DNA from: Rhodococcus sp. WMMA185
Lineage (GTDB): Bacteria; Actinomycetota; Actinomycetes; Mycobacteriales; Mycobacteriaceae
DNA: 64,000 nt
Reading direction: 5' to 3'
Assembly: GCF_001767395.1 (NCBI RefSeq)
Contig: NZ_CP017014.1
Span: 3,985,012 to 4,049,011, forward strand
In this document: in pieces, positions 1 through 64,000 of the stretch
How positions within the stretch are numbered: the stretch's first letter is position 1
Layout: every line of letters starts with the position of its first letter
The notes under the pieces: model-generated
Told to the model about the DNA's origin: nothing
The model's input: only the letters and a program-made list of their open reading frames with translations
Database searches by the model: none
Program-made: the position numbers and the translations under genes

Positions 1-510
1 GTCGTCCACTTCTTCGGAGTCCGTGGTGTCGGGGAAGGACTGATCGTCAGAGCCGAACCGGCGCCGGCGGAACGACGTGGAATTCGCCCCCGAGGGCTCG
101 AGAGGGTGAGACTCGAGATGCTGGGGCGGATGGATCGGTTCCGAGTCCTCGAGGTGGGCTCGAGGAGCGGGGTCTGATACGGGTGGTTCGGACACCGACT
201 GTTCGCTCGCGGGTTCGTCGTCGACAGGAGCGGCAATCCGAACGCCGATTCCTTCCACCTGCTCGCCGAGATGGCGGCCCAGCGCGTGCAGGATCGGTTC
301 ACGAAGATCCCGCTCGATCGCTTCTTGAGCGAAGGGAGACGGCACAGACAGGAGAGCGAATCCTTGAGCCAGCGTCAGTGGCTTGACGAGCGCCAACCAG
401 GCCTTCTGTCCCCTGGTCAACGGTGGTAGATCTCCGCCGGGCGCATCGGACGTGAGGTCTGCGACGACGTCGATCCAGATCCGGGCGAGCGCATTCGGAT
501 CGTCGTTCAC
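1..510 (-). CDS. dnaA: Chromosomal replication initiator DnaA, N-terminal part (gene runs off the window)
   Basis: DnaA is the AAA+ ATPase that binds DnaA boxes and opens the origin. Only the first 170 codons are present: domain I (about residues 1-90, starting [16 protein letters not shown]) and the start of the acidic, proline-rich domain II linker. The ATPase and box-binding domains lie outside the window. The GTG start at 510 is chosen because a strong Shine-Dalgarno (GGGGAGG, 517-523 on the other strand) sits 6 nt upstream. It is divergent from rpmH, the standard actinobacterial arrangement. The family assignment rests on the N-terminal sequence plus this very characteristic context. Confidence 0.93.
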
Positions 511-652
511 GTGGTTCCTCCCCAGTTTGTTCGCGGACTCGGCGTCGGGCGGTGCCGAGTAGAGATGGCGGTGCCGGTGCCGAGGTGAAGATGGGAGATC
601 CCCGACCTGAGGATGGACCCGTACGAGTCTACGAATATGCCATCTGAACTGT

Positions 653-860
653 GTTTCCACACAATTATCCACAGATGTGGAGTAATTGCAGGCATCTGTC
701 TACAGGCGCAGGTTCGCGCCATGTGGACAAAATCCAGGGCGCTGACCTGCGATTATGTGGACGAATATGGGTTGTGCGGATTCGCCGACGTGGGAAATGA
801 GGGTCGTCAGCTGGTCTCGTGGTGATCTGGACTGGCACACCATCGGTTACCTGTGGATGA
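653..860. promoter_or_regulatory. Cluster of DnaA boxes in the dnaA-rpmH intergenic region
   Basis: The 730-bp gap between dnaA and rpmH contains a perfect TTATCCACA box at 665-673 and TGTGGACAA (reverse of TTGTCCACA) at 722-730. Near-matches are GTTTCCACA at 653-661, TGTGGAGTA at 676-684, TGTGGACGA at 756-764 and TGTGGATGA at 852-860. DnaA boxes here probably autoregulate dnaA. In mycobacteria and Streptomyces the functional oriC is on the other side of dnaA (towards dnaN), so this need not be the origin. The rest of the gap (511-650 and 861-1061) shows no gene. Confidence 0.75.
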
Positions 861-1061
861 AGTGTGCTGAATGTGCAGATGAGAACGGTGAAGTCGAGGA
901 CTCGACACTCGATCAGGGTTCATCGGCAAGACCATGCATAGACGCTAGCAATTGTGTCGGCAACCTCACAGCGGTTTGAAGCATTGAATTTCGGTTGCAA
1001 GCATTTGCCGATCTTCGGCGTGTCGGCCCGCGGCTGGTTGGGGGGTGACAGTCGAGCGAGT

Positions 1062-1090
1062 TTGACCTGACTGTCCGTGATAAGTACTCT
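1062..1090 (+). promoter_or_regulatory. Possible SigA-type promoter for rpmH operon
   Basis: TTGACC (1062-1067) and TACTCT (1085-1090) are separated by exactly 17 nt, a fair match to a housekeeping promoter about 150 bp upstream of rpmH. No start site is known; this is a pattern match only. Confidence 0.35.
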
Positions 1091-1240
1091 CGAACGGTCA
1101 CCCTGTGGTGAGGTGGCGGTTTCGTGCTGGCTCGAGCGCCTAGCGAAATTGTTTCACCCACCGTGCACGGGCAGTTGAATTTTGCCAATGTTTGAACCAT
1201 GGCGCCGGGAGGCGTCGAAGAATCTCGAGGAGTGTTGACC

Positions 1241-1384
1241 GTGGCCAAGGGCAAGCGGACGTTCCAGCCGAACAACCGACGCCGCGCGCGCGTTCACGGC
1301 TTCCGTCTTCGTATGCGGACCCGTGCGGGCCGTGCAATCGTTTCGGCACGCCGCCGCAAGGGCCGCGCATCCCTCACAGCCTGA
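1241..1384 (+). CDS. rpmH: 50S ribosomal protein L34
   Basis: A 47-residue, very basic ribosomal protein ([20 protein letters not shown]...) that is nearly identical to the mycobacterial L34 family and has its usual length. The GTG at 1241 is chosen because GAGGAG (1227-1232) lies 8 nt upstream. An in-frame GTG at 1232 would overlap that ribosome binding site. It is the first gene of the rpmH-rnpA-yidD-yidC-jag run. Confidence 0.96.
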
Positions 1385-1412
1385 TCCCGAATCCCGGGAT
1401 CAGGAGCTTGGG

Positions 1413-1790
1413 GTGCTGCCTGAGCCGAACCGGCTACGTCGTCATTCGGATTTTTCCTTGACCGTACGACGCGGTCGCCGGGTTGGTAGAGGTGACCTGG
1501 TTGTACATGCATTTGACCGTGTACAGGCGGGCGAGCTGGTGAGCAATGGCGGTCCCCGATTCGGACTCGTCGTGAGTAAGGCTGTCGGGCCGGCGGTGAT
1601 TCGTCATCGAGTCGCACGCCGGCTTCGTCATGTGTGCATGGACCTGTTAGAGACGGTCCCCGTCGGTACTGATGTGGTGATTCGGGCCCTTCCTGGAGCC
1701 GCAACCGCTAGCAGTCGGGATCTGGACAAGCAACTGCGTGCAGGTCTTCATCGATTGAATCTTCTTGCGCCCGTAAGTAACTCCGCATGA
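1413..1790 (+). CDS. rnpA: Ribonuclease P protein component
   Basis: Protein subunit of RNase P, which matures the 5' ends of tRNAs. The 125-residue product carries the RNP signature around residues 60-75, where a basic helix RHRVARRLRH follows KAVGPAVI, and it begins VLPEPNRLRRHSDF as in mycobacterial RnpA. GTG at 1413 is preceded by AGGAG (1402-1406). Longer in-frame upstream starts would run into rpmH and are rejected. Its end overlaps the yidD start by 4 nt (ATGA), so translation is probably coupled. Confidence 0.95.
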   Translation: MLPEPNRLRRHSDFSLTVRRGRRVGRGDLVVHAFDRVQAGELVSNGGPRFGLVVSKAVGPAVIRHRVARRLRHVCMDLLETVPVGTDVVIRALPGAATASSRDLDKQLRAGLHRLNLLAPVSNSA

Positions 1791-2149
1791 ACAGCGCACT
1801 GGGCAAGTCGAGCGCCACCTCGTCGGCAAGATCGGCGTGGGTGTCAGTTCGTGCGGTTCCGGCGCAGATTCTCATCTTCTTCATTGAGCTCTATCGGACA
1901 TATGTGTCCCCCCTGAGGCTGCCGACCTGCAGGTTTATGCCAACCTGTAGTGAGTACGCAGTGGAAGCATTACGGACCCACGGGGCGATCAAGGGCCTCG
2001 TTCTGACGGTGGTTCGGTTGTTGAAATGCGCCCCCTGGCACCCTGGTGGGTGGGACCCGGTCCCGGGTGGGCCGGATTCGGTCCCCGACCAGCGTCCGGG
2101 AAGCCATGATCGCTGTCCTGTGAAAGTGGACGAACAGAGGAGTACCTAG
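1787..2149 (+). CDS. yidD: Membrane protein insertion efficiency factor YidD
   Basis: Small membrane-associated protein that assists YidC-dependent insertion. The family core is clear: a hydrophobic segment (about residues 23-40), then [28 protein letters not shown] and the [13 protein letters not shown] tail motif. The N-terminal ~20 residues are a poorly conserved extension. ATG at 1787 overlaps the rnpA stop by 4 nt; yidC starts 4 nt after its end. Confidence 0.94.
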
Positions 2150-2153
2150 AGCC

Positions 2154-3257
2154 GTGCTCGACTTCATTTACTACCCGGTGTCCGGGATCCTGTGGGTCTG
2201 GCACAAGGTGTTCGGGGCGATTCCCTTCCTGGGCCCTGACAACGGCATCACGTGGGCGCTGTCCGTGGTGTTTCTTGTATTCACCCTTCGCGCAGTTCTG
2301 TACAAGCCCTTCGTCAAGCAGGTCCGGACGACGAGGCAGATGCAGGAGTTGCAACCGCAGATCAAGGCGCTGCAGAAAAAGTACTCGGGTGACCGCCAGC
2401 GGCAGGCGGCCGAGATGCAGAAGCTACAGAAGGAACACGGGTTCAACCCGATCATGGGCTGCCTCCCCGTGCTGGCGCAGGCGCCCGTGTTCATCGGCTT
2501 GTTTCACGTCCTGCGTTCGTTCAACCGCACCGGCACCGGCTTCGGTCAGGTAGGCCTTTCGGTCGAGGCCAATGCCAACACACCGAACTACTTCTTCGGT
2601 GTCGACGACGTTCAATCCTTCCTGAGCGCCCGTCTGTTCGGCGCTCCCATTTCGGCATGGATCACGATGCCGAAAGCGCAGCTCGACGCATTCGCCGCGT
2701 ATGGGCCGATTCCCACCGTCCTGAATATTGCTGTTGTGGCGGTTCCGCTGATGATCATCGCGAGCATCGCAACGCACTTCAATTCACGCGCGTCGGTGGC
2801 GCGACAGAGTCCCGAGGCTGCTGCGAATCCGCAGTCGGCCATCATGAACAAGCTCGCGCTCTATGTGTTCCCGCTCGGTGTTCTGGTTGGTGGACCGTTC
2901 CTGCCCATCGCAATTCTGCTGTACTGGGTGAGTAACAACATCTGGACCTACGGACAGCAGCACATCGTCTTCCGCCGAATCGACGCCGAAGAGGAAGAGA
3001 AGAAGCAGGCGGCAATGGCGCGTCGAGCAGAGAACGCCCCCAAGCCCGGGGCGCGACCGGATCTCTCCAAGAAGAAGAAGTCTGGAGCCGCAGCAACGAA
3101 TGGTTCGTCCGGCCAGGACGACTCGGAGAAGGTCAATAGCGACGACTCCACTGATCAGGCGGTCGGCGGTGCTTCAACTCAGGGTGGGTCGAAGCCGAAG
3201 CCTGGTAGCCGCCCTCAGTCCAACCGTGGAAAGTCCTCCAAGCGCAAGCGGCGCTGA
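2154..3257 (+). CDS. yidC: Membrane protein insertase YidC
   Basis: Oxa1/YidC insertase in the cytoplasmic membrane, working with or without SecYEG. The 367-residue protein has an N-terminal hydrophobic segment, a long charged helix after the second membrane segment ([19 protein letters not shown]), three further membrane segments (about 95-120, 180-205, 230-265) and a strongly basic, Lys/Arg-rich tail (about 275-367) thought to contact the ribosome. It starts at GTG 2154. The family signature [19 protein letters not shown] is visible at about 100-120. Confidence 0.96.
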
Positions 3258-3270
3258 TTCAGAAAAGAGA

Positions 3271-3831
3271 ATGAGCATGGCTATTGAGCCTGACATCGCA
3301 GTTGACGGAGATGGGATGGACGACACTGCGCCGGCGCAGAATCTGGACGCCGAGTTGGACGCCGATTCTGATGACCTGCTGATCGAAGAGGGAGAAATCG
3401 CCGGCGACTACCTGGAGCAGTTGCTCGACGTACTCGACTTCGATGGTGATATCGACCTGGACGTCGAGGGTGATCGTGCCATGGTCAGCATCGACGGCGG
3501 CGACGATCTCACCAAATTGGTCGGGCGGAAGGGTGAGGTGCTCGATGCACTCCAGGAACTGACGCGCCTTGCAGTGCAGCAGACAACCGGCGAGCGTAGT
3601 CGTCTCATGCTCGACGTCGCGGGGTGGCGCGCCGGCCGGCGTGCGGAACTCACCGAACTCGGCGTATCTGCGGCCCGCCGAGTCCTCGAGAGCGGTGAGC
3701 GTGAGGAGTTGTCTCCGATGACGCCGTTCGAGCGGAAAATCGTGCATGACGCAGTCGCGAAGATCGAGGGCGTTTCGAGCGAAAGCGAGGGCGCTGAGCC
3801 GTCACGCCGTGTAGTTGTGATCAAAGACTGA
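3271..3831 (+). CDS. jag: Jag/KhpB-type KH-R3H RNA-binding protein
   Basis: Cytoplasmic single-stranded nucleic-acid-binding protein. The 186-residue product has an acidic N-terminus (about 1-60), a KH domain with the GxxG-like loop VGRKGE (about 85-90), and an R3H domain with the R-x3-H motif in FERKIVHDAV near residue 155. The ATG at 3271 is preceded by AAAGAGA. A longer open frame starting at 3100 lies inside yidC in another frame and is not credible. ATG 3277 is a possible alternative start. It closes the rpmH operon. Confidence 0.92.
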   Translation: MSMAIEPDIAVDGDGMDDTAPAQNLDAELDADSDDLLIEEGEIAGDYLEQLLDVLDFDGDIDLDVEGDRAMVSIDGGDDLTKLVGRKGEVLDALQELTRLAVQQTTGERSRLMLDVAGWRAGRRAELTELGVSAARRVLESGEREELSPMTPFERKIVHDAVAKIEGVSSESEGAEPSRRVVVIKD

Positions 3832-3845
3832 TCGACCCAGCCGCC

Positions 3846-3890
3846 GAAGGCGAGGTTCCGGGATTAGCGTCCGGGTTCCTCGCCTTCTTT
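3846..3890 (+). terminator. Terminator after jag
   Basis: GAAGGCGAGG (3846-3855) pairs perfectly with CCTCGCCTTC (3878-3887), with further CCGG pairing inside, and is followed by a short T run. It ends the rpmH-jag transcription unit. Confidence 0.75.
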
Positions 3891-3922
3891 GCGTCTTCCC
3901 CTGTATCACGGTGGTGGTGTTG

Positions 3923-3938
3923 TGTTTCACGTGAAACA
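3923..3938. promoter_or_regulatory. parS site 1 (perfect)
   Basis: TGTTTCACGTGAAACA, an exact match to the 16-bp bacterial parS consensus bound by ParB. Confidence 0.95.
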
Positions 3939-4371
3939 CAAGCCCCTCCCCTCTCTAACTCTTCCCTAGCCTCGCGCCACGACTCCTTTCCGCTGCGGAC
4001 TGTTCGGAGCACTGTGGTTGCAGCACCAACTGCTGCAGCCACTCGACAGCCAACTTGGACACCCCACGTGAGTGGGTGCACTCGAGTGCGAATAGGTAGG
4101 TGAGTCGGAAGCTGTCATGGGCGGGCTCAAGAGTGACCGTTTCGTTCGCGGCGGTACGGTTTCCGTTCGTCGAGACCGGAATTCGGTTGCAGTTTAGGCT
4201 AGGTCGACCCCTGCAGCCATTTCGTCACAGTGATGATTGCGAAGCGGGGACACGTCCGCGATCGGTGAAGTGGTCGCGGCTCTCGAGACCGTCAGCCGCG
4301 CCGCTTCCTTCTCTCCCAGCTTCTGAATCGGCCTCTCGCAGATTCTGAATCGACGACATCCGTTGCCGCAC

Positions 4372-4387
4372 TGTTCCACGTGAAACA
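4372..4387. promoter_or_regulatory. parS site 2
   Basis: TGTTCCACGTGAAACA, one mismatch from consensus parS. Confidence 0.88.
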
Positions 4388-4525
4388 ACCAACTCGGTTC
4401 ACGCAGCGTCGTCGCGGACACGTCTCGCGTCACCGAACTTCTCGGTGTGTGGAGGGTCTCGGTGCGGGATGGCGGACGGAAGGGGCGACTGCGGCGGGGG
4501 TTCGCAGATGCAACGCCGACGCGGC

Positions 4526-4541
4526 CGTTTCACGTGAAACA
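4526..4541. promoter_or_regulatory. parS site 3
   Basis: CGTTTCACGTGAAACA, one mismatch at the outermost base of consensus parS. Confidence 0.9.
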
Positions 4542-4679
4542 CCCGGATGCCCGTACTCACCGGAGTTAAAGGAAAGCCAGCAACACCTCGTGTAGCTGCC
4601 CGTCGGTAGGAGGCGCGTTCATGAACGAGCCGAATAATAGAGAGGCTGAATTTGCTGACTTCACGTTCTTCGCGAGAAA

Positions 4680-5363
4680 ATGTTCCACGTGGAACCACAG
4701 GGTGAAGGGCTAGCCGAATGGGACGAACAAGCGGCGGCACGTCAGGTGTTCGGTGAACGATTCGAAATCGCGGAACGCTATCATAAGTCGCTCGCTAGCG
4801 ACGGCGTCGAACGAGGTCTGATCGGTCCTCGTGAGGTACCTCGTCTCTGGGAACGGCACCTTCTGAACTGCGCCGTCGTCAGTGAGTTGATTGCCGAGGG
4901 TGAATCCGTCGTCGACGTTGGCAGCGGTGCGGGGCTACCTGGAATTCCCCTTTCCATCGCACGGCCCGATCTCCACATCACTTTGGTCGAACCGCTCCTG
5001 CGACGATCTATATATCTAGCCGAGTTCGTGGAGTCGAACGGGCTGGACATCTTGGTGGTTCGAGGGCGAGCCGAAGAGTCGGGCGTGATCAAAGAGGCTG
5101 GGGGTGCGGACGTGGTGACCTCCCGCGCTGTGGCACCGTTGGAGAAACTCGCCAAATGGTCGCTACCGCTGATCCATGAACATGGGAGAATGCTCGCATT
5201 GAAAGGTTCAAGCGCCGCCGAAGAGATCTCTCGCGACCGCGCTGCCCTCACTCGTATGGGCGCGGGGAACTTGGAGATCATCGAGTGCGGAGTGGGCTTG
5301 CTTCCCGTGCCCACAGTTGTGGTGAAGGCGGAACGAGTACCAAAACGCCGTCATCGTAGATGA
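4680..5363 (+). CDS. rsmG: 16S rRNA (guanine-527-N7)-methyltransferase RsmG (GidB)
   Basis: SAM-dependent methyltransferase that makes m7G527 in 16S rRNA. The 227-residue product matches mycobacterial Gid throughout: [20 protein letters not shown], the SAM motif [15 protein letters not shown] (about 80-94) and [11 protein letters not shown] 4680 is the only plausible start, and its first codons are made of parS DNA (MFHVEP), a known quirk of this gene in actinobacteria. It is 70 nt upstream of parA. Confidence 0.94.
4681..4696. promoter_or_regulatory. parS site 4, overlapping the rsmG start
   Basis: TGTTCCACGTGGAACC has an intact palindromic core with three substitutions from consensus. It begins one base into the rsmG start codon, so it encodes the first residues FHVEP. 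Confidence 0.75.
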
Positions 5364-5432
5364 CGGGACTGGTCGGGGGTTAGGTAGCGAGCATGTTGAG
5401 CAACGAGCGATTCCCAATCGAAGGAGTAGTCA

Positions 5433-6446
5433 ATGTCGGGTGGGCCTGAATCCGCCGTTTCACGTGAAACAGCATCACGTGAAACCGACCATCAATACGA
5501 CCAGGCGGCGCCATCCGAGAATGGAGATGGCGAGTTCACGGCCCCGTACAACGGAATATCCGTAGAGGAAACTCCGATCGGTGCGGCCGCGCAGCGAGCA
5601 AGTCAGGTACTCCACCCACACTCGGTGACACTTCAGAAGCCGCCGAAACGCCGAATCATGACTATCGCCAATCAGAAGGGCGGTGTCGGAAAAACGACGA
5701 GTGCAGTCAATTTGGCGTCCGCTCTCGCGGTCCAAGGATTGACGGTGTTGGTAGTTGATCTCGATCCGCAGGGCAACGCCAGCACTGCGTTGGGAATCGC
5801 ACACAACTCCGGTGTGCCTTCCAGTTACGAACTTCTACTCGGTGAGGTGACCGCGGCGGAGGCGATCCAGAAGAGCCCCCACAACGATCGACTGTTCTGC
5901 ATCCCCGCGACGATCGATCTGGCCGGCGCCGAGATCGAACTGGTCTCCATGGTGGCACGTGAGGGTCGGCTCAAGAGTGCACTGTCGGAGCAGGCGCTCG
6001 GAGATATCGACGTGGATTTCATCCTGATCGACTGCCCGCCTTCGCTCGGACTCCTCACGGTGAACGCGATGGTCGCGGCCAAAGAGGTTCTTATTCCGAT
6101 TCAGTGCGAGTACTACGCCCTCGAAGGTGTGGGACAACTCTTGAGGAACATCGAGCTGGTGCAGGCCCACTTGAACCCCGATCTCCATGTTTCGACGGTG
6201 CTCCTCACCATGTACGACGGGCGCACCAAGTTGGCCGACCAAGTCGCCGAAGAAGTACGCACCCACTTCGGCCAGGCGGTTCTACGCGCGGTCATACCGC
6301 GCAGTGTGAAGGTCTCCGAGGCCCCTGGATACGGCATGACCGTACTGGACTACGACCCCGGGTCGCGGGGTGCCATGAGCTACCTTGACGCAGGCCGTGA
6401 ACTTGCGACACGTACCGAACCGATGACAGAGCAGGAGCAGCGATGA
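5433..6446 (+). CDS. parA: Chromosome partitioning ATPase ParA
   Basis: Deviant-Walker ATPase that moves ParB-parS complexes. The 337-residue protein has a variable N-terminal tail (1-75), the P-loop KGGVGKTT near residue 87, the Walker A' block [11 protein letters not shown] and [13 protein letters not shown] 5433 has an AAGGAG ribosome binding site. The tail contains SRET twice, encoded by the parS DNA at 5456-5486. It overlaps parB by 4 nt (ATGA). Confidence 0.97.
5456..5471. promoter_or_regulatory. parS site 5 inside parA, with an adjacent degenerate copy
   Basis: CGTTTCACGTGAAACA (5456-5471) is a near-perfect parS inside the parA coding region. An abutting site at 5471-5486 (AGCATCACGTGAAACC) keeps the right half and the core. 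Both are translated as SRET in ParA. Confidence 0.88.
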
Positions 6447-7552
6447 GTCAGACACGCAAAGGGGGGCTGGGCCGCGGTCTGGCTGCACTCATTCCTACCG
6501 GACCGACGATGACTCCAGGACTCGGCGTCGCCGCAGCCGATGTGGTGATCGGAAGCGAGAAGCGCACGTCGACGACCGCTTCCAATCCGCAATCTTCTGA
6601 ACCATCGACCGATGGGGAGGCGACCCAGACCTCCACCGGAAGCGATGGAACCACCAATCACGCCGTCTCCGCGTCGGACGGCACCAATCACGCCGACTCC
6701 GCGTCGGATGGTGGAACGCAACCGCTCCCCTCCCCCACCGGGGCGGTGTACCGGGAAATCTCTCCCAACCTGATCGAGAGGAATCCCAAGCAGCCTCGGC
6801 AGGTTTTTGACGAAGAGGCCCTCGCCGAGTTGGTTCACTCGATCCGTGAGTTCGGACTGATGCAGCCGATCGTCGTGCGCCCAACCGGGAACGGCAAGTT
6901 CCAACTCGTCATGGGTGAGCGTAGGTGGCGTGCCAGCCAGGAAGCCGAGCTCGAGACGATCCCCGCGATCGTCCGCGAGACCGATGACGAAGCGATGCTC
7001 CGAGATGCCCTTCTCGAGAACATTCACCGCGTTCAGCTCAATCCTCTGGAGGAGGCGGCGGCCTACCAGCAACTACTCGAAGAGTTCGAGGTGACGCATG
7101 AGGAGCTGGCCGCGCGGATCGGCCGTTCCCGCCCAGTGGTCACAAACATGATCCGATTGCTCAAGTTGCCGATTCCGGTCCAGCGCCGTGTCGCGGCGGG
7201 CGTCCTGTCTGCGGGGCACGCTCGGGCGCTGCTCTCTCTCGAGGCCGGCGCGGATTCGCAAGAGGTGATGGCTGCACGCGTCGTGGCGGAAGGGCTGTCT
7301 GTTCGTGCGACAGAGGAAGCGGTCATGCTCGCCAACCGCAATGGGGATCAGGCGGCGCAGCCAACGCAGCGTCGGAAGCCGATTGTGATGCCGGGCTTGC
7401 AGGACGTGGCCGACCGGCTCTCGGATTCGTTCGATACCCGGGTCACGGTCAGCCTCGGCAAGCGCAAGGGCAAGATCGTAGTCGAGTTCGGATCTGTGGA
7501 CGATCTTCAAAGGATCGTGGGAATGATGGAGGTACAGAAGGCCGATTCGTAA
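6443..7552 (+). CDS. parB: Chromosome partitioning protein ParB
   Basis: CTP-dependent DNA clamp that loads at parS. In the 369-residue product the first ~100 residues are low complexity with a repeat (NHAVSASDG / NHADSASDG). The conserved N-domain follows, from [20 protein letters not shown], with the CTP-binding motif GERRWRA near residue 156. A helix-turn-helix is at about 215-240 ([20 protein letters not shown]), and the dimerisation tail comes last. It is translationally coupled to parA. Confidence 0.97.
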
Positions 7553-7710
7553 GCACTTGTCGAGGTGGAAGGCACCCCGCGGTAATCCGTCACTGTGACA
7601 GTGACAGTCCGAGGCATCGGCTCCGGAGTCGTCAGTGAATGTGAAACCCGTTGAATAGCAGAGGATATCGAATGATACGCGTCAGTGACTCACGGAGGCT
7701 GAGCTAGCCA

Positions 7711-8415
7711 GTGTCGATTAACGTCACGTCGCTTACCCTCGACGGCCTGGACAAGCTCTCCGCACATGCTCGTCGCTGTGTCTTCTGGGAAATGGACCCG
7801 GCGGCGATCAAGGGTGCGCGCGGATTCTGCGACCAGGAATTCGAGAAGGAGGCATGGCTGTCGATGGTCATGCTGGAGTGGGGTTCGTGCGGTCAGGTTG
7901 CCGTCGTAGACGGCAAGCCGGTCGGTAGTGCTCTCTACGCTCCTCCGCGAACCGTACCCCGTGCGCAACTTCTACCGACCGGACCGGTAGGTGCCGATGC
8001 GATTCTCCTCACGAGTATCTGGCTCGAGCCCGGGGCCGAGCAACAGGATCTGGGGAGCACATTGATCCAAGCGGTTGTTGCAGATCTGGTGCGCCGTGGT
8101 GTTCGCGCCCTCGAGGCATTCGGTATCCGCGACATCAATGGGGACCGATCACTCGATACACAGAGCGGGGGCGTCGCGCCCACCAGGGCTGTCCGCGAGT
8201 GCTCCCCCGAGGAGTGCATGATTCCGGCTACCCTGCTCGAAGACAACGGCTTCGAGGTGGTCGCTCCGCACCCACGGTTCCCCCGTCTGCGACTCGAGCT
8301 GAATCGTGACCACGGCTGGAAGGAAGATGTGGAGGCGGCACTCGAGCGACTGCTGAAAACGGCCTCTGTGAGCTTGGTCGACATCGGTGAGCGCACACCG
8401 GTGGGCGCGCCCTGA
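7711..8415 (+). CDS. GNAT-like N-acetyltransferase, homologue of the conserved protein after mycobacterial parB
   Basis: A 234-residue cytoplasmic protein with an acetyltransferase-like core: a LTSIWLEPG strand followed by a LGSTLIQAVVADLVRRG helix at about 105-130. It corresponds in position and length to Rv3916c of M. tuberculosis. The substrate is unknown. GTG 7711 has GGAGG (7694-7698) about 12 nt upstream. It converges on cwlM with a 10-bp gap. Confidence 0.75.
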   Translation: MSINVTSLTLDGLDKLSAHARRCVFWEMDPAAIKGARGFCDQEFEKEAWLSMVMLEWGSCGQVAVVDGKPVGSALYAPPRTVPRAQLLPTGPVGADAILLTSIWLEPGAEQQDLGSTLIQAVVADLVRRGVRALEAFGIRDINGDRSLDTQSGGVAPTRAVRECSPEECMIPATLLEDNGFEVVAPHPRFPRLRLELNRDHGWKEDVEAALERLLKTASVSLVDIGERTPVGAP

Positions 8416-8425
8416 TTTGCGGCGT

Positions 8426-9625
8426 TCAGGGGCGCCGGGAGGCCGCCAACTCCTCGGCAAGTAGTTCAGCAAAGGTGAATGTTCCGGTCGGCTGATCGTC
8501 CTGACCGAGTAGATACAGTCGCTTCACGGAGATGAGGATGGCCTCGGCGATGGCGTCGCGGGCCCGGGGGTTGGCGAGAACCTCGGCATCGGAACGGTTG
8601 GTGAGGTAGCCCAAGTCGATCTGTACGGTCGGCATATTGGTTAGTCGGAGTAGATCCCAGGTCCGCCCGTGGGTTCGGCAGTCCTGCAGTGGCGTGCGTG
8701 CCACGATCTCCCGTTGGATGAATCCAGTGAGGACCTGGCCGATCATCGACGTGGAACCATGCGAGTTACCGAAGTGGAAGCTCGCTACACCATGGGCGGA
8801 CGGGCTGGAGTTGCTGTCACACCGAAGCGAGATCATCAGATCGGCATCGAAGGCGTTCGCTGTGGAGGCCCGTTCGATATCCGAAGGATTCGCGTGGTGC
8901 GGTCGGGACAGGAACGTCTCCATTCCCGTTGCTGCCATCCGACCCTCGAGTCTGCTGGCGAGATCCCACAGAATGTCGGATTCCGAGATTGTGCCGTACG
9001 GGGAGTGCACGATCGCACCGAAAGTGTTGCCGCCGAGACCCGGATCGATGACGATCCGCTTGCCACTCAACTGCGGACCCGAACGGCGGACCAGTTCTTC
9101 TTCGCTGATTGCGTGCGGCGACCCACCGGTGACGCGGGTGCCTAGCAACTCGAGGGATCGGAGGGTGGCCGGCCCGCAGATGCCGTCGGCCGCGATCCCG
9201 ATCTCCCGTTGAAACGAGGACAGGGAATCATGGGTCATCGGTCCGAAGAATCCGTCCACGCGACCGATGTAGAAGCCAAGATCCTGCAGCCGGGTCTGCA
9301 AGGTGGCGACATCGTCGCCGTAGAGCGGCGCGGACAGCTGATAGATCAGTGTCCGCGCGCCCAGACGGTACGACGCTTCTCTCATGGAACGGTATGTTGC
9401 CCGCCCCACGATTCCATCCACGAGTAACCCGCGCTGCTGCTGAAACGCACGCACTGCGCTGTCGAGGTGATGATCGAACACCGCGTCTGAGGCGATCCAG
9501 TGGGAGCTGTCGGTGACGTCGCGCCGAGTGTCGGCGATGCAGTCGTGAAGAAATCCGAGACCGGCCAGGATGCCCCGAATCTCAGCGACGGCGGGGCCAG
9601 TTTCGCCACGACAGAGTCGGTGCAT
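8426..9625 (-). CDS. cwlM: CwlM-like peptidoglycan amidase homologue, probably catalytically inactive regulator
   Basis: The 399-residue protein has two peptidoglycan-binding type 1 repeats (about 1-75 and 90-155, the second around LQTRLQDLGFYIGRVDGFFG) and an amidase_3 domain (about 190-380). The usual zinc ligands look replaced: DPGLGG where active amidases have DPGHGG, and SLRCDS where they have an SIH-type motif. The end of the fold reads IDLGYLTN rather than VEVGFLSN. In M. tuberculosis, CwlM sits in the same place and regulates MurA and peptidoglycan precursor supply after PknB phosphorylation. There is no signal peptide, which fits a cytoplasmic regulator. An in-frame stop lies two codons before the start. 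Confidence 0.88.
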   Translation of the reverse strand: MHRLCRGETGPAVAEIRGILAGLGFLHDCIADTRRDVTDSSHWIASDAVFDHHLDSAVRAFQQQRGLLVDGIVGRATYRSMREASYRLGARTLIYQLSAPLYGDDVATLQTRLQDLGFYIGRVDGFFGPMTHDSLSSFQREIGIAADGICGPATLRSLELLGTRVTGGSPHAISEEELVRRSGPQLSGKRIVIDPGLGGNTFGAIVHSPYGTISESDILWDLASRLEGRMAATGMETFLSRPHHANPSDIERASTANAFDADLMISLRCDSNSSPSAHGVASFHFGNSHGSTSMIGQVLTGFIQREIVARTPLQDCRTHGRTWDLLRLTNMPTVQIDLGYLTNRSDAEVLANPRARDAIAEAILISVKRLYLLGQDDQPTGTFTFAELLAEELAASRRP

Positions 9626-9818
9626 GTTTCAGGGCCTCTCAGTCTGAATCAATGGCTGTGTGCGTCACCACGACACAGCTGAAGTGCAAACGCGTCTCGG
9701 TGCGAATGAGACGATCGATGCGCCTGGTTCGGTCGAGCTGACGAGATCAGAGCGCATCGATCAATTGTCTCAGACGTTTCCACATATTCCGCAATCGCGC
9801 CGATCGTTTGGGTATCGA

Positions 9819-10142
9819 TCAGAGAACGGCCGAGAGCTCTTTCAACAGAGCGGCTTTACCCTTGGTCCCGACGATTGTGTTGATGGGCTTGCCGTCCTTG
9901 AACAGGATCAGCGTCGGAATCGACATGACCTGGAAATCGCGGGCGGTGGCCGGGTTGGCATCGATGTCGAGCTTTGCAATGGTCAGCTTGTCGCTGTGCT
10001 CACCGGCGATCTCCTCAAGGACAGGGGCGATCATCTTGCAGGGCCCGCACCAGGTGGCCCAGAAGTCGACGAGGACCGGCTTGTCGCTGGAAATGACATC
10101 CTGCTGAAACGAATCATCGGTGATGGTGACGGTGTTCGACAC
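9819..10142 (-). CDS. trxA: Thioredoxin
   Basis: A 107-residue thioredoxin with the active site WCGPCK near residues 31-36 and the cis-proline region SIPTLILF. It is reduced by the TrxB encoded just upstream (45-nt gap) in the same operon. Start is GTG at 10142. A 193-bp gap without visible genes separates it from cwlM. Confidence 0.95.
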   Translation of the reverse strand: MSNTVTITDDSFQQDVISSDKPVLVDFWATWCGPCKMIAPVLEEIAGEHSDKLTIAKLDIDANPATARDFQVMSIPTLILFKDGKPINTIVGTKGKAALLKELSAVL

Positions 10143-10187
10143 GGGTTCTGCCTTACTCGAGGTGATCAGTGGGTGTTCGTGGACAGC

Positions 10188-11171
10188 TCAGGCTTCGACC
10201 GGTTCACCGGCGGCCGCCACAGTATTGGCCGTGATGTCGCCGCGCTCGGCCAACCAGCGTTCGGCATCGATCGCCGCTGAACATCCGGTGCCGGCTGCGG
10301 TGATGGCCTGACGGTAGGTGTGGTCCACGAGGTCGCCGGCGGCGAAGACGCCTTCGAGTGAGGTCGCGGTGGTAGGCGACTCGGTCTGCACGTAGCCGGC
10401 GTCGTCGAGGGAGACCTGACCCTTGACCAGTTCGCTGCGTGGATCGTGACCGATTGCGACGAACATACCCGTGACGGGCAGGGTGGATTGCTCGCCGCTG
10501 ATCGTGTCCCGTATGACGAGACCGGTGACGCTGTTCTCACCCAGAACCTCAACGGGCTCCGCGTTGGTGACGAAGCGAATCTTCTCGTTCGACTTGGCCC
10601 GTTCGAGCATGATTCGGGACGCACGGAACTCTTCGCGACGGTGCACCAGGGTAACGCTCCGGGCGAAGCGGGTGAGGAAAGTGGCCTCCTCCATCGCCGA
10701 GTCACCGCCACCGACCACCACGATGTCCTGATCCTTGAAGAAGAAGCCGTCGCAGGTGGCACAGGCACTGACGCCGCGGCCGAGCAGCCTCTCCTCACCC
10801 GGAATTCCCAGGTACCGGGCGGCCGCGCCCATAGCCAAGATGACGGCGTTTGCCTGATAGGTTTCGCCGCCGACCACGACCTTCTTGATCGGGCCTTCGA
10901 GGTGAAGTTCCTCGACGTCCTCGGTGCGAATGTCGGCACCGAAACGTTTGGCCTGCTCACGCATCTGATCCATCAGGTCCGGTCCCATGATTCCGTCGCG
11001 GAATCCTGGGAAATTCTCGACCTCAGTGGTGGTCATGAGAGCACCGCCGAATTGAGTCCCCTCGAACAGCAGCGGTTCGAGTTCCGCTCGCGCCGCGTAG
11101 ACGGCCGCGGTATACCCGGCGGGTCCCGAACCAACGATGATGAGTTCATGAACCGTCGATGGAGTGGTCAT
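10188..11171 (-). CDS. trxB: Thioredoxin reductase
   Basis: NADPH-dependent flavoprotein that reduces thioredoxin. The 327-residue protein has the FAD motif [17 protein letters not shown] near the N-terminus, the redox pair CATCDG near residue 140, an NADPH motif [12 protein letters not shown] and a C-terminal FAD block [17 protein letters not shown] start at ATG 11171, preceded by GGAAGG at good spacing. An ATG 15 codons further upstream is less well supported. Confidence 0.95.
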
Positions 11172-11311
11172 ACCGGCCTTCCAGTAGTGGGGGTCCTCAG
11201 TCGTATGGATCAACACCAGACTAAAGGGTGTTGTTCCCCGGCTGCCGGTGACACCGGTCGCTCCCCCGCGGCCCCCCGGTCAGTTCACGGCGTCGCTCAG
11301 TACGGCGTCGC

Positions 11312-12499
11312 TCAGTGCAGGGCGTCCCGGATGACGCAGCGGGTTCCCGTGTAGATAGTGGGCATGCACTTGTTGCAGTGGATGCATAGCCCCTCGGGAA
11401 CGTGATAGTCACGAAACTTGTTGACCAGGTCGGGGTCGCGGAGCAGGGCTCTCGCCATTGCCACGAAATCGAATCCCTCCGCGAGCGCGTTCTCGATGGT
11501 GTCGAGCCTGTTGATGCCGCCGAGAAGGATGAGGGGCATCGACAGAGCCTCGCGGAACTGCCGAGCCATCGGAAGGAAGAAGGCTTCTTCGAAAGGGTAG
11601 GTGGGGAACAGCCGCGGGCCGTATACCTTCATCGCGTAGCCCATCAGCTTCGGCTGTGAAGCAACGAATTCCGCCATCGGGACCTCACCTCGGAAGAAGT
11701 ACATCCCATTGAGCAACGAGCTCCCGCCGGTGAGTTGAAGCGCATCGAGGTTTCCGTCGGCTTCGAGTATTTGGGCTATCTGCAAGCTGTCGTCGAGCCA
11801 CAGTCCCTTCGGAACACCGTCCGTCATATTGAATTTCGCGGTGATGGCAACCGAGTCACCGACGGTGTGGCGCATTCGGTCGATAACCCGACGCGGGAAG
11901 GCGGCTCGCCGTTCGAGGCTGCCCCCGTATGCGTCCTTGCGTTTGTTGAGATTTGGGCTCATGAACGAGCTGAGTAGATAGTTGTGCCCGAGGTGGACCT
12001 CGATGGCGTCGAAGCCGGCGTCGACGGCGTTCCGGGCCGCGTCCTCGAAATCGCGAGTGACGTCGTCGAGTTGCTCCCTGGTGGCACTCTTGACGAGACC
12101 CATGGCCGGCGGGCTGAATCGAGTGGACGGAGCGAGGGACTTGGCCCGATTGGACAAGGTGTTCGCCACGAGTCCGGCGTGCCCGATCTGTGCCGCGACG
12201 AGCGCACCTTCCGCATGGACGGCATCGGTGAGCCGACGCAGGTCGGTGACGTGGTTCTTGTCGAGCACCAGAGTGTTCGCGTGAACGCGCCCGCCGGGTG
12301 AGACGGCGCAGTATGCGACGGTAGTCAGTGCGGCACCACCCCTCGCGACCTCTGTGTGGAAGTCGATGAGTTGGTTGGTAACTCGGCCTCGCGGCATGAC
12401 GCCTTCGAATGTGGCGGCCTTCATGATGCGGTTGCGTAGCGTCAGCGGGCCGAGTCGGGCTGGTTCCCAAATGCTTCGGCGAGTATCTGGAACGTTCAC
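11312..12499 (-). CDS. NADH:flavin oxidoreductase of the old yellow enzyme family
   Basis: An FMN-dependent TIM-barrel oxidoreductase. Visible family features are GPLTLRNRIMKAAT at the start, AQIGHAGLVAN, EVHLGHNYLLSSFMSP and the C-terminal FMN block FDFVAMARALLRDPDLVNKF. The tail CIHCNKCMPTIYTGTRC resembles the Fe-S cysteine cluster of 2,4-dienoyl-CoA-reductase-type members, but the protein stops there without the FAD/NADPH domains. GTG at 12499 is preferred because AGGA lies 6 nt upstream; an in-frame GTG at 12529 is possible. Substrate unknown. It separates trxB from rsmA, which are closer neighbours in M. tuberculosis. Confidence 0.85.
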   Translation of the reverse strand: MNVPDTRRSIWEPARLGPLTLRNRIMKAATFEGVMPRGRVTNQLIDFHTEVARGGAALTTVAYCAVSPGGRVHANTLVLDKNHVTDLRRLTDAVHAEGALVAAQIGHAGLVANTLSNRAKSLAPSTRFSPPAMGLVKSATREQLDDVTRDFEDAARNAVDAGFDAIEVHLGHNYLLSSFMSPNLNKRKDAYGGSLERRAAFPRRVIDRMRHTVGDSVAITAKFNMTDGVPKGLWLDDSLQIAQILEADGNLDALQLTGGSSLLNGMYFFRGEVPMAEFVASQPKLMGYAMKVYGPRLFPTYPFEEAFFLPMARQFREALSMPLILLGGINRLDTIENALAEGFDFVAMARALLRDPDLVNKFRDYHVPEGLCIHCNKCMPTIYTGTRCVIRDALH

Positions 12500-12668
12500 A
12501 TGCTGTCCTGGTTCGAATTGTGATGCCACCGGATTGTGATTGGCACCATATCGGGCGCAGGTCGGATCTGTCCCACGATCACAACATCGAGTGCAGGGAT
12601 GGCGAAAGAAGGGCGGTACCCGGGGGATGGAGCTGTGGATTCGGCGCGACGAACGGGGAACCTGAAGA

Positions 12669-13427
12669 TCAACCGATATCGGTGAGGGTCATCGTCGCCG
12701 GATCGGTTGCGCTGCAACCTCGGCCCACTACCAGTGCAGTGATCTGTGGAGGGCGTGGACCGGCGAAGAGTAGTAGTACTCCTGGCACGCCGTCGAGACG
12801 GACCTCGCCGGAACCCAGAAGCGTTCGCGACTCGTCGATGTCATTGGCACGCAGGCAATCGGCAAGTATCGCAGGGTCATCGAGCGGCCCCAGTCGATCT
12901 GAACCGATCAGCGTGAGGAGGCGCCCGGAATCGAGGTCGCCGTCCAGATCGAGAACTGCTGCTGTCGGGGTGGTCTCCGAGTTGGGAAGTGCAACCGGCG
13001 GAACATCCGGGCTCGGACGGTTCGGCGGCCCAACCGATACCGCAACCACGACAGCGGCCGCTGCCGCAACGGTTGCCGCGACAGCGGCGGCCCACCTCGT
13101 TCGGCGGATCATCGGAACCGCGGCAGGCGCCGGGATTCCGTCTCGCTCGGCCGCTAGAGCGCGGTTGATGCGGTCGGCGACCTCTATGGGGATCGGCGTC
13201 GAGACTGAGTCATCGCGGCCGAGGGCTCGAAGCTGATCGGTCACCTTGTCCAGGGCGGCGATTACCTCCATAGCCTGAGGATCGTTCCGGACGAGCGGCC
13301 ACAGACGATCGCTCACCGACTCGGGTAATAGACCGGCATGGAGATCCGCGAGCAGATCTGCGGAGTACGGCGGATCGGGTAACTCGGCGCCGGAGGGGTT
13401 GGACGGGTCGGGCTGATGCTCAGCCAT
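12669..13427 (-). CDS. rsmA: Anti-sigma-M factor-like membrane protein
   Basis: A 252-residue protein with a cytoplasmic N-terminal half (about 1-108), one transmembrane segment of alanine and valine (about 110-132, after RRTRW) and an extracytoplasmic tail. Its position directly downstream of sigM, its length and its topology match the M. tuberculosis SigM anti-sigma factor Rv3912. Sequence identity of such proteins is low, so the call leans on context. ATG 13427 has a strong AGGAGG ribosome binding site. Confidence 0.78.
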   Translation of the reverse strand: MAEHQPDPSNPSGAELPDPPYSADLLADLHAGLLPESVSDRLWPLVRNDPQAMEVIAALDKVTDQLRALGRDDSVSTPIPIEVADRINRALAAERDGIPAPAAVPMIRRTRWAAAVAATVAAAAAVVVAVSVGPPNRPSPDVPPVALPNSETTPTAAVLDLDGDLDSGRLLTLIGSDRLGPLDDPAILADCLRANDIDESRTLLGSGEVRLDGVPGVLLLFAGPRPPQITALVVGRGCSATDPATMTLTDIG

Positions 13428-13518
13428 CGCACCTCCTCACCGATCGTTTCGAGCCCAGGACATCACACGCTTGATGCCGGGATTCTCCTGCCCGCTACTA
13501 GGTATTGACGCTCCGGAA

Positions 13519-14100
13519 TCACGATCGGTTCCCCTCGTCGCGAAAATACTCGAGAGCGGAGGCAAGCTTCTTTCGTCCGCGCGCGCACCGACTCTTGACG
13601 GTGCCTTCCGGGATTTCGAGAAGTGTGGCGGCCTCGCTGGTGGAAAAGCCTTCGAGATCAACCGCGACGATTGCCATCCGCTGATCCGGTGGGAGCAATC
13701 TCAGTGCTCGTTCGATGACCAGGCGCAATTCCAATTCGGCTACGCGGTCGCGTTTCTCGGGCGGCTCACGACCTTCCTCAGCGGCGAGCGAAACAGTCGG
13801 GCGGGCCTTGTTCCGGCGGATGCGGTCGAGACAGGCATTGACCACGATCGTGTGCAGCCAACTGCGCACCGCGGCGTCCTGGCGAAACGTGGCGGCTCTG
13901 CGATGTGCGGACAACAAGGCTTCCTGCAGCGCGTCCGCTGCATCCTCGGCTGTGTAACTGGTGCGTTTGGCGACGTGCCACAGATGGTCGTAGTGGCGGC
14001 CGAGCAGGGTCGAGAACGCGTGCCGATCTCCTGCGACGTGCGCAGCCAACAGGTCGACATCCGAGAGGTTGTCCTCGGTCTCCCCACGAAAGGTTCGCAC
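13519..14100 (-). CDS. sigM: ECF RNA polymerase sigma factor SigM
   Basis: A 193-residue ECF sigma factor. Region 2 is at about 20-90 (AFSTLLGRHYDHLWHVAKR ... DALQEALLSAHRR ... SWLHTIVVNACLDRIRR). Region 4 is at about 125-180 (LRLLPPDQRMAIVAVDLEG ... IPEGTVKSRCARGRKKL). It lies between murJ and the anti-sigma factor gene as in mycobacteria. Start is GTG 14100. Confidence 0.92.
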   Translation of the reverse strand: MRTFRGETEDNLSDVDLLAAHVAGDRHAFSTLLGRHYDHLWHVAKRTSYTAEDAADALQEALLSAHRRAATFRQDAAVRSWLHTIVVNACLDRIRRNKARPTVSLAAEEGREPPEKRDRVAELELRLVIERALRLLPPDQRMAIVAVDLEGFSTSEAATLLEIPEGTVKSRCARGRKKLASALEYFRDEGNRS

Positions 14101-14148
14101 CGGCGGATGTTAACCCGGGTTCTCATGTATCCGGGCACCGGGTACCGG

Positions 14149-17100
14149 CTAGTTCGCGGCGTCGAACTCCATGTTCGCGATCGAGGATTGATTCCTTCCA
14201 TCTTCGCTACTCAGGCCGCTGATCCACACCAGGACATTGCTGGTGGGTCCCGCGGATGTCACCGGGATGTCGGTGACTCCGTCTTCGAGCACCGCCGAAC
14301 CCAGTACTCGTGTCTGGTCGAGGGAGGGATCCGCCGATGGTGCGCTCCGTATCTCGACATCGGTTCCCGGCGTCGGTGAGTCGATCGAGACGCTGGCAAG
14401 GTTGATCGGCTGGTCGAACGTGACCATCAGACCCACACCGTTCTTCAGTGCCGGGAAGGGCTGGAAGTAGTTGTCGGTGCTCCACATCGTGGACGAGTCG
14501 CCATCGATTGCGAGGGGCGCGCTTTCTTCCGAGTCGGGGGTTCCCTGCGGCGAGAACACCGATATGCCGGCAGGTGTGACCGGTGCGACGCCCGCCGACG
14601 GTGCCGTAGGCGAACCCGCATTCGTCTCAGCCGTCGGCGCCGGTGCCGCGGTCGAGGTGAGCCCGAAGCTCTGCTCGGTGAGCGGGGCGTCGGAACTACT
14701 GCCCGTGAGGAAGGTCGCGAGCCAGAAGCCCAGCAGCGCAAGCACGACGATCGTGACGACGGCGAGGCCTGCAAGCGCCGCGATCATCCGGTTGGACCTC
14801 TTCTTCTCCGCTTCAATCGCTTCCGGGTCGGCGAGAGCATGCTCCGAGTCGGCGGCGTTTCGCTGCCCGAGTCGAAGGGCCGGGATGAATTCGGTCTTTT
14901 CGTTGACTACGGAGGCCTGATCGAGAATGTGCTGCACCGTGGCAGCGGTGCGAATCCCGCCGTTCGGCTCGAGTGAGCGCAACGTCACCGCGGAGATCTC
15001 GAAGGGTACCTCCGGCCGGATCACCCGCGGCCCGATGGGCTGGCCGCTTGTGTCTCGGTCCGCTAGCCGCATGCCGCCGACGCTTCCGGGGCGCGGTGCT
15101 CCCGCGGGAGCAGACTGATCGGTCAGTGGCCACCGGGCCGTGATCAGCGCGTAGAGCATGGCACCGAGGCCGCGTACGTCGGAACTGGAATCGGAGTCGG
15201 CGAGTGTTGCCGGGAACGCCAGAACCGCATCGCCATTGATGCTGATACGAACACGGTCAGGGTGATCGATCGACAGCGCTCCCCCTGCCCGATGTGCAGT
15301 CTCGGCGGCGGCGGCGAGGGAGCGGATCGCGCTGGCGGCACCGATCGGTGACGGCTTGGTGTCGGCCATCTCCCGCAGCGAGCGACCGGGAGTCCACTCG
15401 GCGACAACAATGCCGCCCGAGCTTCCGCGAACCACGTCGAGCACGCGAGCGAGACCCGGCGAATTGATCCGGCCGAGGCGCAGGGTGCGCGAAAGAATGG
15501 CCTGCGGACCGTCGGGAGCGTTCGGGGCGGAACGTTGTTCGGCGTCGACGAAGGTAAGAGCAACCTCTCGGTCGAGTTTGACGTCGAGTGCCTGCCAGAA
15601 CTGGAGACCGCGTGAACCGCCGTGCGGTGTCAGGAGTCGGTAGCGACCGCCGGCAACGGACGCACCCGGAATGAGCTTGGGGCCACGGGGGGTAGGGCGC
15701 GACTTGGTCGCCGGCTCACGATCAGGCGCGGGTGTGATTGGGATAACGCCGGTATCGACACTGTTGTCGCGCCCAGGCGCGGTGCTGATGTCGCGCCCAG
15801 GCGCGGTGCTGATGTCGCGCCCAGGCGCGGTGCCGATGTGACCGACATCTCGGTTCCCGTCGCCGCCTTGGTCGGCATCGCCAGAGGCCGTCCCCTGCTC
15901 CGTCTTCGGGTCGGCGCTCGAATCCTCCCGATCGCCGGTGTCCTTGATCTGCCCGGTCTTCGGCATCCCGTCCTGCTGCGTCTTCGGCTTCCCGCCGGTG
16001 AACGTGGGGGTGTCGGCACGTTCCTTCGCAGAGGCGGCGGGGCTGTCGGGTGCTGCGGCAGAACCGGATTCGGCGGCTTGCACCACAGAACCCCCGGCCC
16101 TGTTGCTGCCGGCCACGTCGTCGTCGCTCACCCTCACTCCTTCACTATCGAATGCCCGACTCCGACCAGTACCGGGCGGCGATCCGATCCGCTCGTGTCC
16201 AGGGTACGGGAGACCGTTGGGCGATTTGCTACCCAGCGGTTGCCTTCTCGAGTGATCCGATTCGTCTCGGATGGCGGGGATCAGTTCGGTGTCAGCATCG
16301 GCGAGCGAATCGGCCTCGGATTCTGCCTCGCCGCCGCGTCCACGCAGGGCGCGCACCTTCCGGCGGACGGCGACAGTGATGGACAGGATCTCCGGGATCT
16401 TCGCGAACCACAGGATCGCGAACGTGATCGCGAGCATCAGTATGCCGTTGATGATCACGAGAACCATGGAGCCGGGACCACCGAAGAGTGTGGCGAGCCT
16501 GTCCAGATTCAACAGCTTGTTGGTACCGAGCACGGCAGCTGCGCCCGCCAACGACGCCAGAACCACCACCCATACCGTCTTGCCGACGTTCGCCATCTGA
16601 AGATTTCCGAGGCTGCGATGCAGCAGATAGCCGCCGATCAGCGCTCCCACGACGTAGCCGAGGCCGTTGGCCGCGCCGAGCAGGATCACTACCTGGTCGT
16701 CGCTCGAAGCGATGAAGGGAGTGAGCGCGGACAGTGCGATCTTGACTGCGGTGATGCCGAGGACGATCCACGTGGGGGTCCACGCGCGTTCTCTGGCGTA
16801 GAAGACGCGGAGCTGAATCAGGACGAGTGAGTACGGAATCAATGTGAAGGCCGACCAACTGACAGCCTCACCGAGACGTCCGGCATCCCCCGCACCGAAG
16901 TTGCCGTACGCATACAGTGCGTGGCCGATGTCTTGCCCCGCAAGGGTGAGGAAAATGGTGATCGGGATCAGCGCAATCATCGTCAACCGGGTCGCAACCG
17001 ACAGGTCGTCGACCACGGCAGGGGTGTCGTCATCGGCGGCGTTGCGGCTGAGCCTCGGCATGATCGCAGTGAGGACGGTCACGCCCAACACGCCGTACGG

Positions 17101-18159
17101 CAGCTGAAGAAGCAGCCAGGCGTTGGTATAGATCGCCGGACCTGCCTCGTCCACTTGGGACGAGATGTGGGTAGCGACCGCCATCCCCGCCTGGCTGATC
17201 AGGACGTAGAGGATGATAGCGACGGCCATTCCGCCGAATTGCCGTAGCCGATCATCAAGGCCTAACAGTGGTTTGAGTGAGATGCGCTCGCGTCGGATGG
17301 CGGGCACCAGGCTCGCCGCCTGCACGACGACACCCAGAGTCACGCCGATACCGAGGACCAGCAGTTTCGGGTCGCCCATGCGCACCGGGTCGATGGTGAT
17401 CTCCCCCGGAGTCACGTAGTAGATGACCAGCACCGTGATCATCACGACGTTGTTCAGCACCGGTGCCCAGGCGCCCGGTTTGAACACCTGCCGGGTGTTG
17501 AGGATGGCGGTGAGCAGCGCCGATAGTCCGTAGAACAGGATGGCCGGTAGCAGCAGGTAGGTGAGAGCCGTGGTCAGGCTGTTGCTCACCCTGGCGTCGT
17601 CCGACACGAAGATCCGTGTGATCAGCGGCGCCGCGGCGGTGGCCAGCAGCGCTGCAGTCCCGAGCAAGATGCATGTCGCGGTGAAGAGCCGACGCACGAA
17701 TGCGGCGCCCCCGTCCGAGTCCTCGCGCTCGGCGCGCACCAGTACGGGGACGACGATCGCGGTGAGCACCGCCCCCAGCACCAGTTCGGCGATCATGTTC
17801 GGGATCTGGCTGGCAACGGTGAAGGAGCTCGCCAACGACGCACCCAACAGGGTCAGGACGAGTAACTGTTTGACGAATCCGGTGATACGGCTGACCAGTG
17901 TCGCTATTGCGATGGAGCCGGTGGACGCGAGCAGACGCGAGTTGGCCTGTTCCTGGGGTGCCGTCGAGGGACCGGAGTCGTCGGCCGGCGGAGGCTGGTC
18001 GACCCGGATGGCCGCGAACTGAACCGTCGGTGCCTCGTCCGGCCGGATCTCACGAGCCCATTGCTGGTCACGCTCCCACGGCGCGATCCGGGTACGAGTG
18101 ACCCGCGGACGAGAGTGATCGGGAAGTCTCTGATTCCCGCCTGGAATGTCCCCGGTCAT
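14149..18159 (-). CDS. murJ: MurJ/MviN lipid II flippase with C-terminal pseudokinase and extracellular domain
   Basis: Lipid II flippase of peptidoglycan synthesis. The 1336-residue protein consists of a proline-rich N-tail, a MurJ membrane core of about 14 segments (about 70-600, starting LLASTGSIAIATLVSRITGF), a long polar linker (about 610-830) and a protein-kinase-like domain (about 830-1050, from GGRYRLLTPHGG) that lacks a normal glycine-rich loop and catalytic motifs. A single membrane segment (about 1120-1145) and an extracellular beta-rich domain follow. This matches M. tuberculosis MviN (Rv3910), whose phosphorylated pseudokinase recruits FhaA. The linker carries a 3x24-bp repeat. 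It overlaps its upstream neighbour by 4 nt. Confidence 0.95.
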   Translation of the reverse strand: MTGDIPGGNQRLPDHSRPRVTRTRIAPWERDQQWAREIRPDEAPTVQFAAIRVDQPPPADDSGPSTAPQEQANSRLLASTGSIAIATLVSRITGFVKQLLVLTLLGASLASSFTVASQIPNMIAELVLGAVLTAIVVPVLVRAEREDSDGGAAFVRRLFTATCILLGTAALLATAAAPLITRIFVSDDARVSNSLTTALTYLLLPAILFYGLSALLTAILNTRQVFKPGAWAPVLNNVVMITVLVIYYVTPGEITIDPVRMGDPKLLVLGIGVTLGVVVQAASLVPAIRRERISLKPLLGLDDRLRQFGGMAVAIILYVLISQAGMAVATHISSQVDEAGPAIYTNAWLLLQLPYGVLGVTVLTAIMPRLSRNAADDDTPAVVDDLSVATRLTMIALIPITIFLTLAGQDIGHALYAYGNFGAGDAGRLGEAVSWSAFTLIPYSLVLIQLRVFYARERAWTPTWIVLGITAVKIALSALTPFIASSDDQVVILLGAANGLGYVVGALIGGYLLHRSLGNLQMANVGKTVWVVVLASLAGAAAVLGTNKLLNLDRLATLFGGPGSMVLVIINGILMLAITFAILWFAKIPEILSITVAVRRKVRALRGRGGEAESEADSLADADTELIPAIRDESDHSRRQPLGSKSPNGLPYPGHERIGSPPGTGRSRAFDSEGVRVSDDDVAGSNRAGGSVVQAAESGSAAAPDSPAASAKERADTPTFTGGKPKTQQDGMPKTGQIKDTGDREDSSADPKTEQGTASGDADQGGDGNRDVGHIGTAPGRDISTAPGRDISTAPGRDNSVDTGVIPITPAPDREPATKSRPTPRGPKLIPGASVAGGRYRLLTPHGGSRGLQFWQALDVKLDREVALTFVDAEQRSAPNAPDGPQAILSRTLRLGRINSPGLARVLDVVRGSSGGIVVAEWTPGRSLREMADTKPSPIGAASAIRSLAAAAETAHRAGGALSIDHPDRVRISINGDAVLAFPATLADSDSSSDVRGLGAMLYALITARWPLTDQSAPAGAPRPGSVGGMRLADRDTSGQPIGPRVIRPEVPFEISAVTLRSLEPNGGIRTAATVQHILDQASVVNEKTEFIPALRLGQRNAADSEHALADPEAIEAEKKRSNRMIAALAGLAVVTIVVLALLGFWLATFLTGSSSDAPLTEQSFGLTSTAAPAPTAETNAGSPTAPSAGVAPVTPAGISVFSPQGTPDSEESAPLAIDGDSSTMWSTDNYFQPFPALKNGVGLMVTFDQPINLASVSIDSPTPGTDVEIRSAPSADPSLDQTRVLGSAVLEDGVTDIPVTSAGPTSNVLVWISGLSSEDGRNQSSIANMEFDAAN
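15766..15837. repeat. Three 24-bp tandem repeats in the MurJ linker
   Basis: Three consecutive 24-bp units (15766-15789, 15790-15813, 15814-15837; the third slightly diverged) encode repeated APGRDIST-like octapeptides between the flippase and pseudokinase domains. Confidence 0.9.
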
Positions 18160-20579
18160 GAACGTTCGTACCCTTCGTCAGCTCGATCCGGCTGGCCGCG
18201 GAATCGATGCCACAGCCGGCGTCCGGCGAGGAAAAGCAGTAGGGCACCCGCACCGGCGGTGAGCAGCGCCAACGCCTGCCCGTACGCGTTGGACCGTACT
18301 GTCACACTGGTCGGCTCACCCAATTGCTGTCCGTTTCCAGTTGTCAGAGCGAAATTGACGACGAGTTGGCGCGAGTCGTTGGCCGTGGTGGGCACGGTGA
18401 GAGTTCGGCTGCCTCGCGGTGGGAGCGTAATGGCTCCGATATCGGTGATGTCCATCTCCGCCGGTGCGTCCACCCGCAGTCGGACCGTGATGCCTACCGG
18501 GAGATCGTTCCGGGCCACCAGCAGCAACGGGCTTTGCTCCGATGCCAGCGTGTAGACGCCGCCCGGAGACACGACGGTGGCGCCGGCGAACAGGCCGTCC
18601 ATGGTCTCGGCCACTACGTCGGCTCGAATATCGGATGCCTCTTCTGCGGATCGGTGCTCACCGTCGTGCCGGTGCGCGAGGCTCATCGAGCGCAGGATGT
18701 CTTCGCGGAGCGGTGCGAGGAACGTGCTCGGGGTGAGGGGGTTTTGTGGATCGTCGACGAGGGCCGCGCTCAGACTGTCGATACGGGACACCTGTGTGGC
18801 GGCGGCATCGCGGATGTGCTGGGGGATGCTGTCGGCGGTATGACCGGAGTGGTCGAGCGGCGCGACCTCTGTCGATTCTGGTGGATCTCCCAGCAGTTCG
18901 GGCAGGGGGTGAGCCGTGGCCAATCCCGACCGCAACAGCGAGGAAACCGCGGACAGCAGGGTTGCCGCATCGTCGGCGTCGGCGGTCCACAGTTGCGGCG
19001 GCACCATCATCAGCGAACGCGATGTCCTGTAGTCGCCCGACGCCTCGGGTTCGAGAGCTGACCAGGCGACGGCACCGAGCGCGTCCTGCAGGCGGGCAGT
19101 CTGGGAGTCGTCGGTCAGGCTGTAGCGGGCACCAGCGGGGGTGAAGACGGGCATCTGCGGGGTAGTCCCCACAGCCGCAAGTGCGGCGCCGACAGACGGG
19201 TCGAACAGCAAGGCGTCAACCCTGCCGGGGGCAAAGGTGTTCTGGGTGGCCCCGTGGGTGATGGGTTCGCCACTACCCGGAACGGCGCCTTGGCCTCCCG
19301 CGGTCTCGATGACGTAGACGTTGTCTCGCGGCGTGCCCGTCTCTACGGTGTTCGCCGCAACGAGCGCGGTGGTCGGAGCGTCGCCGAGGAGCACCTGCGC
19401 GGTTGCGTTGTCGAGCATTCCCGCGGCGCTCCAGACGAAGTTTCGCAGCGACGTGACCCCCAGAATGTCGTCGACGATGTCGGCGGGTGTACCCAGAGCG
19501 GCAGCGGTGAGGTTCGGGTTCGCGATCTCGGTGACCGCGGAGAGGTCGGCCTGTGCGAAGGGCACCGAGGTCGTGCACATCGATGCGGCCAGAGACCGGA
19601 GGCGCTCGAGCCAGGCAGAAGCGGCCTCCGTGCCGGCGCCCTCACGAGCTGAACCCATGGGATCGGACGGATCGTCCACCACCAGGTATCCGCGGGTCAT
19701 GTTCTGCACGGTGATGAGCAGGTCGGGGTCGATGGCCAGACACAGGCTGTTCCGGAGCATGCGGTCAGGGTCGACGGTGTCATTGGTGGCGAACTCTGCG
19801 GCCGACAGCAGTCCGTCGAGCCGCCCACCCTCGGCGAGCGACGTCGCGAGGTCGTCGTCCACGAGGCGAACGGGATCGGCAATGGAACCGGGAACGCCTG
19901 CTGCGAGCCGAGGCCTGTCGGCGAGCGGCCACATCATCGTCAGGGCCACCGGGCTCGAAATGTCGGGTGGGACGGCGGGGTCTCCCGGGACGCCCAACAC
20001 CGGGAGCAAGAAGCGGGCGTCGTCGAGCCGTGCTGCGCCGCCGTAATCGGGGGTGCCGTTTACGTTCACCAACAGCGGATACACACCGGGCTCGGTGATG
20101 TCGAGCGAAACCTCGGTGTCGGAGTGCAGCGGCAGCGAGAGAGTAAAACTCCTACTCTGGCCCTCGTCGAGTCGGGTGGCGACGGTCTCGAACATGCCGA
20201 CGGTGTCGTACCACGACTGATCGAGAGTGAGCGACGTACGGAGGCCTTCACTGCGCGAGATCGCTGGAGCACGCTGGAGTCGGAGGTTGACATCGTTCAC
20301 GGTGCGGTCACCGACGTTTTTTACCGATCCGGAGACCGTGACGGTCGCTTCACTGGTGGTGGTGACCGTGGCGGGCGTGACGTTGTCGATGTTCAGTTCC
20401 AGAAAGGCCGGGTCCTCGTCGACCGTCTGGGTGTGATCGCTCTCGTACGGAATGCGGCTCTGGACGCTCTCGTGGTGGACACGATTCTCGGCGACAGCCA
20501 CAACGTAACTGTTGGGAGCCAGCGCGAACGCGAGTGCGACCAGCATCACGCCGCCGACCCGATGCAGAGCCGTCCTCAT
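18156..20579 (-). CDS. Secreted/membrane-anchored protein of the murJ operon (Rv3909-like, DUF6049-type)
   Basis: An 807-residue protein with an N-terminal signal segment (about 8-30), a large extracytoplasmic region and a single C-terminal membrane helix (about 770-790) followed by a short basic tail. It has the same position and length as Rv3909 of M. tuberculosis. A beta-sandwich-like stretch just before the membrane (about 690-765) is typical of cell-surface proteins. Function is unknown; the coupling to murJ (4-nt overlap) and to mutT4 (4-nt overlap) suggests co-expression with envelope synthesis. Confidence 0.82.
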
Positions 20580-21142
20580 CCGGCGTCTGGCCTCTGCTGG
20601 AGGTTCAGATCAGGGGCTGGGGTCATCTGGGAGATCAAGTCACCGGCGATTTCTGCGAGTTTCCGTTCGTCTGCGTAGGCAAGGCGTGATTTCAGCTCGG
20701 CCAATGGCACCCACGCGACCTCGGTGACTTCGACGTCTTCATCTGACAGTTCCCCACCGAGACATTTCATCAGATAGTGGTGGACGGTCTTGTGGACGCG
20801 TCGGCCCTCTGTGACGAACCAGTAATCGATGCTGCCCAGCGACGCCAGGACGGTGCCCCGGATACCGGTCTCTTCCTCGACCTCGCGCATCGCGGTCTGT
20901 TCGGCGGTTTCGCCCTTCTCGATGTGACCCTTGGGTAGCGACCACAGCAGTCGCCCACGACGGTCGGTTCGGCCGATCAGTGCTGCGCACAGCTTGTTTT
21001 TGGGTCCATCGAGGCCGTTGATGACGAGCCCGCCCGCCGAAGTTTCCCGGACCGTCTTCATTCGGTGTCTGTCGGATTTGTTAACCGTGCGTCGTCGCCG
21101 CGCGTTGCGGCGACTCCTGTTCGCACGTTCGGCAGCAGACAC
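20576..21142 (-). CDS. mutT4: NUDIX hydrolase MutT4
   Basis: NUDIX pyrophosphohydrolase. The Nudix box [22 protein letters not shown] is visible as [13 protein letters not shown] plus REVEEETG, near residues 77-98. It has a basic N-terminal tail (SRRNARRRR) and the conserved [18 protein letters not shown] start seen in mycobacterial MutT4. GTG 21142 is chosen by homology, though its ribosome binding site is weak. The longer frame to 21202 is less likely. It is divergent from pcnA. Confidence 0.85.
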
Positions 21143-21292
21143 CTCATCGATAGTAATGCGATCAACTGCCCCTATATATATGCCGCACCCGAACCGGAAC
21201 ACTTCGTGACAGTCCCGTTGCGATGGGGCAGCGAGGTGACGCCGGACGCATGCGCATCCAGCTATTTGCGCACGTCGGTAAGCTTCCTGGAC

Positions 21293-22744
21293 GTGACTGA
21301 CCCTTCTCTAGACGACGAGCGCCGCACACGACTGCTTGCCGCCGCCGCTGCCACGCTGCGTGAGTTGTCCGACGTCCTGACGCAGCTCGGCGCGAGGTTC
21401 GCCGCCGCCGGCCATGAGTTGTACCTAGTGGGGGGTAGCGTCCGTGACGCGATTCTCGGTCGCCTCGGTACCGATCTCGACTTCACCACCGATGCCCGGC
21501 CGGAGCAAATACAGAAACTGCTGTCCGGTTGGGTTGAGCACCAGTGGGACGCGGGCATCGACTTCGGCACCATCAGCGCTGTCCGGGCCGGTCAGCAGAT
21601 CGAGATAACAACGTTCCGCGCCGACACCTACGACCGGGTGTCGCGCAATCCTGTCGTCCAATTCGGGTCGAAGCTCGAGGACGACCTGGTGCGCCGCGAT
21701 TTCACGGTCAACGCGATGGCCGTGCGGATCGGTGCGGACGGAGCGCTGGAGTTCGTCGACCCGTTGAATGGCATGGATGCGCTGTTGGCGGGCGTACTGG
21801 ACACGCCTTCGGCGCCGGAGAACTCCTTCAACGACGACCCGTTGCGAATGTTGCGGGCAGCGCGGTTCGTTTCACAGCTGGGATTCTCGATGCACGAGCG
21901 TGTACACCGCGCCATCGTCGACATGGCGCCGCAAATCGAGCGGATTACGGCCGAACGCGTCCGCGCGGAGCTCGACAAGCTGATTCTCGGTGAATTCCCC
22001 ATCGACGGCGTGAACGTCATGTGTGAGACGGGCCTCGCCGATCATGTGTTGCCCGAGGTGCCGCAGATGAAGCTGGAGATCGACGAGCACCACCAGCACA
22101 AGGACGTGTATTGGCATTCCTTGACCGTCCTGAAGCAGGCCGTGGACCTCGAGGAGAGCGATCCCGACCTGGTGTTGCGGTGGGCCGCGCTGCTGCACGA
22201 CATCGGCAAGCCCGCCACCAAGCGCAACGAGCCGGGCGGCGGAGTGAGTTTTCATCACCACGAGGTGGTGGGAGCCAAGATGGTCCGAAAGCGAATGCGT
22301 GCGCTGAGGTACTCGAAGCAGATGGTGGACGACGTCTCCCAACTTGTGTACCTCCACCTGCGTTTTCACGGCTACGGCAAGGGTGAGTGGACCGACTCCG
22401 CCGTGCGCCGGTACGTGACGGATGCGGGGCCACTGCTACCGCGACTGCACAAACTTGTTCGCGCTGACTGCACGACCCGCAACAAGCGGCGGGCCGCGGC
22501 GTTGCAAGCCGCCTACGACGACATCGAGGAGCGGATCGCCCGGATCGCGGAGCAGGAGGATCTCGCGCGGGTCCGCCCCGACCTCGACGGCAATGCGATC
22601 ATGGAACTTCTCTCGATTCCCGCCGGACCCGAGGTCGGGAAGGCATGGAGGTTCCTCAAGGATCTCCGTCTCGATCGCGGCCCGCTCAGCCGGGAGGAGG
22701 CCGAGGCGGAACTGCTGGCCTGGTGGGCAGAGCGCCAGAAGTAG
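21293..22744 (+). CDS. pcnA: CCA tRNA nucleotidyltransferase
   Basis: Adds or repairs the 3' CCA end of tRNAs. The 483-residue protein has the nucleotidyltransferase motif [20 protein letters not shown] near residue 43, [10 protein letters not shown], and an HD domain with [11 protein letters not shown] followed by [10 protein letters not shown]. It is strongly similar to the mycobacterial enzyme to its last residues. GTG 21293 gives the family length. In-frame starts back to 21065 would extend into the mutT4 gene. Confidence 0.93.
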
Positions 22745-22951
22745 AGTCTGCGATCTCTCCCGCCGCAGGTCCTCCCGTCGCCGGTCCTCGTAGCGCCGGC
22801 ATGGCTTCACCACCGCAGCCGACGTCGGGTGCGAGAGACGTTATCGAACGCTCACAGGGGTTAATCCCGACGAAACACGGTTGTCGGCAACATTGAATCA
22901 GGTCGATAGCAGGGTGGACCAGCAGCGACCGTGCAGGTGAGGAGCGTATCG

Positions 22952-25900
22952 ATGCAGCAACAGATGGCAGGAACCTCCACCGTGAAGTCCGCCTGCTCGT
23001 ATTGCGGTGTCGGCTGCGGCATCGTCCTCGAGGTCGGAATCGATCCAGAGACGAAGGCCCGCCGCGTCATTTCGGCGTCCGGCGACAAGGAGCATCCCGC
23101 CAACTTCGGCAGGCTGTGCACCAAGGGTGCGACCAGCGCCGAGATGCTCGTGGCCGGTGGTCGGATGGAAACCGGTTACCTGCGCGACGAGCGCGGGCAG
23201 TCACCTGCCGCGGTGAACGTCGATGCGGCCATCAGCGAGACGGCCCGGCGCCTGAAGGCGATACTCGACGAGCACGGCCCGGATGCACTCTCCTTCTACG
23301 TCTCCGGCCAGATGTCTATCGAGGCCCAGTATCTGATCACCAAACTCGCGAAGGGTTTCGTCGGCACCAACCAGATCGAGTCCAACTCGCGACTGTGCAT
23401 GGCCAGTGCGGGTACCGGATACAAGCAATCCCTCGGTGCAGATGGTCCACCCGGGTCGTATCAGGATTTCGACAAGGCCGACCTGTTCTTCGTGATCGGC
23501 TCGAACATGGCCGACTGCCACCCCATTCTGTTCCTGCGGATGATGGACCGGGTCAAGGCCGGTGCAAAGCTGATCGTGGTCGATCCCCGGCGCAACGCGA
23601 CTGCCGACAAGGCGAATCTGTTTCTGCAGATCACCCCGGGCACCGACCTGGCCCTGCTCAACGGCTTGCTGCATCTACTGGTGAAAGGCGGGCACACCGA
23701 CCCCGAGTTCATCGCCGAGTTCACCGAGGGCTGGGAGGTGATGCCGGAGTTCCTCGAGGACTACACCCCCGACAAGGTGGCCGAGATCACCGGAATCCCC
23801 GAGGGCGACATTCGCACCGCGGCGAGGTGGATCGGCGAGTCCGCGAACTGGATGAGCTGCTGGACGATGGGGCTGAATCAGAGCACCCACGGAACCTGGA
23901 ACACCAACGCTATCTGCAACCTGCACCTGGCCACCGGGGCGATCTGCCGGCCGGGTAGCGGCCCGTTCTCCCTCACCGGGCAGCCGAACGCCATGGGTGG
24001 CCGGGAGATGGGATACATGGGCCCTGGGCTGCCGGGCCAGCGTTCGGTACTCGCCGACGACGACCGCGCGTTCATCGAGGACTTGTGGGATTTGCCCGGA
24101 GGCGCAATCCGCACCGAGGTCGGTACCGGAACCGTCGACATGTTCGAGCGTATGACAGCCGGCGACATCAAGGCGTGCTGGATCATCTGCACCAATCCTG
24201 TTGCCACCGTGGCTAATCGAAGGACGGTTATCGAGGGCCTCGAGGCCGCGGAACTCGTGATCGCGCAGGATGTGTTTCTCGAGACGGAGACCAACGGCTA
24301 CGCAGACATCCTCCTGCCCGGTGCGCTATGGGCCGAATCCGACTCGGTGATGATCAACTCCGAGCGGAACCTCACGCTGTTGCAGCAGGCTGTCGATCCG
24401 GTGGGACAGGCACTGCCGGACTGGCAGATCATCGCTCGCGTCGCATGCGAGATGGGGTATGCGGAGGCATTCACCTATGCCTCCTCGGAGGACGTGTTCG
24501 AGGAGATCAAGCGAACGTGGAATCCCAAGACCGGCTACGACCTTCGAGGCATCACCTACGACCGCCTTCGTGAGACCCCGGTGCAGTGGCCGAGCCCGCC
24601 CGGTGACCACACCGACCGCAACCCCATCCGCTACGTCAACGACGGCATCAGTCAAAACTTGCTGTCGTCGGCCGACGGTTCACTCCCCCGACTCGCGTTC
24701 GCCACGCCCACCGGCAAGGCGGCCTTCTTCCCGCGTCCCCACATGCTGCCCGCCGAAATGCCGGACGATACATATCCTTTCGTCCTCAATACCGGGCGTC
24801 TGCAGCACCAATGGCACACCATGACGAAGACGGGGAAGGTTGCCAAACTCGGGAAGCTGAATCCGGGTCCGTTCATCGAGATCAATCCCCTTGATGCGCA
24901 GAAACTCTCGATTGTCGACGGCGACAAGGTCGAGGTGGCATCGCGGCGCGGACGCGCGGTATTGCCCGCCGTGGTCAGTGACCGCGTCCTCGTCGGGGGG
25001 TGCTTCGCGCCATTCCACTGGAACGACTCCTTCGGTGAGTATCTCAGTATCAATGCCGTCACGAACGATGCCGTCGATCCGATGTCCTTTCAGCCGGAGT
25101 TCAAGGTGTCCGCCGTATCGTTGACCAGGGTCGCCCCGGTGTCCGCGCCGGAGGTCCCGCAGCCCACGGTGGCGGTCGAGCTCCCGAAGGGGTCTCCCGT
25201 GGCCGAGTTGAGTCGCCTTCTGGGGCTGGACGACTCCGTCTCCCCCAGCTTCGACGAACACGAACGGGTGTACCTGACAGGACTGCTTTCCGGTTTGCAG
25301 GCGGGTGAGGTGCGGGGCGTGCCGGTCCTTCCTCCGAGTGCACCGATTCAGGGCTCCAAACGGATGTGGCTGGACGGCGTCATGGCCGGGTTGTTCTCGC
25401 GCTCTGGCAGTTCGGACGCAGTAGCCGCAGGGCGAAACTCGGTGAGTCCAGAACCGGAACGACACCCGGTGATGGTGGTGTGGGCATCGCAGACCGGCAA
25501 CGCCGAGGAGTTCGCCGCCGAGTGCGCTGAAAGACTCGGGGCGGGTGGGCACGACGCGAAGCTGATCAGCATGGACGAGTGCGATGTCGCCAGTCTCGCC
25601 GAAGTCCGCGACCTTTTGATCATCACCAGCACGTTCGGAGACGGTGATGCGCCCGACAACGGCAGCGGCTTCTGGGCGTCGCTGAACAGCGATACCGCAC
25701 CCACGCTGTCGCAGACCCGATACGCAGTACTGGCTTTCGGGGACTCCAGCTACAACGACTTTTGCGGGCACGGCAAACGGATCGACTCCCGTCTCGACCA
25801 GCTCGGTGCGAAGCGAATGATCGACCGAGTCGACTGCGAACCGGACTATGAGACCCAGGCGCACGAGTGGTTGACCCAGGTCGAGAAACTGATCGGGGAA

Positions 25901-27136
25901 AGGCCGGGTGGGTCATCGGCGTCAGCTGTGCCGGAGACACCCGTGGGGCCCGCTACATCGTCGGGGCCGGTCACGACGAAGCCTGCGGGAGCCGTCCGAG
26001 CTGCGAAGAAGGCCCCCGCGTATACCCGAAAGTCTCCGTTGGTCACCCGCCTGACCAGGAACGTTCCGCTCAGTTCAGCGGGTTCGTGGAAGGACGTGCG
26101 GCAGTTCGGATTCGACGTGAGCGATCCGAAGTTCACCTACGAGGTCGGCGACGCGCTCGGTGTGTGGCCGACGAACAGCGAGGATGCCGTCGACGAGTGG
26201 CTGAAGGTCACTCGACTGGCTCCCGAAGAGCCGGTGAAGCTTTCCGGCCTGCCCGAGATGACGCTGTGGGAGGCTCTGCGAACCCGGTTCGAGATCACCA
26301 AGACGACTCCCGATATTCTCCGGTTCGTGCGTAGCCGCACTCAGAACACCGAGTTGGATCGGTTGATGCGCCCCCAGAACAAGATCGCTCTAGGGCAGTG
26401 GTTGTGGGGACGTCAGTCGATGGACGTGCTCGCGGAGTACGAGGTGGACGCCGACGTCGAGGAGTGGTTGGGTGTTCTCCCACGGCTTGCGCCCCGGTTG
26501 TACTCGATATCGTCGAGCCCCAAGGTCGACCCGAACGAGGTCCAGCTGACGGTGGCAACGGTGCGATACAGCCACGAAGGCAAGAACCGTTCGGGGGTCT
26601 GCTCGACGTTCCTCGCGGACCGTTGCGACGGCGCGGACGTACCGATCTTCGTGCAGAAGTCGCCGCACTTTCGCCCTCCGAAGGCGTCCGATGCGCCGAT
26701 GATCATGGTGGGGCCGGGTACCGGGATCGCGCCGTTCCGCGGATTCCTACACGAACGCAGGGAGTCGGGGCACACCGGCAAGAACTGGATGTTCTTCGGT
26801 GAGCAGCACGAGGCTACCGACTTCTACTACCGCGAGGAGATGGAGGCCATGCGGCGCGACGGATTCCTCACCCACCTCGATGTGGCGTTCTCCCGCGATC
26901 AACGGCAGAAGATATATGTGCAGGATCGTCTCCGCGAGCACGGCGCAAGGGTGTGGAGTTGGTTGCAGGACGGTGCGTCCTTCTACGTGTGCGGCGACGC
27001 GAGCCGTATGGCGAAGGATGTCGACGAAACGCTCCGTGAGCTCGTCCGTGTTCATGGCCGCCTCGACGAAGAAGACACCGAGCGGTATATGAAGCAGCTG
27101 GTCGCGGACAAGCGCTACGTGCGAGACGTGTACTGA
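22952..27136 (+). CDS. Fusion of assimilatory nitrate reductase and CysJ-like NADPH flavoprotein
   Basis: The 1394-residue enzyme is probably a self-contained NADPH-nitrate reductase. Domains in order: an N-terminal 4Fe-4S site (CSYCGVGCG near 15-23 and GRLCTKG near 50); a molybdopterin oxidoreductase domain to about 540; a molydopterin-binding domain about 600-710; a CysJ-like linker with LTGLLSGLQAGE; a flavodoxin domain from about 839 (VVWASQTGNAEEFAAE); and an FAD/NADPH ferredoxin-reductase module about 1020-1394 (YSISSSPK, MVGPGTGIAPFRGF, tail KRYVRDVY). No separate reductase partner or nitrite reductase is nearby. ATG 22952 has GAGGAG 7 nt upstream. The 207-bp spacer after pcnA shows no gene. 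The molybdate genes follow downstream. Confidence 0.9.
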   Translation: MQQQMAGTSTVKSACSYCGVGCGIVLEVGIDPETKARRVISASGDKEHPANFGRLCTKGATSAEMLVAGGRMETGYLRDERGQSPAAVNVDAAISETARRLKAILDEHGPDALSFYVSGQMSIEAQYLITKLAKGFVGTNQIESNSRLCMASAGTGYKQSLGADGPPGSYQDFDKADLFFVIGSNMADCHPILFLRMMDRVKAGAKLIVVDPRRNATADKANLFLQITPGTDLALLNGLLHLLVKGGHTDPEFIAEFTEGWEVMPEFLEDYTPDKVAEITGIPEGDIRTAARWIGESANWMSCWTMGLNQSTHGTWNTNAICNLHLATGAICRPGSGPFSLTGQPNAMGGREMGYMGPGLPGQRSVLADDDRAFIEDLWDLPGGAIRTEVGTGTVDMFERMTAGDIKACWIICTNPVATVANRRTVIEGLEAAELVIAQDVFLETETNGYADILLPGALWAESDSVMINSERNLTLLQQAVDPVGQALPDWQIIARVACEMGYAEAFTYASSEDVFEEIKRTWNPKTGYDLRGITYDRLRETPVQWPSPPGDHTDRNPIRYVNDGISQNLLSSADGSLPRLAFATPTGKAAFFPRPHMLPAEMPDDTYPFVLNTGRLQHQWHTMTKTGKVAKLGKLNPGPFIEINPLDAQKLSIVDGDKVEVASRRGRAVLPAVVSDRVLVGGCFAPFHWNDSFGEYLSINAVTNDAVDPMSFQPEFKVSAVSLTRVAPVSAPEVPQPTVAVELPKGSPVAELSRLLGLDDSVSPSFDEHERVYLTGLLSGLQAGEVRGVPVLPPSAPIQGSKRMWLDGVMAGLFSRSGSSDAVAAGRNSVSPEPERHPVMVVWASQTGNAEEFAAECAERLGAGGHDAKLISMDECDVASLAEVRDLLIITSTFGDGDAPDNGSGFWASLNSDTAPTLSQTRYAVLAFGDSSYNDFCGHGKRIDSRLDQLGAKRMIDRVDCEPDYETQAHEWLTQVEKLIGERPGGSSASAVPETPVGPATSSGPVTTKPAGAVRAAKKAPAYTRKSPLVTRLTRNVPLSSAGSWKDVRQFGFDVSDPKFTYEVGDALGVWPTNSEDAVDEWLKVTRLAPEEPVKLSGLPEMTLWEALRTRFEITKTTPDILRFVRSRTQNTELDRLMRPQNKIALGQWLWGRQSMDVLAEYEVDADVEEWLGVLPRLAPRLYSISSSPKVDPNEVQLTVATVRYSHEGKNRSGVCSTFLADRCDGADVPIFVQKSPHFRPPKASDAPMIMVGPGTGIAPFRGFLHERRESGHTGKNWMFFGEQHEATDFYYREEMEAMRRDGFLTHLDVAFSRDQRQKIYVQDRLREHGARVWSWLQDGASFYVCGDASRMAKDVDETLRELVRVHGRLDEEDTERYMKQLVADKRYVRDVY

Positions 27137-27279
27137 TTCGCAACAGCGGGAGTTTCTGGTTGCCGACTCCGTAAATGCCGATCTACGATTCATAACGTGG
27201 CGTATTTGCGGAAGTGCTCGACTCTTCTGTTCGTAGGTGCCGGGCGGACACGCTCGTGCCCCGGCGGCGGGAGTTCGTC

Positions 27280-27684
27280 GTGACGAGCATTCGTATCCGT
27301 CAGGCCGCAGAGCTTCTCGGCGTGAGTGACGACACCGTCCGCCGGTTGATCGACAACGGAAGCCTCACAGCCGGCAGGGACGAGTCGGGTCGCAAGGTGA
27401 TCGACGGCGCGGAACTTGCCGAGTTCGCGCGGACCAACGCATCCGCGTCGCCAGGTCTCCTCGAGTCCTCGTCCTCGGCCCGCAACCGTCTGACCGGAAT
27501 CGTGACCGCGGTCGTGATGGACAAGGTGATGGCTCAGGTCGAGATGCAGTGCGGCCCCTTTCGAATCGTGTCGCTCATGAGTAGCGAGGCCGTCCGCGAC
27601 CTAGGGCTCGAGCCCGGTACGGTCGCCGCGGCCGTCGTGAAGTCGACCACCGTGATCATCGAAACACCGGGTTCGGACTCATGA
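27280..27684 (+). CDS. HTH-TOBE molybdate-binding protein
   Basis: A 134-residue two-domain protein. The N-terminus is an excisionase/MerR-like helix-turn-helix (about 1-50: IRQAAELLGVSDDTVRRLID). The C-terminus is a TOBE/Mop domain (about 70-132: ARNRLTGIVTAVVMDKVMAQVEM) of the type that binds molybdate. It probably stores molybdate or regulates the mod operon, but the sequence does not decide between these. GTG 27280 has CGGGAG 6 nt upstream. It overlaps modA by 4 nt. Confidence 0.85.
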   Translation: MTSIRIRQAAELLGVSDDTVRRLIDNGSLTAGRDESGRKVIDGAELAEFARTNASASPGLLESSSSARNRLTGIVTAVVMDKVMAQVEMQCGPFRIVSLMSSEAVRDLGLEPGTVAAAVVKSTTVIIETPGSDS

Positions 27685-28478
27685 TGAAGTCGCGCCGTTC
27701 AGTTGTGTCCGGAACCGCCTTGGGCGTAGTCGCGCTCGCACTACTCGCCGGCTGCGCGTCGGACGAGACCGCCTCGGGCTCCCCCGAATCCGTATCGGAC
27801 TTCGGTGGCGACATCACTGTATTTGCGGCGGCCTCGCTCGCAGAACCCTTCAGCGAACTCGCAAGGATCTACGAGTCCGAGAACCCAGGCTCCCAAGTGA
27901 CGTTCAGTTTCGCCGGGTCCTCCGACCTTGCCGCACAGCTGGACCAGGGCGCACCGGCTGACGTCTTCGCATCCGCCGACACCGAGAACATGGCGAAGGT
28001 GGTCGACGAGGGCCTGGTCGAGGGCACTCCAGCCGACTTCGCGAGCAATACACTGACCATCGTGACGGCCCCTGGAAATCCTCGGGGCATTGTGTCTCTC
28101 GCGGATCTGACCCGCGAGGGAACCCTGGTTGTCACCTGCGCACCTCAGGTTCCGTGCGGTTCCGCGACGCAGAAGGTCGAGACCGAGGCGGGTATCGAGC
28201 TGTCACCGGTCAGTGAGGAGTCCTCGGTCACAGACGTACTGGGCAAGGTGATGGCCGGTCAGGCCGATGCGGGGCTCGTGTACGTGACGGATGCGGCACG
28301 CGCCGGTGACAGGGTTACGGCAGTCGCCATCGATGAGGCGGCGCAAGCCGTGAACATCTACCCCATTGCGGTGCTGTCTGCTTCGAAGCAGCAGCAAACG
28401 GCGCAAGGCTTCGTGGACCTCGTCACCGGACCTCGAGGTCAGGAAGTTCTGGCGCAGGCAGGTTTCGCCGCACCGTGA
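27681..28478 (+). CDS. modA: Molybdate ABC transporter substrate-binding lipoprotein ModA
   Basis: A 265-residue extracytoplasmic binding protein with a lipobox LLAGC near residue 20. ModA signatures are [31 protein letters not shown] and [13 protein letters not shown]. It delivers molybdate to ModBC, feeding cofactor synthesis for the nitrate reductase upstream. It overlaps modB by 4 nt. Confidence 0.94.
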
Positions 28479-29281
28479 TTCGACCGGCGCGTACGAAGGA
28501 CCCGTCCGGGCTTCCGGCCTGGATCTTCCTCCCGGCGGCTCTGGGTGGCGGGTTCGTCATCCTGCCGTTGTTCGCGATGCTGACGACCGTCGACTGGTCA
28601 CGATTCTTCCAGCTGATCACGTCGGAATCCTCGCTCGCTGCACTGAGACTGAGCCTGCAGACCGCCAGCGCGAGTACCGTCCTGTGCATTGTGTTCGGAA
28701 TTCCGATGGCGGCCGTGTTGTCGCGCAGTAACTTTCGTGGAATACATGTGCTGCGGTCGTTGGTGCTGTTACCGCTGGTTCTGCCGCCGGTGGTCGGCGG
28801 AATCGCGCTGCTCTACACGTTCGGCCGACAGGGTCTCATCGGGCGGTACCTCGAAGTCGCGGGTATTCAAGTCGCATTCACCACCACAGCGGTGGTGCTG
28901 GCGCAGACGTTCGTCGCGTTGCCGTTCCTGGTGGTGAGCCTCGAGGGGTCGCTCCGGACTGCGGGTCGGCGGTACGAATACGCCGCAGCGACCCTCGGTG
29001 CGAATCCCACCACGGTCTTCCGTCGGGTGACGATTCCGCTGGTGCTGCCGGGTTTGGTATCGGGAGCGGTCCTGTCGTTCGCCAGGGCGCTCGGCGAGTT
29101 CGGGGCGACCCTGACCTTCGCGGGCAGTCTGCAGGGGGTCACGCGGACGCTACCGCTCGAGATCTATCTGCAGCGCGAGACCGATGCCGACGCTGCGGTG
29201 GCGCTGTCGTTGGTATTGGTGGTGGTCGCCGTCCTTATCGTGGTGGGCTCGCGGAGTTGGGCGACGAGGGCCGCGCTGTGA
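28475..29281 (+). CDS. modB: Molybdate ABC transporter permease ModB
   Basis: A 268-residue permease with about five or six membrane helices and the EAA loop around [23 protein letters not shown] start at 28475 overlaps modA; its stop overlaps modC (GTGA). Confidence 0.94.
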
Positions 29282-30369
29282 GTGGCCGCGCTGTTGAGGG
29301 CCTCAGGGTCGAGGCGCGGGTGGACGCACGCGGGTTCGAGATGGGATTCGATCTCGGTGCGGGTGAGGTGTTGGCGGTCCTCGGCCCCAACGGGGCCGGC
29401 AAATCGACCGCGCTCTCCGTGATCGCGGGTCTCGTACGTCCGGACGCCGGGCGTGTGGAACTGAACGGTCGCGTGCTCACCGATACGGATCGCGGTGTGA
29501 TGCTGCCCGCGCACCGGCGCTGCGTCGCCCTACTCGCCCAGCAGGCTCTGTTGTTCCCGCATCTCACGGTGGCGGCCAACGTGGCATTCGCACCGCGAAG
29601 CGCAGGGCGAAGTCGCCGGGAAGCGCGCGGTATCGCCGAGAGGTGGCTGGATGCGGTGGATGCGACGCAGTTCGCGGAACGCCGACCGCACGAGTTGTCA
29701 GGAGGACAGGCCCAGCGCGTCGCGGTGGCCCGCGCCCTGGCTGCGGACCCTCAGGCGCTGCTGCTCGACGAACCGATGGCCGCGCTCGATGTGTCCACGG
29801 CTCCGGCGCTGCGAGTGTTGCTCAGGCAGGTGCTGCGGGAAGGACGTCGGACGGCCGTCGTGGTCACGCACGACGTTCTCGACGCGTTGGCACTGGCCGA
29901 CCGGGTGATTGTCGTCGACGACGGTCGAGTGGTCGAGTCGGGATCGGTCCGAGATGTGTTGACCCGTCCCAGAAGCCCATTCGGCGCACGGATCGCAGGG
30001 CTCAACCTCGTACCCGTTTCTGGTGCGCCGGACGACCTCGTCGCAGCAACGGGTGCCCGGATGCATGGGCTCCCTGGAGCCGATTTCGTGCCGGGCTCAG
30101 CGGCGGTTGCGGTGTTTGCACCACACGCGGTCGCAGTGCACCGTCATCGACCGGAAGGTAGCCCGCGCAACGTATTTCGCGTCACGATCTCCGAGATCGA
30201 GGTACGGGGGCCGACGGTTCGGGTGCGTGCGGATGCCGGCGGGCGGCTCGAGTTGAGCGCCGATGTGACTGTGGCGTCCGTTGCGGAACTCGATCTGGTT
30301 CCGGGTGCCAACGTGTTCTTCGTCATCAAGGCAGCCGAGGTTGCCCTCCACGCCGCGCGAGCAGTGTGA
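29278..30369 (+). CDS. modC: Molybdate ABC transporter ATP-binding protein ModC
   Basis: A 363-residue ATPase: Walker [10 protein letters not shown] near 38-46, Q-loop, signature [15 protein letters not shown], Walker [12 protein letters not shown], and a C-terminal TOBE domain (about 290-355: [19 protein letters not shown]). GTG 29278 overlaps the modB stop; an upstream in-frame start at 29257 is less likely. Last gene of the molybdenum operon. Confidence 0.94.
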
Positions 30370-30404
30370 GATCTATACGGAAAGTGTTCTCGGGGAATTT
30401 ATTT

Positions 30405-30660
30405 GGGTGACAAACATATCAGTTGGACAGTTGTAGCCGTCGCATTTGCGAGATGGTTAATTGTTGTGCGGAAACCACTTTCGGCCAGGACTCCGTATAT
30501 CGACGGTTGGGTTGGGGTGCGGGTTGGCCTGGATAGGGAATCGGAATGGTTGGGCCGAGGATCGAGTTCGAGCATCGGGAGTAGTGACCCCCGAACCGGA
30601 AGATCCGGAGAAACAGAATGATTCGGACAAACCGAAGGAACCGGACCTGCAAGGAATAGT
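30405..30660 (-). pseudogene. Remnant 1 of a DUF4185 gene (internally deleted)
   Basis: Read on the minus strand, this spacer matches two separated parts of the intact DUF4185 gene at 35248-36822: its last ~25 codons (30415-30480) and its proline-rich linker (about 30510-30655; in one frame it still reads TIPIPYPGQPAPQPN against TIPIPYPGGPGPEPQP). Roughly 950 bp of catalytic domain between them are missing, and frames are broken. It is the most diverged of three such remnants. Confidence 0.7.
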
Positions 30661-30827
30661 AAGTGAACCCGCCCTAGCGCCGAGGGGGACTTGCGGCTAC
30701 TCTTCACGGCATTCCCCGTCGGGGTGTCTCGGCTGTGGCCCGAGATGCAAGTCGTGCAAAAAGAATTCGACGGGGACCATACAAGACTGGGGACAGCCAC
30801 GTTGTTCCGTCGAGAGAGGATGCGTAC
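30661..30827 (+). promoter_or_regulatory. Conserved 167-nt leader of YVTN gene 1
   Basis: This segment is exactly 167 nt in all three copies, with no indels. By eye, copies 1 and 2 differ at about 16 positions and copies 2 and 3 at about 12. It starts AAGTGAACCC, contains ATTCCCCGTCGGGG, TCGTGCAAAAAG and GACTGGGGACAGCC, and ends with GAGAGAGGA plus 7 nt before the GTG start. In copy 1, TCCCCGTCG can pair with CGACGGGGA downstream. It probably contains the promoter and 5' UTR; the class is not recognised. Confidence 0.6.
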
Positions 30828-31958
30828 GTGAATCGAGACGGTAGTTTGCTCGGCAAGCCCGCGATCCGGGGGAGCTTCCCGCGTTTGTTGTTCGGGTTGT
30901 CGACTACTGCTGCGATGATGCTCGGAATGGCCGGAGCGGGGGCGGCGACTGCGGTGGCGGATACCGCTTCTTCTGATAACACGGTGATCGACACCATCTC
31001 GGTCGGGGCCAACCCCCAGCATGTGGTAATCACCCCGGATGGATCCCGCGCCTACGTCAACAACTATCTTGACAGCTCGGTGTCGGTGATCGACGCCGTC
31101 AGCGACACGGTGATCGACACCGTCAGCGTAGAAAGCAGGCCGTTGTGGCTAGCGGTCTCCCCGGACGGGTCCCAGGTCTACGTCACTACTGGCAGGTCGG
31201 TGTCGGTGATCGACACCGACAGCGACACGGTGATCGACACCATCCCCGTCCAAAACCCTACCCAAGGAGTGGCGTTCACCCCGGACGGGTCCTACGCCTA
31301 CGTCCCTCAGATCAATGACGATTCGGTGGCGGTGATCGACACCCCCAGCCACGTGAATTTCGCTAGCGTCCCGATCGGGGTGTCCTCGAAGAGGGTGGTG
31401 GTCACCCCGGACGGGTCCCGTGCCTACGTCACCGCTAGCGGAGACTCGGTGTTTGTGATCGACACTGCCAGCAACACAGTAATCGACACCATCACCGTCG
31501 GGGCCAAATCCCAAGGCATCGCGGTCACCCCGGATGGTTCTCGAATCTACGTCGCCCACATTGATGACGATTCGGTGTCGGTGATCGATACCGCCAGCAA
31601 CGCGGTGATCGACACCGTCTCCGTTGGGGCGAGACCGTTGTGGGTGGCGGTCGCCCCGGACGGGTTGCGCGCCTATGTCAGCAACTCTCACGACGATTCG
31701 GTGTCGGTGATCGATACCGCCAGCAACGCGGTGATCGACACTGTCACCGTCGGACGAACCCCGGACGGAATAGCGGTCTCCCCGGATGGGTCCCGCGCCT
31801 ACGTGGTGAACATCCTTGACCACTCGGTGTCCGTGATCGAACTGGCCGTTGGAGAGCCGGGTGGTGGAGAGCCGGGTGGTGGAGAGCCGGGTGGTGGAGA
31901 GCCGGGCGATGGTGAGCCGGGCGATGGGTGTACCGGATCGCTCTGCTTCGGGTCGTAG
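30828..31958 (+). CDS. Secreted seven-bladed YVTN beta-propeller protein, copy 1
   Basis: The 376-residue protein has a signal peptide (about 1-44, ending GAATAVA), then seven ~42-residue repeats of the type TVIDTISVG...VAVSPDGSRAYV...SVSVID, so one complete propeller. A Gly-Glu-Pro-Gly tail built from a 12-bp repeat follows, with a conserved Cys-containing end GDGCTGSLCFGS. GTG 30828 is chosen: GAGAGAGGA is 7 nt upstream and the signal peptide starts there. The open frame continues back to 30735, but that part is the conserved leader. Probably exported to the cell surface; ligand unknown. Confidence 0.85.
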   Translation: MNRDGSLLGKPAIRGSFPRLLFGLSTTAAMMLGMAGAGAATAVADTASSDNTVIDTISVGANPQHVVITPDGSRAYVNNYLDSSVSVIDAVSDTVIDTVSVESRPLWLAVSPDGSQVYVTTGRSVSVIDTDSDTVIDTIPVQNPTQGVAFTPDGSYAYVPQINDDSVAVIDTPSHVNFASVPIGVSSKRVVVTPDGSRAYVTASGDSVFVIDTASNTVIDTITVGAKSQGIAVTPDGSRIYVAHIDDDSVSVIDTASNAVIDTVSVGARPLWVAVAPDGLRAYVSNSHDDSVSVIDTASNAVIDTVTVGRTPDGIAVSPDGSRAYVVNILDHSVSVIELAVGEPGGGEPGGGEPGGGEPGDGEPGDGCTGSLCFGS

Positions 31959-31985
31959 CGGGTGCGTTGAAACATGTGTGTGGGT

Positions 31986-32239
31986 AGGTCAGTTCAGCAA
32001 TGTGCGCATCAGTGGACGTTGTTGCCGTCCCGCTAATGAGATGGTGAATTGTTGTGAGGTAATCACTTTCGGTTCAGACTTCTCGTGGCCAACGGTTCGG
32101 ATCGGGCATGTGGCTGCCTGTTTAGGGAATCGGAACGAGGATCGGGTTCGATTCCCGCGAGTAGCGAACCCCGAACCGGAAAAGCTGGATAAACAGGAGA
32201 ATTCGGACGAATCGAAGGAACTGGACTTGCGAGGAAAAC
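31986..32239 (-). pseudogene. Remnant 2 of a DUF4185 gene (internally deleted)
   Basis: It matches the 3' end and the linker of the intact DUF4185 gene with the same internal deletion as remnants 1 and 3. The part at 31986-32050 (AGGTCAGTTCAGCAATGTGC...) matches the terminal codons; 32130-32225 matches the proline/glutamate-rich linker. No usable open frame remains. Confidence 0.75.
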
Positions 32240-32406
32240 AAGTGAACCCGGTCTAGCGCTGACGGGGACTTGGGGCTACTCTTCACGGCATTCCCCGCCG
32301 GGGTGTCTTGGCTGAGGCCCGAGATGCCCATCGTGCAAAAAGAATTCGACGGGGACTACACACGACTGGGGACAGCCTCGTTGTTCCGTTGAGAGAGGAT
32401 GCGTAC
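32240..32406 (+). promoter_or_regulatory. Conserved 167-nt leader of YVTN gene 2
   Basis: Second copy of the leader at 30661-30827, the same length. It lies directly between a DUF4185 remnant and the GTG start of the second propeller gene. The base pairing proposed in copy 1 has one mismatch here, so that structure is not supported by covariation. Confidence 0.6.
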
Positions 32407-33528
32407 GTGGATCGAGACGGTAGTTTGCTCGACAATCCCCCGGTCCGGGGAAGCTTCCCGCGTTTGTTGTTCGGGTTGACAACTACTGCGGCGATGATGC
32501 TCGGTATGGCCGGAGCGGGGGCGGCGACTGCGGTGGCGAATCCCGCTTCTTCCGGCAACACGGTGATCGACACCATCAAGGTCGGGACCAACCCTGGGGA
32601 GGTGGCGGTCTCCCCGGACGGGTCCCGCGCTTACGTCACCAACTATTACGACAAGTCGGTGTCGGTGATCGACGCCGACAGCAATACGGTGATCGACACC
32701 GTTCGCGTCGGAGACAGGCCGTCGTCGGTGGCGATCTCCCCGGACGCGTCCCGCGCCTACGTCACCAACTACTACGGCAATTCGGTGTCGGTGATCGACG
32801 CCGGCAGCGACACGGTGATCGGCACCGTCACCGTCGGGAACGGGCCGAGGTCGGTGGCGGTCTCCCCAGACGGGTCCCGCGCCTACGTCGCCAATACTCT
32901 CGGCGGGTCGGTGTCGGTGATCGACGCTGACAGCGACACGGTGATCGACACGGTCTCTGTCGCCGGCAGTCCCCTAGGTATGGCTTTCTCCCCGAACGGG
33001 TCCCGCGTCTACGTTGCCAATAATGATGACAAGACGGTGGCGGTGATCGACACCGCCAGCGACACGGTGATCGAAACCATACCGACCGGGTCGGCGCCGA
33101 AGAGGGTTGCAGTCACTCCGGACGGGTCCCGCGTCTACGTCACCGCCACCAGCAATTCGGTGGTGGTGATCGACACCGCCAGCGACACGGTGATCGACAA
33201 CGTCTCAGTCCAAGGCTTGCCTGAAGGTGTGGCGGTCTCCCCGGACGGGTCCCACGTCTACGCCACCACTCTCTTCAACGATTCGGTGTCGGTGATCGAC
33301 ACCGCCAGCGACACGGTGATCGACACCTTTCGCGTCGGAAAATTCCCGGAAGGTGTGGCAGTTGCTCCGTTCATCGCCCGCGCCTACGTCGTGAACAGTC
33401 ACGACGATTCAGTGTCCGTGATCGACTTGTCTGGTGAAACGCCTGGAGGTGGCGAGCCTGGCGGTGGTGAGCCGGGCGGTGGTGAGCCGGGCGATGGGTG
33501 TACCGGATCGCTCTGCTTCGGGTCGTAG
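32407..33528 (+). CDS. Secreted seven-bladed YVTN beta-propeller protein, copy 2
   Basis: The 373-residue paralogue has a near-identical signal peptide (GSFPRLLFGLTTTAAMMLGM), seven YVTN blades, a shorter GEPGG tail and the same GDGCTGSLCFGS end. Blade loops differ clearly from copy 1, while signal peptide and leader hardly differ. GTG 32407 follows GAGAGAGGA. A perfect hairpin terminator follows the gene. Confidence 0.85.
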   Translation: MDRDGSLLDNPPVRGSFPRLLFGLTTTAAMMLGMAGAGAATAVANPASSGNTVIDTIKVGTNPGEVAVSPDGSRAYVTNYYDKSVSVIDADSNTVIDTVRVGDRPSSVAISPDASRAYVTNYYGNSVSVIDAGSDTVIGTVTVGNGPRSVAVSPDGSRAYVANTLGGSVSVIDADSDTVIDTVSVAGSPLGMAFSPNGSRVYVANNDDKTVAVIDTASDTVIETIPTGSAPKRVAVTPDGSRVYVTATSNSVVVIDTASDTVIDNVSVQGLPEGVAVSPDGSHVYATTLFNDSVSVIDTASDTVIDTFRVGKFPEGVAVAPFIARAYVVNSHDDSVSVIDLSGETPGGGEPGGGEPGGGEPGDGCTGSLCFGS

Positions 33529-33540
33529 CGGGTTGTGAAG

Positions 33541-33587
33541 CCGAGTGGCGCCGCCACCCTGACCGTCAGGGTGGCGGCGCCACTCGG
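33541..33587. terminator. Perfect 22-bp inverted repeat, terminator after YVTN gene 2
   Basis: Arms 33541-33562 and 33566-33587 are perfectly complementary around a 3-nt loop (CCG). It lies between two convergent units (propeller gene and DUF4185 remnant), so it is probably a bidirectional terminator. The equivalent hairpin is missing after copy 1 and imperfect after copy 3. Confidence 0.8.
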
Positions 33588-33610
33588 TGCGTTGAAACAT
33601 GAGCGTGGGT

Positions 33611-33864
33611 AGGTCAGTTCAGCAATGCGCGCATCAGTGGACGTTGTTGCAGTCCCGCTAGTGGGATGGTGAATTGTTGTGAGGGAATCACTTTCGACCC
33701 AGACTTCTCGCGCCGGCGGTTCGGATCGGGCATGTGGCTGCCTATATGGGGAATCGGAACGAGGATCGAGTTCGATCTCCGCGAGTAGCGAACCTAGAAC
33801 CGGAAAATCCGGAGAAACAGGATAATTCAGACAAACCGAAGGAACCGGACTTCCGGGGAAAAAC
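33611..33864 (-). pseudogene. Remnant 3 of a DUF4185 gene (internally deleted)
   Basis: It has the same length (254 bp) and the same deletion junction region as remnant 2. AGGTCAGTT..GCATCAG..GACGTTGT at 33611-33647 matches the 3' end of the intact gene at 35245-35282. GGGGAATCGGAACGAGG at about 33749 aligns with the GTATGGGATAGG linker DNA at about 36316. Confidence 0.78.
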
Positions 33865-34031
33865 AAGTGAACCCGGTCTAGCGCTGAGGGAGACTTGGGG
33901 CTACTCTTCACGGCATTCCCCGTCGGGGCGTCTTGGCTGAGGCCCGAGAAACCCATCGTGCAAAAAGGATTCGACGGAGACCACACAAGACTGGGGACAG
34001 CCTCGTTGTTCCATTGAGAGAGGATGCGCAC
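33865..34031 (+). promoter_or_regulatory. Conserved 167-nt leader of YVTN gene 3
   Basis: Third copy of the leader, again exactly 167 nt, ending with GAGAGAGGA and a GTG start. Confidence 0.6.
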
Positions 34032-35162
34032 GTGAATCGAGACGGTAGTTTGCTCGGCAAGCGCCCGGTCCGGGGGAGCTTCCCGCGTCTCTTGTTCGGG
34101 CTGACAACTACTGCTGCGATGATGCTCGGTATGGCAGGAGCCGGGGCGGCGACTGCGGCGGCGGATACCGATCCTTCCGGCGACACAGCAATCGACACCG
34201 TCTCCGACGGCAACACGGTGATCGACACCGTCTCCGTCGAAAACAGGCCTCGCCATGTGGCGCTCACTCCAGACGGGGCCTACGCCTACGTCGCCAACAC
34301 CTCTAGCAAGTCGGTGTCGGTGATCGACACCGCCGGCAACACAGTGATCGACACCCTCTCCGTCGAAGCGACCCCCCTAGGTGTGGCGGTCAGCCCGGAC
34401 GGGGCGCACGTCTTCGTCGCCAACGCCAATAGCCGTTCGCTGTCGGTGATCGACGCCCCCACCAACATTGTGGTCCAAAACGTCCTCGTCCCAGGCGGAG
34501 GCAACCCTCAGAATGTGGCGGTCACCCCAGACGGGTCCCGCGTCTACATCACCAAGGTCAATGACAACTCGGTGCAGGTGTTCGACACCACCAGGAACAC
34601 GATGATCGACCCCATCCCGATCGGGGTGTTCTCGAGGAGGGTGGCGTTCAGCCCGGACGGATCCCGTACCTACGTCACCGCTAGCGGAGAGTCGATGTTC
34701 GTGATCGACACCGCCAGCAACACGGTGATCGACACCATCGGCGTCGGGGGCGAATCCCGAGGCATCGCAGTCACCCCGGATGGTTCTCGAATCTATGTCG
34801 CCACATACGATCAGAACTCGGTGGCGGTGATCGACGCCGCTAGCAACACGGTGATCGACACCATTTCGGTCCCACACCCCCGCGGTGCGGCGGTCTCCCC
34901 GGACGGATCCCTCGTCTACATCACCAACATGGATGACGACTCGGTGTCGGTGATTGCAACCGCCAGCGACACTGTGATCGACACTGTTCCCGTCGGAGAA
35001 TCCCCGGACGGTATAGCGGTCTCCCCGGACGGGTCCCGCGCCTACGTGGCGAGCGTCGACGACAATTCTGTGTCCGTGATCGAATTGTCTGGTGAAACGC
35101 CTGGCGGTGGAGAGCCGGGCGGTGGATGTACCGGATCGATGTGCTTCGCCTCTGGGTCGTAA
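34032..35162 (+). CDS. Secreted seven-bladed YVTN beta-propeller protein, copy 3
   Basis: The 376-residue paralogue has the same signal peptide, seven blades and the shortest GEPGG tail, ending GCTGSMCFASGS. Between signal peptide and blade 1 it has a short extra repeat (TAIDTVSDGNTVIDTVSVE), suggesting local slippage. Start GTG 34032 by analogy with the other copies. It converges on the intact DUF4185 gene. Confidence 0.85.
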   Translation: MNRDGSLLGKRPVRGSFPRLLFGLTTTAAMMLGMAGAGAATAAADTDPSGDTAIDTVSDGNTVIDTVSVENRPRHVALTPDGAYAYVANTSSKSVSVIDTAGNTVIDTLSVEATPLGVAVSPDGAHVFVANANSRSLSVIDAPTNIVVQNVLVPGGGNPQNVAVTPDGSRVYITKVNDNSVQVFDTTRNTMIDPIPIGVFSRRVAFSPDGSRTYVTASGESMFVIDTASNTVIDTIGVGGESRGIAVTPDGSRIYVATYDQNSVAVIDAASNTVIDTISVPHPRGAAVSPDGSLVYITNMDDDSVSVIATASDTVIDTVPVGESPDGIAVSPDGSRAYVASVDDNSVSVIELSGETPGGGEPGGGCTGSMCFASGS

Positions 35163-35172
35163 CGGGCTGTGA

Positions 35173-35221
35173 AACCGAATGGCCCCGCCGCCTGACAGTC
35201 AGGGAGGGCGAGGCCATTTGG
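35173..35221. terminator. Imperfect hairpin between YVTN gene 3 and DUF4185 gene
   Basis: CCGAATGGCC...CCTGAC pairs with GTCAGG...GGCCATTTGG with a few mismatches. It occupies the same place as the perfect hairpin at 33541 and probably terminates both convergent genes. Confidence 0.65.
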
Positions 35222-35247
35222 TGCGTCTAAAAGTGTTCTCGGGAAGG

Positions 35248-36822
35248 TCAGTTGAAGGATGCGTGCATCAGATAGACGTTGTAGCTGTCCCACTCCGACA
35301 TGGTGAAGTAGAGGTCTTTGTCCGTTGACCAGGGATGCATGAATCCGCCGTACGCCTTCGGATAGTCGGCCGTTTTCACGAGTTCTGCGGTGTCCGACCA
35401 CACCCCTTGGGGGCTCGACGACTGTCGCAGGATGATCGATCCCCCGATCGGATCGAGGTAGCTCATTTGCCACTTCTCGGTATCAGCGTCGTAGCGGACC
35501 GATAGTTCACTGGAGATACCCTCGACGATCGGCCTCGCAAAGTTGTTCTTCACCGGAGTCCATTCACCGTCGGACCAATACTGGTACGACGTGACGTTGA
35601 GAACCTGATCGACCGGCACCCGGGCGAGGCCGATGGTGCCGATTCGGCCGCTAGGGGTTCCGAACATGTATACGTAGTCGCCCTGGGGCACCATCGCCGA
35701 CACCTGGAATCGTGCACCGAAGATGTTCTCCCACTTGGCGTGCTGGTCTTTGGTCCAGGTCTGCCCATCATCGTCGGAGTACGCGATGCCGCCGTAATTC
35801 GTGTACCACATACCTGGAATCAGGCTCCAGCGCTTCACCGACATGTAGCTGAGGTACTGGCGGTCACCGATCGCGAAACCCGAGGTCGGGATGGTGGTGG
35901 TCTCGAAGTTGTTGATGTGCCTGGCATCGATGATCTCGGCGGCGTGGCAGCGGCTGTCTTGGACCATGCTGTCGATGGTCATGCCGTTGGACAGATCGGT
36001 GTCGGTGCTGTGGCCGAGGACGTTGCTCCGCCAGTCCCCACCACGCCCGCCAGGCGGGTCCCAGTCTTTGCCGAAGGTGTCGCCGAACGCGATCGCCACC
36101 TCACCGGGCTTGCTTTCCCACATGATGCCGAGGTCGGTGCCGTTCACTTGCCAGCGCTTGTCAGTGCGGTTTTCGGAGCCGTGGCCGGTCAGCTGCGAAA
36201 CCAATCGGACCTCTTCGACATCCGGCTTAGCCAGCGCTGGTGTGAGGGAACCAGGTTCGGCCGGGTTGATTTCGACCGGCGGTTTGGGCTGCGGTTCGGG
36301 GCCGGGGCCGCCGGGGTATGGGATAGGTATGGTCTCCGGCCGCGGTTCCAATTGGATCTTCGGTAGCAGCGAACCTGAACCGCCAGAGCTGGACGAACCA
36401 GCGGAGTCCGACGACCCCGAGGAGCCGAGCGAACCAGACCCGGCAGAGCCGGACGAACCAGATTCACCAGACTCGGGTTGTGGTTCTTCGTCGTCGGTGA
36501 GGTCGGGGCACGGGTCCGCGCAGGGATCGGCGGGAAGATCTTGCGCAACCCGGGTCGGCGGCGCGGGAGCAGGGCCGGGGACCGGCACCAGCTGGAAGTC
36601 GGGATACGGGATCGGGATGCTGATGGTCGGCGGAATCAGTGGTCCGCTCGGGCCCGGTGGTTCCTTCGCGGGGTTGAATCCGGTCTCACCGCACGAGTTC
36701 ACGGGAAGCCGCCAGGGCGTGGTCTCTGCTGCGGCCGGACTGGTCGAGAAGCCAATGGCAGCAACCATGACGGCAGCGATGGACAGCGGTACCGCGGGCA
36801 TAGACCTCGACTTCTCGACCAC
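35248..36822 (-). CDS. Secreted DUF4185 protein, probable endo-D-arabinanase (GH183-type)
   Basis: The 524-residue protein has a signal peptide (about 1-33, ending SPAAA), a long Pro/Ser/Gly-rich linker with TIPIPYPGG motifs (about 35-205) and a C-terminal five-bladed-propeller-like DUF4185 domain (about 205-524; IAFGDTFG, RWSLIPGMWYTNYGGIAYSDD, IVEGISSELSVRYD). DUF4185 proteins have been described as GH183 endo-D-arabinanases acting on mycobacterial arabinan, so a role in arabinogalactan remodelling is likely but not shown here. GTG 36822 has GGAAGG 6 nt upstream. A longer frame to 37101 has no signal peptide at its start and is rejected. Confidence 0.82.
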   Translation of the reverse strand: MVEKSRSMPAVPLSIAAVMVAAIGFSTSPAAAETTPWRLPVNSCGETGFNPAKEPPGPSGPLIPPTISIPIPYPDFQLVPVPGPAPAPPTRVAQDLPADPCADPCPDLTDDEEPQPESGESGSSGSAGSGSLGSSGSSDSAGSSSSGGSGSLLPKIQLEPRPETIPIPYPGGPGPEPQPKPPVEINPAEPGSLTPALAKPDVEEVRLVSQLTGHGSENRTDKRWQVNGTDLGIMWESKPGEVAIAFGDTFGKDWDPPGGRGGDWRSNVLGHSTDTDLSNGMTIDSMVQDSRCHAAEIIDARHINNFETTTIPTSGFAIGDRQYLSYMSVKRWSLIPGMWYTNYGGIAYSDDDGQTWTKDQHAKWENIFGARFQVSAMVPQGDYVYMFGTPSGRIGTIGLARVPVDQVLNVTSYQYWSDGEWTPVKNNFARPIVEGISSELSVRYDADTEKWQMSYLDPIGGSIILRQSSSPQGVWSDTAELVKTADYPKAYGGFMHPWSTDKDLYFTMSEWDSYNVYLMHASFN

Positions 36823-37035
36823 GAGAAACCTTCCGTATTCGCCATCGGGGTGACATAGGCCGACCTGCAAGATTCTTGTCGAAGATACCAGCCGGCGATA
36901 CTGCGCTGGGGGCGATCTTCCGCGGCCCCAAAGAATCCGCGCGGAGCTCGCTGAATGGTTCCTGCAGTCAGGTGAGCAGGTCCCCGATGCCGAAATGCGG
37001 ATGCACGGATATCTCGCCTGGGGCAGACTGTCGCA

Positions 37036-38496
37036 GTGATTCTGACGATTTCGACCACTATGCGACCGGCGACCGACCTCGGCTACCTGCTTCACAAGCA
37101 CCCTGATCGAGTTCAGGAATTTGCCCAGTCCTGTGGTGTCGCGAGCGTCTTCTATCCCGAAGCGGGCGAAGAGCGATGCACGGCCGCGCTGTTGCTCGAC
37201 GTCGATGCGGTACGTCTCGCCCGCACGTCAGGCAGGTCCACACCCGATTTCAGTCTCGGGCAGTACGTCAACGACCGACCCTACGCTGCGTCCTCGTTGC
37301 TCTCGGTGGCACTCGCAGACGTCTTCCGCACTGCCCGCGCCGGACGGTGCGGAGCGAAGCCCGAGCTTGCCGCTGCACCTATACCGCTGGAAATTGTGCT
37401 GCCCGCGCTGCCGTGTCGCGGCGGTCCGGATCTCGCCGAACGTCTCTTCACCCCACTGGGATGGGCCGTCGAGGCAATCGCCGTGCCGCTGGACGCCGCG
37501 TTTCCGGAATGGGGTGACTCCCGCTATGTTCGGCTCACCCTACGCGGAGAGGTCCGACTCGCCGACGCTCTGAATCACCTCTACGTGCTGCTTCCGGTAC
37601 TCGACGACGCCAAACACTATTGGGTCGCATCCGACGAGGTAGACAAGCTGATCCGGGCGGGCGAATCCTGGCTCGCCGAGCACCCGGAGAAAGCGCTCAT
37701 CACTCGCCGTTACCTGCGGCACCAAGCCTCTCTTGCTCGCTCTGCCCTCGTGCGACTTGCCGAACTCGGCGACGACGTCGAGGAACAACTCGAGCCACCA
37801 GTCGACGAGGAGCCGGAAAGTGACACCGTGCTCGACAGCGACACCGTGGTCGACAGCGACACCGTGGTCGACGAACCGGTCACGAAAGCTCTCTATCTAC
37901 TTCGGCGCGAGGCCGTCCTTCATGCTCTCGGCGAGTTGGGTGCCAGTTCGGTAATCGACCTCGGATGCGGCTCTGGGGAACTCGTTTCCGCCCTGCTGCA
38001 CGATCCCACTTTCACGAAGATCGCTGGAGCGGACGTATCGACGAGAGCGCTCACGTCCGCGGCACGCAGGCTGCGGGTGGATCGGATGCCGGAGCGGCAT
38101 CGCGAGCGGCTGCACCTGTTCCAGGCGGCGCTCACCTACACCGACGAGAGGTTCGCCGACTACGACGCGGCTGTGCTGATGGAGGTCATAGAGCACATCG
38201 ACCCACCGCGGCTCACCGCCCTCGAGCAGGTGGTCTTCGGTGCCGCACGGCCGGGGCACGTAATCGTGACGACACCCAACTCCGAATACAACGTGCGCTA
38301 TAGAGACCTCCAGGGCATGCGTCATCGCGACCATCGCTTCGAGTGGTCGCGGACCGAATTCCGTTCGTGGGCAATCAAGGTCTGCGAAGCGCACGAATAC
38401 ACGGTCGACTTCCGTCCGGTGGGCGGCGAAGACCCCGAGGTCGGCCCACCGACACAGATGGCGGTTTTCTCACGGGAAGGAGGAAACAATGTCTGA
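37036..38496 (+). CDS. hen1: Hen1-type RNA 3'-terminal ribose 2'-O-methyltransferase
   Basis: Methylates the 2'-OH at the 3' end of cleaved RNA so that repaired RNA resists recutting. The 486-residue protein has a bacterial Hen1 N-terminal domain (about 1-245), a repetitive acidic linker (three 18-bp units at 37816-37869, DSDTVV) and a SAM methyltransferase (about 285-480; VIDLGCGSGELVSALL). The metal site MEVIEHID and a later HRDHRFEW are present. GTG start at 37036. It overlaps pnkp by 8 nt, so the two are co-translated. Confidence 0.92.
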   Translation: MILTISTTMRPATDLGYLLHKHPDRVQEFAQSCGVASVFYPEAGEERCTAALLLDVDAVRLARTSGRSTPDFSLGQYVNDRPYAASSLLSVALADVFRTARAGRCGAKPELAAAPIPLEIVLPALPCRGGPDLAERLFTPLGWAVEAIAVPLDAAFPEWGDSRYVRLTLRGEVRLADALNHLYVLLPVLDDAKHYWVASDEVDKLIRAGESWLAEHPEKALITRRYLRHQASLARSALVRLAELGDDVEEQLEPPVDEEPESDTVLDSDTVVDSDTVVDEPVTKALYLLRREAVLHALGELGASSVIDLGCGSGELVSALLHDPTFTKIAGADVSTRALTSAARRLRVDRMPERHRERLHLFQAALTYTDERFADYDAAVLMEVIEHIDPPRLTALEQVVFGAARPGHVIVTTPNSEYNVRYRDLQGMRHRDHRFEWSRTEFRSWAIKVCEAHEYTVDFRPVGGEDPEVGPPTQMAVFSREGGNNV

Positions 38497-41026
38497 CATT
38501 TCCGTACCAGAACTATCACTTGTGCTGCTCGTGGGAGTATCGGGTAGCGGCAAGTCCACATTTGCCGCAAAGTATTTCGCGCCCACACAGGTGCTTTCGT
38601 CCGACTTCTGCCGAGGGCTGGTCTCTGACGACGAAAACGACCAGGCTGCAACCGCAGATGCCTTCGGCGTATTGCACTACATTGTCGGGACCCGGCTACG
38701 GCGGGGCCTGCTCACGGTCGTCGATGCCACTAACGTGCAGCGCGGATCACGTAAGGCGCTGATTGATCTGGCAAAGTCGCATGACGTCCTCGTGGACGCA
38801 ATCGTGCTCGACGTTCCCGCCGGCGAAGCGATCGAGCGTAACGCGAGCCGATCGGATCGCAACTTCGGTCCGCACGTGATTCGACGGCAGCACAAGGAAC
38901 TTCGAGGTTCTCTGCCGAAGATGGGCCGAGAGGGCTTCCGGCGGGTTCACGTGCTTACCGGAGTCGACGAAATCGAAGGGGCAACGGTATCGACCGAGAA
39001 GGCATGGACCGACAAGCGCGAGCTGACGGGTCCGTTCGACATCATCGGTGATGTGCACGGTTGTCGGAGCGAACTGGAAACGCTGCTGCTCGAGCTCGGC
39101 TGGACGATCGACCCCGACGGCGGCGGCGCCCACCACCCCGAGGGCCGGACCGCTGTGTTCGTCGGCGATCTCGTCGATCGCGGACCGGATACTCCCGGTG
39201 TGCTGCGACTGGTGATGGGCATGGTGGCGGCTGGGACCGCGCTGTGCGTATCGGGCAACCACGAACAAAAGCTCGCCCGGGCGCTGCACGGCCGCAATGT
39301 CACCGTCGCGCACGGGCTGGAGCAGTCTCTCGAGCAGCTTGCCGCGGAATCCGACGACTTCCGCAGGGAAGCGCACGCCTTCATCGACGGTCTGATCAGC
39401 CACTATGTGCTCGACGGTGGAAATCTGGTAGTTGCGCACGCCGGGCTGAAGGAGGCCTATCACGGCCGAGCTTCGGCCCGGGTGCGCTCGTTCGCACTGT
39501 ACGGGGACACGGCCGGTGAGACCGACGAGTACGGACTGCCGGTGCGCTACCCTTGGGCCCGCGAATATCGCGGACGAGCCATGGTCGTCTACGGCCACAC
39601 TCCGGTACCGGAGGCCGAGTGGATCAACAACACCATCTGCCTCGACACCGGAGTCGTGTTCGGCGGCAAGTTGACTGCCCTGCGCTACCCCAGCAAGGAG
39701 ATCGTTCCCGTCCCCGCCGAGAAGGTGTGGTTCGAGCCGATGCGCCCGCTCGGAACCGACACTTCCAAGTCCGATTCGGAGACACAGCGGGATCCGATGC
39801 AGTTGTCCATCGACGACGTGCGCGGGACTCGATATGTCGACACCCGGTACAACAAGGGGCGCATCAAGGTGCGCGAGGAGAACACCACAGCCGCGCTCGA
39901 GGTCATGAGCAGGTTCGCGGCCGACCCGCGCTGGCTGCTGTACCTGCCGCCGACCATGGCCCCACCGGCAACGTCGAACCTCGACGGATACCTGGAGCAT
40001 CCAGCACAGGCTTTCGAGGAGTTCGCGACGGACGGGGTGACCGAAGTCGTGTGCGAGGAGAAGCACATGGGTTCCCGGGCGATCGCCGTGCTTGCCCGTG
40101 ATAGCGAAACCGCTGCGAAGCGGTTCGGCGTCACCGACGGCTGCTCGGGCATTGTCTACACCCGTACCGGACGGCCGTTCTTCGACGATCCGGCCAGGAT
40201 GCGCGATTTGGTGGCCCGGCTACGCGCAGCATGCGATCCGCTGATGGACGACCTCGGCTCGCCGTGGGTGGCGCTTGATTGCGAAGTGCTGCCATGGTCG
40301 GCGAAGGCAGGGGATCTGATCCGAAGTCAGTACGCGTCGGTCGGGGCCGCGGCAGGGGCGGCCCTGCCGGATGCGATCAGTGCGCTCGAGCGGGCTGCGG
40401 CGCGAGGATTGGACGTCGACGGCCTGTTGGCTGACACGCGAACTCGCGCGGCGAACGCCCGTCGGTTCCGGGAGGCGTACGCGCGGTACTGCTGGCCGGT
40501 GGACGGTTTGGACGGGGTGCGCGTCGCTCCCTTCCATATCCTTGCGTGCGAGGGCCGGGCGACCGCAGTCACCGAGCCGCACTCGTGGCACCTTGCCAGG
40601 CTGGCGATGCTGGACGATCCCCTGATCACGCAGACGAGGCACGTGTCGGTCGATCTCACCTCGGATGCATCCCGGGCCGCGGCAACCGCCTGGTGGTCGC
40701 AGCTGACCGGTTCCGGCGGCGAAGGCATGGTGGTCAAGCCACTCGGCTCGACGCCGGCAGAATTGGCGCACAGGAGGATTCAGCCGGGCATCAAGGTGCG
40801 TGGGCAGGAGTACCTGCGGATCATCTACGGCCCCGACTACACGGAGAACCTCGACGTGTTGCGTAACCGGTCTCTGGGGCGCAAACGATCGATGGCGTTG
40901 CGCGAGCATGCGCTCGGGCTCGAGGCTTTGACCCGGCTGGCGGAAGGCGAACCCCTGTGGCGAGTGCACGAGCCTGTATTCGCGGTTCTGGCGCTCGAGT
41001 CGGAGCCGGTGGACCCACGGTTGTAG
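38489..41026 (+). CDS. pnkp: Polynucleotide kinase-phosphatase/ligase Pnkp of the RNA repair system
   Basis: An 845-residue three-domain end-healing and sealing enzyme. The 5'-kinase has P-loop GVSGSGKST (about 16-24). The 2',3'-phosphatase of calcineurin type (about 175-420) has GDVHGC, VGDLVDRGPD, GNHE and GHTPVP. The C-terminal adenylyltransferase/ligase (about 470-845) has the nucleotidyl lysine motif EEKHMGSRA near 523. With Hen1 it forms the known bacterial RNA repair complex. A 214-bp gap without visible genes follows. Confidence 0.95.
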   Translation: MSDISVPELSLVLLVGVSGSGKSTFAAKYFAPTQVLSSDFCRGLVSDDENDQAATADAFGVLHYIVGTRLRRGLLTVVDATNVQRGSRKALIDLAKSHDVLVDAIVLDVPAGEAIERNASRSDRNFGPHVIRRQHKELRGSLPKMGREGFRRVHVLTGVDEIEGATVSTEKAWTDKRELTGPFDIIGDVHGCRSELETLLLELGWTIDPDGGGAHHPEGRTAVFVGDLVDRGPDTPGVLRLVMGMVAAGTALCVSGNHEQKLARALHGRNVTVAHGLEQSLEQLAAESDDFRREAHAFIDGLISHYVLDGGNLVVAHAGLKEAYHGRASARVRSFALYGDTAGETDEYGLPVRYPWAREYRGRAMVVYGHTPVPEAEWINNTICLDTGVVFGGKLTALRYPSKEIVPVPAEKVWFEPMRPLGTDTSKSDSETQRDPMQLSIDDVRGTRYVDTRYNKGRIKVREENTTAALEVMSRFAADPRWLLYLPPTMAPPATSNLDGYLEHPAQAFEEFATDGVTEVVCEEKHMGSRAIAVLARDSETAAKRFGVTDGCSGIVYTRTGRPFFDDPARMRDLVARLRAACDPLMDDLGSPWVALDCEVLPWSAKAGDLIRSQYASVGAAAGAALPDAISALERAAARGLDVDGLLADTRTRAANARRFREAYARYCWPVDGLDGVRVAPFHILACEGRATAVTEPHSWHLARLAMLDDPLITQTRHVSVDLTSDASRAAATAWWSQLTGSGGEGMVVKPLGSTPAELAHRRIQPGIKVRGQEYLRIIYGPDYTENLDVLRNRSLGRKRSMALREHALGLEALTRLAEGEPLWRVHEPVFAVLALESEPVDPRL

Positions 41027-41240
41027 TCGCGTCTAGGACGCCTAGCGAGCACGTCTGTGGTCGGGGTTCACTTGTCCGATCTGCGAATTTGTCAACTCCG
41101 AAGACAGCATTTGTCCTCGGTGCTGCGACCGCATTCCTTCGGCTGGTCGGTTCCGCTGAGCATGCTGCACCGCGCTGAGCATTCCGAACCCGACGTGTAT
41201 CTTCAAAATCGAAACCCCAAATCAGACCGAAGGCACAGAC

Positions 41241-42362
41241 ATGGTGGCTGGGCAATCTGCGGTACCGAAGGGATTTCGCGGCATCACGAAGAACATCGGA
41301 CTCAAGGCTGTGGGGGACGACTTCGCTGCCGTGGTCTCGGAGGTGCCATGCCGGTCGGCGGCGGTGTTCACCAAGTCGCGCTTCGCGGGCCCGAGCGTCG
41401 TACTCAGCCGGGAATCCGCTGCGCTGCGCACCGCACGCGGGATGGTCGTCCTTTCCAACAACGCGAATGTCGCCACTGGTCGGGTCGGGGACGACAACGC
41501 CGCCGAAGTGCGGCGCCGGGTTGCGGAAATCGCCGGTGTCGCACCGGATGAGCTGATCATCGGATCGACCGGCGTGATCGGACGCCCCTATCCGATGGAC
41601 GCCATCCGGGCGAACCTCGACAGGCTCGCGTGGCCGTTCCCGGACGCGGACTACGAGCAGGTAGCCAGGGCCATCATGACTCACGACAACCGACTCAAGT
41701 TCTTCCACACCACGGTCGGCGACGCAGTCCTCGTGGGAATCGCCAAGGGAAACGGGATGATGGAGCCGAATATGGCCACCCTGCTCACCTTCTTCTTCAC
41801 CGACGCCGACATCCCAGCCGGCGAGCTCGACGATCTGTTCCGCCGGGTCGTCGACCGCACGTTCAACGCTTTGAGTCTCGATACCGACACCTCCACCAGC
41901 GATACCGCGGCGATCTTCGCCAACGGGTTGGCCGGAGCGGTCGACCCCGAAGAGTTCGAGCGGGCGCTGTACGAGTGCGCTCTGCACCTTGTGCGCGACA
42001 TCGCCTCCGACGGAGTGGGCGCCACCAAGCTCATCCAGGTCGAGGTGACCGGTGCCCGTGACGACATGCAGGCAAAGCGGATCGGCAAGGCAGTCGTCAA
42101 TTCGCCTCTGGTCAAGGCCTCCGTCGAACTCGCGGATCCCAAGTGGGGATGGACCTTCGCGGCCGTCGGCAAGCTCGATGAAGAAACCGACATCACGTCC
42201 GAGCGCGTGCGCATTCAGTTCGGTGATCTCGTCATGCATCCGGACGTGCCCGACGACGAGTTACTCGCGCGTGCCGCGAAGTACCTGGAAGGCGATGAGA
42301 TCGTCATCCGGATCGACCTCGGCATCGATGATGGACGATTCACCGTGTATGGGTGTGACTGA
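41241..42362 (+). CDS. ArgJ-family glutamate/ornithine N-acetyltransferase paralogue, C-terminus apparently frameshifted
   Basis: A Thr-nucleophile, self-cleaving acetyltransferase of arginine biosynthesis type. NGMMEPNMATLLTFFFTD contains the cleavage/nucleophile Thr in the usual ATL/ATM setting; GSTGVIGRPYPMD and KSRFAGPSVV are also family blocks. The frame stops after VYGCD (373 residues). The usual ArgJ ending is found in the next frame immediately after: LVRLDADYTT then a stop at 42394-42396. No other arg genes are nearby, so this is probably a second copy with a different physiological role. Confidence 0.8.
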   Translation: MVAGQSAVPKGFRGITKNIGLKAVGDDFAAVVSEVPCRSAAVFTKSRFAGPSVVLSRESAALRTARGMVVLSNNANVATGRVGDDNAAEVRRRVAEIAGVAPDELIIGSTGVIGRPYPMDAIRANLDRLAWPFPDADYEQVARAIMTHDNRLKFFHTTVGDAVLVGIAKGNGMMEPNMATLLTFFFTDADIPAGELDDLFRRVVDRTFNALSLDTDTSTSDTAAIFANGLAGAVDPEEFERALYECALHLVRDIASDGVGATKLIQVEVTGARDDMQAKRIGKAVVNSPLVKASVELADPKWGWTFAAVGKLDEETDITSERVRIQFGDLVMHPDVPDDELLARAAKYLEGDEIVIRIDLGIDDGRFTVYGCD

Positions 42363-42484
42363 GTTGGTCCGGCTCGACGCCGACTACACGACCTGAGGAG
42401 CAGGGGACGCAGACCGGCAGATCACTGGCCGCTTTGATTTCGAACCGACTGCGCTCGGAACCAGGTCGGGTGTGCAATGGAGGT

Positions 42485-43108
42485 ATGAGCACCGAGAGGA
42501 CGTTCACGGTCGACGGGGCACGGCTGTCCGGCACGCTGACCGATCCGACGGGCGACTTGCCGGTGGTCGTGTTCGCGCACGGCAGCGGCAGTGGCCGATT
42601 CAGTCCGCGGAACCGCTACGTGGCCGAACTCCTGCACGACGTCGGTCTGGGTACGTTGCTGTTTGACCTGCTCGTACCCGAGGAGGAGGGCGACCGCCGA
42701 CTGGTCTTCGACATTCCGCTCCTGTCGGCGCGGCTGTGTGAGGTGACCGCACAGTTGCGGGACAGTGCGCCTTCGATTGCGTACTTCGGTGCGAGCACGG
42801 GTGCCGCTGCGGCTCTGCATGCCGCAGCCCAGCGCGACGCCAACATCAGTTCGATCGTCTCGCGCGGCGGTCGTCCTGACTTGGCGGGGTCGCGCCTGTC
42901 GGCGGTGCGTGCACCGACGCTGCTCTTGGTCGGTTCCCTCGACACTGTGGTGATCAGGTTGAACCAGCAGGCAGAGGAACTGCTCGAGTGCGAACACGAA
43001 CTCGTGATCGTGCCTGGCGCAACGCACTTGTTCGAAGAGCCGGGCACTCTGGAGATTGTCGCGGATCACGCCCGGAATTGGTTCGTCGAGCACGAGCTGA
43101 AACCGTGA
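42485..43108 (+). CDS. Alpha/beta hydrolase (dienelactone hydrolase-like)
   Basis: A 207-residue alpha/beta hydrolase with an oxyanion region VVVFAHGSGSGRFSP, a nucleophile elbow FGASTGAAAAL (Ser in GAST), an Asp-containing strand LLLVGSLDTVV and a late His in VPGATHLFEE. The substrate is unknown. ATG 42485 is preceded closely by GGAGG. A decayed second copy lies at 45336-45563. Confidence 0.82.
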   Translation: MSTERTFTVDGARLSGTLTDPTGDLPVVVFAHGSGSGRFSPRNRYVAELLHDVGLGTLLFDLLVPEEEGDRRLVFDIPLLSARLCEVTAQLRDSAPSIAYFGASTGAAAALHAAAQRDANISSIVSRGGRPDLAGSRLSAVRAPTLLLVGSLDTVVIRLNQQAEELLECEHELVIVPGATHLFEEPGTLEIVADHARNWFVEHELKP

Positions 43109-43146
43109 AGGGTTCGTCCCGGATATCGATACGAATCCTTCACGGT
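43102..43146 (+). terminator. Hairpin terminator overlapping the hydrolase stop codon
   Basis: ACCGTGAAGGGTTCG (43102-43116) pairs with CGAATCCTTCACGGT (43132-43146) over 15 bp with one G-U pair. In the decayed copy only the left arm survives. Confidence 0.7.
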
Positions 43147-43690
43147 CAGCTCCGGCGGGAAGGGCTCTGCGGGCGGCGCCAGCGGGTCCGGCAGCCGAGT
43201 CCCTCCGAGTCCATCCGAGTCCATCCGAGTCCATCCGAGTGTGCGCGTGGAACCACACACAAGCACCATCCAGTCACTCAGACAGGGCATTTCGGCTATC
43301 CCTCGCCACGCAACTGCACGCGAATCGATGAATCGAGGCTAAGTCGAGATCCGATCCGGACGGACCAAGAATCCGTGTGGTTACGGACGCCTTGAAGAGC
43401 CAGAGCAGCCGGACCTCGTAGGTGCGCGGTGGTGGTCGTTCGGGGTGACGGGTGCTCGGACTTTGCCTCCGGGGCGAGAGTTCGTCGTGCGGGCGACTAG
43501 CGACCATCCGGCTTCACAGGCAGCCTGGTTCTGCAGGTCGAGCACGTTCTTCCGCAGCAGTAAGGAGAGCGACTACATTCGCAGCAGTGTTGCGACAGGT
43601 CTACTATTCAACTGTCGTTGATGCACCTCAACTTCCCCGACGTCGGGACCAACCCCATACCTCATCGACCAAGGCGCAAGAGGACACACC
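43109..43690. other. Non-coding spacer between hydrolase and putP
   Basis: No convincing gene is seen in these 582 bp. They contain the right arm of the hydrolase terminator and a 20-bp stretch (43147-43166) identical to part of the secreted-protein gene at about 47366-47385. On the minus strand it reads PFPPEL in both places, possibly a remnant. A 10-bp tandem repeat (43195-43240) is also present. The remainder shows nothing recognisable. Confidence 0.5.
43195..43240. repeat. 10-bp tandem repeat
   Basis: About four and a half copies of CCGAGTCCAT (first copy CCGAGTCCCT) in tandem in intergenic DNA. Confidence 0.9.
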
Positions 43691-45235
43691 ATGACTGCGT
43701 CGTCCACGTTTGAGATGCTGGCCATCGGGTTGTATTTCGCTGCGATGATTGCGATTGGTTACTACGCGTACCGGCAGACCAGCGACCTCGATGACTACCT
43801 GTTGGGTGGGCGGCGGCTTCGGCCCAGTGTGGCAGCGTTATCTGCGGGAGCATCTGACATGTCGGGGTTCTTGCTCCTCGGCATCCCAGGAGCCATCTTC
43901 GCCGCGGGCCTCGGGGAGGCATGGATCGTTATCGGTCTTGTCATCGGCGCATACCTCAACTGGCTCCTCGTCGCTCCACGCCTGCGGGCGTACACCGAGA
44001 TCGCCAACAATTCGATTACCGTGCCCAGTTTTTTCGAGAACCGGTTTCGCACTCATTCCCATCTTCTGCGGATCACCGCTGGGGCGGTCATCCTGGTGTT
44101 CTTCACCTTTTACGTGTCATCCGGACTGGTCGCAGGTGGGGTGTTTTTCGAATCCGTGTTCGGCTGGTCCTACACCACGGGCATGCTGGTCGTTGCGGGA
44201 ACCACCCTTTCCTACACCCTTTTTGGCGGATTCCTCGGCGCTACCCTCACCGATGTCGCGCAGGGACTACTGATGATGGCTGCACTCATCGTAGTTCCCA
44301 TTGCCGCGATCATCGCCGTTGGCGGCCCGAGTGAAGTTCTCAATGCGATCCATGCCGCCGACGCAGCTCACAACCTCGCCGCTCCTGGCGACGAGTTGAG
44401 CCACACCTCACTGTGGTTCGGCGGCAGCGTGACAGCAATCGTGTCGGCCGTCGCCTGGGGGCTTGGCTACTTCGGTCAACCTCACATCATCGTGCGGTTC
44501 ATGGGAATGCGCTCGCCGGCCGATGCAAAAGCCGGTCGGCGCATCGGCATGAGCTGGATGCTGCTCAGCACCCTCGGCGCAATCGCCACAGGATTCGTCG
44601 GTTTCGCCTACTTCACCAGCAAGGGCGAAACCCTCGAAAGCGCCGAAACAGTGTTTCTCCGGTTGACGGAGATCATGTTTCACCCATTCATCGCCGGAAT
44701 CGTGGTCGCCGCTGTGCTCGCCGCCGTGATGTCGACAATATCGTCGCAGCTGATCGTCTGCTCGTCGGCCCTGGTCGAAGACATCTATCACGCTTTCGGC
44801 ACACAGGCCAGCCCGAAGAAGCTCGTCAACTACGGCCGACTAGGAGTGCTGATGGTTGCGACAGTAGCGATGCTGATCGCGCTGTCCCCTGACGGGACGA
44901 TCCTTGACCTTGTGGGCTTCGCTTGGGCGGGGTTCGGCGCCGGGTTCGGCCCGCTGATCATCTTGTCGTTGTTCTGGCGCAAACTCACATCCATCGGTGC
45001 GCTCGCCGGAATGATCAGCGGTGCCGTAGTAGTTGGCATCTGGGGTCAAATCGAGGAACTCGCAGCCAGGATGTATGAAATTGTTCCTGGCTTCATAACA
45101 GGCGCCGCCGTAGCCGTCCTGGTATCGCTGGCCACCGCGCGTCACGATGAAGACATCGAACGCGAGTTCTCCCAGATGGAAGAGGCAATTCGCGAACCCG
45201 CAAACGGCAGCGCCGCGGCTGCTGGTGAGGGCTGA
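43691..45235 (+). CDS. putP: Sodium:solute symporter of the PutP (proline) type
   Basis: A 514-residue membrane transporter with about 13 hydrophobic segments. The PutP signature SAGASDMSGFLLLGIPGAIF is at about 50-70, followed by FGGFLGATLTDVAQGLLM and an Asp/Glu-rich cytoplasmic tail. The likely reaction is Na+/proline uptake; other amino or organic acids are possible. It stands alone between an intact and a decayed hydrolase copy. Confidence 0.88.
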   Translation: MTASSTFEMLAIGLYFAAMIAIGYYAYRQTSDLDDYLLGGRRLRPSVAALSAGASDMSGFLLLGIPGAIFAAGLGEAWIVIGLVIGAYLNWLLVAPRLRAYTEIANNSITVPSFFENRFRTHSHLLRITAGAVILVFFTFYVSSGLVAGGVFFESVFGWSYTTGMLVVAGTTLSYTLFGGFLGATLTDVAQGLLMMAALIVVPIAAIIAVGGPSEVLNAIHAADAAHNLAAPGDELSHTSLWFGGSVTAIVSAVAWGLGYFGQPHIIVRFMGMRSPADAKAGRRIGMSWMLLSTLGAIATGFVGFAYFTSKGETLESAETVFLRLTEIMFHPFIAGIVVAAVLAAVMSTISSQLIVCSSALVEDIYHAFGTQASPKKLVNYGRLGVLMVATVAMLIALSPDGTILDLVGFAWAGFGAGFGPLIILSLFWRKLTSIGALAGMISGAVVVGIWGQIEELAARMYEIVPGFITGAAVAVLVSLATARHDEDIEREFSQMEEAIREPANGSAAAAGEG

Positions 45236-45335
45236 TCGGTGACGGCCACGTGTAGGGCAAATCTGCCCACCCTCAGTGTTGAAGGCCAAGCACACCGAGG
45301 CCACTGACTCATGGCTCTACCGGCCTCAGCGGTCT

Positions 45336-45563
45336 CCAACCGACTGCGGTCGGACTCCGATCGGGTGTGCAATAGATGTATGAGCACCGAGATGACGTGC
45401 ACGGTCGGCGGTGCACGTTGAGATGACTGCACAGTTGCGGGACCGTGCTCAGCACAATGCCGAGATCAGCTCGATCGTCTCGAGCCGGGCACTCTCGAGA
45501 TCCTCGCGGATCACGCCCGGAGCTGGTTCGTAGAGCATGAGCAGAAACCGTGAAGGGTTCGTC
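45336..45563 (+). pseudogene. Decayed, internally deleted copy of the alpha/beta hydrolase gene
   Basis: It aligns with 42438-43120 including the 5' flank (CCGACTGCG.TCGG...TCGGGTGTGCAAT). The ATG at 45380 opens MSTEMTCTVGGAR then a stop, against MSTERTFTVDGAR in the intact gene. Further matching blocks are ACTGCACAGTTGCGGGACCG, ATCAGCTCGATCGTCTCG and GAGCCGGGCACTC...GATCACGCCCGGA.CTGGTTCG, separated by three deletions. It ends GAAACCGTGAAGGGTTCGTC, right before recQ. Confidence 0.88.
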
Positions 45564-45566
45564 CGG

Positions 45567-47228
45567 ATGTCGACACCAAACCCCAATGACCGTGGCCTCA
45601 CTGATGCACTCGACCGCGCTGACGACCTGCGTCGCGTCGCGCGGGAGGACTTTGGCTGGGAGTCGCTCAAACCTGGCCAGCTCGAGGCGATGACACCGAT
45701 ACTCGACGGCCGCGACGTGGTCGCCGCGATGCCCACCGGATACGGCAAGTCCGCGGTCTATCAGGTGACGGCGGCGCTGCGCGAGGGCATGACACTGGTG
45801 ATCTCGCCGCTCATCGCGCTCGAGCACGATCAGGTGTCGGGCATCGAGTCGGCCGACGACGCTCCGATCGCGCTGGCACTCAACTCGACGCTGGGGCCGC
45901 GTCGGACTGCGGAGGCCTGGCGGATCGTCGAGCAGGCGGGCGCCGAGTACGTGTTTCTCGCCCCCGAGCAGCTCGCGAACGAGACGACCCTCGCGCGCCT
46001 CGCCGACGTCGACATCTCGCTGATCGTGGTCGACGAGGCACACTGCATCAGCGCATGGGGCCACGACTTCCGCCCCGACTACCTGCGACTCGGTTCGGTA
46101 ATCGAGCGACTCGGCCATCCCCCGGTCCTGGCGTTGACTGCGACCGCGTCGCCACCCGTGCGGGAGGAGATCGTCACCCAACTCCGGATGCGTAAACCGG
46201 TCGTGGCGGTCGGCGGATTCGACCGACCTAACATTCGACTCGAGGTGTGGCGGTGTACCACCGCCAAGGACAAGAGGCACACCTTGCTTGCGCGGGTGCC
46301 GGAGGTCGCGCAGGAGGGCACCGGACTGCTCTACGTCTCGACCCGTGCCGCGACGCTGCAATACGCCCGCTGGATCGCCGACGCGGGGTTGCGCACCGCG
46401 GCGTATCACGGCGGGATGCGCGGGGCGGATCGCACCCACGTCCACGACGGGTTTCGGGAAAACCGGTTCGATGTCGTGGTGGCAACGTCGGCGTTCGGGC
46501 TCGGCATCGACAAGCCCGACGTGCGGTTCGTATTGCACGAGTCGGTACCGGATTCGCTCGACGACTACTACCAGCAGATCGGACGGGCCGGCCGCGACGG
46601 TGCCGACGCGCTCGCGTTGCTGTTCTACCGCCCGGAGGATCTGGCCCTGCGCACGTTCTTCGCCTCGAGTCACCCCCAGTACGACGCAATGCGCCGGATC
46701 TACCGTGCTCTACCAACCGAGCCGATATCACTGCGCGAGTTGCGGTTCCGCACAGGACTACGCTCTCGGACCGTGACCAACGCGGTCAATCTACTGGCCC
46801 GCGCCGGTGTCATCGATGACGGGGACTCCGGCATCGCTTCCGCGGGTGTCGCAGACGACGACGCGGTAACGGCGGCGCTGCGCGTCGCCACGACCGACCG
46901 GAGGATGGACCGCTCCCGTGTCGAGATGATGCGGGGCTACGCCGAAACCCGCGGGTGCCGTCGCCGGTTCCTGCTCGAGTACTTCGGCGAACACCCCGAG
47001 CGGCCGTGTGGGAATTGCGACCGCTGTGACGAAAACAGCTGTGCACCAATATATTTAGAGCATTTACCATTCCCTGTCGATACCCGAGTGACTCACCGGG
47101 ACTGGGGTGCCGGCGTTGTGATCCGCGCCGAAGCTGACCGGATTACCGTCCTTTTCGACGAGCACGGCTATCGAACCCTGTCTCTGGATGCGCTCGCGGG
47201 TACGGGTCTGCTGCAAGCATTGCCCTGA
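45567..47228 (+). CDS. recQ: RecQ-family ATP-dependent DNA helicase
   Basis: The 553-residue helicase has a Walker A block AAMPTGYGKSAVYQ near 52-65, DEAHCISAWGHDFRPDY, motif IV-VI blocks (AAYHGGMRGADR, ATSAFGLGIDKPDVRFVLHE, YYQQIGRAGRDG) and a RecQ zinc cysteine cluster CGNCDRC. A short C-terminal KOW-like segment (VTHRDWGAGVVIRAEADRITVLF) replaces an HRDC domain. ATG 45567 has AAGGG 9 nt upstream, which is DNA left from the decayed hydrolase copy. Confidence 0.92.
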   Translation: MSTPNPNDRGLTDALDRADDLRRVAREDFGWESLKPGQLEAMTPILDGRDVVAAMPTGYGKSAVYQVTAALREGMTLVISPLIALEHDQVSGIESADDAPIALALNSTLGPRRTAEAWRIVEQAGAEYVFLAPEQLANETTLARLADVDISLIVVDEAHCISAWGHDFRPDYLRLGSVIERLGHPPVLALTATASPPVREEIVTQLRMRKPVVAVGGFDRPNIRLEVWRCTTAKDKRHTLLARVPEVAQEGTGLLYVSTRAATLQYARWIADAGLRTAAYHGGMRGADRTHVHDGFRENRFDVVVATSAFGLGIDKPDVRFVLHESVPDSLDDYYQQIGRAGRDGADALALLFYRPEDLALRTFFASSHPQYDAMRRIYRALPTEPISLRELRFRTGLRSRTVTNAVNLLARAGVIDDGDSGIASAGVADDDAVTAALRVATTDRRMDRSRVEMMRGYAETRGCRRRFLLEYFGEHPERPCGNCDRCDENSCAPIYLEHLPFPVDTRVTHRDWGAGVVIRAEADRITVLFDEHGYRTLSLDALAGTGLLQALP

Positions 47229-47230
47229 CA

Positions 47231-47265
47231 TCGTGGCGCGCCGAAACGATCGACGCGCCACGATC
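47231..47265. terminator. Bidirectional hairpin between recQ and the secreted-protein gene
   Basis: ATCGTGGCGCG (47231-47241) pairs perfectly with CGCGCCACGAT (47255-47265), placed between two convergent genes. Confidence 0.75.
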
Positions 47266-47274
47266 CATCGCGTG

Positions 47275-47760
47275 TCAGGGCATCAAGGAACCCGCGACCA
47301 TCATCTGAGCGACGGTCGGCAACACTGCCGAACCGACAACAGCGCTACCGATCGCGGGAACGATCAGCTCCGGCGGGAAGGGCGGTGCCGGCGGAGGCGC
47401 AGCCGGCGCCACGTACGGCGCCACGTACGGTTCCGGTGCCACCGGCGTCGGGTCGGCCAAGCGGGTCCACGTACCGCAGAAGTCGGAACTGAATGCGAGG
47501 TCGGAGCTGTAAATCTGCACGAACTGCCGACCCGAGGCGAAGTCGTTCGCGATGATGTCGTCGAGTTCGCCGGACAGCCCGCTCAGCCGCTCCCAGTAAC
47601 ACCCGTCGCTCCACTGGGATTGATACACACCGGGCTCGATGTGCGTGCCCACCAGGTAGGTGCCCTCGCCGAACGTTGTTGCTGCGGCACCGGCCGTGCC
47701 GGTTCCCAAAGCGACCGCGCCGGCCACCGCCGCCGCAACCGCTACACACTTCCGAAACAC
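47275..47760 (-). CDS. Small secreted protein with one Cys/Trp 'PGxY' domain
   Basis: A 161-residue protein with a signal peptide (about 1-25, ending AGAA). One domain follows: GTYLVGTHIEPGVYQSQ ... CYWERLSGLSGELDDIIAND ... FCGTWTRL. The tail is a Pro/Ala-rich stretch (APPPAPPFPPEL) ending in a hydrophobic region. The domain resembles the two repeats of the secreted protein at 56518-57153. GTG 47760 is chosen because the signal peptide starts there, although the ribosome binding site is weak. Function unknown. Confidence 0.72.
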   Translation of the reverse strand: MFRKCVAVAAAVAGAVALGTGTAGAAATTFGEGTYLVGTHIEPGVYQSQWSDGCYWERLSGLSGELDDIIANDFASGRQFVQIYSSDLAFSSDFCGTWTRLADPTPVAPEPYVAPYVAPAAPPPAPPFPPELIVPAIGSAVVGSAVLPTVAQMMVAGSLMP

Positions 47761-47914
47761 TTTGTGAATCTCGATTCTGCTCGTAGTAGGTGGGGCCGAA
47801 CATTGCGACCATCCGACGAGATCGGAATCCATACACGCGCCCCCCGAATTGCCAATCAGGTCTATCACCTCGGTCCGACAAGTCGGACGTTCGGGTTTGC
47901 TCGAGCGCCGATAC

Positions 47915-49213
47915 TCAGACTGTCGCGCGCCTGGAATTGAACAGGACGGAGACAAGCCCGAGGCCATAGATCGCGCCACCGGCCAGCACAAGTGGTAGCG
48001 ATTGGCCGTCCGGGGCGACGACGAGCGAAGCAGCTGCGATCGACGCGACGAAAGCCGCGTTGAAGACGGTGTCTTGGAGCGCGAACACCTGTCCTCGCCG
48101 GTCGTCCTCGATCTCTATCTGCATCGCCGCGTCCCCGGTGAGCTTGATGGTCTGCCCCGCGAAGCCGAGGAGGAACGCACCGCCGAGCAGCGACACCTGG
48201 GTGAGTATCGCGACAAAAGTCAATTGCACCACGATGGCGAGGATCAATCCTCCGATGATGGTGCGGGACCGTCCGATACGCGGAACCAAGAAGGGAGTGG
48301 TTATCGCCGCCAGGAGCATGCCGGCCGCAGTGGCTCCGACGGCGACACCGAAACCTGCCAGCCCATCGGGCAGCGGGCTGACGGTGGTCGTGTCGCGCAG
48401 CACCAGCACCATGATCAACGTGTTGATGCCGAAGACGATACGGTGCGCGCCGATTCCGATCATGGCTGTGGTGACACCGGGCGAATGCCACACGGCCATC
48501 AATCCGGTCCGTAGGCCGGCGGCGATTGCGCGGACGGCGCCAGGTGCGGGTTTCTCATCCGCGTGTGGGCCGAGGAGGCGATGGTGGAAGCGGGAGGCCG
48601 CGAGTGCCCCCACCATGGATCCGGAGGCGGATGCCGCCACGGCGATCGACGTACCGCGGTTGTCCGAGCCCAGGACCTCGATGATCGCCACCGAGGTCGC
48701 GGCCCCGAGCGAGGTGATCACGGAACCGGTAGTGGCGAGTACCGAATTGGTCGCGACCAGCCAGGACCGATGCACCACCCGGGGCAACGCCGCCGAGGCA
48801 CCCGCCAGCACGAAACGGCTCACTCCGATGGCGGCGAGGGCGAGCAGCAGGAGCGGAGTGTCGCCGGCCCCGGATCCCAGTAGGACGGCGGTCACCAGGA
48901 TCAGCAGTCCGCGCAGCACATTCGCCCACAGCAGCACGCTCCGTCGATCCCAGCGGTCCAGGAGCGCGCCCGCGTACGGTCCGATCACCGAGTACGGGAG
49001 AAGCAGGACTGCGAAGCCGGCGGCGATGGCCAGAGGATCGGTCTCACGCTCGGGGTTGAAGAGGATCGCCCCACCGAGCGCGGCTTGAAACATCCCGTCG
49101 CCGAATTGGCTGGCGAAGCGCACGGTCGCGAGACGGGCCAGCCCGGGTGACCGTCGCAGTGTGTAGACGACGCGGCGCCATGCCTGACGCCGAGCCCCGA
49201 GCTTTTTCGCCAT
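47915..49213 (-). CDS. MFS transporter
   Basis: A 432-residue, 12-segment major facilitator with the loop 2-3 motif LLDRWDRRSVLLWANV and the N-terminal LARLATVRFASQFGDGMF. It resembles the Rv0037c-type transporter that lies near leuS in M. tuberculosis. ATG 49213 is preferred to an in-frame TTG at 49219. It lies 10 nt downstream of the SDR gene and is probably co-transcribed with it. Confidence 0.85.
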   Translation of the reverse strand: MAKKLGARRQAWRRVVYTLRRSPGLARLATVRFASQFGDGMFQAALGGAILFNPERETDPLAIAAGFAVLLLPYSVIGPYAGALLDRWDRRSVLLWANVLRGLLILVTAVLLGSGAGDTPLLLLALAAIGVSRFVLAGASAALPRVVHRSWLVATNSVLATTGSVITSLGAATSVAIIEVLGSDNRGTSIAVAASASGSMVGALAASRFHHRLLGPHADEKPAPGAVRAIAAGLRTGLMAVWHSPGVTTAMIGIGAHRIVFGINTLIMVLVLRDTTTVSPLPDGLAGFGVAVGATAAGMLLAAITTPFLVPRIGRSRTIIGGLILAIVVQLTFVAILTQVSLLGGAFLLGFAGQTIKLTGDAAMQIEIEDDRRGQVFALQDTVFNAAFVASIAAASLVVAPDGQSLPLVLAGGAIYGLGLVSVLFNSRRATV

Positions 49214-49223
49214 TCGCAAGACC

Positions 49224-50162
49224 CTATCCGGCGGCGCTGACCCTTGCCTGCCACCAGGCGACGGTGTCTTCGGCGGCCCGGGCCAGCGGCGTCGGACGTA
49301 GATCGAGCCGGGCCTCGCTCTCGGCGGAGTCCATGACGAAGGGTTCCTCGAACTGGTACAGCATCTCCGCGAGTTCCCGGGTGCCGCGGTGGATGAGACC
49401 CCCGGCGCGGAACACCCAACCCGGCAGCCCGCTCACCTTCGGTGCCGGGACGCCGGCGGCGTCGGCAAAAGCCTCCACCAACTGTCGTTGCGTGACGGCT
49501 GGGGCCGTCGGCGCGTGAAGCACCGAGTTCCACAGTGCCCGGTCGTGTGCAGCGGTGATCATGGCGTCGGCGAGATCTGGAACGTAGGTGAACGAGTGGG
49601 GTTGATCGGCGCAGCCGAGCACCCGCATCGTCTTGCCGGCGAGGACCGCGGGGACCATGCGTTCTCCGGCGTGAGCATTCATCACGTGCGGCCCGAAGAA
49701 ATCAGAGGCGACCACGCTCACGGTCGGGGTTGTCGATGCGGCGCGCGCCTGTAGGAGCCGTGTACGGACGCCACGCTTGCCGGTGGTGGCATTGCGTGGG
49801 GTGTGCTCGGTTATCGGCTGTTCGGAGGCGTCATAGGAGTAGAGGCTTTCGGGAAAGACCACGACGGCCCCAACGACGCCGGCGGCCTCGAGCACTCTCT
49901 GCTCGGCCGCAGGGAGTTCACGTTCCCAGGCCGCGGCTTCGTAGGCGGCGTGAACGCAGTGATACACCGCGACGGCGCCGTCGAGCGCCTCGCGAAGCGC
50001 CGCGGCATCGTTGATATCCACCTTCCGGCGCTCGATCAGGGGGTGATCCGGTCCGCTTCCGGAGCGGGTGAGCACACGTACTCGTCTCCCCTGCTGCGCG
50101 AGTTGCGAAGCGATGGTCCAACCGACGGGCCCTGCCCCGGTGACGATCTCGATATCCGACAT
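49224..50162 (-). CDS. NAD-dependent epimerase/dehydratase-type SDR protein
   Basis: A 312-residue extended SDR with a Rossmann start IVTGAGPVGWTIASQLAQQG and FGPHVMNAHAGERMVPAVLAGK in the middle. The usual YxxxK motif is not obvious (LYSYDASEQP is the nearest), so the activity may be atypical. It is divergent from the tetR gene, with two palindromic operators between them, which suggests repression by that regulator. Confidence 0.8.
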   Translation of the reverse strand: MSDIEIVTGAGPVGWTIASQLAQQGRRVRVLTRSGSGPDHPLIERRKVDINDAAALREALDGAVAVYHCVHAAYEAAAWERELPAAEQRVLEAAGVVGAVVVFPESLYSYDASEQPITEHTPRNATTGKRGVRTRLLQARAASTTPTVSVVASDFFGPHVMNAHAGERMVPAVLAGKTMRVLGCADQPHSFTYVPDLADAMITAAHDRALWNSVLHAPTAPAVTQRQLVEAFADAAGVPAPKVSGLPGWVFRAGGLIHRGTRELAEMLYQFEEPFVMDSAESEARLDLRPTPLARAAEDTVAWWQARVSAAG

Positions 50163-50201
50163 TCTCTACTCCCCGCTGCTCGAGTTAGCTTCTAGTCAAT
50201 T

Positions 50202-50220
50202 TCGAGAGCACTGCTCTCGA
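50202..50220. promoter_or_regulatory. Palindromic operator 1 for the adjacent TetR regulator
   Basis: TCGAGAGCACTGCTCTCGA is a perfect palindrome (9+1+9). It shares AGAGCA-N-TGCTCT with operator 2; centres are 49 bp apart. Confidence 0.75.
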
Positions 50221-50253
50221 AACCAAGAGTGCACGGTTCTTGTCACAAAGTCA

Positions 50254-50266
50254 AGAGCAGTGCTCT
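50254..50266. promoter_or_regulatory. Palindromic operator 2 for the adjacent TetR regulator
   Basis: AGAGCAGTGCTCT repeats the core of operator 1 upstream of the tetR start, consistent with autoregulation and control of the divergent SDR-MFS unit. Confidence 0.7.
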
Positions 50267-50307
50267 CTTTTGTTGACACCGCTCTCCATGCTTGCCAGGC
50301 TGGAGTC

Positions 50308-51006
50308 ATGCCACGAACAACCCCGCGGGAACGGGCCCGTGAACAGACACTGCAAGACATCACCCGGATCGGCCGTGAACATCTGGCGGCTGTCGGTGCG
50401 GCCGCGCTGTCGCTGAGGGCGGTCGCGCGGGATCTCGGCGTGGTGTCGTCCGCCGTGTACCGGTACGTCGGCAGCCGCGACGAGTTGCTGACGTTGCTCG
50501 TCGTCGACGGGTACAACGAACTCGGCGAAGAGGTCGAGGCGGCTGTGGCATCCGCGGAGGATCCGCGCGAGCGATTCCTCGCCCTCGGCCGCGCGGTGCG
50601 CGAGTGGGCGCTGCGCGAACCGGCTCGCTACGGGTTGCTGTTCGGAAGTCCCGTTCCCGGTTATCACGCGCCTGGCGAGCAGACCATGACCCCGGGGACG
50701 CGGGTGGTCGTCGCTCTCGTCGGTATCTTCGGCGACGCCTACGCGAGTGGAAAACTATCGGCAAACATTGTGAGCCCGATCGGGGACGAACTGTCAGAAG
50801 ATTTCGCTCGCATCCGTGGAGAAATTGGGCTCGAAGTACCAGATCACTTGCTCGCCCGAGGGGTGTTGGTCTGGACGGCACTGTTCGGGGCGGTCAACTT
50901 CGAGGTCTTCGGGCAATACGGCAGTGACACGTACACCCGGCCCGGCGAGTTGTTCGAGCACCACCTTGCAGTGCTGGCGGAGACGGCGGGATTTCCGCCC
51001 GAGTGA
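50308..51006 (+). CDS. TetR-family transcriptional regulator
   Basis: A 232-residue regulator with an N-terminal helix-turn-helix (about 15-60: LSLRAVARDLGVVSSAVYRYVGSRDELL) and a C-terminal ligand domain of the WHG-like type (TALFGAVNFEVFGQYG). ATG 50308 has GGAG just upstream. The ligand is unknown. Its divergent SDR and MFS neighbours suggest control of modification and export of a compound. Confidence 0.9.
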   Translation: MPRTTPRERAREQTLQDITRIGREHLAAVGAAALSLRAVARDLGVVSSAVYRYVGSRDELLTLLVVDGYNELGEEVEAAVASAEDPRERFLALGRAVREWALREPARYGLLFGSPVPGYHAPGEQTMTPGTRVVVALVGIFGDAYASGKLSANIVSPIGDELSEDFARIRGEIGLEVPDHLLARGVLVWTALFGAVNFEVFGQYGSDTYTRPGELFEHHLAVLAETAGFPPE

Positions 51007-51063
51007 TGGCCGCGGGCCGCGTCCTGCGTCCCACATGGTCGTGGTCGGTGGGATGATGTTCTG

Positions 51064-51669
51064 GTGGCGCATGGAGAAGAACCAGAGGACCGAACGGCGT
51101 CGACGGAACCGGTGGTCCGGCCCGGCAGCCTGTTGGTCTCGTCGACAGATCTCGTCGAACCGGCATTCCGTCGCACAGTGATCTACGTGATCGAACACAA
51201 TGACGCCGGCAGCCTTGGCGTGGTCATCAACCGCCCCAGTGAAACCGCAGTCCACGACGTACTTCCGCAGTGGTCTGCGCTAGCTGCGCCTCCAGGCGTC
51301 CTGTATGTGGGCGGCCCGGTCAAGCGGGACGCAGCGCTGTGCCTGGCGACGTTGCGCACGGGTGCGCAGGCCTCTGGTGTCCCGGGGCTACGCCGTGTGC
51401 ACGGTCGCGTAGTGATGGTGGATCTCGATTCCGATCCCGAGACCATCGCGCCGCTCGTGGAGGGAGTCCGGATTTTTGCCGGCTACTCGGGCTGGACCTA
51501 CGGTCAACTCGATTCCGAACTGCAACGCGAGGATTGGATCGTGGTTTCGGCCCTCGCGTCGGACGTAGTCGCGCCGGCACGCGTGGACGTGTGGGCCCAG
51601 GTGCTCCGCCGTCAGCCCCTACCCCTCGCCATTCTCGCCACACACCCGGTTGACGTCGAGCGCAATTAG
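51064..51669 (+). CDS. YqgE/AlgH family protein (UPF0301)
   Basis: A 201-residue protein of the YqgE/AlgH family: GSLLVSSTDLVEPAFRRTVIYVIEH at the start, GVVINRP, YVGGPVKRDA and FAGYSGWTYGQLDSEL. A homologue lies near leuS in M. tuberculosis (Rv0038). The molecular role is not established. GTG 51064 is used; the ribosome binding site is weak. Confidence 0.9.
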   Translation: MAHGEEPEDRTASTEPVVRPGSLLVSSTDLVEPAFRRTVIYVIEHNDAGSLGVVINRPSETAVHDVLPQWSALAAPPGVLYVGGPVKRDAALCLATLRTGAQASGVPGLRRVHGRVVMVDLDSDPETIAPLVEGVRIFAGYSGWTYGQLDSELQREDWIVVSALASDVVAPARVDVWAQVLRRQPLPLAILATHPVDVERN

Positions 51670-51760
51670 CCGACCGACACGCCCCGTCACATCCCCGTGG
51701 CGTCGGACGCCGGTGGTATCAACAGGATGCGGATACCAAGAGGTGAGGAGGGCGGCGCAC

Positions 51761-51937
51761 ATGCTCGATGCCTGCCACGGAACGCTGATCATGCATGAGC
51801 TCTATCCCGCCGAGTGCACGGACGAAACGTGTGACGAGTTGTCCGAGGTCCGGCACGCGCTGATCATCGGCTGCGACGAGCTCGACGATTGCGGTTGCCG
51901 AGGCGAACGCCCTCAGGAACTGCCTCGCGCTTCCTGA
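51761..51937 (+). CDS. Small cysteine-rich protein (hypothetical)
   Basis: A 58-residue acidic frame with six cysteines (CHG, ECTDETCDEL, GCDELDDCGCRG). A GAGGAGG ribosome binding site lies about 10 nt upstream of ATG 51761. It overlaps the end of the convergent Mut7-C gene by 25 bp. The cysteine spacing suggests metal binding. It may be real, but the evidence is modest. Confidence 0.45.
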   Translation: MLDACHGTLIMHELYPAECTDETCDELSEVRHALIIGCDELDDCGCRGERPQELPRAS

Positions 51938-52698
51938 ACATCAAGCGCAAACTGCACCCCGATCTCCGCCGCGAGCCACTGACGCAACCGCGGAAGGTGG
52001 CTGCCCGGCCAATACAGCTGGTCGCAATCGCGACAGCGCGTGAAATCGTGCGCGTATTGCGCGACGCTCGGCGGCGCCGCGTCGAGTCCCACTTCCCGCG
52101 GAACCGGTTCGAGGAGGCCGTTGCATCGTGCGCACCTGGTGAAGGGTGCGATCTGAGATTCAAGATCGAAGCGGTCCAGCATTTCTCGTAGCTGATGACG
52201 CGGGTTCGTTTCGTGTACGAAGGCACCGTGTGTGAGCGCCGATCGTTTGAGCAGTCCCGTATCCCGCGTCAGGACTATGCGGTGCTCGGCCAGGGAGATG
52301 TTCACCAGATCGATGTCGGCGAAGTCGTTGCGGTAGCGGGTGTCGAAACCGAGCAGTCGTAGGTAGCCGGCGAGGCGGCCGAGGTGCACGTCCAGCACGA
52401 ACCTCGGTTGCCGCAGGGGCCGGGGCCTCAGCACGGTCACGTCAGTGAGGTCGAAACGCTCGAACATCGGATACACGGCGACACGTTCGCCGCCGCGAAG
52501 CAGGTGGGTGAAACCGACCGACACCCCGTCGACGAGGATCAGATCGACCTCGGTGTGTGGCACCCCCAGCGCCTCGATCCGGTCCTTGACCGAGGGTGTG
52601 CCGTCGAAGTCGTGCTCGAAGGTCTGCTGTCGGAGCACAGGCGGCAAGAAGTCGTTCAACTCCTCGTAGAAGCGGAACTCACAACGGCTCAGCGGCAT
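51913..52698 (-). CDS. Mut7-C RNase domain protein with N-terminal ubiquitin-like domain
   Basis: The 261-residue protein has an N-terminal ubiquitin-like fold (about 1-85: CEFRFYEELNDFLPP ... LLRGGERVAVYPMFE), a PIN-like Mut7-C nuclease (about 95-185: FVLDVHLGRLAGYLRLLGFDT, VLTRDTGLLKR) and a zinc ribbon (CARC ... CRDC). Such proteins are predicted RNA nucleases. Nothing in the neighbourhood defines a target. Confidence 0.88.
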   Translation of the reverse strand: MPLSRCEFRFYEELNDFLPPVLRQQTFEHDFDGTPSVKDRIEALGVPHTEVDLILVDGVSVGFTHLLRGGERVAVYPMFERFDLTDVTVLRPRPLRQPRFVLDVHLGRLAGYLRLLGFDTRYRNDFADIDLVNISLAEHRIVLTRDTGLLKRSALTHGAFVHETNPRHQLREMLDRFDLESQIAPFTRCARCNGLLEPVPREVGLDAAPPSVAQYAHDFTRCRDCDQLYWPGSHLPRLRQWLAAEIGVQFALDVQEARGSS

Positions 52699-52908
52699 CG
52701 CAGATCACCTCGGGTGGCCCCGAGTCTATCGCCGGGCGGCGCGAATGTGACCTGCGAGATTCGTCCCCAACCCCGACGAGAGGGCACCCGGTATCAGTTC
52801 CTACAGTGGAACGTCCCGCGCACCCGCGTGTCCACTGTGCATCACAGGTCTCTGCCGATGCCGGCACCGACTCGCATGCGCCAACCAATGCCGAAACAGG
52901 AGGACCAC

Positions 52909-53364
52909 ATGGGTTTCTGGGATCAACTCAAAGCCAAGACGCAGGAGTTGAACGGGCAACTCCAGGTGAAGACTGCGCAGTTCAAGAACAAGGAGTTCGC
53001 CAATGGTGCCATGGCGATGTGCGCGCTCATCGCGGCCGCCGACGGCCGCATCGATCCTTCCGAACGGCAGAAGACGGCCGCTCTGATCATGTCCAACGAA
53101 GCACTCAAAGTGTTTGCACCGGATGAGCTTAGGCAGAAGTTCGACTGGTTTTGCGACAAGCTCCAGGGCGACTACGATTTCGGCAAGGTGGAGGCCACCG
53201 CAACGATTGGCAGGCTGAAGGCGAAGCCCGAGCAGGCACGCGCCGTGATCCAGGTCGGCATCATCATCGGCGGCGCCGACGGTGATTTCGACGCCGACGA
53301 GAAGATGGCGGTCAAACAAGCGTGCTTTGCCGTGGGTATCGACCCCGGCGAGTTCGACCTTTGA
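52909..53364 (+). CDS. TerB-family tellurite resistance/stress protein
   Basis: A 151-residue helical TerB protein. Two acidic metal-site loops are visible, AADGRIDPSERQK and GADGDFDADEK. ATG 52909 follows a strong AGGAGG. The open frame runs back to 52384, but that part is the shadow of the opposite-strand Mut7-C gene plus spacer. It is 114 nt upstream of terD. Confidence 0.92.
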   Translation: MGFWDQLKAKTQELNGQLQVKTAQFKNKEFANGAMAMCALIAAADGRIDPSERQKTAALIMSNEALKVFAPDELRQKFDWFCDKLQGDYDFGKVEATATIGRLKAKPEQARAVIQVGIIIGGADGDFDADEKMAVKQACFAVGIDPGEFDL

Positions 53365-53478
53365 GTCGACCGTCGGGCACCGGTCGCTCGGATTCTGTTC
53401 AGCGGCAGGAGTTGAAGTTCCATAGCGCCGCCTGAACGGTGACTTCCACGCACAGCAACAAGTCAAGGAGGACGAATC

Positions 53479-54054
53479 ATGGGCGTAAGCCTGACAAAGG
53501 GTGGAAATATCTCGTTGACGAAGGAGGCCCCCGGGTTGACCGCGGTCGCCGTCGGTCTCGGCTGGGATCTTCGCACCACGACTGGGCAGGACTTCGACCT
53601 CGACGCTTCCGCCATCGCGGTGGGCGCCGACAAGAAGGTCGTATCCCCCAAGCACTTCGTGTTCTACAACAATCTCGAGTCGCCAGAGGGTGCGATCAAG
53701 CACACCGGCGATAACCTGACCGGTGAGGGAGAAGGCGACGACGAGGTCATCAAGGTCGACCTCACGGCCGTACCGGCGAACATCGAGTCCATCGTGTTCC
53801 CCGTGGCAATCTACGACGCCGATAGTCGCTCGCAGTCGTTCGGCCAGGTCAGCAACGCGTTCATCCGCGTCGTCAATCAGGCCGATAACTCGGAACTCGC
53901 GCGCTACGACCTGTCGGAGGATGCCTCCACCGAAACCGCGATGGTGTTCGGCGAGCTCTACCGCCACGGATCGGACTGGAAGTTCCGCGCGATCGGCCAG
54001 GGCTACGCATCGGGTCTAGCGGGCATCGCCCGCGACTACGGCGTCAACGCCTAG
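53479..54054 (+). CDS. terD: TerD-family stress protein
   Basis: A 191-residue calcium-binding TerD protein: [39 protein letters not shown] and [12 protein letters not shown], with the conserved Asp residues of the two Ca sites. It has an AAGGAGG ribosome binding site and forms a probable operon with terB. The usual role is response to tellurite, envelope or oxidative stress. Confidence 0.95.
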
Positions 54055-54068
54055 ACCTACATCCCTTC

Positions 54069-54105
54069 ACGGCGGCGCGCTGATCAGGATCGGCTGCGCC
54101 GCCGT
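54069..54105 (+). terminator. Terminator after terD
   Basis: ACGGCGGCGC (54069-54078) pairs perfectly with GCGCCGCCGT (54096-54105), 15 nt after the terD stop. Confidence 0.7.
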
Positions 54106-54233
54106 TGGCGGATCAGTCGCCGTGGCGCCGCCCTGCATGTGATCCCGCAGCACGGTCCGCCTCGGATGGTGCGAGCCGCTCGGGTATTGCCAGCAGCTTG
54201 GGTAGAAACCGACAAAGGATGGTCTGACCGGAC

Positions 54234-55385
54234 ATGGCAGGTAGCAAAAGCGGAGCGGGCCGGGCCATCGGGCTCGCGGCGACGTTGGCCGTTGTGGCCT
54301 CGTGTACGACGACCGAAGACCCCGAAGACCATGGCTATCAGCTCACCAAGCTGCCCCCGGCAGCTGTCGGCGCGGTGTCTGTGGGACCGGCGCTCCCCGA
54401 AGCGGTCGACGATCGGGATTGGACCACGGTGTTCTTCTTCGACGAGGACGGAACCAACCTCGGACGGGTTGAGGGAAATGCCATCCACGGCAACCACATT
54501 CTGGTATCTGATCGCGGAATCGTTTCGGCTTCCTCGCGTGCGGTGACCACGCTCACTGATACCTCACGGACCGATACCCCGATGGGACACGAAACGATCG
54601 TCCGAGCCGCAGTGAACCAACCTGCAAGCGGTGCTTCGACGATTTGGTTCGACAACGGAACCGGCACCAGTTTCGTTTCGATCGACGCTGACGACGGCCC
54701 TACGTCGAGCACCGTGCCCGGTGTTGTGCAGACGTCGGCCTACTGCGGGAACCGGAGCTTCGCCGTCGTCGACGAATCTGTCGTCGGCACGGAAGGCGAC
54801 CCGATCCAACACGGGCTCTACGAGATTCTGTCGGACGGGCGGCCTGTCGTGCGGGCGCAATGGGAGCATCCGGCCGAGTTCCGACCAGCGGTCGTCACGT
54901 CGGCGTGCTCAGGCGACGGACAGACAATTCTTGCCCTCTACCAGCGCACTGAGACGGACGATCGCACCCTGGGTTTGGTGCGGATCACCGTATCCGATGG
55001 CTCTCGATCCGAAACAGAACTCGAGATGCCGCGCGGCGAATCGAATGTCCGATCGGGTACCTCGGTGGCTGTCGATGATCGGCTCTACTGGATCAGTTCG
55101 GAAGGAAACGTGCTGTCCGCTGTTGTAGAAGGATCGCCGATCGTCACGCAGGAATGGGTGATTCCCGATGGCGACGAGATCGTCGCATCGGTGCACGGAA
55201 CGACCGTTGCAGTGATCAGCTACCGCGGCGTCCCCACATTCTCCGAGTACGACCTTCGCACCGGTGAGCGGACGAGGGGGCCAATCGAGTTGCCCTGGCT
55301 CGATGACATCATCGGATCGGACACTGAGGCCGGGGGGAATTTCTACTCGATCTCCCATGCCGTCGGGTTGCCGGCGGGTCTCTAG
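54234..55385 (+). CDS. Putative lipoprotein, beta-propeller-like
   Basis: A 383-residue protein with a signal segment (about 9-22) and a lipobox VVASC, so probably a membrane-anchored lipoprotein. The rest is beta-rich with repeated short strands, resembling a propeller, but no family is recognised. An AAAGGA lies about 14 nt before ATG 54234, which is long spacing. Function unknown. Confidence 0.65.
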   Translation: MAGSKSGAGRAIGLAATLAVVASCTTTEDPEDHGYQLTKLPPAAVGAVSVGPALPEAVDDRDWTTVFFFDEDGTNLGRVEGNAIHGNHILVSDRGIVSASSRAVTTLTDTSRTDTPMGHETIVRAAVNQPASGASTIWFDNGTGTSFVSIDADDGPTSSTVPGVVQTSAYCGNRSFAVVDESVVGTEGDPIQHGLYEILSDGRPVVRAQWEHPAEFRPAVVTSACSGDGQTILALYQRTETDDRTLGLVRITVSDGSRSETELEMPRGESNVRSGTSVAVDDRLYWISSEGNVLSAVVEGSPIVTQEWVIPDGDEIVASVHGTTVAVISYRGVPTFSEYDLRTGERTRGPIELPWLDDIIGSDTEAGGNFYSISHAVGLPAGL

Positions 55386-55414
55386 TAGCCCACTACCTAC
55401 ACGGGCCCGGCAGT

Positions 55415-56410
55415 CTATCGCCGACCTGCCGCGCGAGACCGCAGAGAATCACCTCTGGCGTATCTCTGTGCGAGCGCCGCACACACGATCAGCTGAATCT
55501 GGTGGAAGATCATCAGCGGCAGCACGATCAGGCCCACCGGTTGATCTGCGAACAGGACGCTGGCCATCGCGAGACCTGCCGCGAGGCTCTTCTTCGATCC
55601 GCAGAAGACGATGACGATCCGGTCGGGGAGGCTGAATCCCAGCGCACGGCCGGTGAGGGCCGTGATCGCGAGAACTGCCGCGAGGAGTACGACACACACG
55701 ACCACCACACCGACCACCTGTGAGGGTGAGACGGTGCTCCAGATTCCTTCACTCATGCTTGTGCTGAATGCCCAGAAGACAATCAGGAATATCGAGCCGC
55801 GATCGACGAACCTGGTGGGCTCTCGGTATTTCTGGAACCAGTCGATGACCAACGGCCGGAGCAACTGCCCAGCGAAGAATGGCACCAGTAGTTGGAGCAC
55901 GATGTCCACGATCGACGTCAGGGTGATGCCGGCGCCGCCGTCCGCGCTCATCAGCAGGATCACCAGAGCCGGTGTCAGGAACACACCGAGGAGGTTGGAC
56001 ACCGATGCGCTCACGATTGCGCCGGCTACGTTGCCCTTCGCGATCGATGTGAACGCGATCGACGTCTGAACCGTCGAGGGAACCAGGCACAGGTAGAGAA
56101 CGCCGGTGTATAGGTCCTCGCTGAGCACTCCCGGAACCAGCACGCCGAACCCGAGGCCGATCAGCGGAAAGAGTATGAAGGTCGCGGCCAACACGACGGA
56201 ATGAAGCCGCCAGTGCTGCAACCCGCGCAGCGCCTCCGTTGGTGACAGGCGCACACCGTAGAGCAGGAACAGTATGCCGATCGCGATCCGGGTGGCCCAG
56301 TCGAGGACCGTCTGGCCACTGCCCGAGACGGGAAAGATGCTCCCCAGAATCGCCGCGGCGAGGACTCCCAGAATGAATCCGTCGATGTAGAACCGGCTGA
56401 GGAACTTCAC
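55415..56410 (-). CDS. Bile acid:sodium symporter-fold (SBF-like, YfeH/SLC10A7-type) transporter
   Basis: A 331-residue membrane protein with about ten hydrophobic segments. Family blocks are GILFLLYGVRLSP, CLVPSTVQTSIAFTSIAKGNVAGAI and IVFCGSKKSLAAGLAMASVLF. The transported substrate is unknown. It converges on the lipoprotein gene with a 29-bp gap. Confidence 0.87.
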   Translation of the reverse strand: MKFLSRFYIDGFILGVLAAAILGSIFPVSGSGQTVLDWATRIAIGILFLLYGVRLSPTEALRGLQHWRLHSVVLAATFILFPLIGLGFGVLVPGVLSEDLYTGVLYLCLVPSTVQTSIAFTSIAKGNVAGAIVSASVSNLLGVFLTPALVILLMSADGGAGITLTSIVDIVLQLLVPFFAGQLLRPLVIDWFQKYREPTRFVDRGSIFLIVFWAFSTSMSEGIWSTVSPSQVVGVVVVCVVLLAAVLAITALTGRALGFSLPDRIVIVFCGSKKSLAAGLAMASVLFADQPVGLIVLPLMIFHQIQLIVCAALAQRYARGDSLRSRAAGRR

Positions 56411-56517
56411 CGTGCCAAGAATAGAGCGAAGCGGCCGTGCCGGTTCATCAACGCGGCCGACTCAGGGCGAGGCGGCGGGCAGGGTTTTCCGCCGCCCACC
56501 GCCTCTCGGATACAGCT

Positions 56518-57153
56518 CTATGCGGGTTTGTCTTCCGTCCACTTCGCGCAGTTGTCCGACGTTGTGAATGTGGTGTCGGTGTCCTTGATGATCACAATCG
56601 ATGCAACGTTGTCTGCGGAGGTGGAGCCGTTTGCAGTACCGTCGGCGTCCGCAAGGGTCCATTCGCAACCCGCATCGCTGACGCTGTGGTAGGTGCCCGG
56701 CTTGATCTGACCCTCTTCCTCACCGATGGTGTACTCACCTTTTCCGGCGGGAATGGTCTCGGCCATCATCTGCCGCAGGCTCTCCGTGTTCAACATGATG
56801 CCGGAGGATGAGAACGACGTCGGCACGGGCGGCGCATCGTTCAACCACTCCCACTCGCAGTCGGCTGTCGTGTTGAACGACTCGTCGGTGGGTTCGATGA
56901 TCACAAACGAGCTGTTGCCCTGGGCGACTACGACGTCGTCCTCTTCGGTCTCGCCGGCTACCGTGCGCGACCACTCGCAGTTCTGGCCCTCCGCGGTTTT
57001 GTACATGCCAGGGGTCATCTGGCCTTCATCGGTGCCAACCTCAGAGACGTTGTCCAACTCAGAGACATTGTCCAACTCCTGCGCATAGGCGACCCCGCCT
57101 GAGAGTAGGGCCAACGACGCCACTGCGGCGATCCCGATTGCTGTCCTGCGCAT
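56518..57153 (-). CDS. Secreted protein with two Cys/Trp 'PGxY' repeats
   Basis: A 211-residue protein with a signal peptide (about 1-24, ending AYAQ). A duplicated hexapeptide ELDNVS follows, then two repeats of one domain: EGQMTPGMYKT...NCEWSRT...DCEWEWL and EGQIKPGTYHS...GCEWTLA...NCAKWTE. The pattern PGxY ... CxW ... D..F.....C..W also fits the single domain of the protein at 47275-47760. Function unknown. Confidence 0.75.
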   Translation of the reverse strand: MRRTAIGIAAVASLALLSGGVAYAQELDNVSELDNVSEVGTDEGQMTPGMYKTAEGQNCEWSRTVAGETEEDDVVVAQGNSSFVIIEPTDESFNTTADCEWEWLNDAPPVPTSFSSSGIMLNTESLRQMMAETIPAGKGEYTIGEEEGQIKPGTYHSVSDAGCEWTLADADGTANGSTSADNVASIVIIKDTDTTFTTSDNCAKWTEDKPA

Positions 57154-57311
57154 GCCACTCCATCACTAGATCGTTGTCGCGGTGCCTCATCGGCGGTGAT
57201 CAGGAGAGCAGGCTACATCAATGTGGCGACAGAAAGTGACCCGAAATTCCCCGGAGTGTTGTGATGGTCAACACACTTACCCCGTAGTGAATGCCGCCTC
57301 GAGGCGTCAAG

Positions 57312-58304
57312 CTACGATCCAGCAACTCGATCATGCTCGAGCCGGAATCGCCTGTCGGCGAGCGAATTCAAGGCGCCTGCCAGATGATCGGCGCGGGCGC
57401 TCGTGACCGTCAACCGATCACCGCAGGCCGTCGTGACGATCACGGCCGGACCGGTTTTCGTCACGACACCGAAGTTGCGTGGGCTCTTCACCGTGAATCC
57501 CCAACCACCGAAGTCGTCGAACGGCTTGATCCGGTCGACGCGCGCCCCCTCGATTTCATCGATGCCATACCGCAGTGCGGTCATCCCCATGTTCACGACA
57601 CTGATGCCGGACTGATCGACCACCACCCGGAATCGCACTCGGCTCACGATCAGCAACCCGAGAGGAATCAACACGCCTAGCGGCCACCACCCGTCGGCAA
57701 GTGCGCTCACGGCGACGGCCGGGGTGATCCCGAGCAGAACGAGCAACACCAATGAGCCGACGGTGCCGAAACCAATCGTGTCGGCGACCGTGCCCGGGTG
57801 GGCGGTTCGCGGCAACTGGGGTTCGGGCGGCTGGGTTGCCAGGACTCGGCGCCGGTAGTCGCGTAGCAGTGCTGCGCCTGCCATCCCGATTGCGGCGCCG
57901 ATCACGACGCCGAGTCCGAGTGACCAGAAGGGAAGTTCGGTGTCTGCGGCATCCCGGACATCGAGTTGGATGCTCAGCATCACCACCTGAACCGTCAGGA
58001 TCACGCCGACTACGGACAGTCCGATGACGAGCATCATGCGCCGCATCATCAGTGTCGCCGGGGCAAGAGCCGCGATTACAGAACATCCGCCGCCGAGGAG
58101 AACTGTCATCAGGGCGAACGTCCATGCACTCGAGGTCGGTGTGGCGAAGCCGTTCGGTGACGTAGTGGTCCAATGGGTCGCGATCTCGGCAGGCAGGCGC
58201 GGCTCCCATGCCTTCGTCAGGATCACGCCGGACAGCGCCGCGAGCACCGGCAGGACGAGGCCGAAGAGTGCTCCGGCAGGGTCGACGATGCGGGTGTGGT
58301 TCAC
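57312..58304 (-). CDS. DUF1648-type membrane protein
   Basis: A 330-residue membrane protein. The N-terminal DUF1648 block contains LPAEIATHWTTTSPNGFAT, followed by four to six membrane segments and a C-terminal soluble region (about 225-325: RFRVVVDQSGISVVN ... GWGFTVKSPRNFGV) that resembles PH-like domains of such proteins. GTG start. It lies 18 bp downstream of the SdpI-like gene. The role may relate to envelope signalling; not shown. Confidence 0.75.
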   Translation of the reverse strand: MNHTRIVDPAGALFGLVLPVLAALSGVILTKAWEPRLPAEIATHWTTTSPNGFATPTSSAWTFALMTVLLGGGCSVIAALAPATLMMRRMMLVIGLSVVGVILTVQVVMLSIQLDVRDAADTELPFWSLGLGVVIGAAIGMAGAALLRDYRRRVLATQPPEPQLPRTAHPGTVADTIGFGTVGSLVLLVLLGITPAVAVSALADGWWPLGVLIPLGLLIVSRVRFRVVVDQSGISVVNMGMTALRYGIDEIEGARVDRIKPFDDFGGWGFTVKSPRNFGVVTKTGPAVIVTTACGDRLTVTSARADHLAGALNSLADRRFRLEHDRVAGS

Positions 58305-58322
58305 CGGGCGGCCGTGGGCCGA

Positions 58323-58724
58323 TCAGGACGGCTGGCAGACAGCCTTCAGTGAGCAGGCACCGCAGGAACTCCCGCAGTCGCCGGTGTCAGGGGCGGGCAC
58401 AGCCGCTGCGGCGCGCGCACCGAGGGTTCCGCCAGTCGCCGCGGTGAGCGCCGCGGCAACGATGCTCAGCAGAAGGGCGCCGATTCCGACGACTCCCCCG
58501 ACCAGGATTCCGGCGATTCCACCGATAGTGAGGAGTCCAGCAGCGGCAAGCAGTGTGGGGCCGGCCACCTTGTTGGCCAGCGCAAAGGTCTGATCGTCGC
58601 GCATCGTTTCAGGGGTGCGGACACCAGCCCACCGGTTGCGCGGGAGACGCTCCGTCAGGCCTGCCACGGCGATACCGGAGACCGCGACGGCGAACACGAA
58701 CAGCACGACGGAGACAATCAACAC
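58323..58724 (-). CDS. SdpI-like small membrane protein
   Basis: A 133-residue protein with an N-terminal membrane segment, the SdpI/YhfL block LPRNRWAGVRTPETMRDDQTFALANKVAGP, two more membrane segments and a Cys-rich tail (CGSSCGACSLKAVC). GTG 58724 is chosen because the longer frame to 58811 runs into the leuS upstream region; neither start has a strong ribosome binding site. Confidence 0.75.
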   Translation of the reverse strand: MLIVSVVLFVFAVAVSGIAVAGLTERLPRNRWAGVRTPETMRDDQTFALANKVAGPTLLAAAGLLTIGGIAGILVGGVVGIGALLLSIVAAALTAATGGTLGARAAAAVPAPDTGDCGSSCGACSLKAVCQPS

Positions 58725-58841
58725 CCGACCAGGATACGGCGCATCCGGATGCGCCGGTGAACCTGGGTAGTGTGACGCTCTACCCTGGGTAACGGGTATC
58801 CCCTCGTCCAAGAATGATCAGCCAAGTAGGTAGCGACCACA

Positions 58842-61679
58842 GTGACCGAGCAAGTGCAGTCCGTCAACCCGTCCGATGCGATCCCGCAGCACCGGTATAC
58901 CGCGGAGCTCGCCGGCCAGATCGAGCAGCGCTGGCAGGACCGGTGGAGCGCCGAGGGCACGTTCAACGCGCCCAACCCGGTGGGGCCGCTAGCGGGTGAG
59001 GTACCCGCCGACAAGCTGTTCGTCCAGGACATGTTCCCGTACCCGTCAGGGACGGGACTGCATGTGGGCCATCCGCTCGGCTATATCGCAACCGACGTGT
59101 TCGCTCGCTATCACCGCATGCAAGGCCACAACGTGCTGCACACCCTCGGGTACGACGCGTTCGGCTTGCCTGCCGAGCAGTACGCGGTGCAGACGGGTAC
59201 CCACCCGCGGACGACGACAGAGGCCAACATCGGCAACATGAAGCGACAGTTGCGTCGCCTCGGACTCGGCCACGACGAGCGTCGTACGTTCGCGACCACG
59301 GATGTCGACTACTACCACTGGACGCAGTGGATTTTCCTGCAGATCCACGACGCCTGGTTCGACAAGGAGGCAGGTAAGGCCCGACGGATCTCGGAGCTGG
59401 AGGCTGAATTCGCTTCTGGTGAACGCGCGCTGGAGGACGGCCGCGACTGGGAGTCGTTGCAGGCTACCGAGAAGGAATCCATCCTGGACTCGTATCGCCT
59501 TGTCTATCACTCTGATTCGATGGTCAACTGGTGTCCCGGCCTCGGTACCGTGCTGGCCAACGAAGAAGTCACCGCAGACGGCCGTAGTGACCGTGGAAAC
59601 TACCCGGTGTTCCGTAAGCACTTGCAGCAGTGGATGATGCGGATCACCGCGTACTCGGATCGGCTCGTTGACGACCTGGAGCACCTGGACTGGCCCGAGA
59701 AGGTCAAGACCATGCAGCGCAATTGGATCGGACGCTCGCACGGTGCTCAGGTGCGCTTCACCGCCGACGGCCATGACGTCGAGGTCTTCACCACGCGCCC
59801 GGACACCCTGTTCGGCGCCACCTACGTGACGCTGGCGCCGGAACACGATCTGGTGGATCAACTCGTCGCCGAGCAATGGCCCGAAGGAGTGGACGCCCGC
59901 TGGACCGGTGGCGCGGCAACTCCTGTGGAAGCTGTTGCAGCCTATCGTAAGTCGATTTCCGCCAAGTCCGATCTCGAGCGTCAGGAGAACAAGGAGAAGA
60001 CGGGCGTTTTCCTCGGCGCCTACGCCGTCAACCCGGTCAATGGGCACAAGTTGCCGGTGTTCGTCGCCGACTACGTCCTCACGGGTTACGGCACCGGTGC
60101 GATCATGGCGGTCCCCGGGCACGATCACCGCGACTGGGAGTTTGCCACCGAGTTCGGTCTGGACATCGTCGAGGTCATTTCCGGCGGCGACATCACGAAG
60201 GACGCGTACGTCGGCGACGGCACGCTGGTCAACTCGGAATTCTTGAATGGCATGACCGTCGCCGACGCGAAGAAGGCCGTCACCGAGCGGCTCGAAGTCG
60301 ACGGCAACGGCAAGGGCACCATCCAATACAAGCTGCGCGACTGGCTGTTCGCGCGCCAGCGGTACTGGGGTGAGCCTTTCCCGATCGTCTACGACGCCGA
60401 CGGTGTCGCGCATGCCCTTCCGGAATCTGCTCTTCCCGTGGGACTTCCAGAGGTAGAGGACTACGCGCCGGTCTCCTTCGACCCCGACGACTCGTCTTCG
60501 GAGCCCTCTCCCCCGCTGGCGAAGGCGGTCGACTGGGTGAACGTCGAACTGGATCTCGGTGACGGGCTGCAGACCTATCGCCGCGACACCAACGTGATGC
60601 CGCAGTGGGCCGGCAGCTCGTGGTACCAGCTGCGCTACATCGATCCGACCAACCGGGAAGTGTTCTGCGACAAGGAGAACGAACGATACTGGACCGGTCC
60701 TCGTCCGGAGATTCACGGACCGAACGATCCTGGTGGCGTCGACCTGTACGTCGGCGGCGTCGAGCACGCGGTGCTACACCTTCTCTACGCGCGGTTCTGG
60801 CACAAGGTGCTCTTCGACTTGGGTTACGTCAGTTCCAGTGAGCCGTACCGCCGTCTCTACAACCAGGGCTACATCCAGGCCTACGCCTACACCGACGCTC
60901 GCGGCGTGCATGTCCCGGCCGAAGAGGTGGAGGAGAAGGACGGGAGGTTCTTCTATCAGGGCGAGCAGGTCATCCGCGAGTACGGGAAGATGGGCAAGAG
61001 CCTCAAGAACTCCGTGTCGCCGGACGAGATCTTCGAGGAATACGGCGCGGACACGCTCCGCGTCTACGAGATGTCGATGGGGCCGCTCGACACTTCGCGC
61101 CCATGGGCGACCAAGGACGTCGTCGGTGCGCAGCGCTTCCTGCAACGTGTCTGGCGACTGGTTGTCGACGAGGAGTCCGGCGCACTGCGCGTCACCGGCG
61201 ATGACCCGACGGAGGAGACGCTGCGTGCGCTGAACAAGGCGATCGCCGGCGTGAGCGAGGACTACACGGCTCTTCGAGACAATACGGCTGCCGCCAAGCT
61301 GATTGAATACACCAACCACCTCACCAAGGCGTACCCCGACGGCGCTCCGCGCTCTGCGGTGGAACCGCTGGTGCTCATGCTGGCACCGCTGGCCCCGCAT
61401 CTCGCGGAGGAGTTGTGGTCACGGCTCGGGCACCAGAAGTCGCTGGCGCACGGACCTTTCCCGGTGGCAGACGAGAAGTGGCTGGTGGAAGACAGCGTCG
61501 AATACCCGATCCAGGTCAACGGAAAGGTCCGCAGCCGAATGACCGTAACTGCGGATGCCGCCCGTGAAGAGATCGAGAAGATCGCCCTCGCGGACGAGAA
61601 GATCGTCTCACTGCTGGACGGAAAGGATCCGCGCAAGGTGATCGTCGTGCCGGGGAAGATGGTCAACGTCGTCCTCTAG
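58842..61679 (+). CDS. leuS: Leucyl-tRNA synthetase
   Basis: A 945-residue class I synthetase: HIGH motif as HVGHPLGY near 65-72, the editing domain inserted in the middle ([18 protein letters not shown]), the KMSKS motif as KMGKSLKNS near 714-718, and an anticodon-binding C-terminal domain. It attaches leucine to tRNA-Leu. GTG 58842 gives the usual mycobacterial-type N-terminus. Confidence 0.97.
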
Positions 61680-61734
61680 ATCATCGCGCGTCGCGCGTGC
61701 GTAAGTGACTCCCGATTGGTGCGATGCTGCGCTA

Positions 61735-61772
61735 CCCTCGGTCGAATAGAACACGTTCTATTCGACCGAGGG
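61735..61772. promoter_or_regulatory. KstR-type steroid operator inside a 38-bp palindrome
   Basis: CCCTCGGTCGAATAGAAC (61735-61752) and GTTCTATTCGACCGAGGG (61755-61772) are perfect inverted repeats around AC. The centre, TAGAACACGTTCTA (61747-61760), fits the KstR consensus TnnAACnnGTTnnA exactly. It ends 8 bp before the ketosteroid isomerase start. Confidence 0.8.
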
Positions 61773-61780
61773 GTAACGCC

Positions 61781-62161
61781 ATGGCACCGTCCGCAGAAGA
61801 TATCCGCAAGACCGTCGAAAGCTATGTAGAGACGGTGGCAACGGGGACCGTCGACGACATACTTGCGCTGTTCGCCGAAGGCGCGACCGTGGAGGATCCG
61901 GTCGGCACGGAACCGAGGACCACGGTGGACTCTCTGCGTGAGTTCTACAGTGTGCTGGAACCGATGAAGCAGACGGGTGAGCTCCGAACGCTGAGGATCG
62001 CGGGCAACTCGGCTGCGTTCCATTTCTCCTTGGTCACCGATCTTGGCGAGCAGAAGTTCGAGATCGCGCCGATCGACGTGATGACCTTCGACGACGACGG
62101 GAAGATCACGTCCATGAAGGCCTACTGGGGTCAGGATGACATGGTCACGCTCGCTGACTGA
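61781..62161 (+). CDS. ksi: Delta5-3-ketosteroid isomerase
   Basis: Isomerises 3-oxo-delta5 to delta4 steroids. The 126-residue SnoaL/KSI-fold protein carries the catalytic triad equivalents Tyr15, Asp39 (ATVEDPVGTEPR) and Asp99 (IAPIDVMTF). These match Tyr14, Asp38 and Asp99 of the Comamonas testosteroni enzyme, with long local similarity. ATG 61781 has GAGGGG 7 nt upstream. The KstR-type operator directly upstream fits a steroid-catabolic role. Confidence 0.85.
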   Translation: MAPSAEDIRKTVESYVETVATGTVDDILALFAEGATVEDPVGTEPRTTVDSLREFYSVLEPMKQTGELRTLRIAGNSAAFHFSLVTDLGEQKFEIAPIDVMTFDDDGKITSMKAYWGQDDMVTLAD

Positions 62162-62224
62162 TTGCTGGTCTAGGCCGACTCCGAAGTGAAGTCTGATGAC
62201 AGCGCACACCGAAGGAGCCGCACC

Positions 62225-62896
62225 GTGCACGATCAGAATCGGCATTGGGGTCGGTCAACCGAAAATATCTACGACAGAGCAGGGTTCGGAAGGCCGACTC
62301 GAAGGGGCAAGAGCCCGGCAGTTGTTGTCGTGGACCTCACCCGCGGCTTCACCGAACCCGGTTTCCCGTCCGGTTCGGATCTGACGGACGTCGTTCTTGC
62401 GACTGCACAACTGTGTGAGGCTGCGCGCAAGAACGAAGTGCCGATCGTTTATACGAAGGTCGAGTACACCTCAGCGGAGCTGGAGGGGGGTTCGATCGCC
62501 TGGATGCACAAGGCTCCGGGACTGCGGGAGTTGCGGCAAGGCACGGAGGCGGTGGCGTTCGATCCCCGGTTGGCGGTGACCCCCGCCGACCACATCATTT
62601 GCAAGAAAGGCGTTTCGGCCTTCTTCGGCACGCCCCTCGCGTCGTTGCTTACCGGACTCCGTCGCGACACCGTCATCGTGTGCGGAGCCACCACCAGCGG
62701 CTGTGTTCGGGCAACGGTAGTCGATGCCGTGCAGTCGGGATTCTGTGCTCTCGTTCCCCGAGAGTGTGTCGGTGACCGCGCCGAAGGTCCGCACGAAGCG
62801 AACTTGTTCGACATCAACGCCAAGTACGGCGACGTCCTCGACCTGTCCGACACACTGGACTATCTTGCAGCGGCACAGCCTGGTGCGAGTCGATAG
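62225..62896 (+). CDS. Isochorismatase-family amidohydrolase (N-carbamoylsarcosine amidase/maleamate amidohydrolase-like)
   Basis: A 223-residue cysteine hydrolase with the triad Asp (VVVVDLTRGF), Lys (KKGVSAFFGT) and Cys (GATTSGCVRAT). SAFFGT and PRECVGDRAEGPHEAN are typical of the carbamoylsarcosine/maleamate amidohydrolase branch; the exact substrate is open. GTG 62225 has AAGGAG 8 nt upstream; an in-frame ATG at 62186 is less likely. Confidence 0.85.
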   Translation: MHDQNRHWGRSTENIYDRAGFGRPTRRGKSPAVVVVDLTRGFTEPGFPSGSDLTDVVLATAQLCEAARKNEVPIVYTKVEYTSAELEGGSIAWMHKAPGLRELRQGTEAVAFDPRLAVTPADHIICKKGVSAFFGTPLASLLTGLRRDTVIVCGATTSGCVRATVVDAVQSGFCALVPRECVGDRAEGPHEANLFDINAKYGDVLDLSDTLDYLAAAQPGASR

Positions 62897-62961
62897 GAGC
62901 GATTGACAGCGCTCGCGAGACTCGGTAGTCGAGTCACTCGAGCGCGCCTACGATCGTCTGC

Positions 62962-63612
62962 GTGACCTCGCTGCACGCCGAATTGCCCTATCAAGAGTTG
63001 CTCGATGCCGTCGAGGAATCGCAGGTGAGGGTCGAGGCGAGCCTGGAGGTTCTGACGGACGGTCAGGCGTTGGAGCCTTCAATGCTGCCGGGATGGAGCC
63101 GCGGGCATGTGATCACGCACCTTGCCAGGAACGCGGATGCGCTCAATCGATTCGCCATCGGGGTCATCACGGGTGAGAGCGCACCGGAGATGTATCCGGG
63201 TGGTCCGGCCGCACGCGGCGCGGCAATCGAAGAGGGGGCGGGACGCCCGGCGGAGCTACTCGCAGCCGATTTTCGATTCGCGGGCCGACGGGTGCTCGAT
63301 TCCCTGCGGCTGATTTCCGAGGACCGTTTCGAGATACTGGTGAATTGGCGCAAATCCGTCAGCGCTCGAGATATTCCGGTGCTGCGTTGGCGGGAACTCG
63401 AGATCCACCATGTCGACCTCGGCCTGGACTACACGGCAGCCGATTGGCCGTGGGCGTTCGTGGAACACACGTTGCGAACGGAGCTGCATGAGTTGAGCGC
63501 ACTCCACCCAGACGTATCGGTGCCGGATCTACCGCGCGCCGAGTTGCTGGCCTGGCTGGTCGGACGCCCCACGCGGGCGGGCCTTCCGCCGGCGCCCGCG
63601 TGGCCGTTCTGA
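62962..63612 (+). CDS. Mycothiol-dependent maleylpyruvate isomerase-like protein (DinB fold)
   Basis: A 216-residue protein with the MDMPI N-terminal domain: LPGWSRGHVITHLARNADAL with the first metal His, and WRELEIHHVDLGLDY with the later His residues. Related proteins use mycothiol; a homologue (Rv0036c) lies near leuS in M. tuberculosis. The reaction is not defined. GTG start at 62962. It converges on the last gene with a 3-bp gap. Confidence 0.82.
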   Translation: MTSLHAELPYQELLDAVEESQVRVEASLEVLTDGQALEPSMLPGWSRGHVITHLARNADALNRFAIGVITGESAPEMYPGGPAARGAAIEEGAGRPAELLAADFRFAGRRVLDSLRLISEDRFEILVNWRKSVSARDIPVLRWRELEIHHVDLGLDYTAADWPWAFVEHTLRTELHELSALHPDVSVPDLPRAELLAWLVGRPTRAGLPPAPAWPF

Positions 63613-63615
63613 GTG

Positions 63616-63957
63616 TCAGGCGTATTCGGCCGTTTCGAACGTAGTGAGGTTGTCCAAGGCATCCCAGACGGCTGTGTAGCGATGGCGAGTCACCTCGTCG
63701 ACATCGGAGAGCAGAGCGTCGAAGAGCGACTTCGGGCTGCGTTCCCACGACCGGACCAAAGCCTCGACGTCGTGGCGAGTGAACAGACCGGACCGCGCAG
63801 CCGCCTCGATCCACTCGTCGAAGTCGCCGGCGTGGATGCGCTCGACGGTTCCGAAGTCGACCCCGCCGTCGCCGAGATCAAGGGTAAACAGCGAGGCAAA
63901 GATTTCATCGCCGTCGGCGATGAGAGTGTCTCCGAGGGGATGCTCTGCGGTATTCAT
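63616..63957 (-). CDS. Hypothetical acidic protein
   Basis: A 113-residue acidic, mostly helical protein (MNTAEHPLGDTLIADGDEIF...). ATG 63957 has a strong AGGAGG about 9 nt upstream, so it is probably a real gene. No family is recognised. Confidence 0.65.
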   Translation of the reverse strand: MNTAEHPLGDTLIADGDEIFASLFTLDLGDGGVDFGTVERIHAGDFDEWIEAAARSGLFTRHDVEALVRSWERSPKSLFDALLSDVDEVTRHRYTAVWDALDNLTTFETAEYA

Positions 63958-64000
63958 CGTGCCTATTCCTCCTAAAGAGCCTGGTAGAAGGCCCGACTCA

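Follow-up and report, generated by a model that had tools for sequence, protein, structure and literature searches.

Based on the comparison of a propeller gene array with its counterpart in R. marinonascens, it was concluded, at a probability of roughly three in four, that the tandem propeller paralogs have traded their leader and signal-peptide segment through non-allelic homologous recombination. The exchanged unit would be a 5' cassette of ~300-450 bp, comprising the promoter, the 5' UTR, the ribosome-binding site and the signal peptide, and it may have moved by gene conversion or by unequal crossing-over that breaks within the blades. Front ends of the same genome would become alike through such exchange, and older, divergent histories would be preserved in the blades. 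In R. marinonascens, leader and signal-peptide sequences cluster with those of the same genome, blades cluster with their orthologs, and the exchanged tract is bounded. The copies in Rhodococcus sp. WMMA185 were probably made alike by the same process.

The propeller array and its leaders

The analysed window, a 64,000-nt stretch of the Rhodococcus sp. WMMA185 genome, carries three forward-strand genes, c1 (30828..31958, 376 aa), c2 (32407..33528, 373 aa) and c3 (34032..35162, 376 aa), which encode YVTN/YNCE-like beta-propellers predicted to be secreted. PF21783 and PF10282 scored above the Pfam gathering threshold in all three proteins. The array is closed by a DUF4185 gene on the reverse strand (35248..36801). 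A reverse-strand remnant of a DUF4185 gene was found between modC and the c1 leader (30370..30660, tblastn E 6e-5), and weaker remnants were located at 31959-32239 and 33529-33864 (tblastn E 0.17 and 2.5; blastn E 7.5e-20 and 6.6e-8, respectively). Since these remnants sit in the intergenic DNA, the propeller units did duplicate.

Each gene is preceded on its own strand by a class-1 leader (30661..30827, 32240..32406 and 33865..34031, respectively), and a genome search recovered these three copies only. The leaders aligned over 167 positions with no gap, as the first-pass annotation had described. Its count of 12-16 pairwise differences was correct for c1-c2 (16, 90.4% identity) and c2-c3 (12, 92.8%), but c1 and c3 differed at 20 positions (88.0%), hence the observation was confirmed in part. 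The signal-peptide segments (+1..+141; 30828..30968, 32407-32547 and 34032-34172, forward strand), which belong to the shared 5' cassette, were 89.4-91.5% identical among c1-c3, when the remaining parts of the genes reached 70.4-75.6%. The idea that only the leader and the signal peptide were so conserved held for c1, the upstream region of which (-470..-168) was 66.7-67.1% identical to the others. It failed for c2-c3, where the likeness extended across the intergenic DNA (84.1% over -470..-168, and 92% between 31961-32085 and 33586-33710).

A likely ribosome-binding site, GAGAGAGG, was read from the forward strand at 30812..30819, 32391-32398 and 34016-34023, and in c1 it is spaced 8 nt from the GTG start codon. 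It was considered that the end of the leader might instead encode an N-terminal extension of the propeller, with the frame open 31-33 codons upstream and the mechanically called ORFs beginning at 30735, 32308 and 33933. However, the variable columns fell 5/7/4 on the would-be codon positions 1/2/3, the last 90 nt were open in just 11 of 36 related leaders, and the good ribosome-binding site lies ahead of the GTG. A coding leader was rejected on these grounds as extremely improbable.

Comparison with the orthologous array

R. marinonascens carries a syntenic three-gene array (mA1, mB1 and mB2) between modABC and DUF4185; one genome per species was compared. The blades of c2-mA1 and c3-mB2 were 92.4% and 95.1% identical, when the other blade pairs reached 70-82%. 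The leaders of R. marinonascens were 97.6-98.8% identical among themselves and 87.3-90.4% to those of the window, and the signal-peptide segments of mA1, mB1 and mB2 were identical at 141/141 nt despite a dS of 0.41 between the mB1 and mB2 blades. Thus, the leader and signal peptide of R. marinonascens were closer to their paralogs within the genome than to their orthologs. This was not clearly so for the window's own copies: the leaders matched each other (88-93%) roughly no better than they matched those of R. marinonascens (87-90%), and the signal-peptide DNA was 93-95% identical between the species and 89-92% within the window genome. At five sites of the leader the two genomes were set apart, and no site backed either ortholog pair alone. 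At four columns mB2 agreed with the window copies against mA1 and mB1, therefore the homogenisation of the leaders was incomplete. The array of R. marinonascens comes from a draft assembly and is interrupted by a contig break, so some assembly collapse may have taken place there; mA1 is cut.

Tests of recombination

A GENECONV-style test detected a fragment shared by mB1 and mB2 at -263..+177, which spans the leader and the signal peptide (0/10,000 permutations). In the window genome a leader tract (c2-c3, -171..-29) was matched in ~2000 of 10,000 permutations, and no significant leader tract was found there by this test; a tract within the blades was recorded for c1-c3 (+586..+761). The permutation counts of the 20 fragment tests are per test and uncorrected, and both the fragment and the AU tests left out the truncated mA1. 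For the leader plus signal peptide, both ortholog trees were rejected by the AU test (p 0.009 and 0.0002). For the blades, both genome trees were rejected (p 7e-11 and 6e-7), as was one of the two ortholog trees (p 2.7e-7), and the favoured tree joined c2 with mB1. The 66 sites of ortholog pattern began at +204, and 9 of the 11 sites of genome pattern lay at +23 or upstream.

At synonymous sites, the differences between mB1 and mB2 amounted to 0/38 in the signal peptide vs 77/246 in the blades (p 2.7e-6), those between c1 and c2 to 4/38 vs 91/253 (p 0.0014), and those between c2 and c3 to 6/36 vs 85/248 (p 0.036); no difference was found for c1-c3 (p 0.11).

Local gene conversion had been put forward in the first-pass annotation as one of the possible causes, to be favoured if the element were absent from orthologous loci and recombination tracts covered the leader and the signal peptide. 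The element was present at the orthologous loci, and a tract of that extent was found in R. marinonascens; together with the genome grouping of the front ends and the ortholog grouping of the blades, this tract upholds gene conversion.

The likeness of the front ends might also reflect a recent duplication of whole units followed by fast divergence of the blades through shuffling or diversifying selection, the leaders being young copies with no later exchange. The intergenic DUF4185 remnants, the dN/dS of 0.59-0.85 among paralogous blades and the exchange of tracts among the blades (c1-c3) are in line with this. Yet the duplication is older than the split of the arrays, when the R. marinonascens leaders are nearly identical. 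Moreover, orthologous blades are collinear and 92-95% identical, so blade turnover is not as fast as this would require. A recent duplication was thus considered very unlikely.

Constraint on the leader

Purifying selection on a dense cis-element (a promoter, an operator, or a structured or translational leader), with no exchange of sequence, was judged unlikely as well. The ratio of leader divergence to blade dS was 0.89 and 1.03 for the ortholog pairs (n=2) and 0.06-0.33 for the paralog pairs (n=4). When the species are compared, leader divergence is close to the synonymous rate of the genes that follow and exceeds that of the orthologous blades; the leader was more conserved than the genes among paralogs, as originally noticed, but less conserved than the blades between orthologs. 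Protein constraint does not explain the R. marinonascens signal peptides, which are identical at 38/38 synonymous sites. In favor of selection, the six class-1 leaders share an invariant run of 24 columns (chance 0.08), and near-invariant blocks occur in a second class of leaders from two genera; L011, which has a different leader, was one of the 36 entries in the first of these comparisons. Furthermore, the leader was more conserved than the preceding intergenic DNA for c2-mA1 (p 0.0008; for c3-mB2, p 0.10), which leaves room for constraint on a promoter or ribosome-binding site. The interspecies dS of the array blades (0.115-0.135) was lower than that of five neighboring genes taken stop to stop (0.29-0.55), hence the history of the array is unusual.

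No Rfam family matched at the gathering threshold in the window, all three leaders included, and none up to E=5 in 30370-30900. Single leaders folded no more stably than their shuffles (z -0.42, +0.48 and +0.56), and the alignment folds gave z values of -0.43, +0.46 and +0.34. A class-1 sub-region reached z -2.88 against column shuffles, which would speak for selection, but it was picked after the structure had been seen. No covariation was found at the 59 consensus pairs of class 1, among six very similar rows, and the 1/12 covarying pairs of class 2 stayed inside the shuffle range. The class-2 complementarity between GGTTGATCC and the start codon was conserved without covariation. Apart from that sub-region and this complementarity, the Rfam search, the folds, the column and duplex shuffles and the pair counts gave no support to a riboswitch or RNA regulator, and a riboswitch is probably not involved. 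The earlier proposal of a constrained cis-element or RNA regulator as the cause was not borne out by these results and the near-synonymous interspecies rate; taken as a whole, the first-pass interpretation was partly supported.

A promoter and a ribosome-binding site must still lie within the leader, and class 2 has blocks conserved across the family, so it would be wrong to claim that there is no cis-element. Each leader probably holds its own promoter, and each propeller is probably secreted. The hexamer TACTCT (forward strand, 30698..30703, 32277-32282 and 33902-33907), found at -130 in five class-1 leader entries, is a possible -10 element. Because a sigma-70 scan returned no promoter-like sites, both TACTCT and TAGCCT are putative -10 assignments.

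The wider propeller family

The class-1 leader was found at full length in 2/28 genomes of the genus, with a 44-nt piece in a third (G001), and in 2/401 genomes of the family, where at most two candidates per genome were scored and five other matches were pieces of 22-54 nt. No plasmid relatives of the leader and signal peptide were found. Neither leader class was seen by eye in three propeller ORFs (L055, L058 and L059) of other named Rhodococcus. A single motif match in G174, where no propeller was detected, was taken as chance.

A related class-2 leader lies upstream of many propeller paralogs in two genera and is a genuine cis-element of the family. Start regions passing a start-codon, ribosome-binding-site and signal-peptide pattern numbered 41 (13 from G000 and 28 from R. 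marinonascens); mA1 and mB1, which do not differ over their first 150 nt, were counted as one, and several G000 copies failed the pattern, three of which were recovered by a later search. A later comparison set held 48 entries after L011, G127_14695 (no leader) and one G139 copy split across two stretches were dropped. Leaders and blades were compared for 36 genes encoding 250 aa or more (8 from G000, 14 from R. marinonascens, 7 from G127 and 7 from G139), and two more G127 propellers, found later, lie outside these comparisons.

In the other genus (G127/G139), leader and blades were discordant in 3/4 blade pairs. The blades of G139_3338 resembled those of G127_5331 (89.6%; leader 83.9%), when its leader resembled that of G127_2473 (95.8%; blades 74.1%). 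The remaining pair agreed in leader, signal peptide and blades. A leader closer than the blades was not general among class-2 paralogs, being recorded in 38/91 pairs of R. marinonascens and 14/28 pairs of G000.

Relation to known systems

The propellers resemble other YVTN/YNCE-like secreted beta-propellers (PF21783, PF10282) in having a signal peptide followed by YVTN-type blades. They differ in that, in four genomes from two genera, the paralogs form a large set, have leader classes in common and end in a C-terminal tail that is conserved. Among the open-access matches listed, no paper on this family was found by title and start of the abstract. PE/PPE proteins and mycoplasma surface lipoproteins are families with a conserved 5' end and a variable body, and the propeller genes likewise combine a conserved front end with a diversified remainder. 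Concerted evolution of Helicobacter pylori paralogs was reportedly addressed by Pride and Blaser in 2002. In the excerpts of two papers on the H. pylori outer-membrane protein paralogs babA/babB and homA/homB, concerted evolution is described and explained by intragenomic recombination (PMC3960876, PMC2795765). As in those genes, going by the same excerpts, one segment of the propeller paralogs groups within the strain and the rest groups with orthologs. Unlike the 3' segment homogenised in H. pylori, the homogenised part here is the leader and signal peptide, and the variable part is a predicted secreted beta-propeller.

A doubtful though conceivable extension is a diversification system in which the leaders are the common 5' module, acting both as a regulatory handle and as a homology anchor for swapping front ends and blades. 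The module would then be a regulon-wide promoter/UTR, represented by class 1 here and elsewhere by class 2 with TTGTTAGCCT and GGTTGATCCG..TTGTTCC..AGGAG, together with the signal peptide, perhaps acting with occlusion of the start codon. If true, dozens of secreted propellers would take part, and these actinobacteria would renew their surface proteins rapidly.

A comparison of paralogs within one genome can mimic strong constraint on a leader, when between species the front end is not more conserved than the gene. The analysis also uncovered, in two genera, a large family of predicted secreted propellers that have leaders in common, which may be used to study paralog recombination in actinobacteria.

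Leader copies in the window and in Rhodococcus marinonascens

The three tandem genes of the window, c1 (30828-31958), c2 (32407-33528) and c3 (34032-35162), were predicted to encode YVTN/YNCE-like propellers with signal-peptide-like N-termini, and each matched PF21783 and PF10282 above the cut-off. Their class-1 leaders (30661-30827, 32240-32406 and 33865-34031) were 167 nt each and aligned without gaps. The leader observation itself was real. Pairwise differences numbered 16 for c1-c2 and 12 for c2-c3, within the claimed 12-16, whereas the 20 observed for c1-c3 exceeded that range. The blades (the gene beyond the signal-peptide segment, +1 to +141 from the GTG start) did differ much more, being 70-76% identical versus 89-92% for the signal-peptide DNA. 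However, the conservation was not confined to leader and signal peptide in c2-c3, where the intergenic DNA was 84% identical over -470 to -168.

The genome carrying the window (4.44 Mb, single contig) contained three copies of the class-1 leader. Among the genus and family genomes searched, the full leader was found elsewhere only in R. marinonascens NBRC 14363 (NZ_BCXB01000055.1 and NZ_BCXB01000021.1). Genes read as nitrate reductase and modABC lay upstream of the array, which was closed by a DUF4185 gene on the opposite strand. The gene order was the same in R. marinonascens, with three propellers (mA1, mB1 and mB2), one of them, mA1, apparently split at a contig break.

Paralogs, orthologs and recombination

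An unusually constrained leader would be expected to be conserved between species, and this was not seen. The blades of the ortholog pairs c2-mA1 and c3-mB2 were 92.4% and 95.1% identical and the leaders of the same pairs 87.3% and 90.4%, i.e., the blades were more conserved than the leaders (p 0.046 and 0.026). The ratio of corrected leader divergence to blade dS was 1.03 and 0.89 for these pairs and 0.06-0.33 in four paralog pairs. The R. marinonascens leaders were 97.6-98.8% alike among themselves, and its signal-peptide DNA was identical at 141/141 sites across three copies despite a blade dS of 0.41 for mB1-mB2. Five columns of the leader alignment separated the genomes, and none backed either ortholog pair alone. 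The homogenisation was incomplete, since at four columns mB2 matched the copies from the window and differed from mA1 and mB1.

The formal tests were performed on the five complete copies. A GENECONV-style scan over 493 polymorphic columns with 10,000 permutations revealed an mB1-mB2 fragment at -263 to +177 and a c3-mB2 fragment at +181 to +907 (0/10,000 each). The c3-mB2 pattern was present at 66 sites, starting at +204, and the genome pattern at 11 sites, of which nine lay no further downstream than +23 and two close to the 3' end. Four candidate trees were compared by the AU test, separately for leader plus signal peptide and for blades. For the former, both ortholog trees were rejected (p 0.009 and 0.0002) and both genome trees kept; for the blades, both genome trees were rejected (p 7e-11 and 6e-7), the sole tree kept was the ortholog tree joining c2 with mB1, and the other ortholog tree was rejected (p 2.7e-7).

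Within the genome carrying the window, the leader tract shared by c2 and c3 was non-significant (~2000/10,000 permutations). There the support for exchange came from synonymous differences in signal peptide versus blades, namely 4/38 vs 91/253 for c1-c2 (p 0.0014) and 6/36 vs 85/248 for c2-c3 (p 0.036), the c1-c3 comparison being non-significant (6/36 vs 75/245, p 0.11). Hence, the front-end homogenisation was judged recent in R. marinonascens, and for the window's copies it was judged older, with less certainty. Exchange also affected the blades, as seen for a c1/c3 tract at +586 to +761 (31413-31588 vs 34617-34792; 0/10,000). The c1/c3 blade region was 81% identical over 31269-31568.

Origin of the array

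Decayed minus-strand DUF4185 remnants occupied the spaces before the leaders (30370-30660, 31959-32239 and 33529-33864), with the 3' end and proline-rich linker present and the middle gone; the protein-level match was weak in the c2 and c3 spaces. The array thus grew by duplicating units that contained part of DUF4185. The between-species dS was 0.115-0.135 for the c2 and c3 blades (32400-35130 vs the stretches L034/L035) and, for neighbouring genes taken stop to stop, 0.42-0.55 (nitrate reductase, modA, modB and DUF4185) and 0.29 (modC). The best cross-species pairs of propellers with a related, class-2 leader gave 0.24-0.64, and the clearest ortholog pair among them (L129-L126) 0.45. The simplest reading of the low array dS suggests that the array was exchanged between lineages after the species split.

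Class-2 leaders

This second leader class was reached through signal-peptide DNA matches at further loci in both genomes. One class-2 leader used as a query found 15 places in the window's genome and 25 in R. marinonascens; the other 26 genus genomes gave no match. The conserved blocks among 36 leaders (35 of class 2 and one, L011, of another type) were TTGTTAGCCT, positioned around -96 to -88, and GGTTGATCCG..TTGTTC..AGGAGA..AAT immediately 5' of GTGAATC. The pattern GGTTGATCCGNNNTGTTC occurred in 5 of 401 family genomes, i.e., the window's genome (7), R. marinonascens (19), G127 (6) and G139 (3) of another genus, and G174 (1, taken as chance), and its reversed control gave zero for every genome row. 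The pattern GGTTGATCCGNTTTGTTC with up to three mismatches matched 22 sites in the window's genome versus one for the control, and all 13 sites with up to two mismatches preceded propeller starts, one of these frames stopping after 166 codons. Propellers also lay downstream of the exact sites in G127 and G139, so that class 2 constitutes a real family cis-element spanning two genera. By eye, TTGTTCC and AGGA near the start codon were common to both classes.

In 48/48 class-2 rows (A3 columns 102-107, by eye), the GTG start overlapped ATGTGA, a start codon with an immediate stop in another frame, which class 1 did not have. Many class-2 propellers (e.g., L087, L095, L102 and L127-L133) ended in a conserved tail, C-x-GSLC-x-DFGSLTGSGSG..S-stop, that resembles a signal for sorting or anchoring; class-1 propellers ended in CTGSxCF..GS. 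Tandem arrays of at least 10 propellers in G127 (L144/L145) and at least 7 in G139 (L146/L147) had nearly all class-2 leaders.

Four of seven G139 copies had a G127 blade partner at 84% or above, and in three of these four the best leader partner was a different one. Thus, G139_3338 matched G127_5331 in blades (89.6%; leaders 83.9%) and G127_2473 in leader (95.8%; blades 74.1%), while the partners of G139_8900 were concordant throughout. The signal peptides of G139_6088 and G139_7459 were 94.7% identical and their blades 74.4%. Independent recombination of front ends and blades was also evident in G127 and G139. Leaders were closer than blades in 19/21 class-2 paralog pairs of G127 and 18/21 of G139; as the counts were only 38/91 in R. 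marinonascens and 14/28 in the window's genome, the effect was not universal.

RNA structure

The leaders had no match in Rfam, single-copy leader folds were no more stable than shuffles, and covariation was found in 0/59 class-1 pairs. Alignment folds gave z -0.43 for whole class 1 and +0.46 and +0.34 for class 2; a class-1 sub-region chosen post hoc reached -2.88. No leader-to-start duplex was better than shuffled sequences at 0.05 (6 class-1 and 48 class-2 rows). Pairing of the near-invariant class-2 block GGTTGATCC with GTGAATCACC is possible, as is that of a UCC with the AGGA. Paired cells amounted to 96.5%, with covariation not beyond shuffles, and translational control by such pairing is offered as an idea.

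The near-invariant GGTTGATCCG (A3 columns 64-73) was complementary to the start region GTGAATCACC and similar to the sequence complementary to the 3' end of 16S rRNA, possibly providing occlusion or a standby site.

Interpretation

The first-pass annotation had left the choice between a constrained cis-element and gene conversion. The mB1-mB2 tract and the AU tests spoke for conversion, and the Rfam, folding and covariation results gave no support to an RNA element. The leader holds a promoter and ribosome-binding site by necessity, and probably no exceptional RNA element. It was concluded that recombination between paralogs is most likely the main cause of the leader likeness, the closest precedent lying in H. 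pylori, where segments of babA/babB and of homA/homB evolve in concert, as described in PMC3960876 and PMC2795765.
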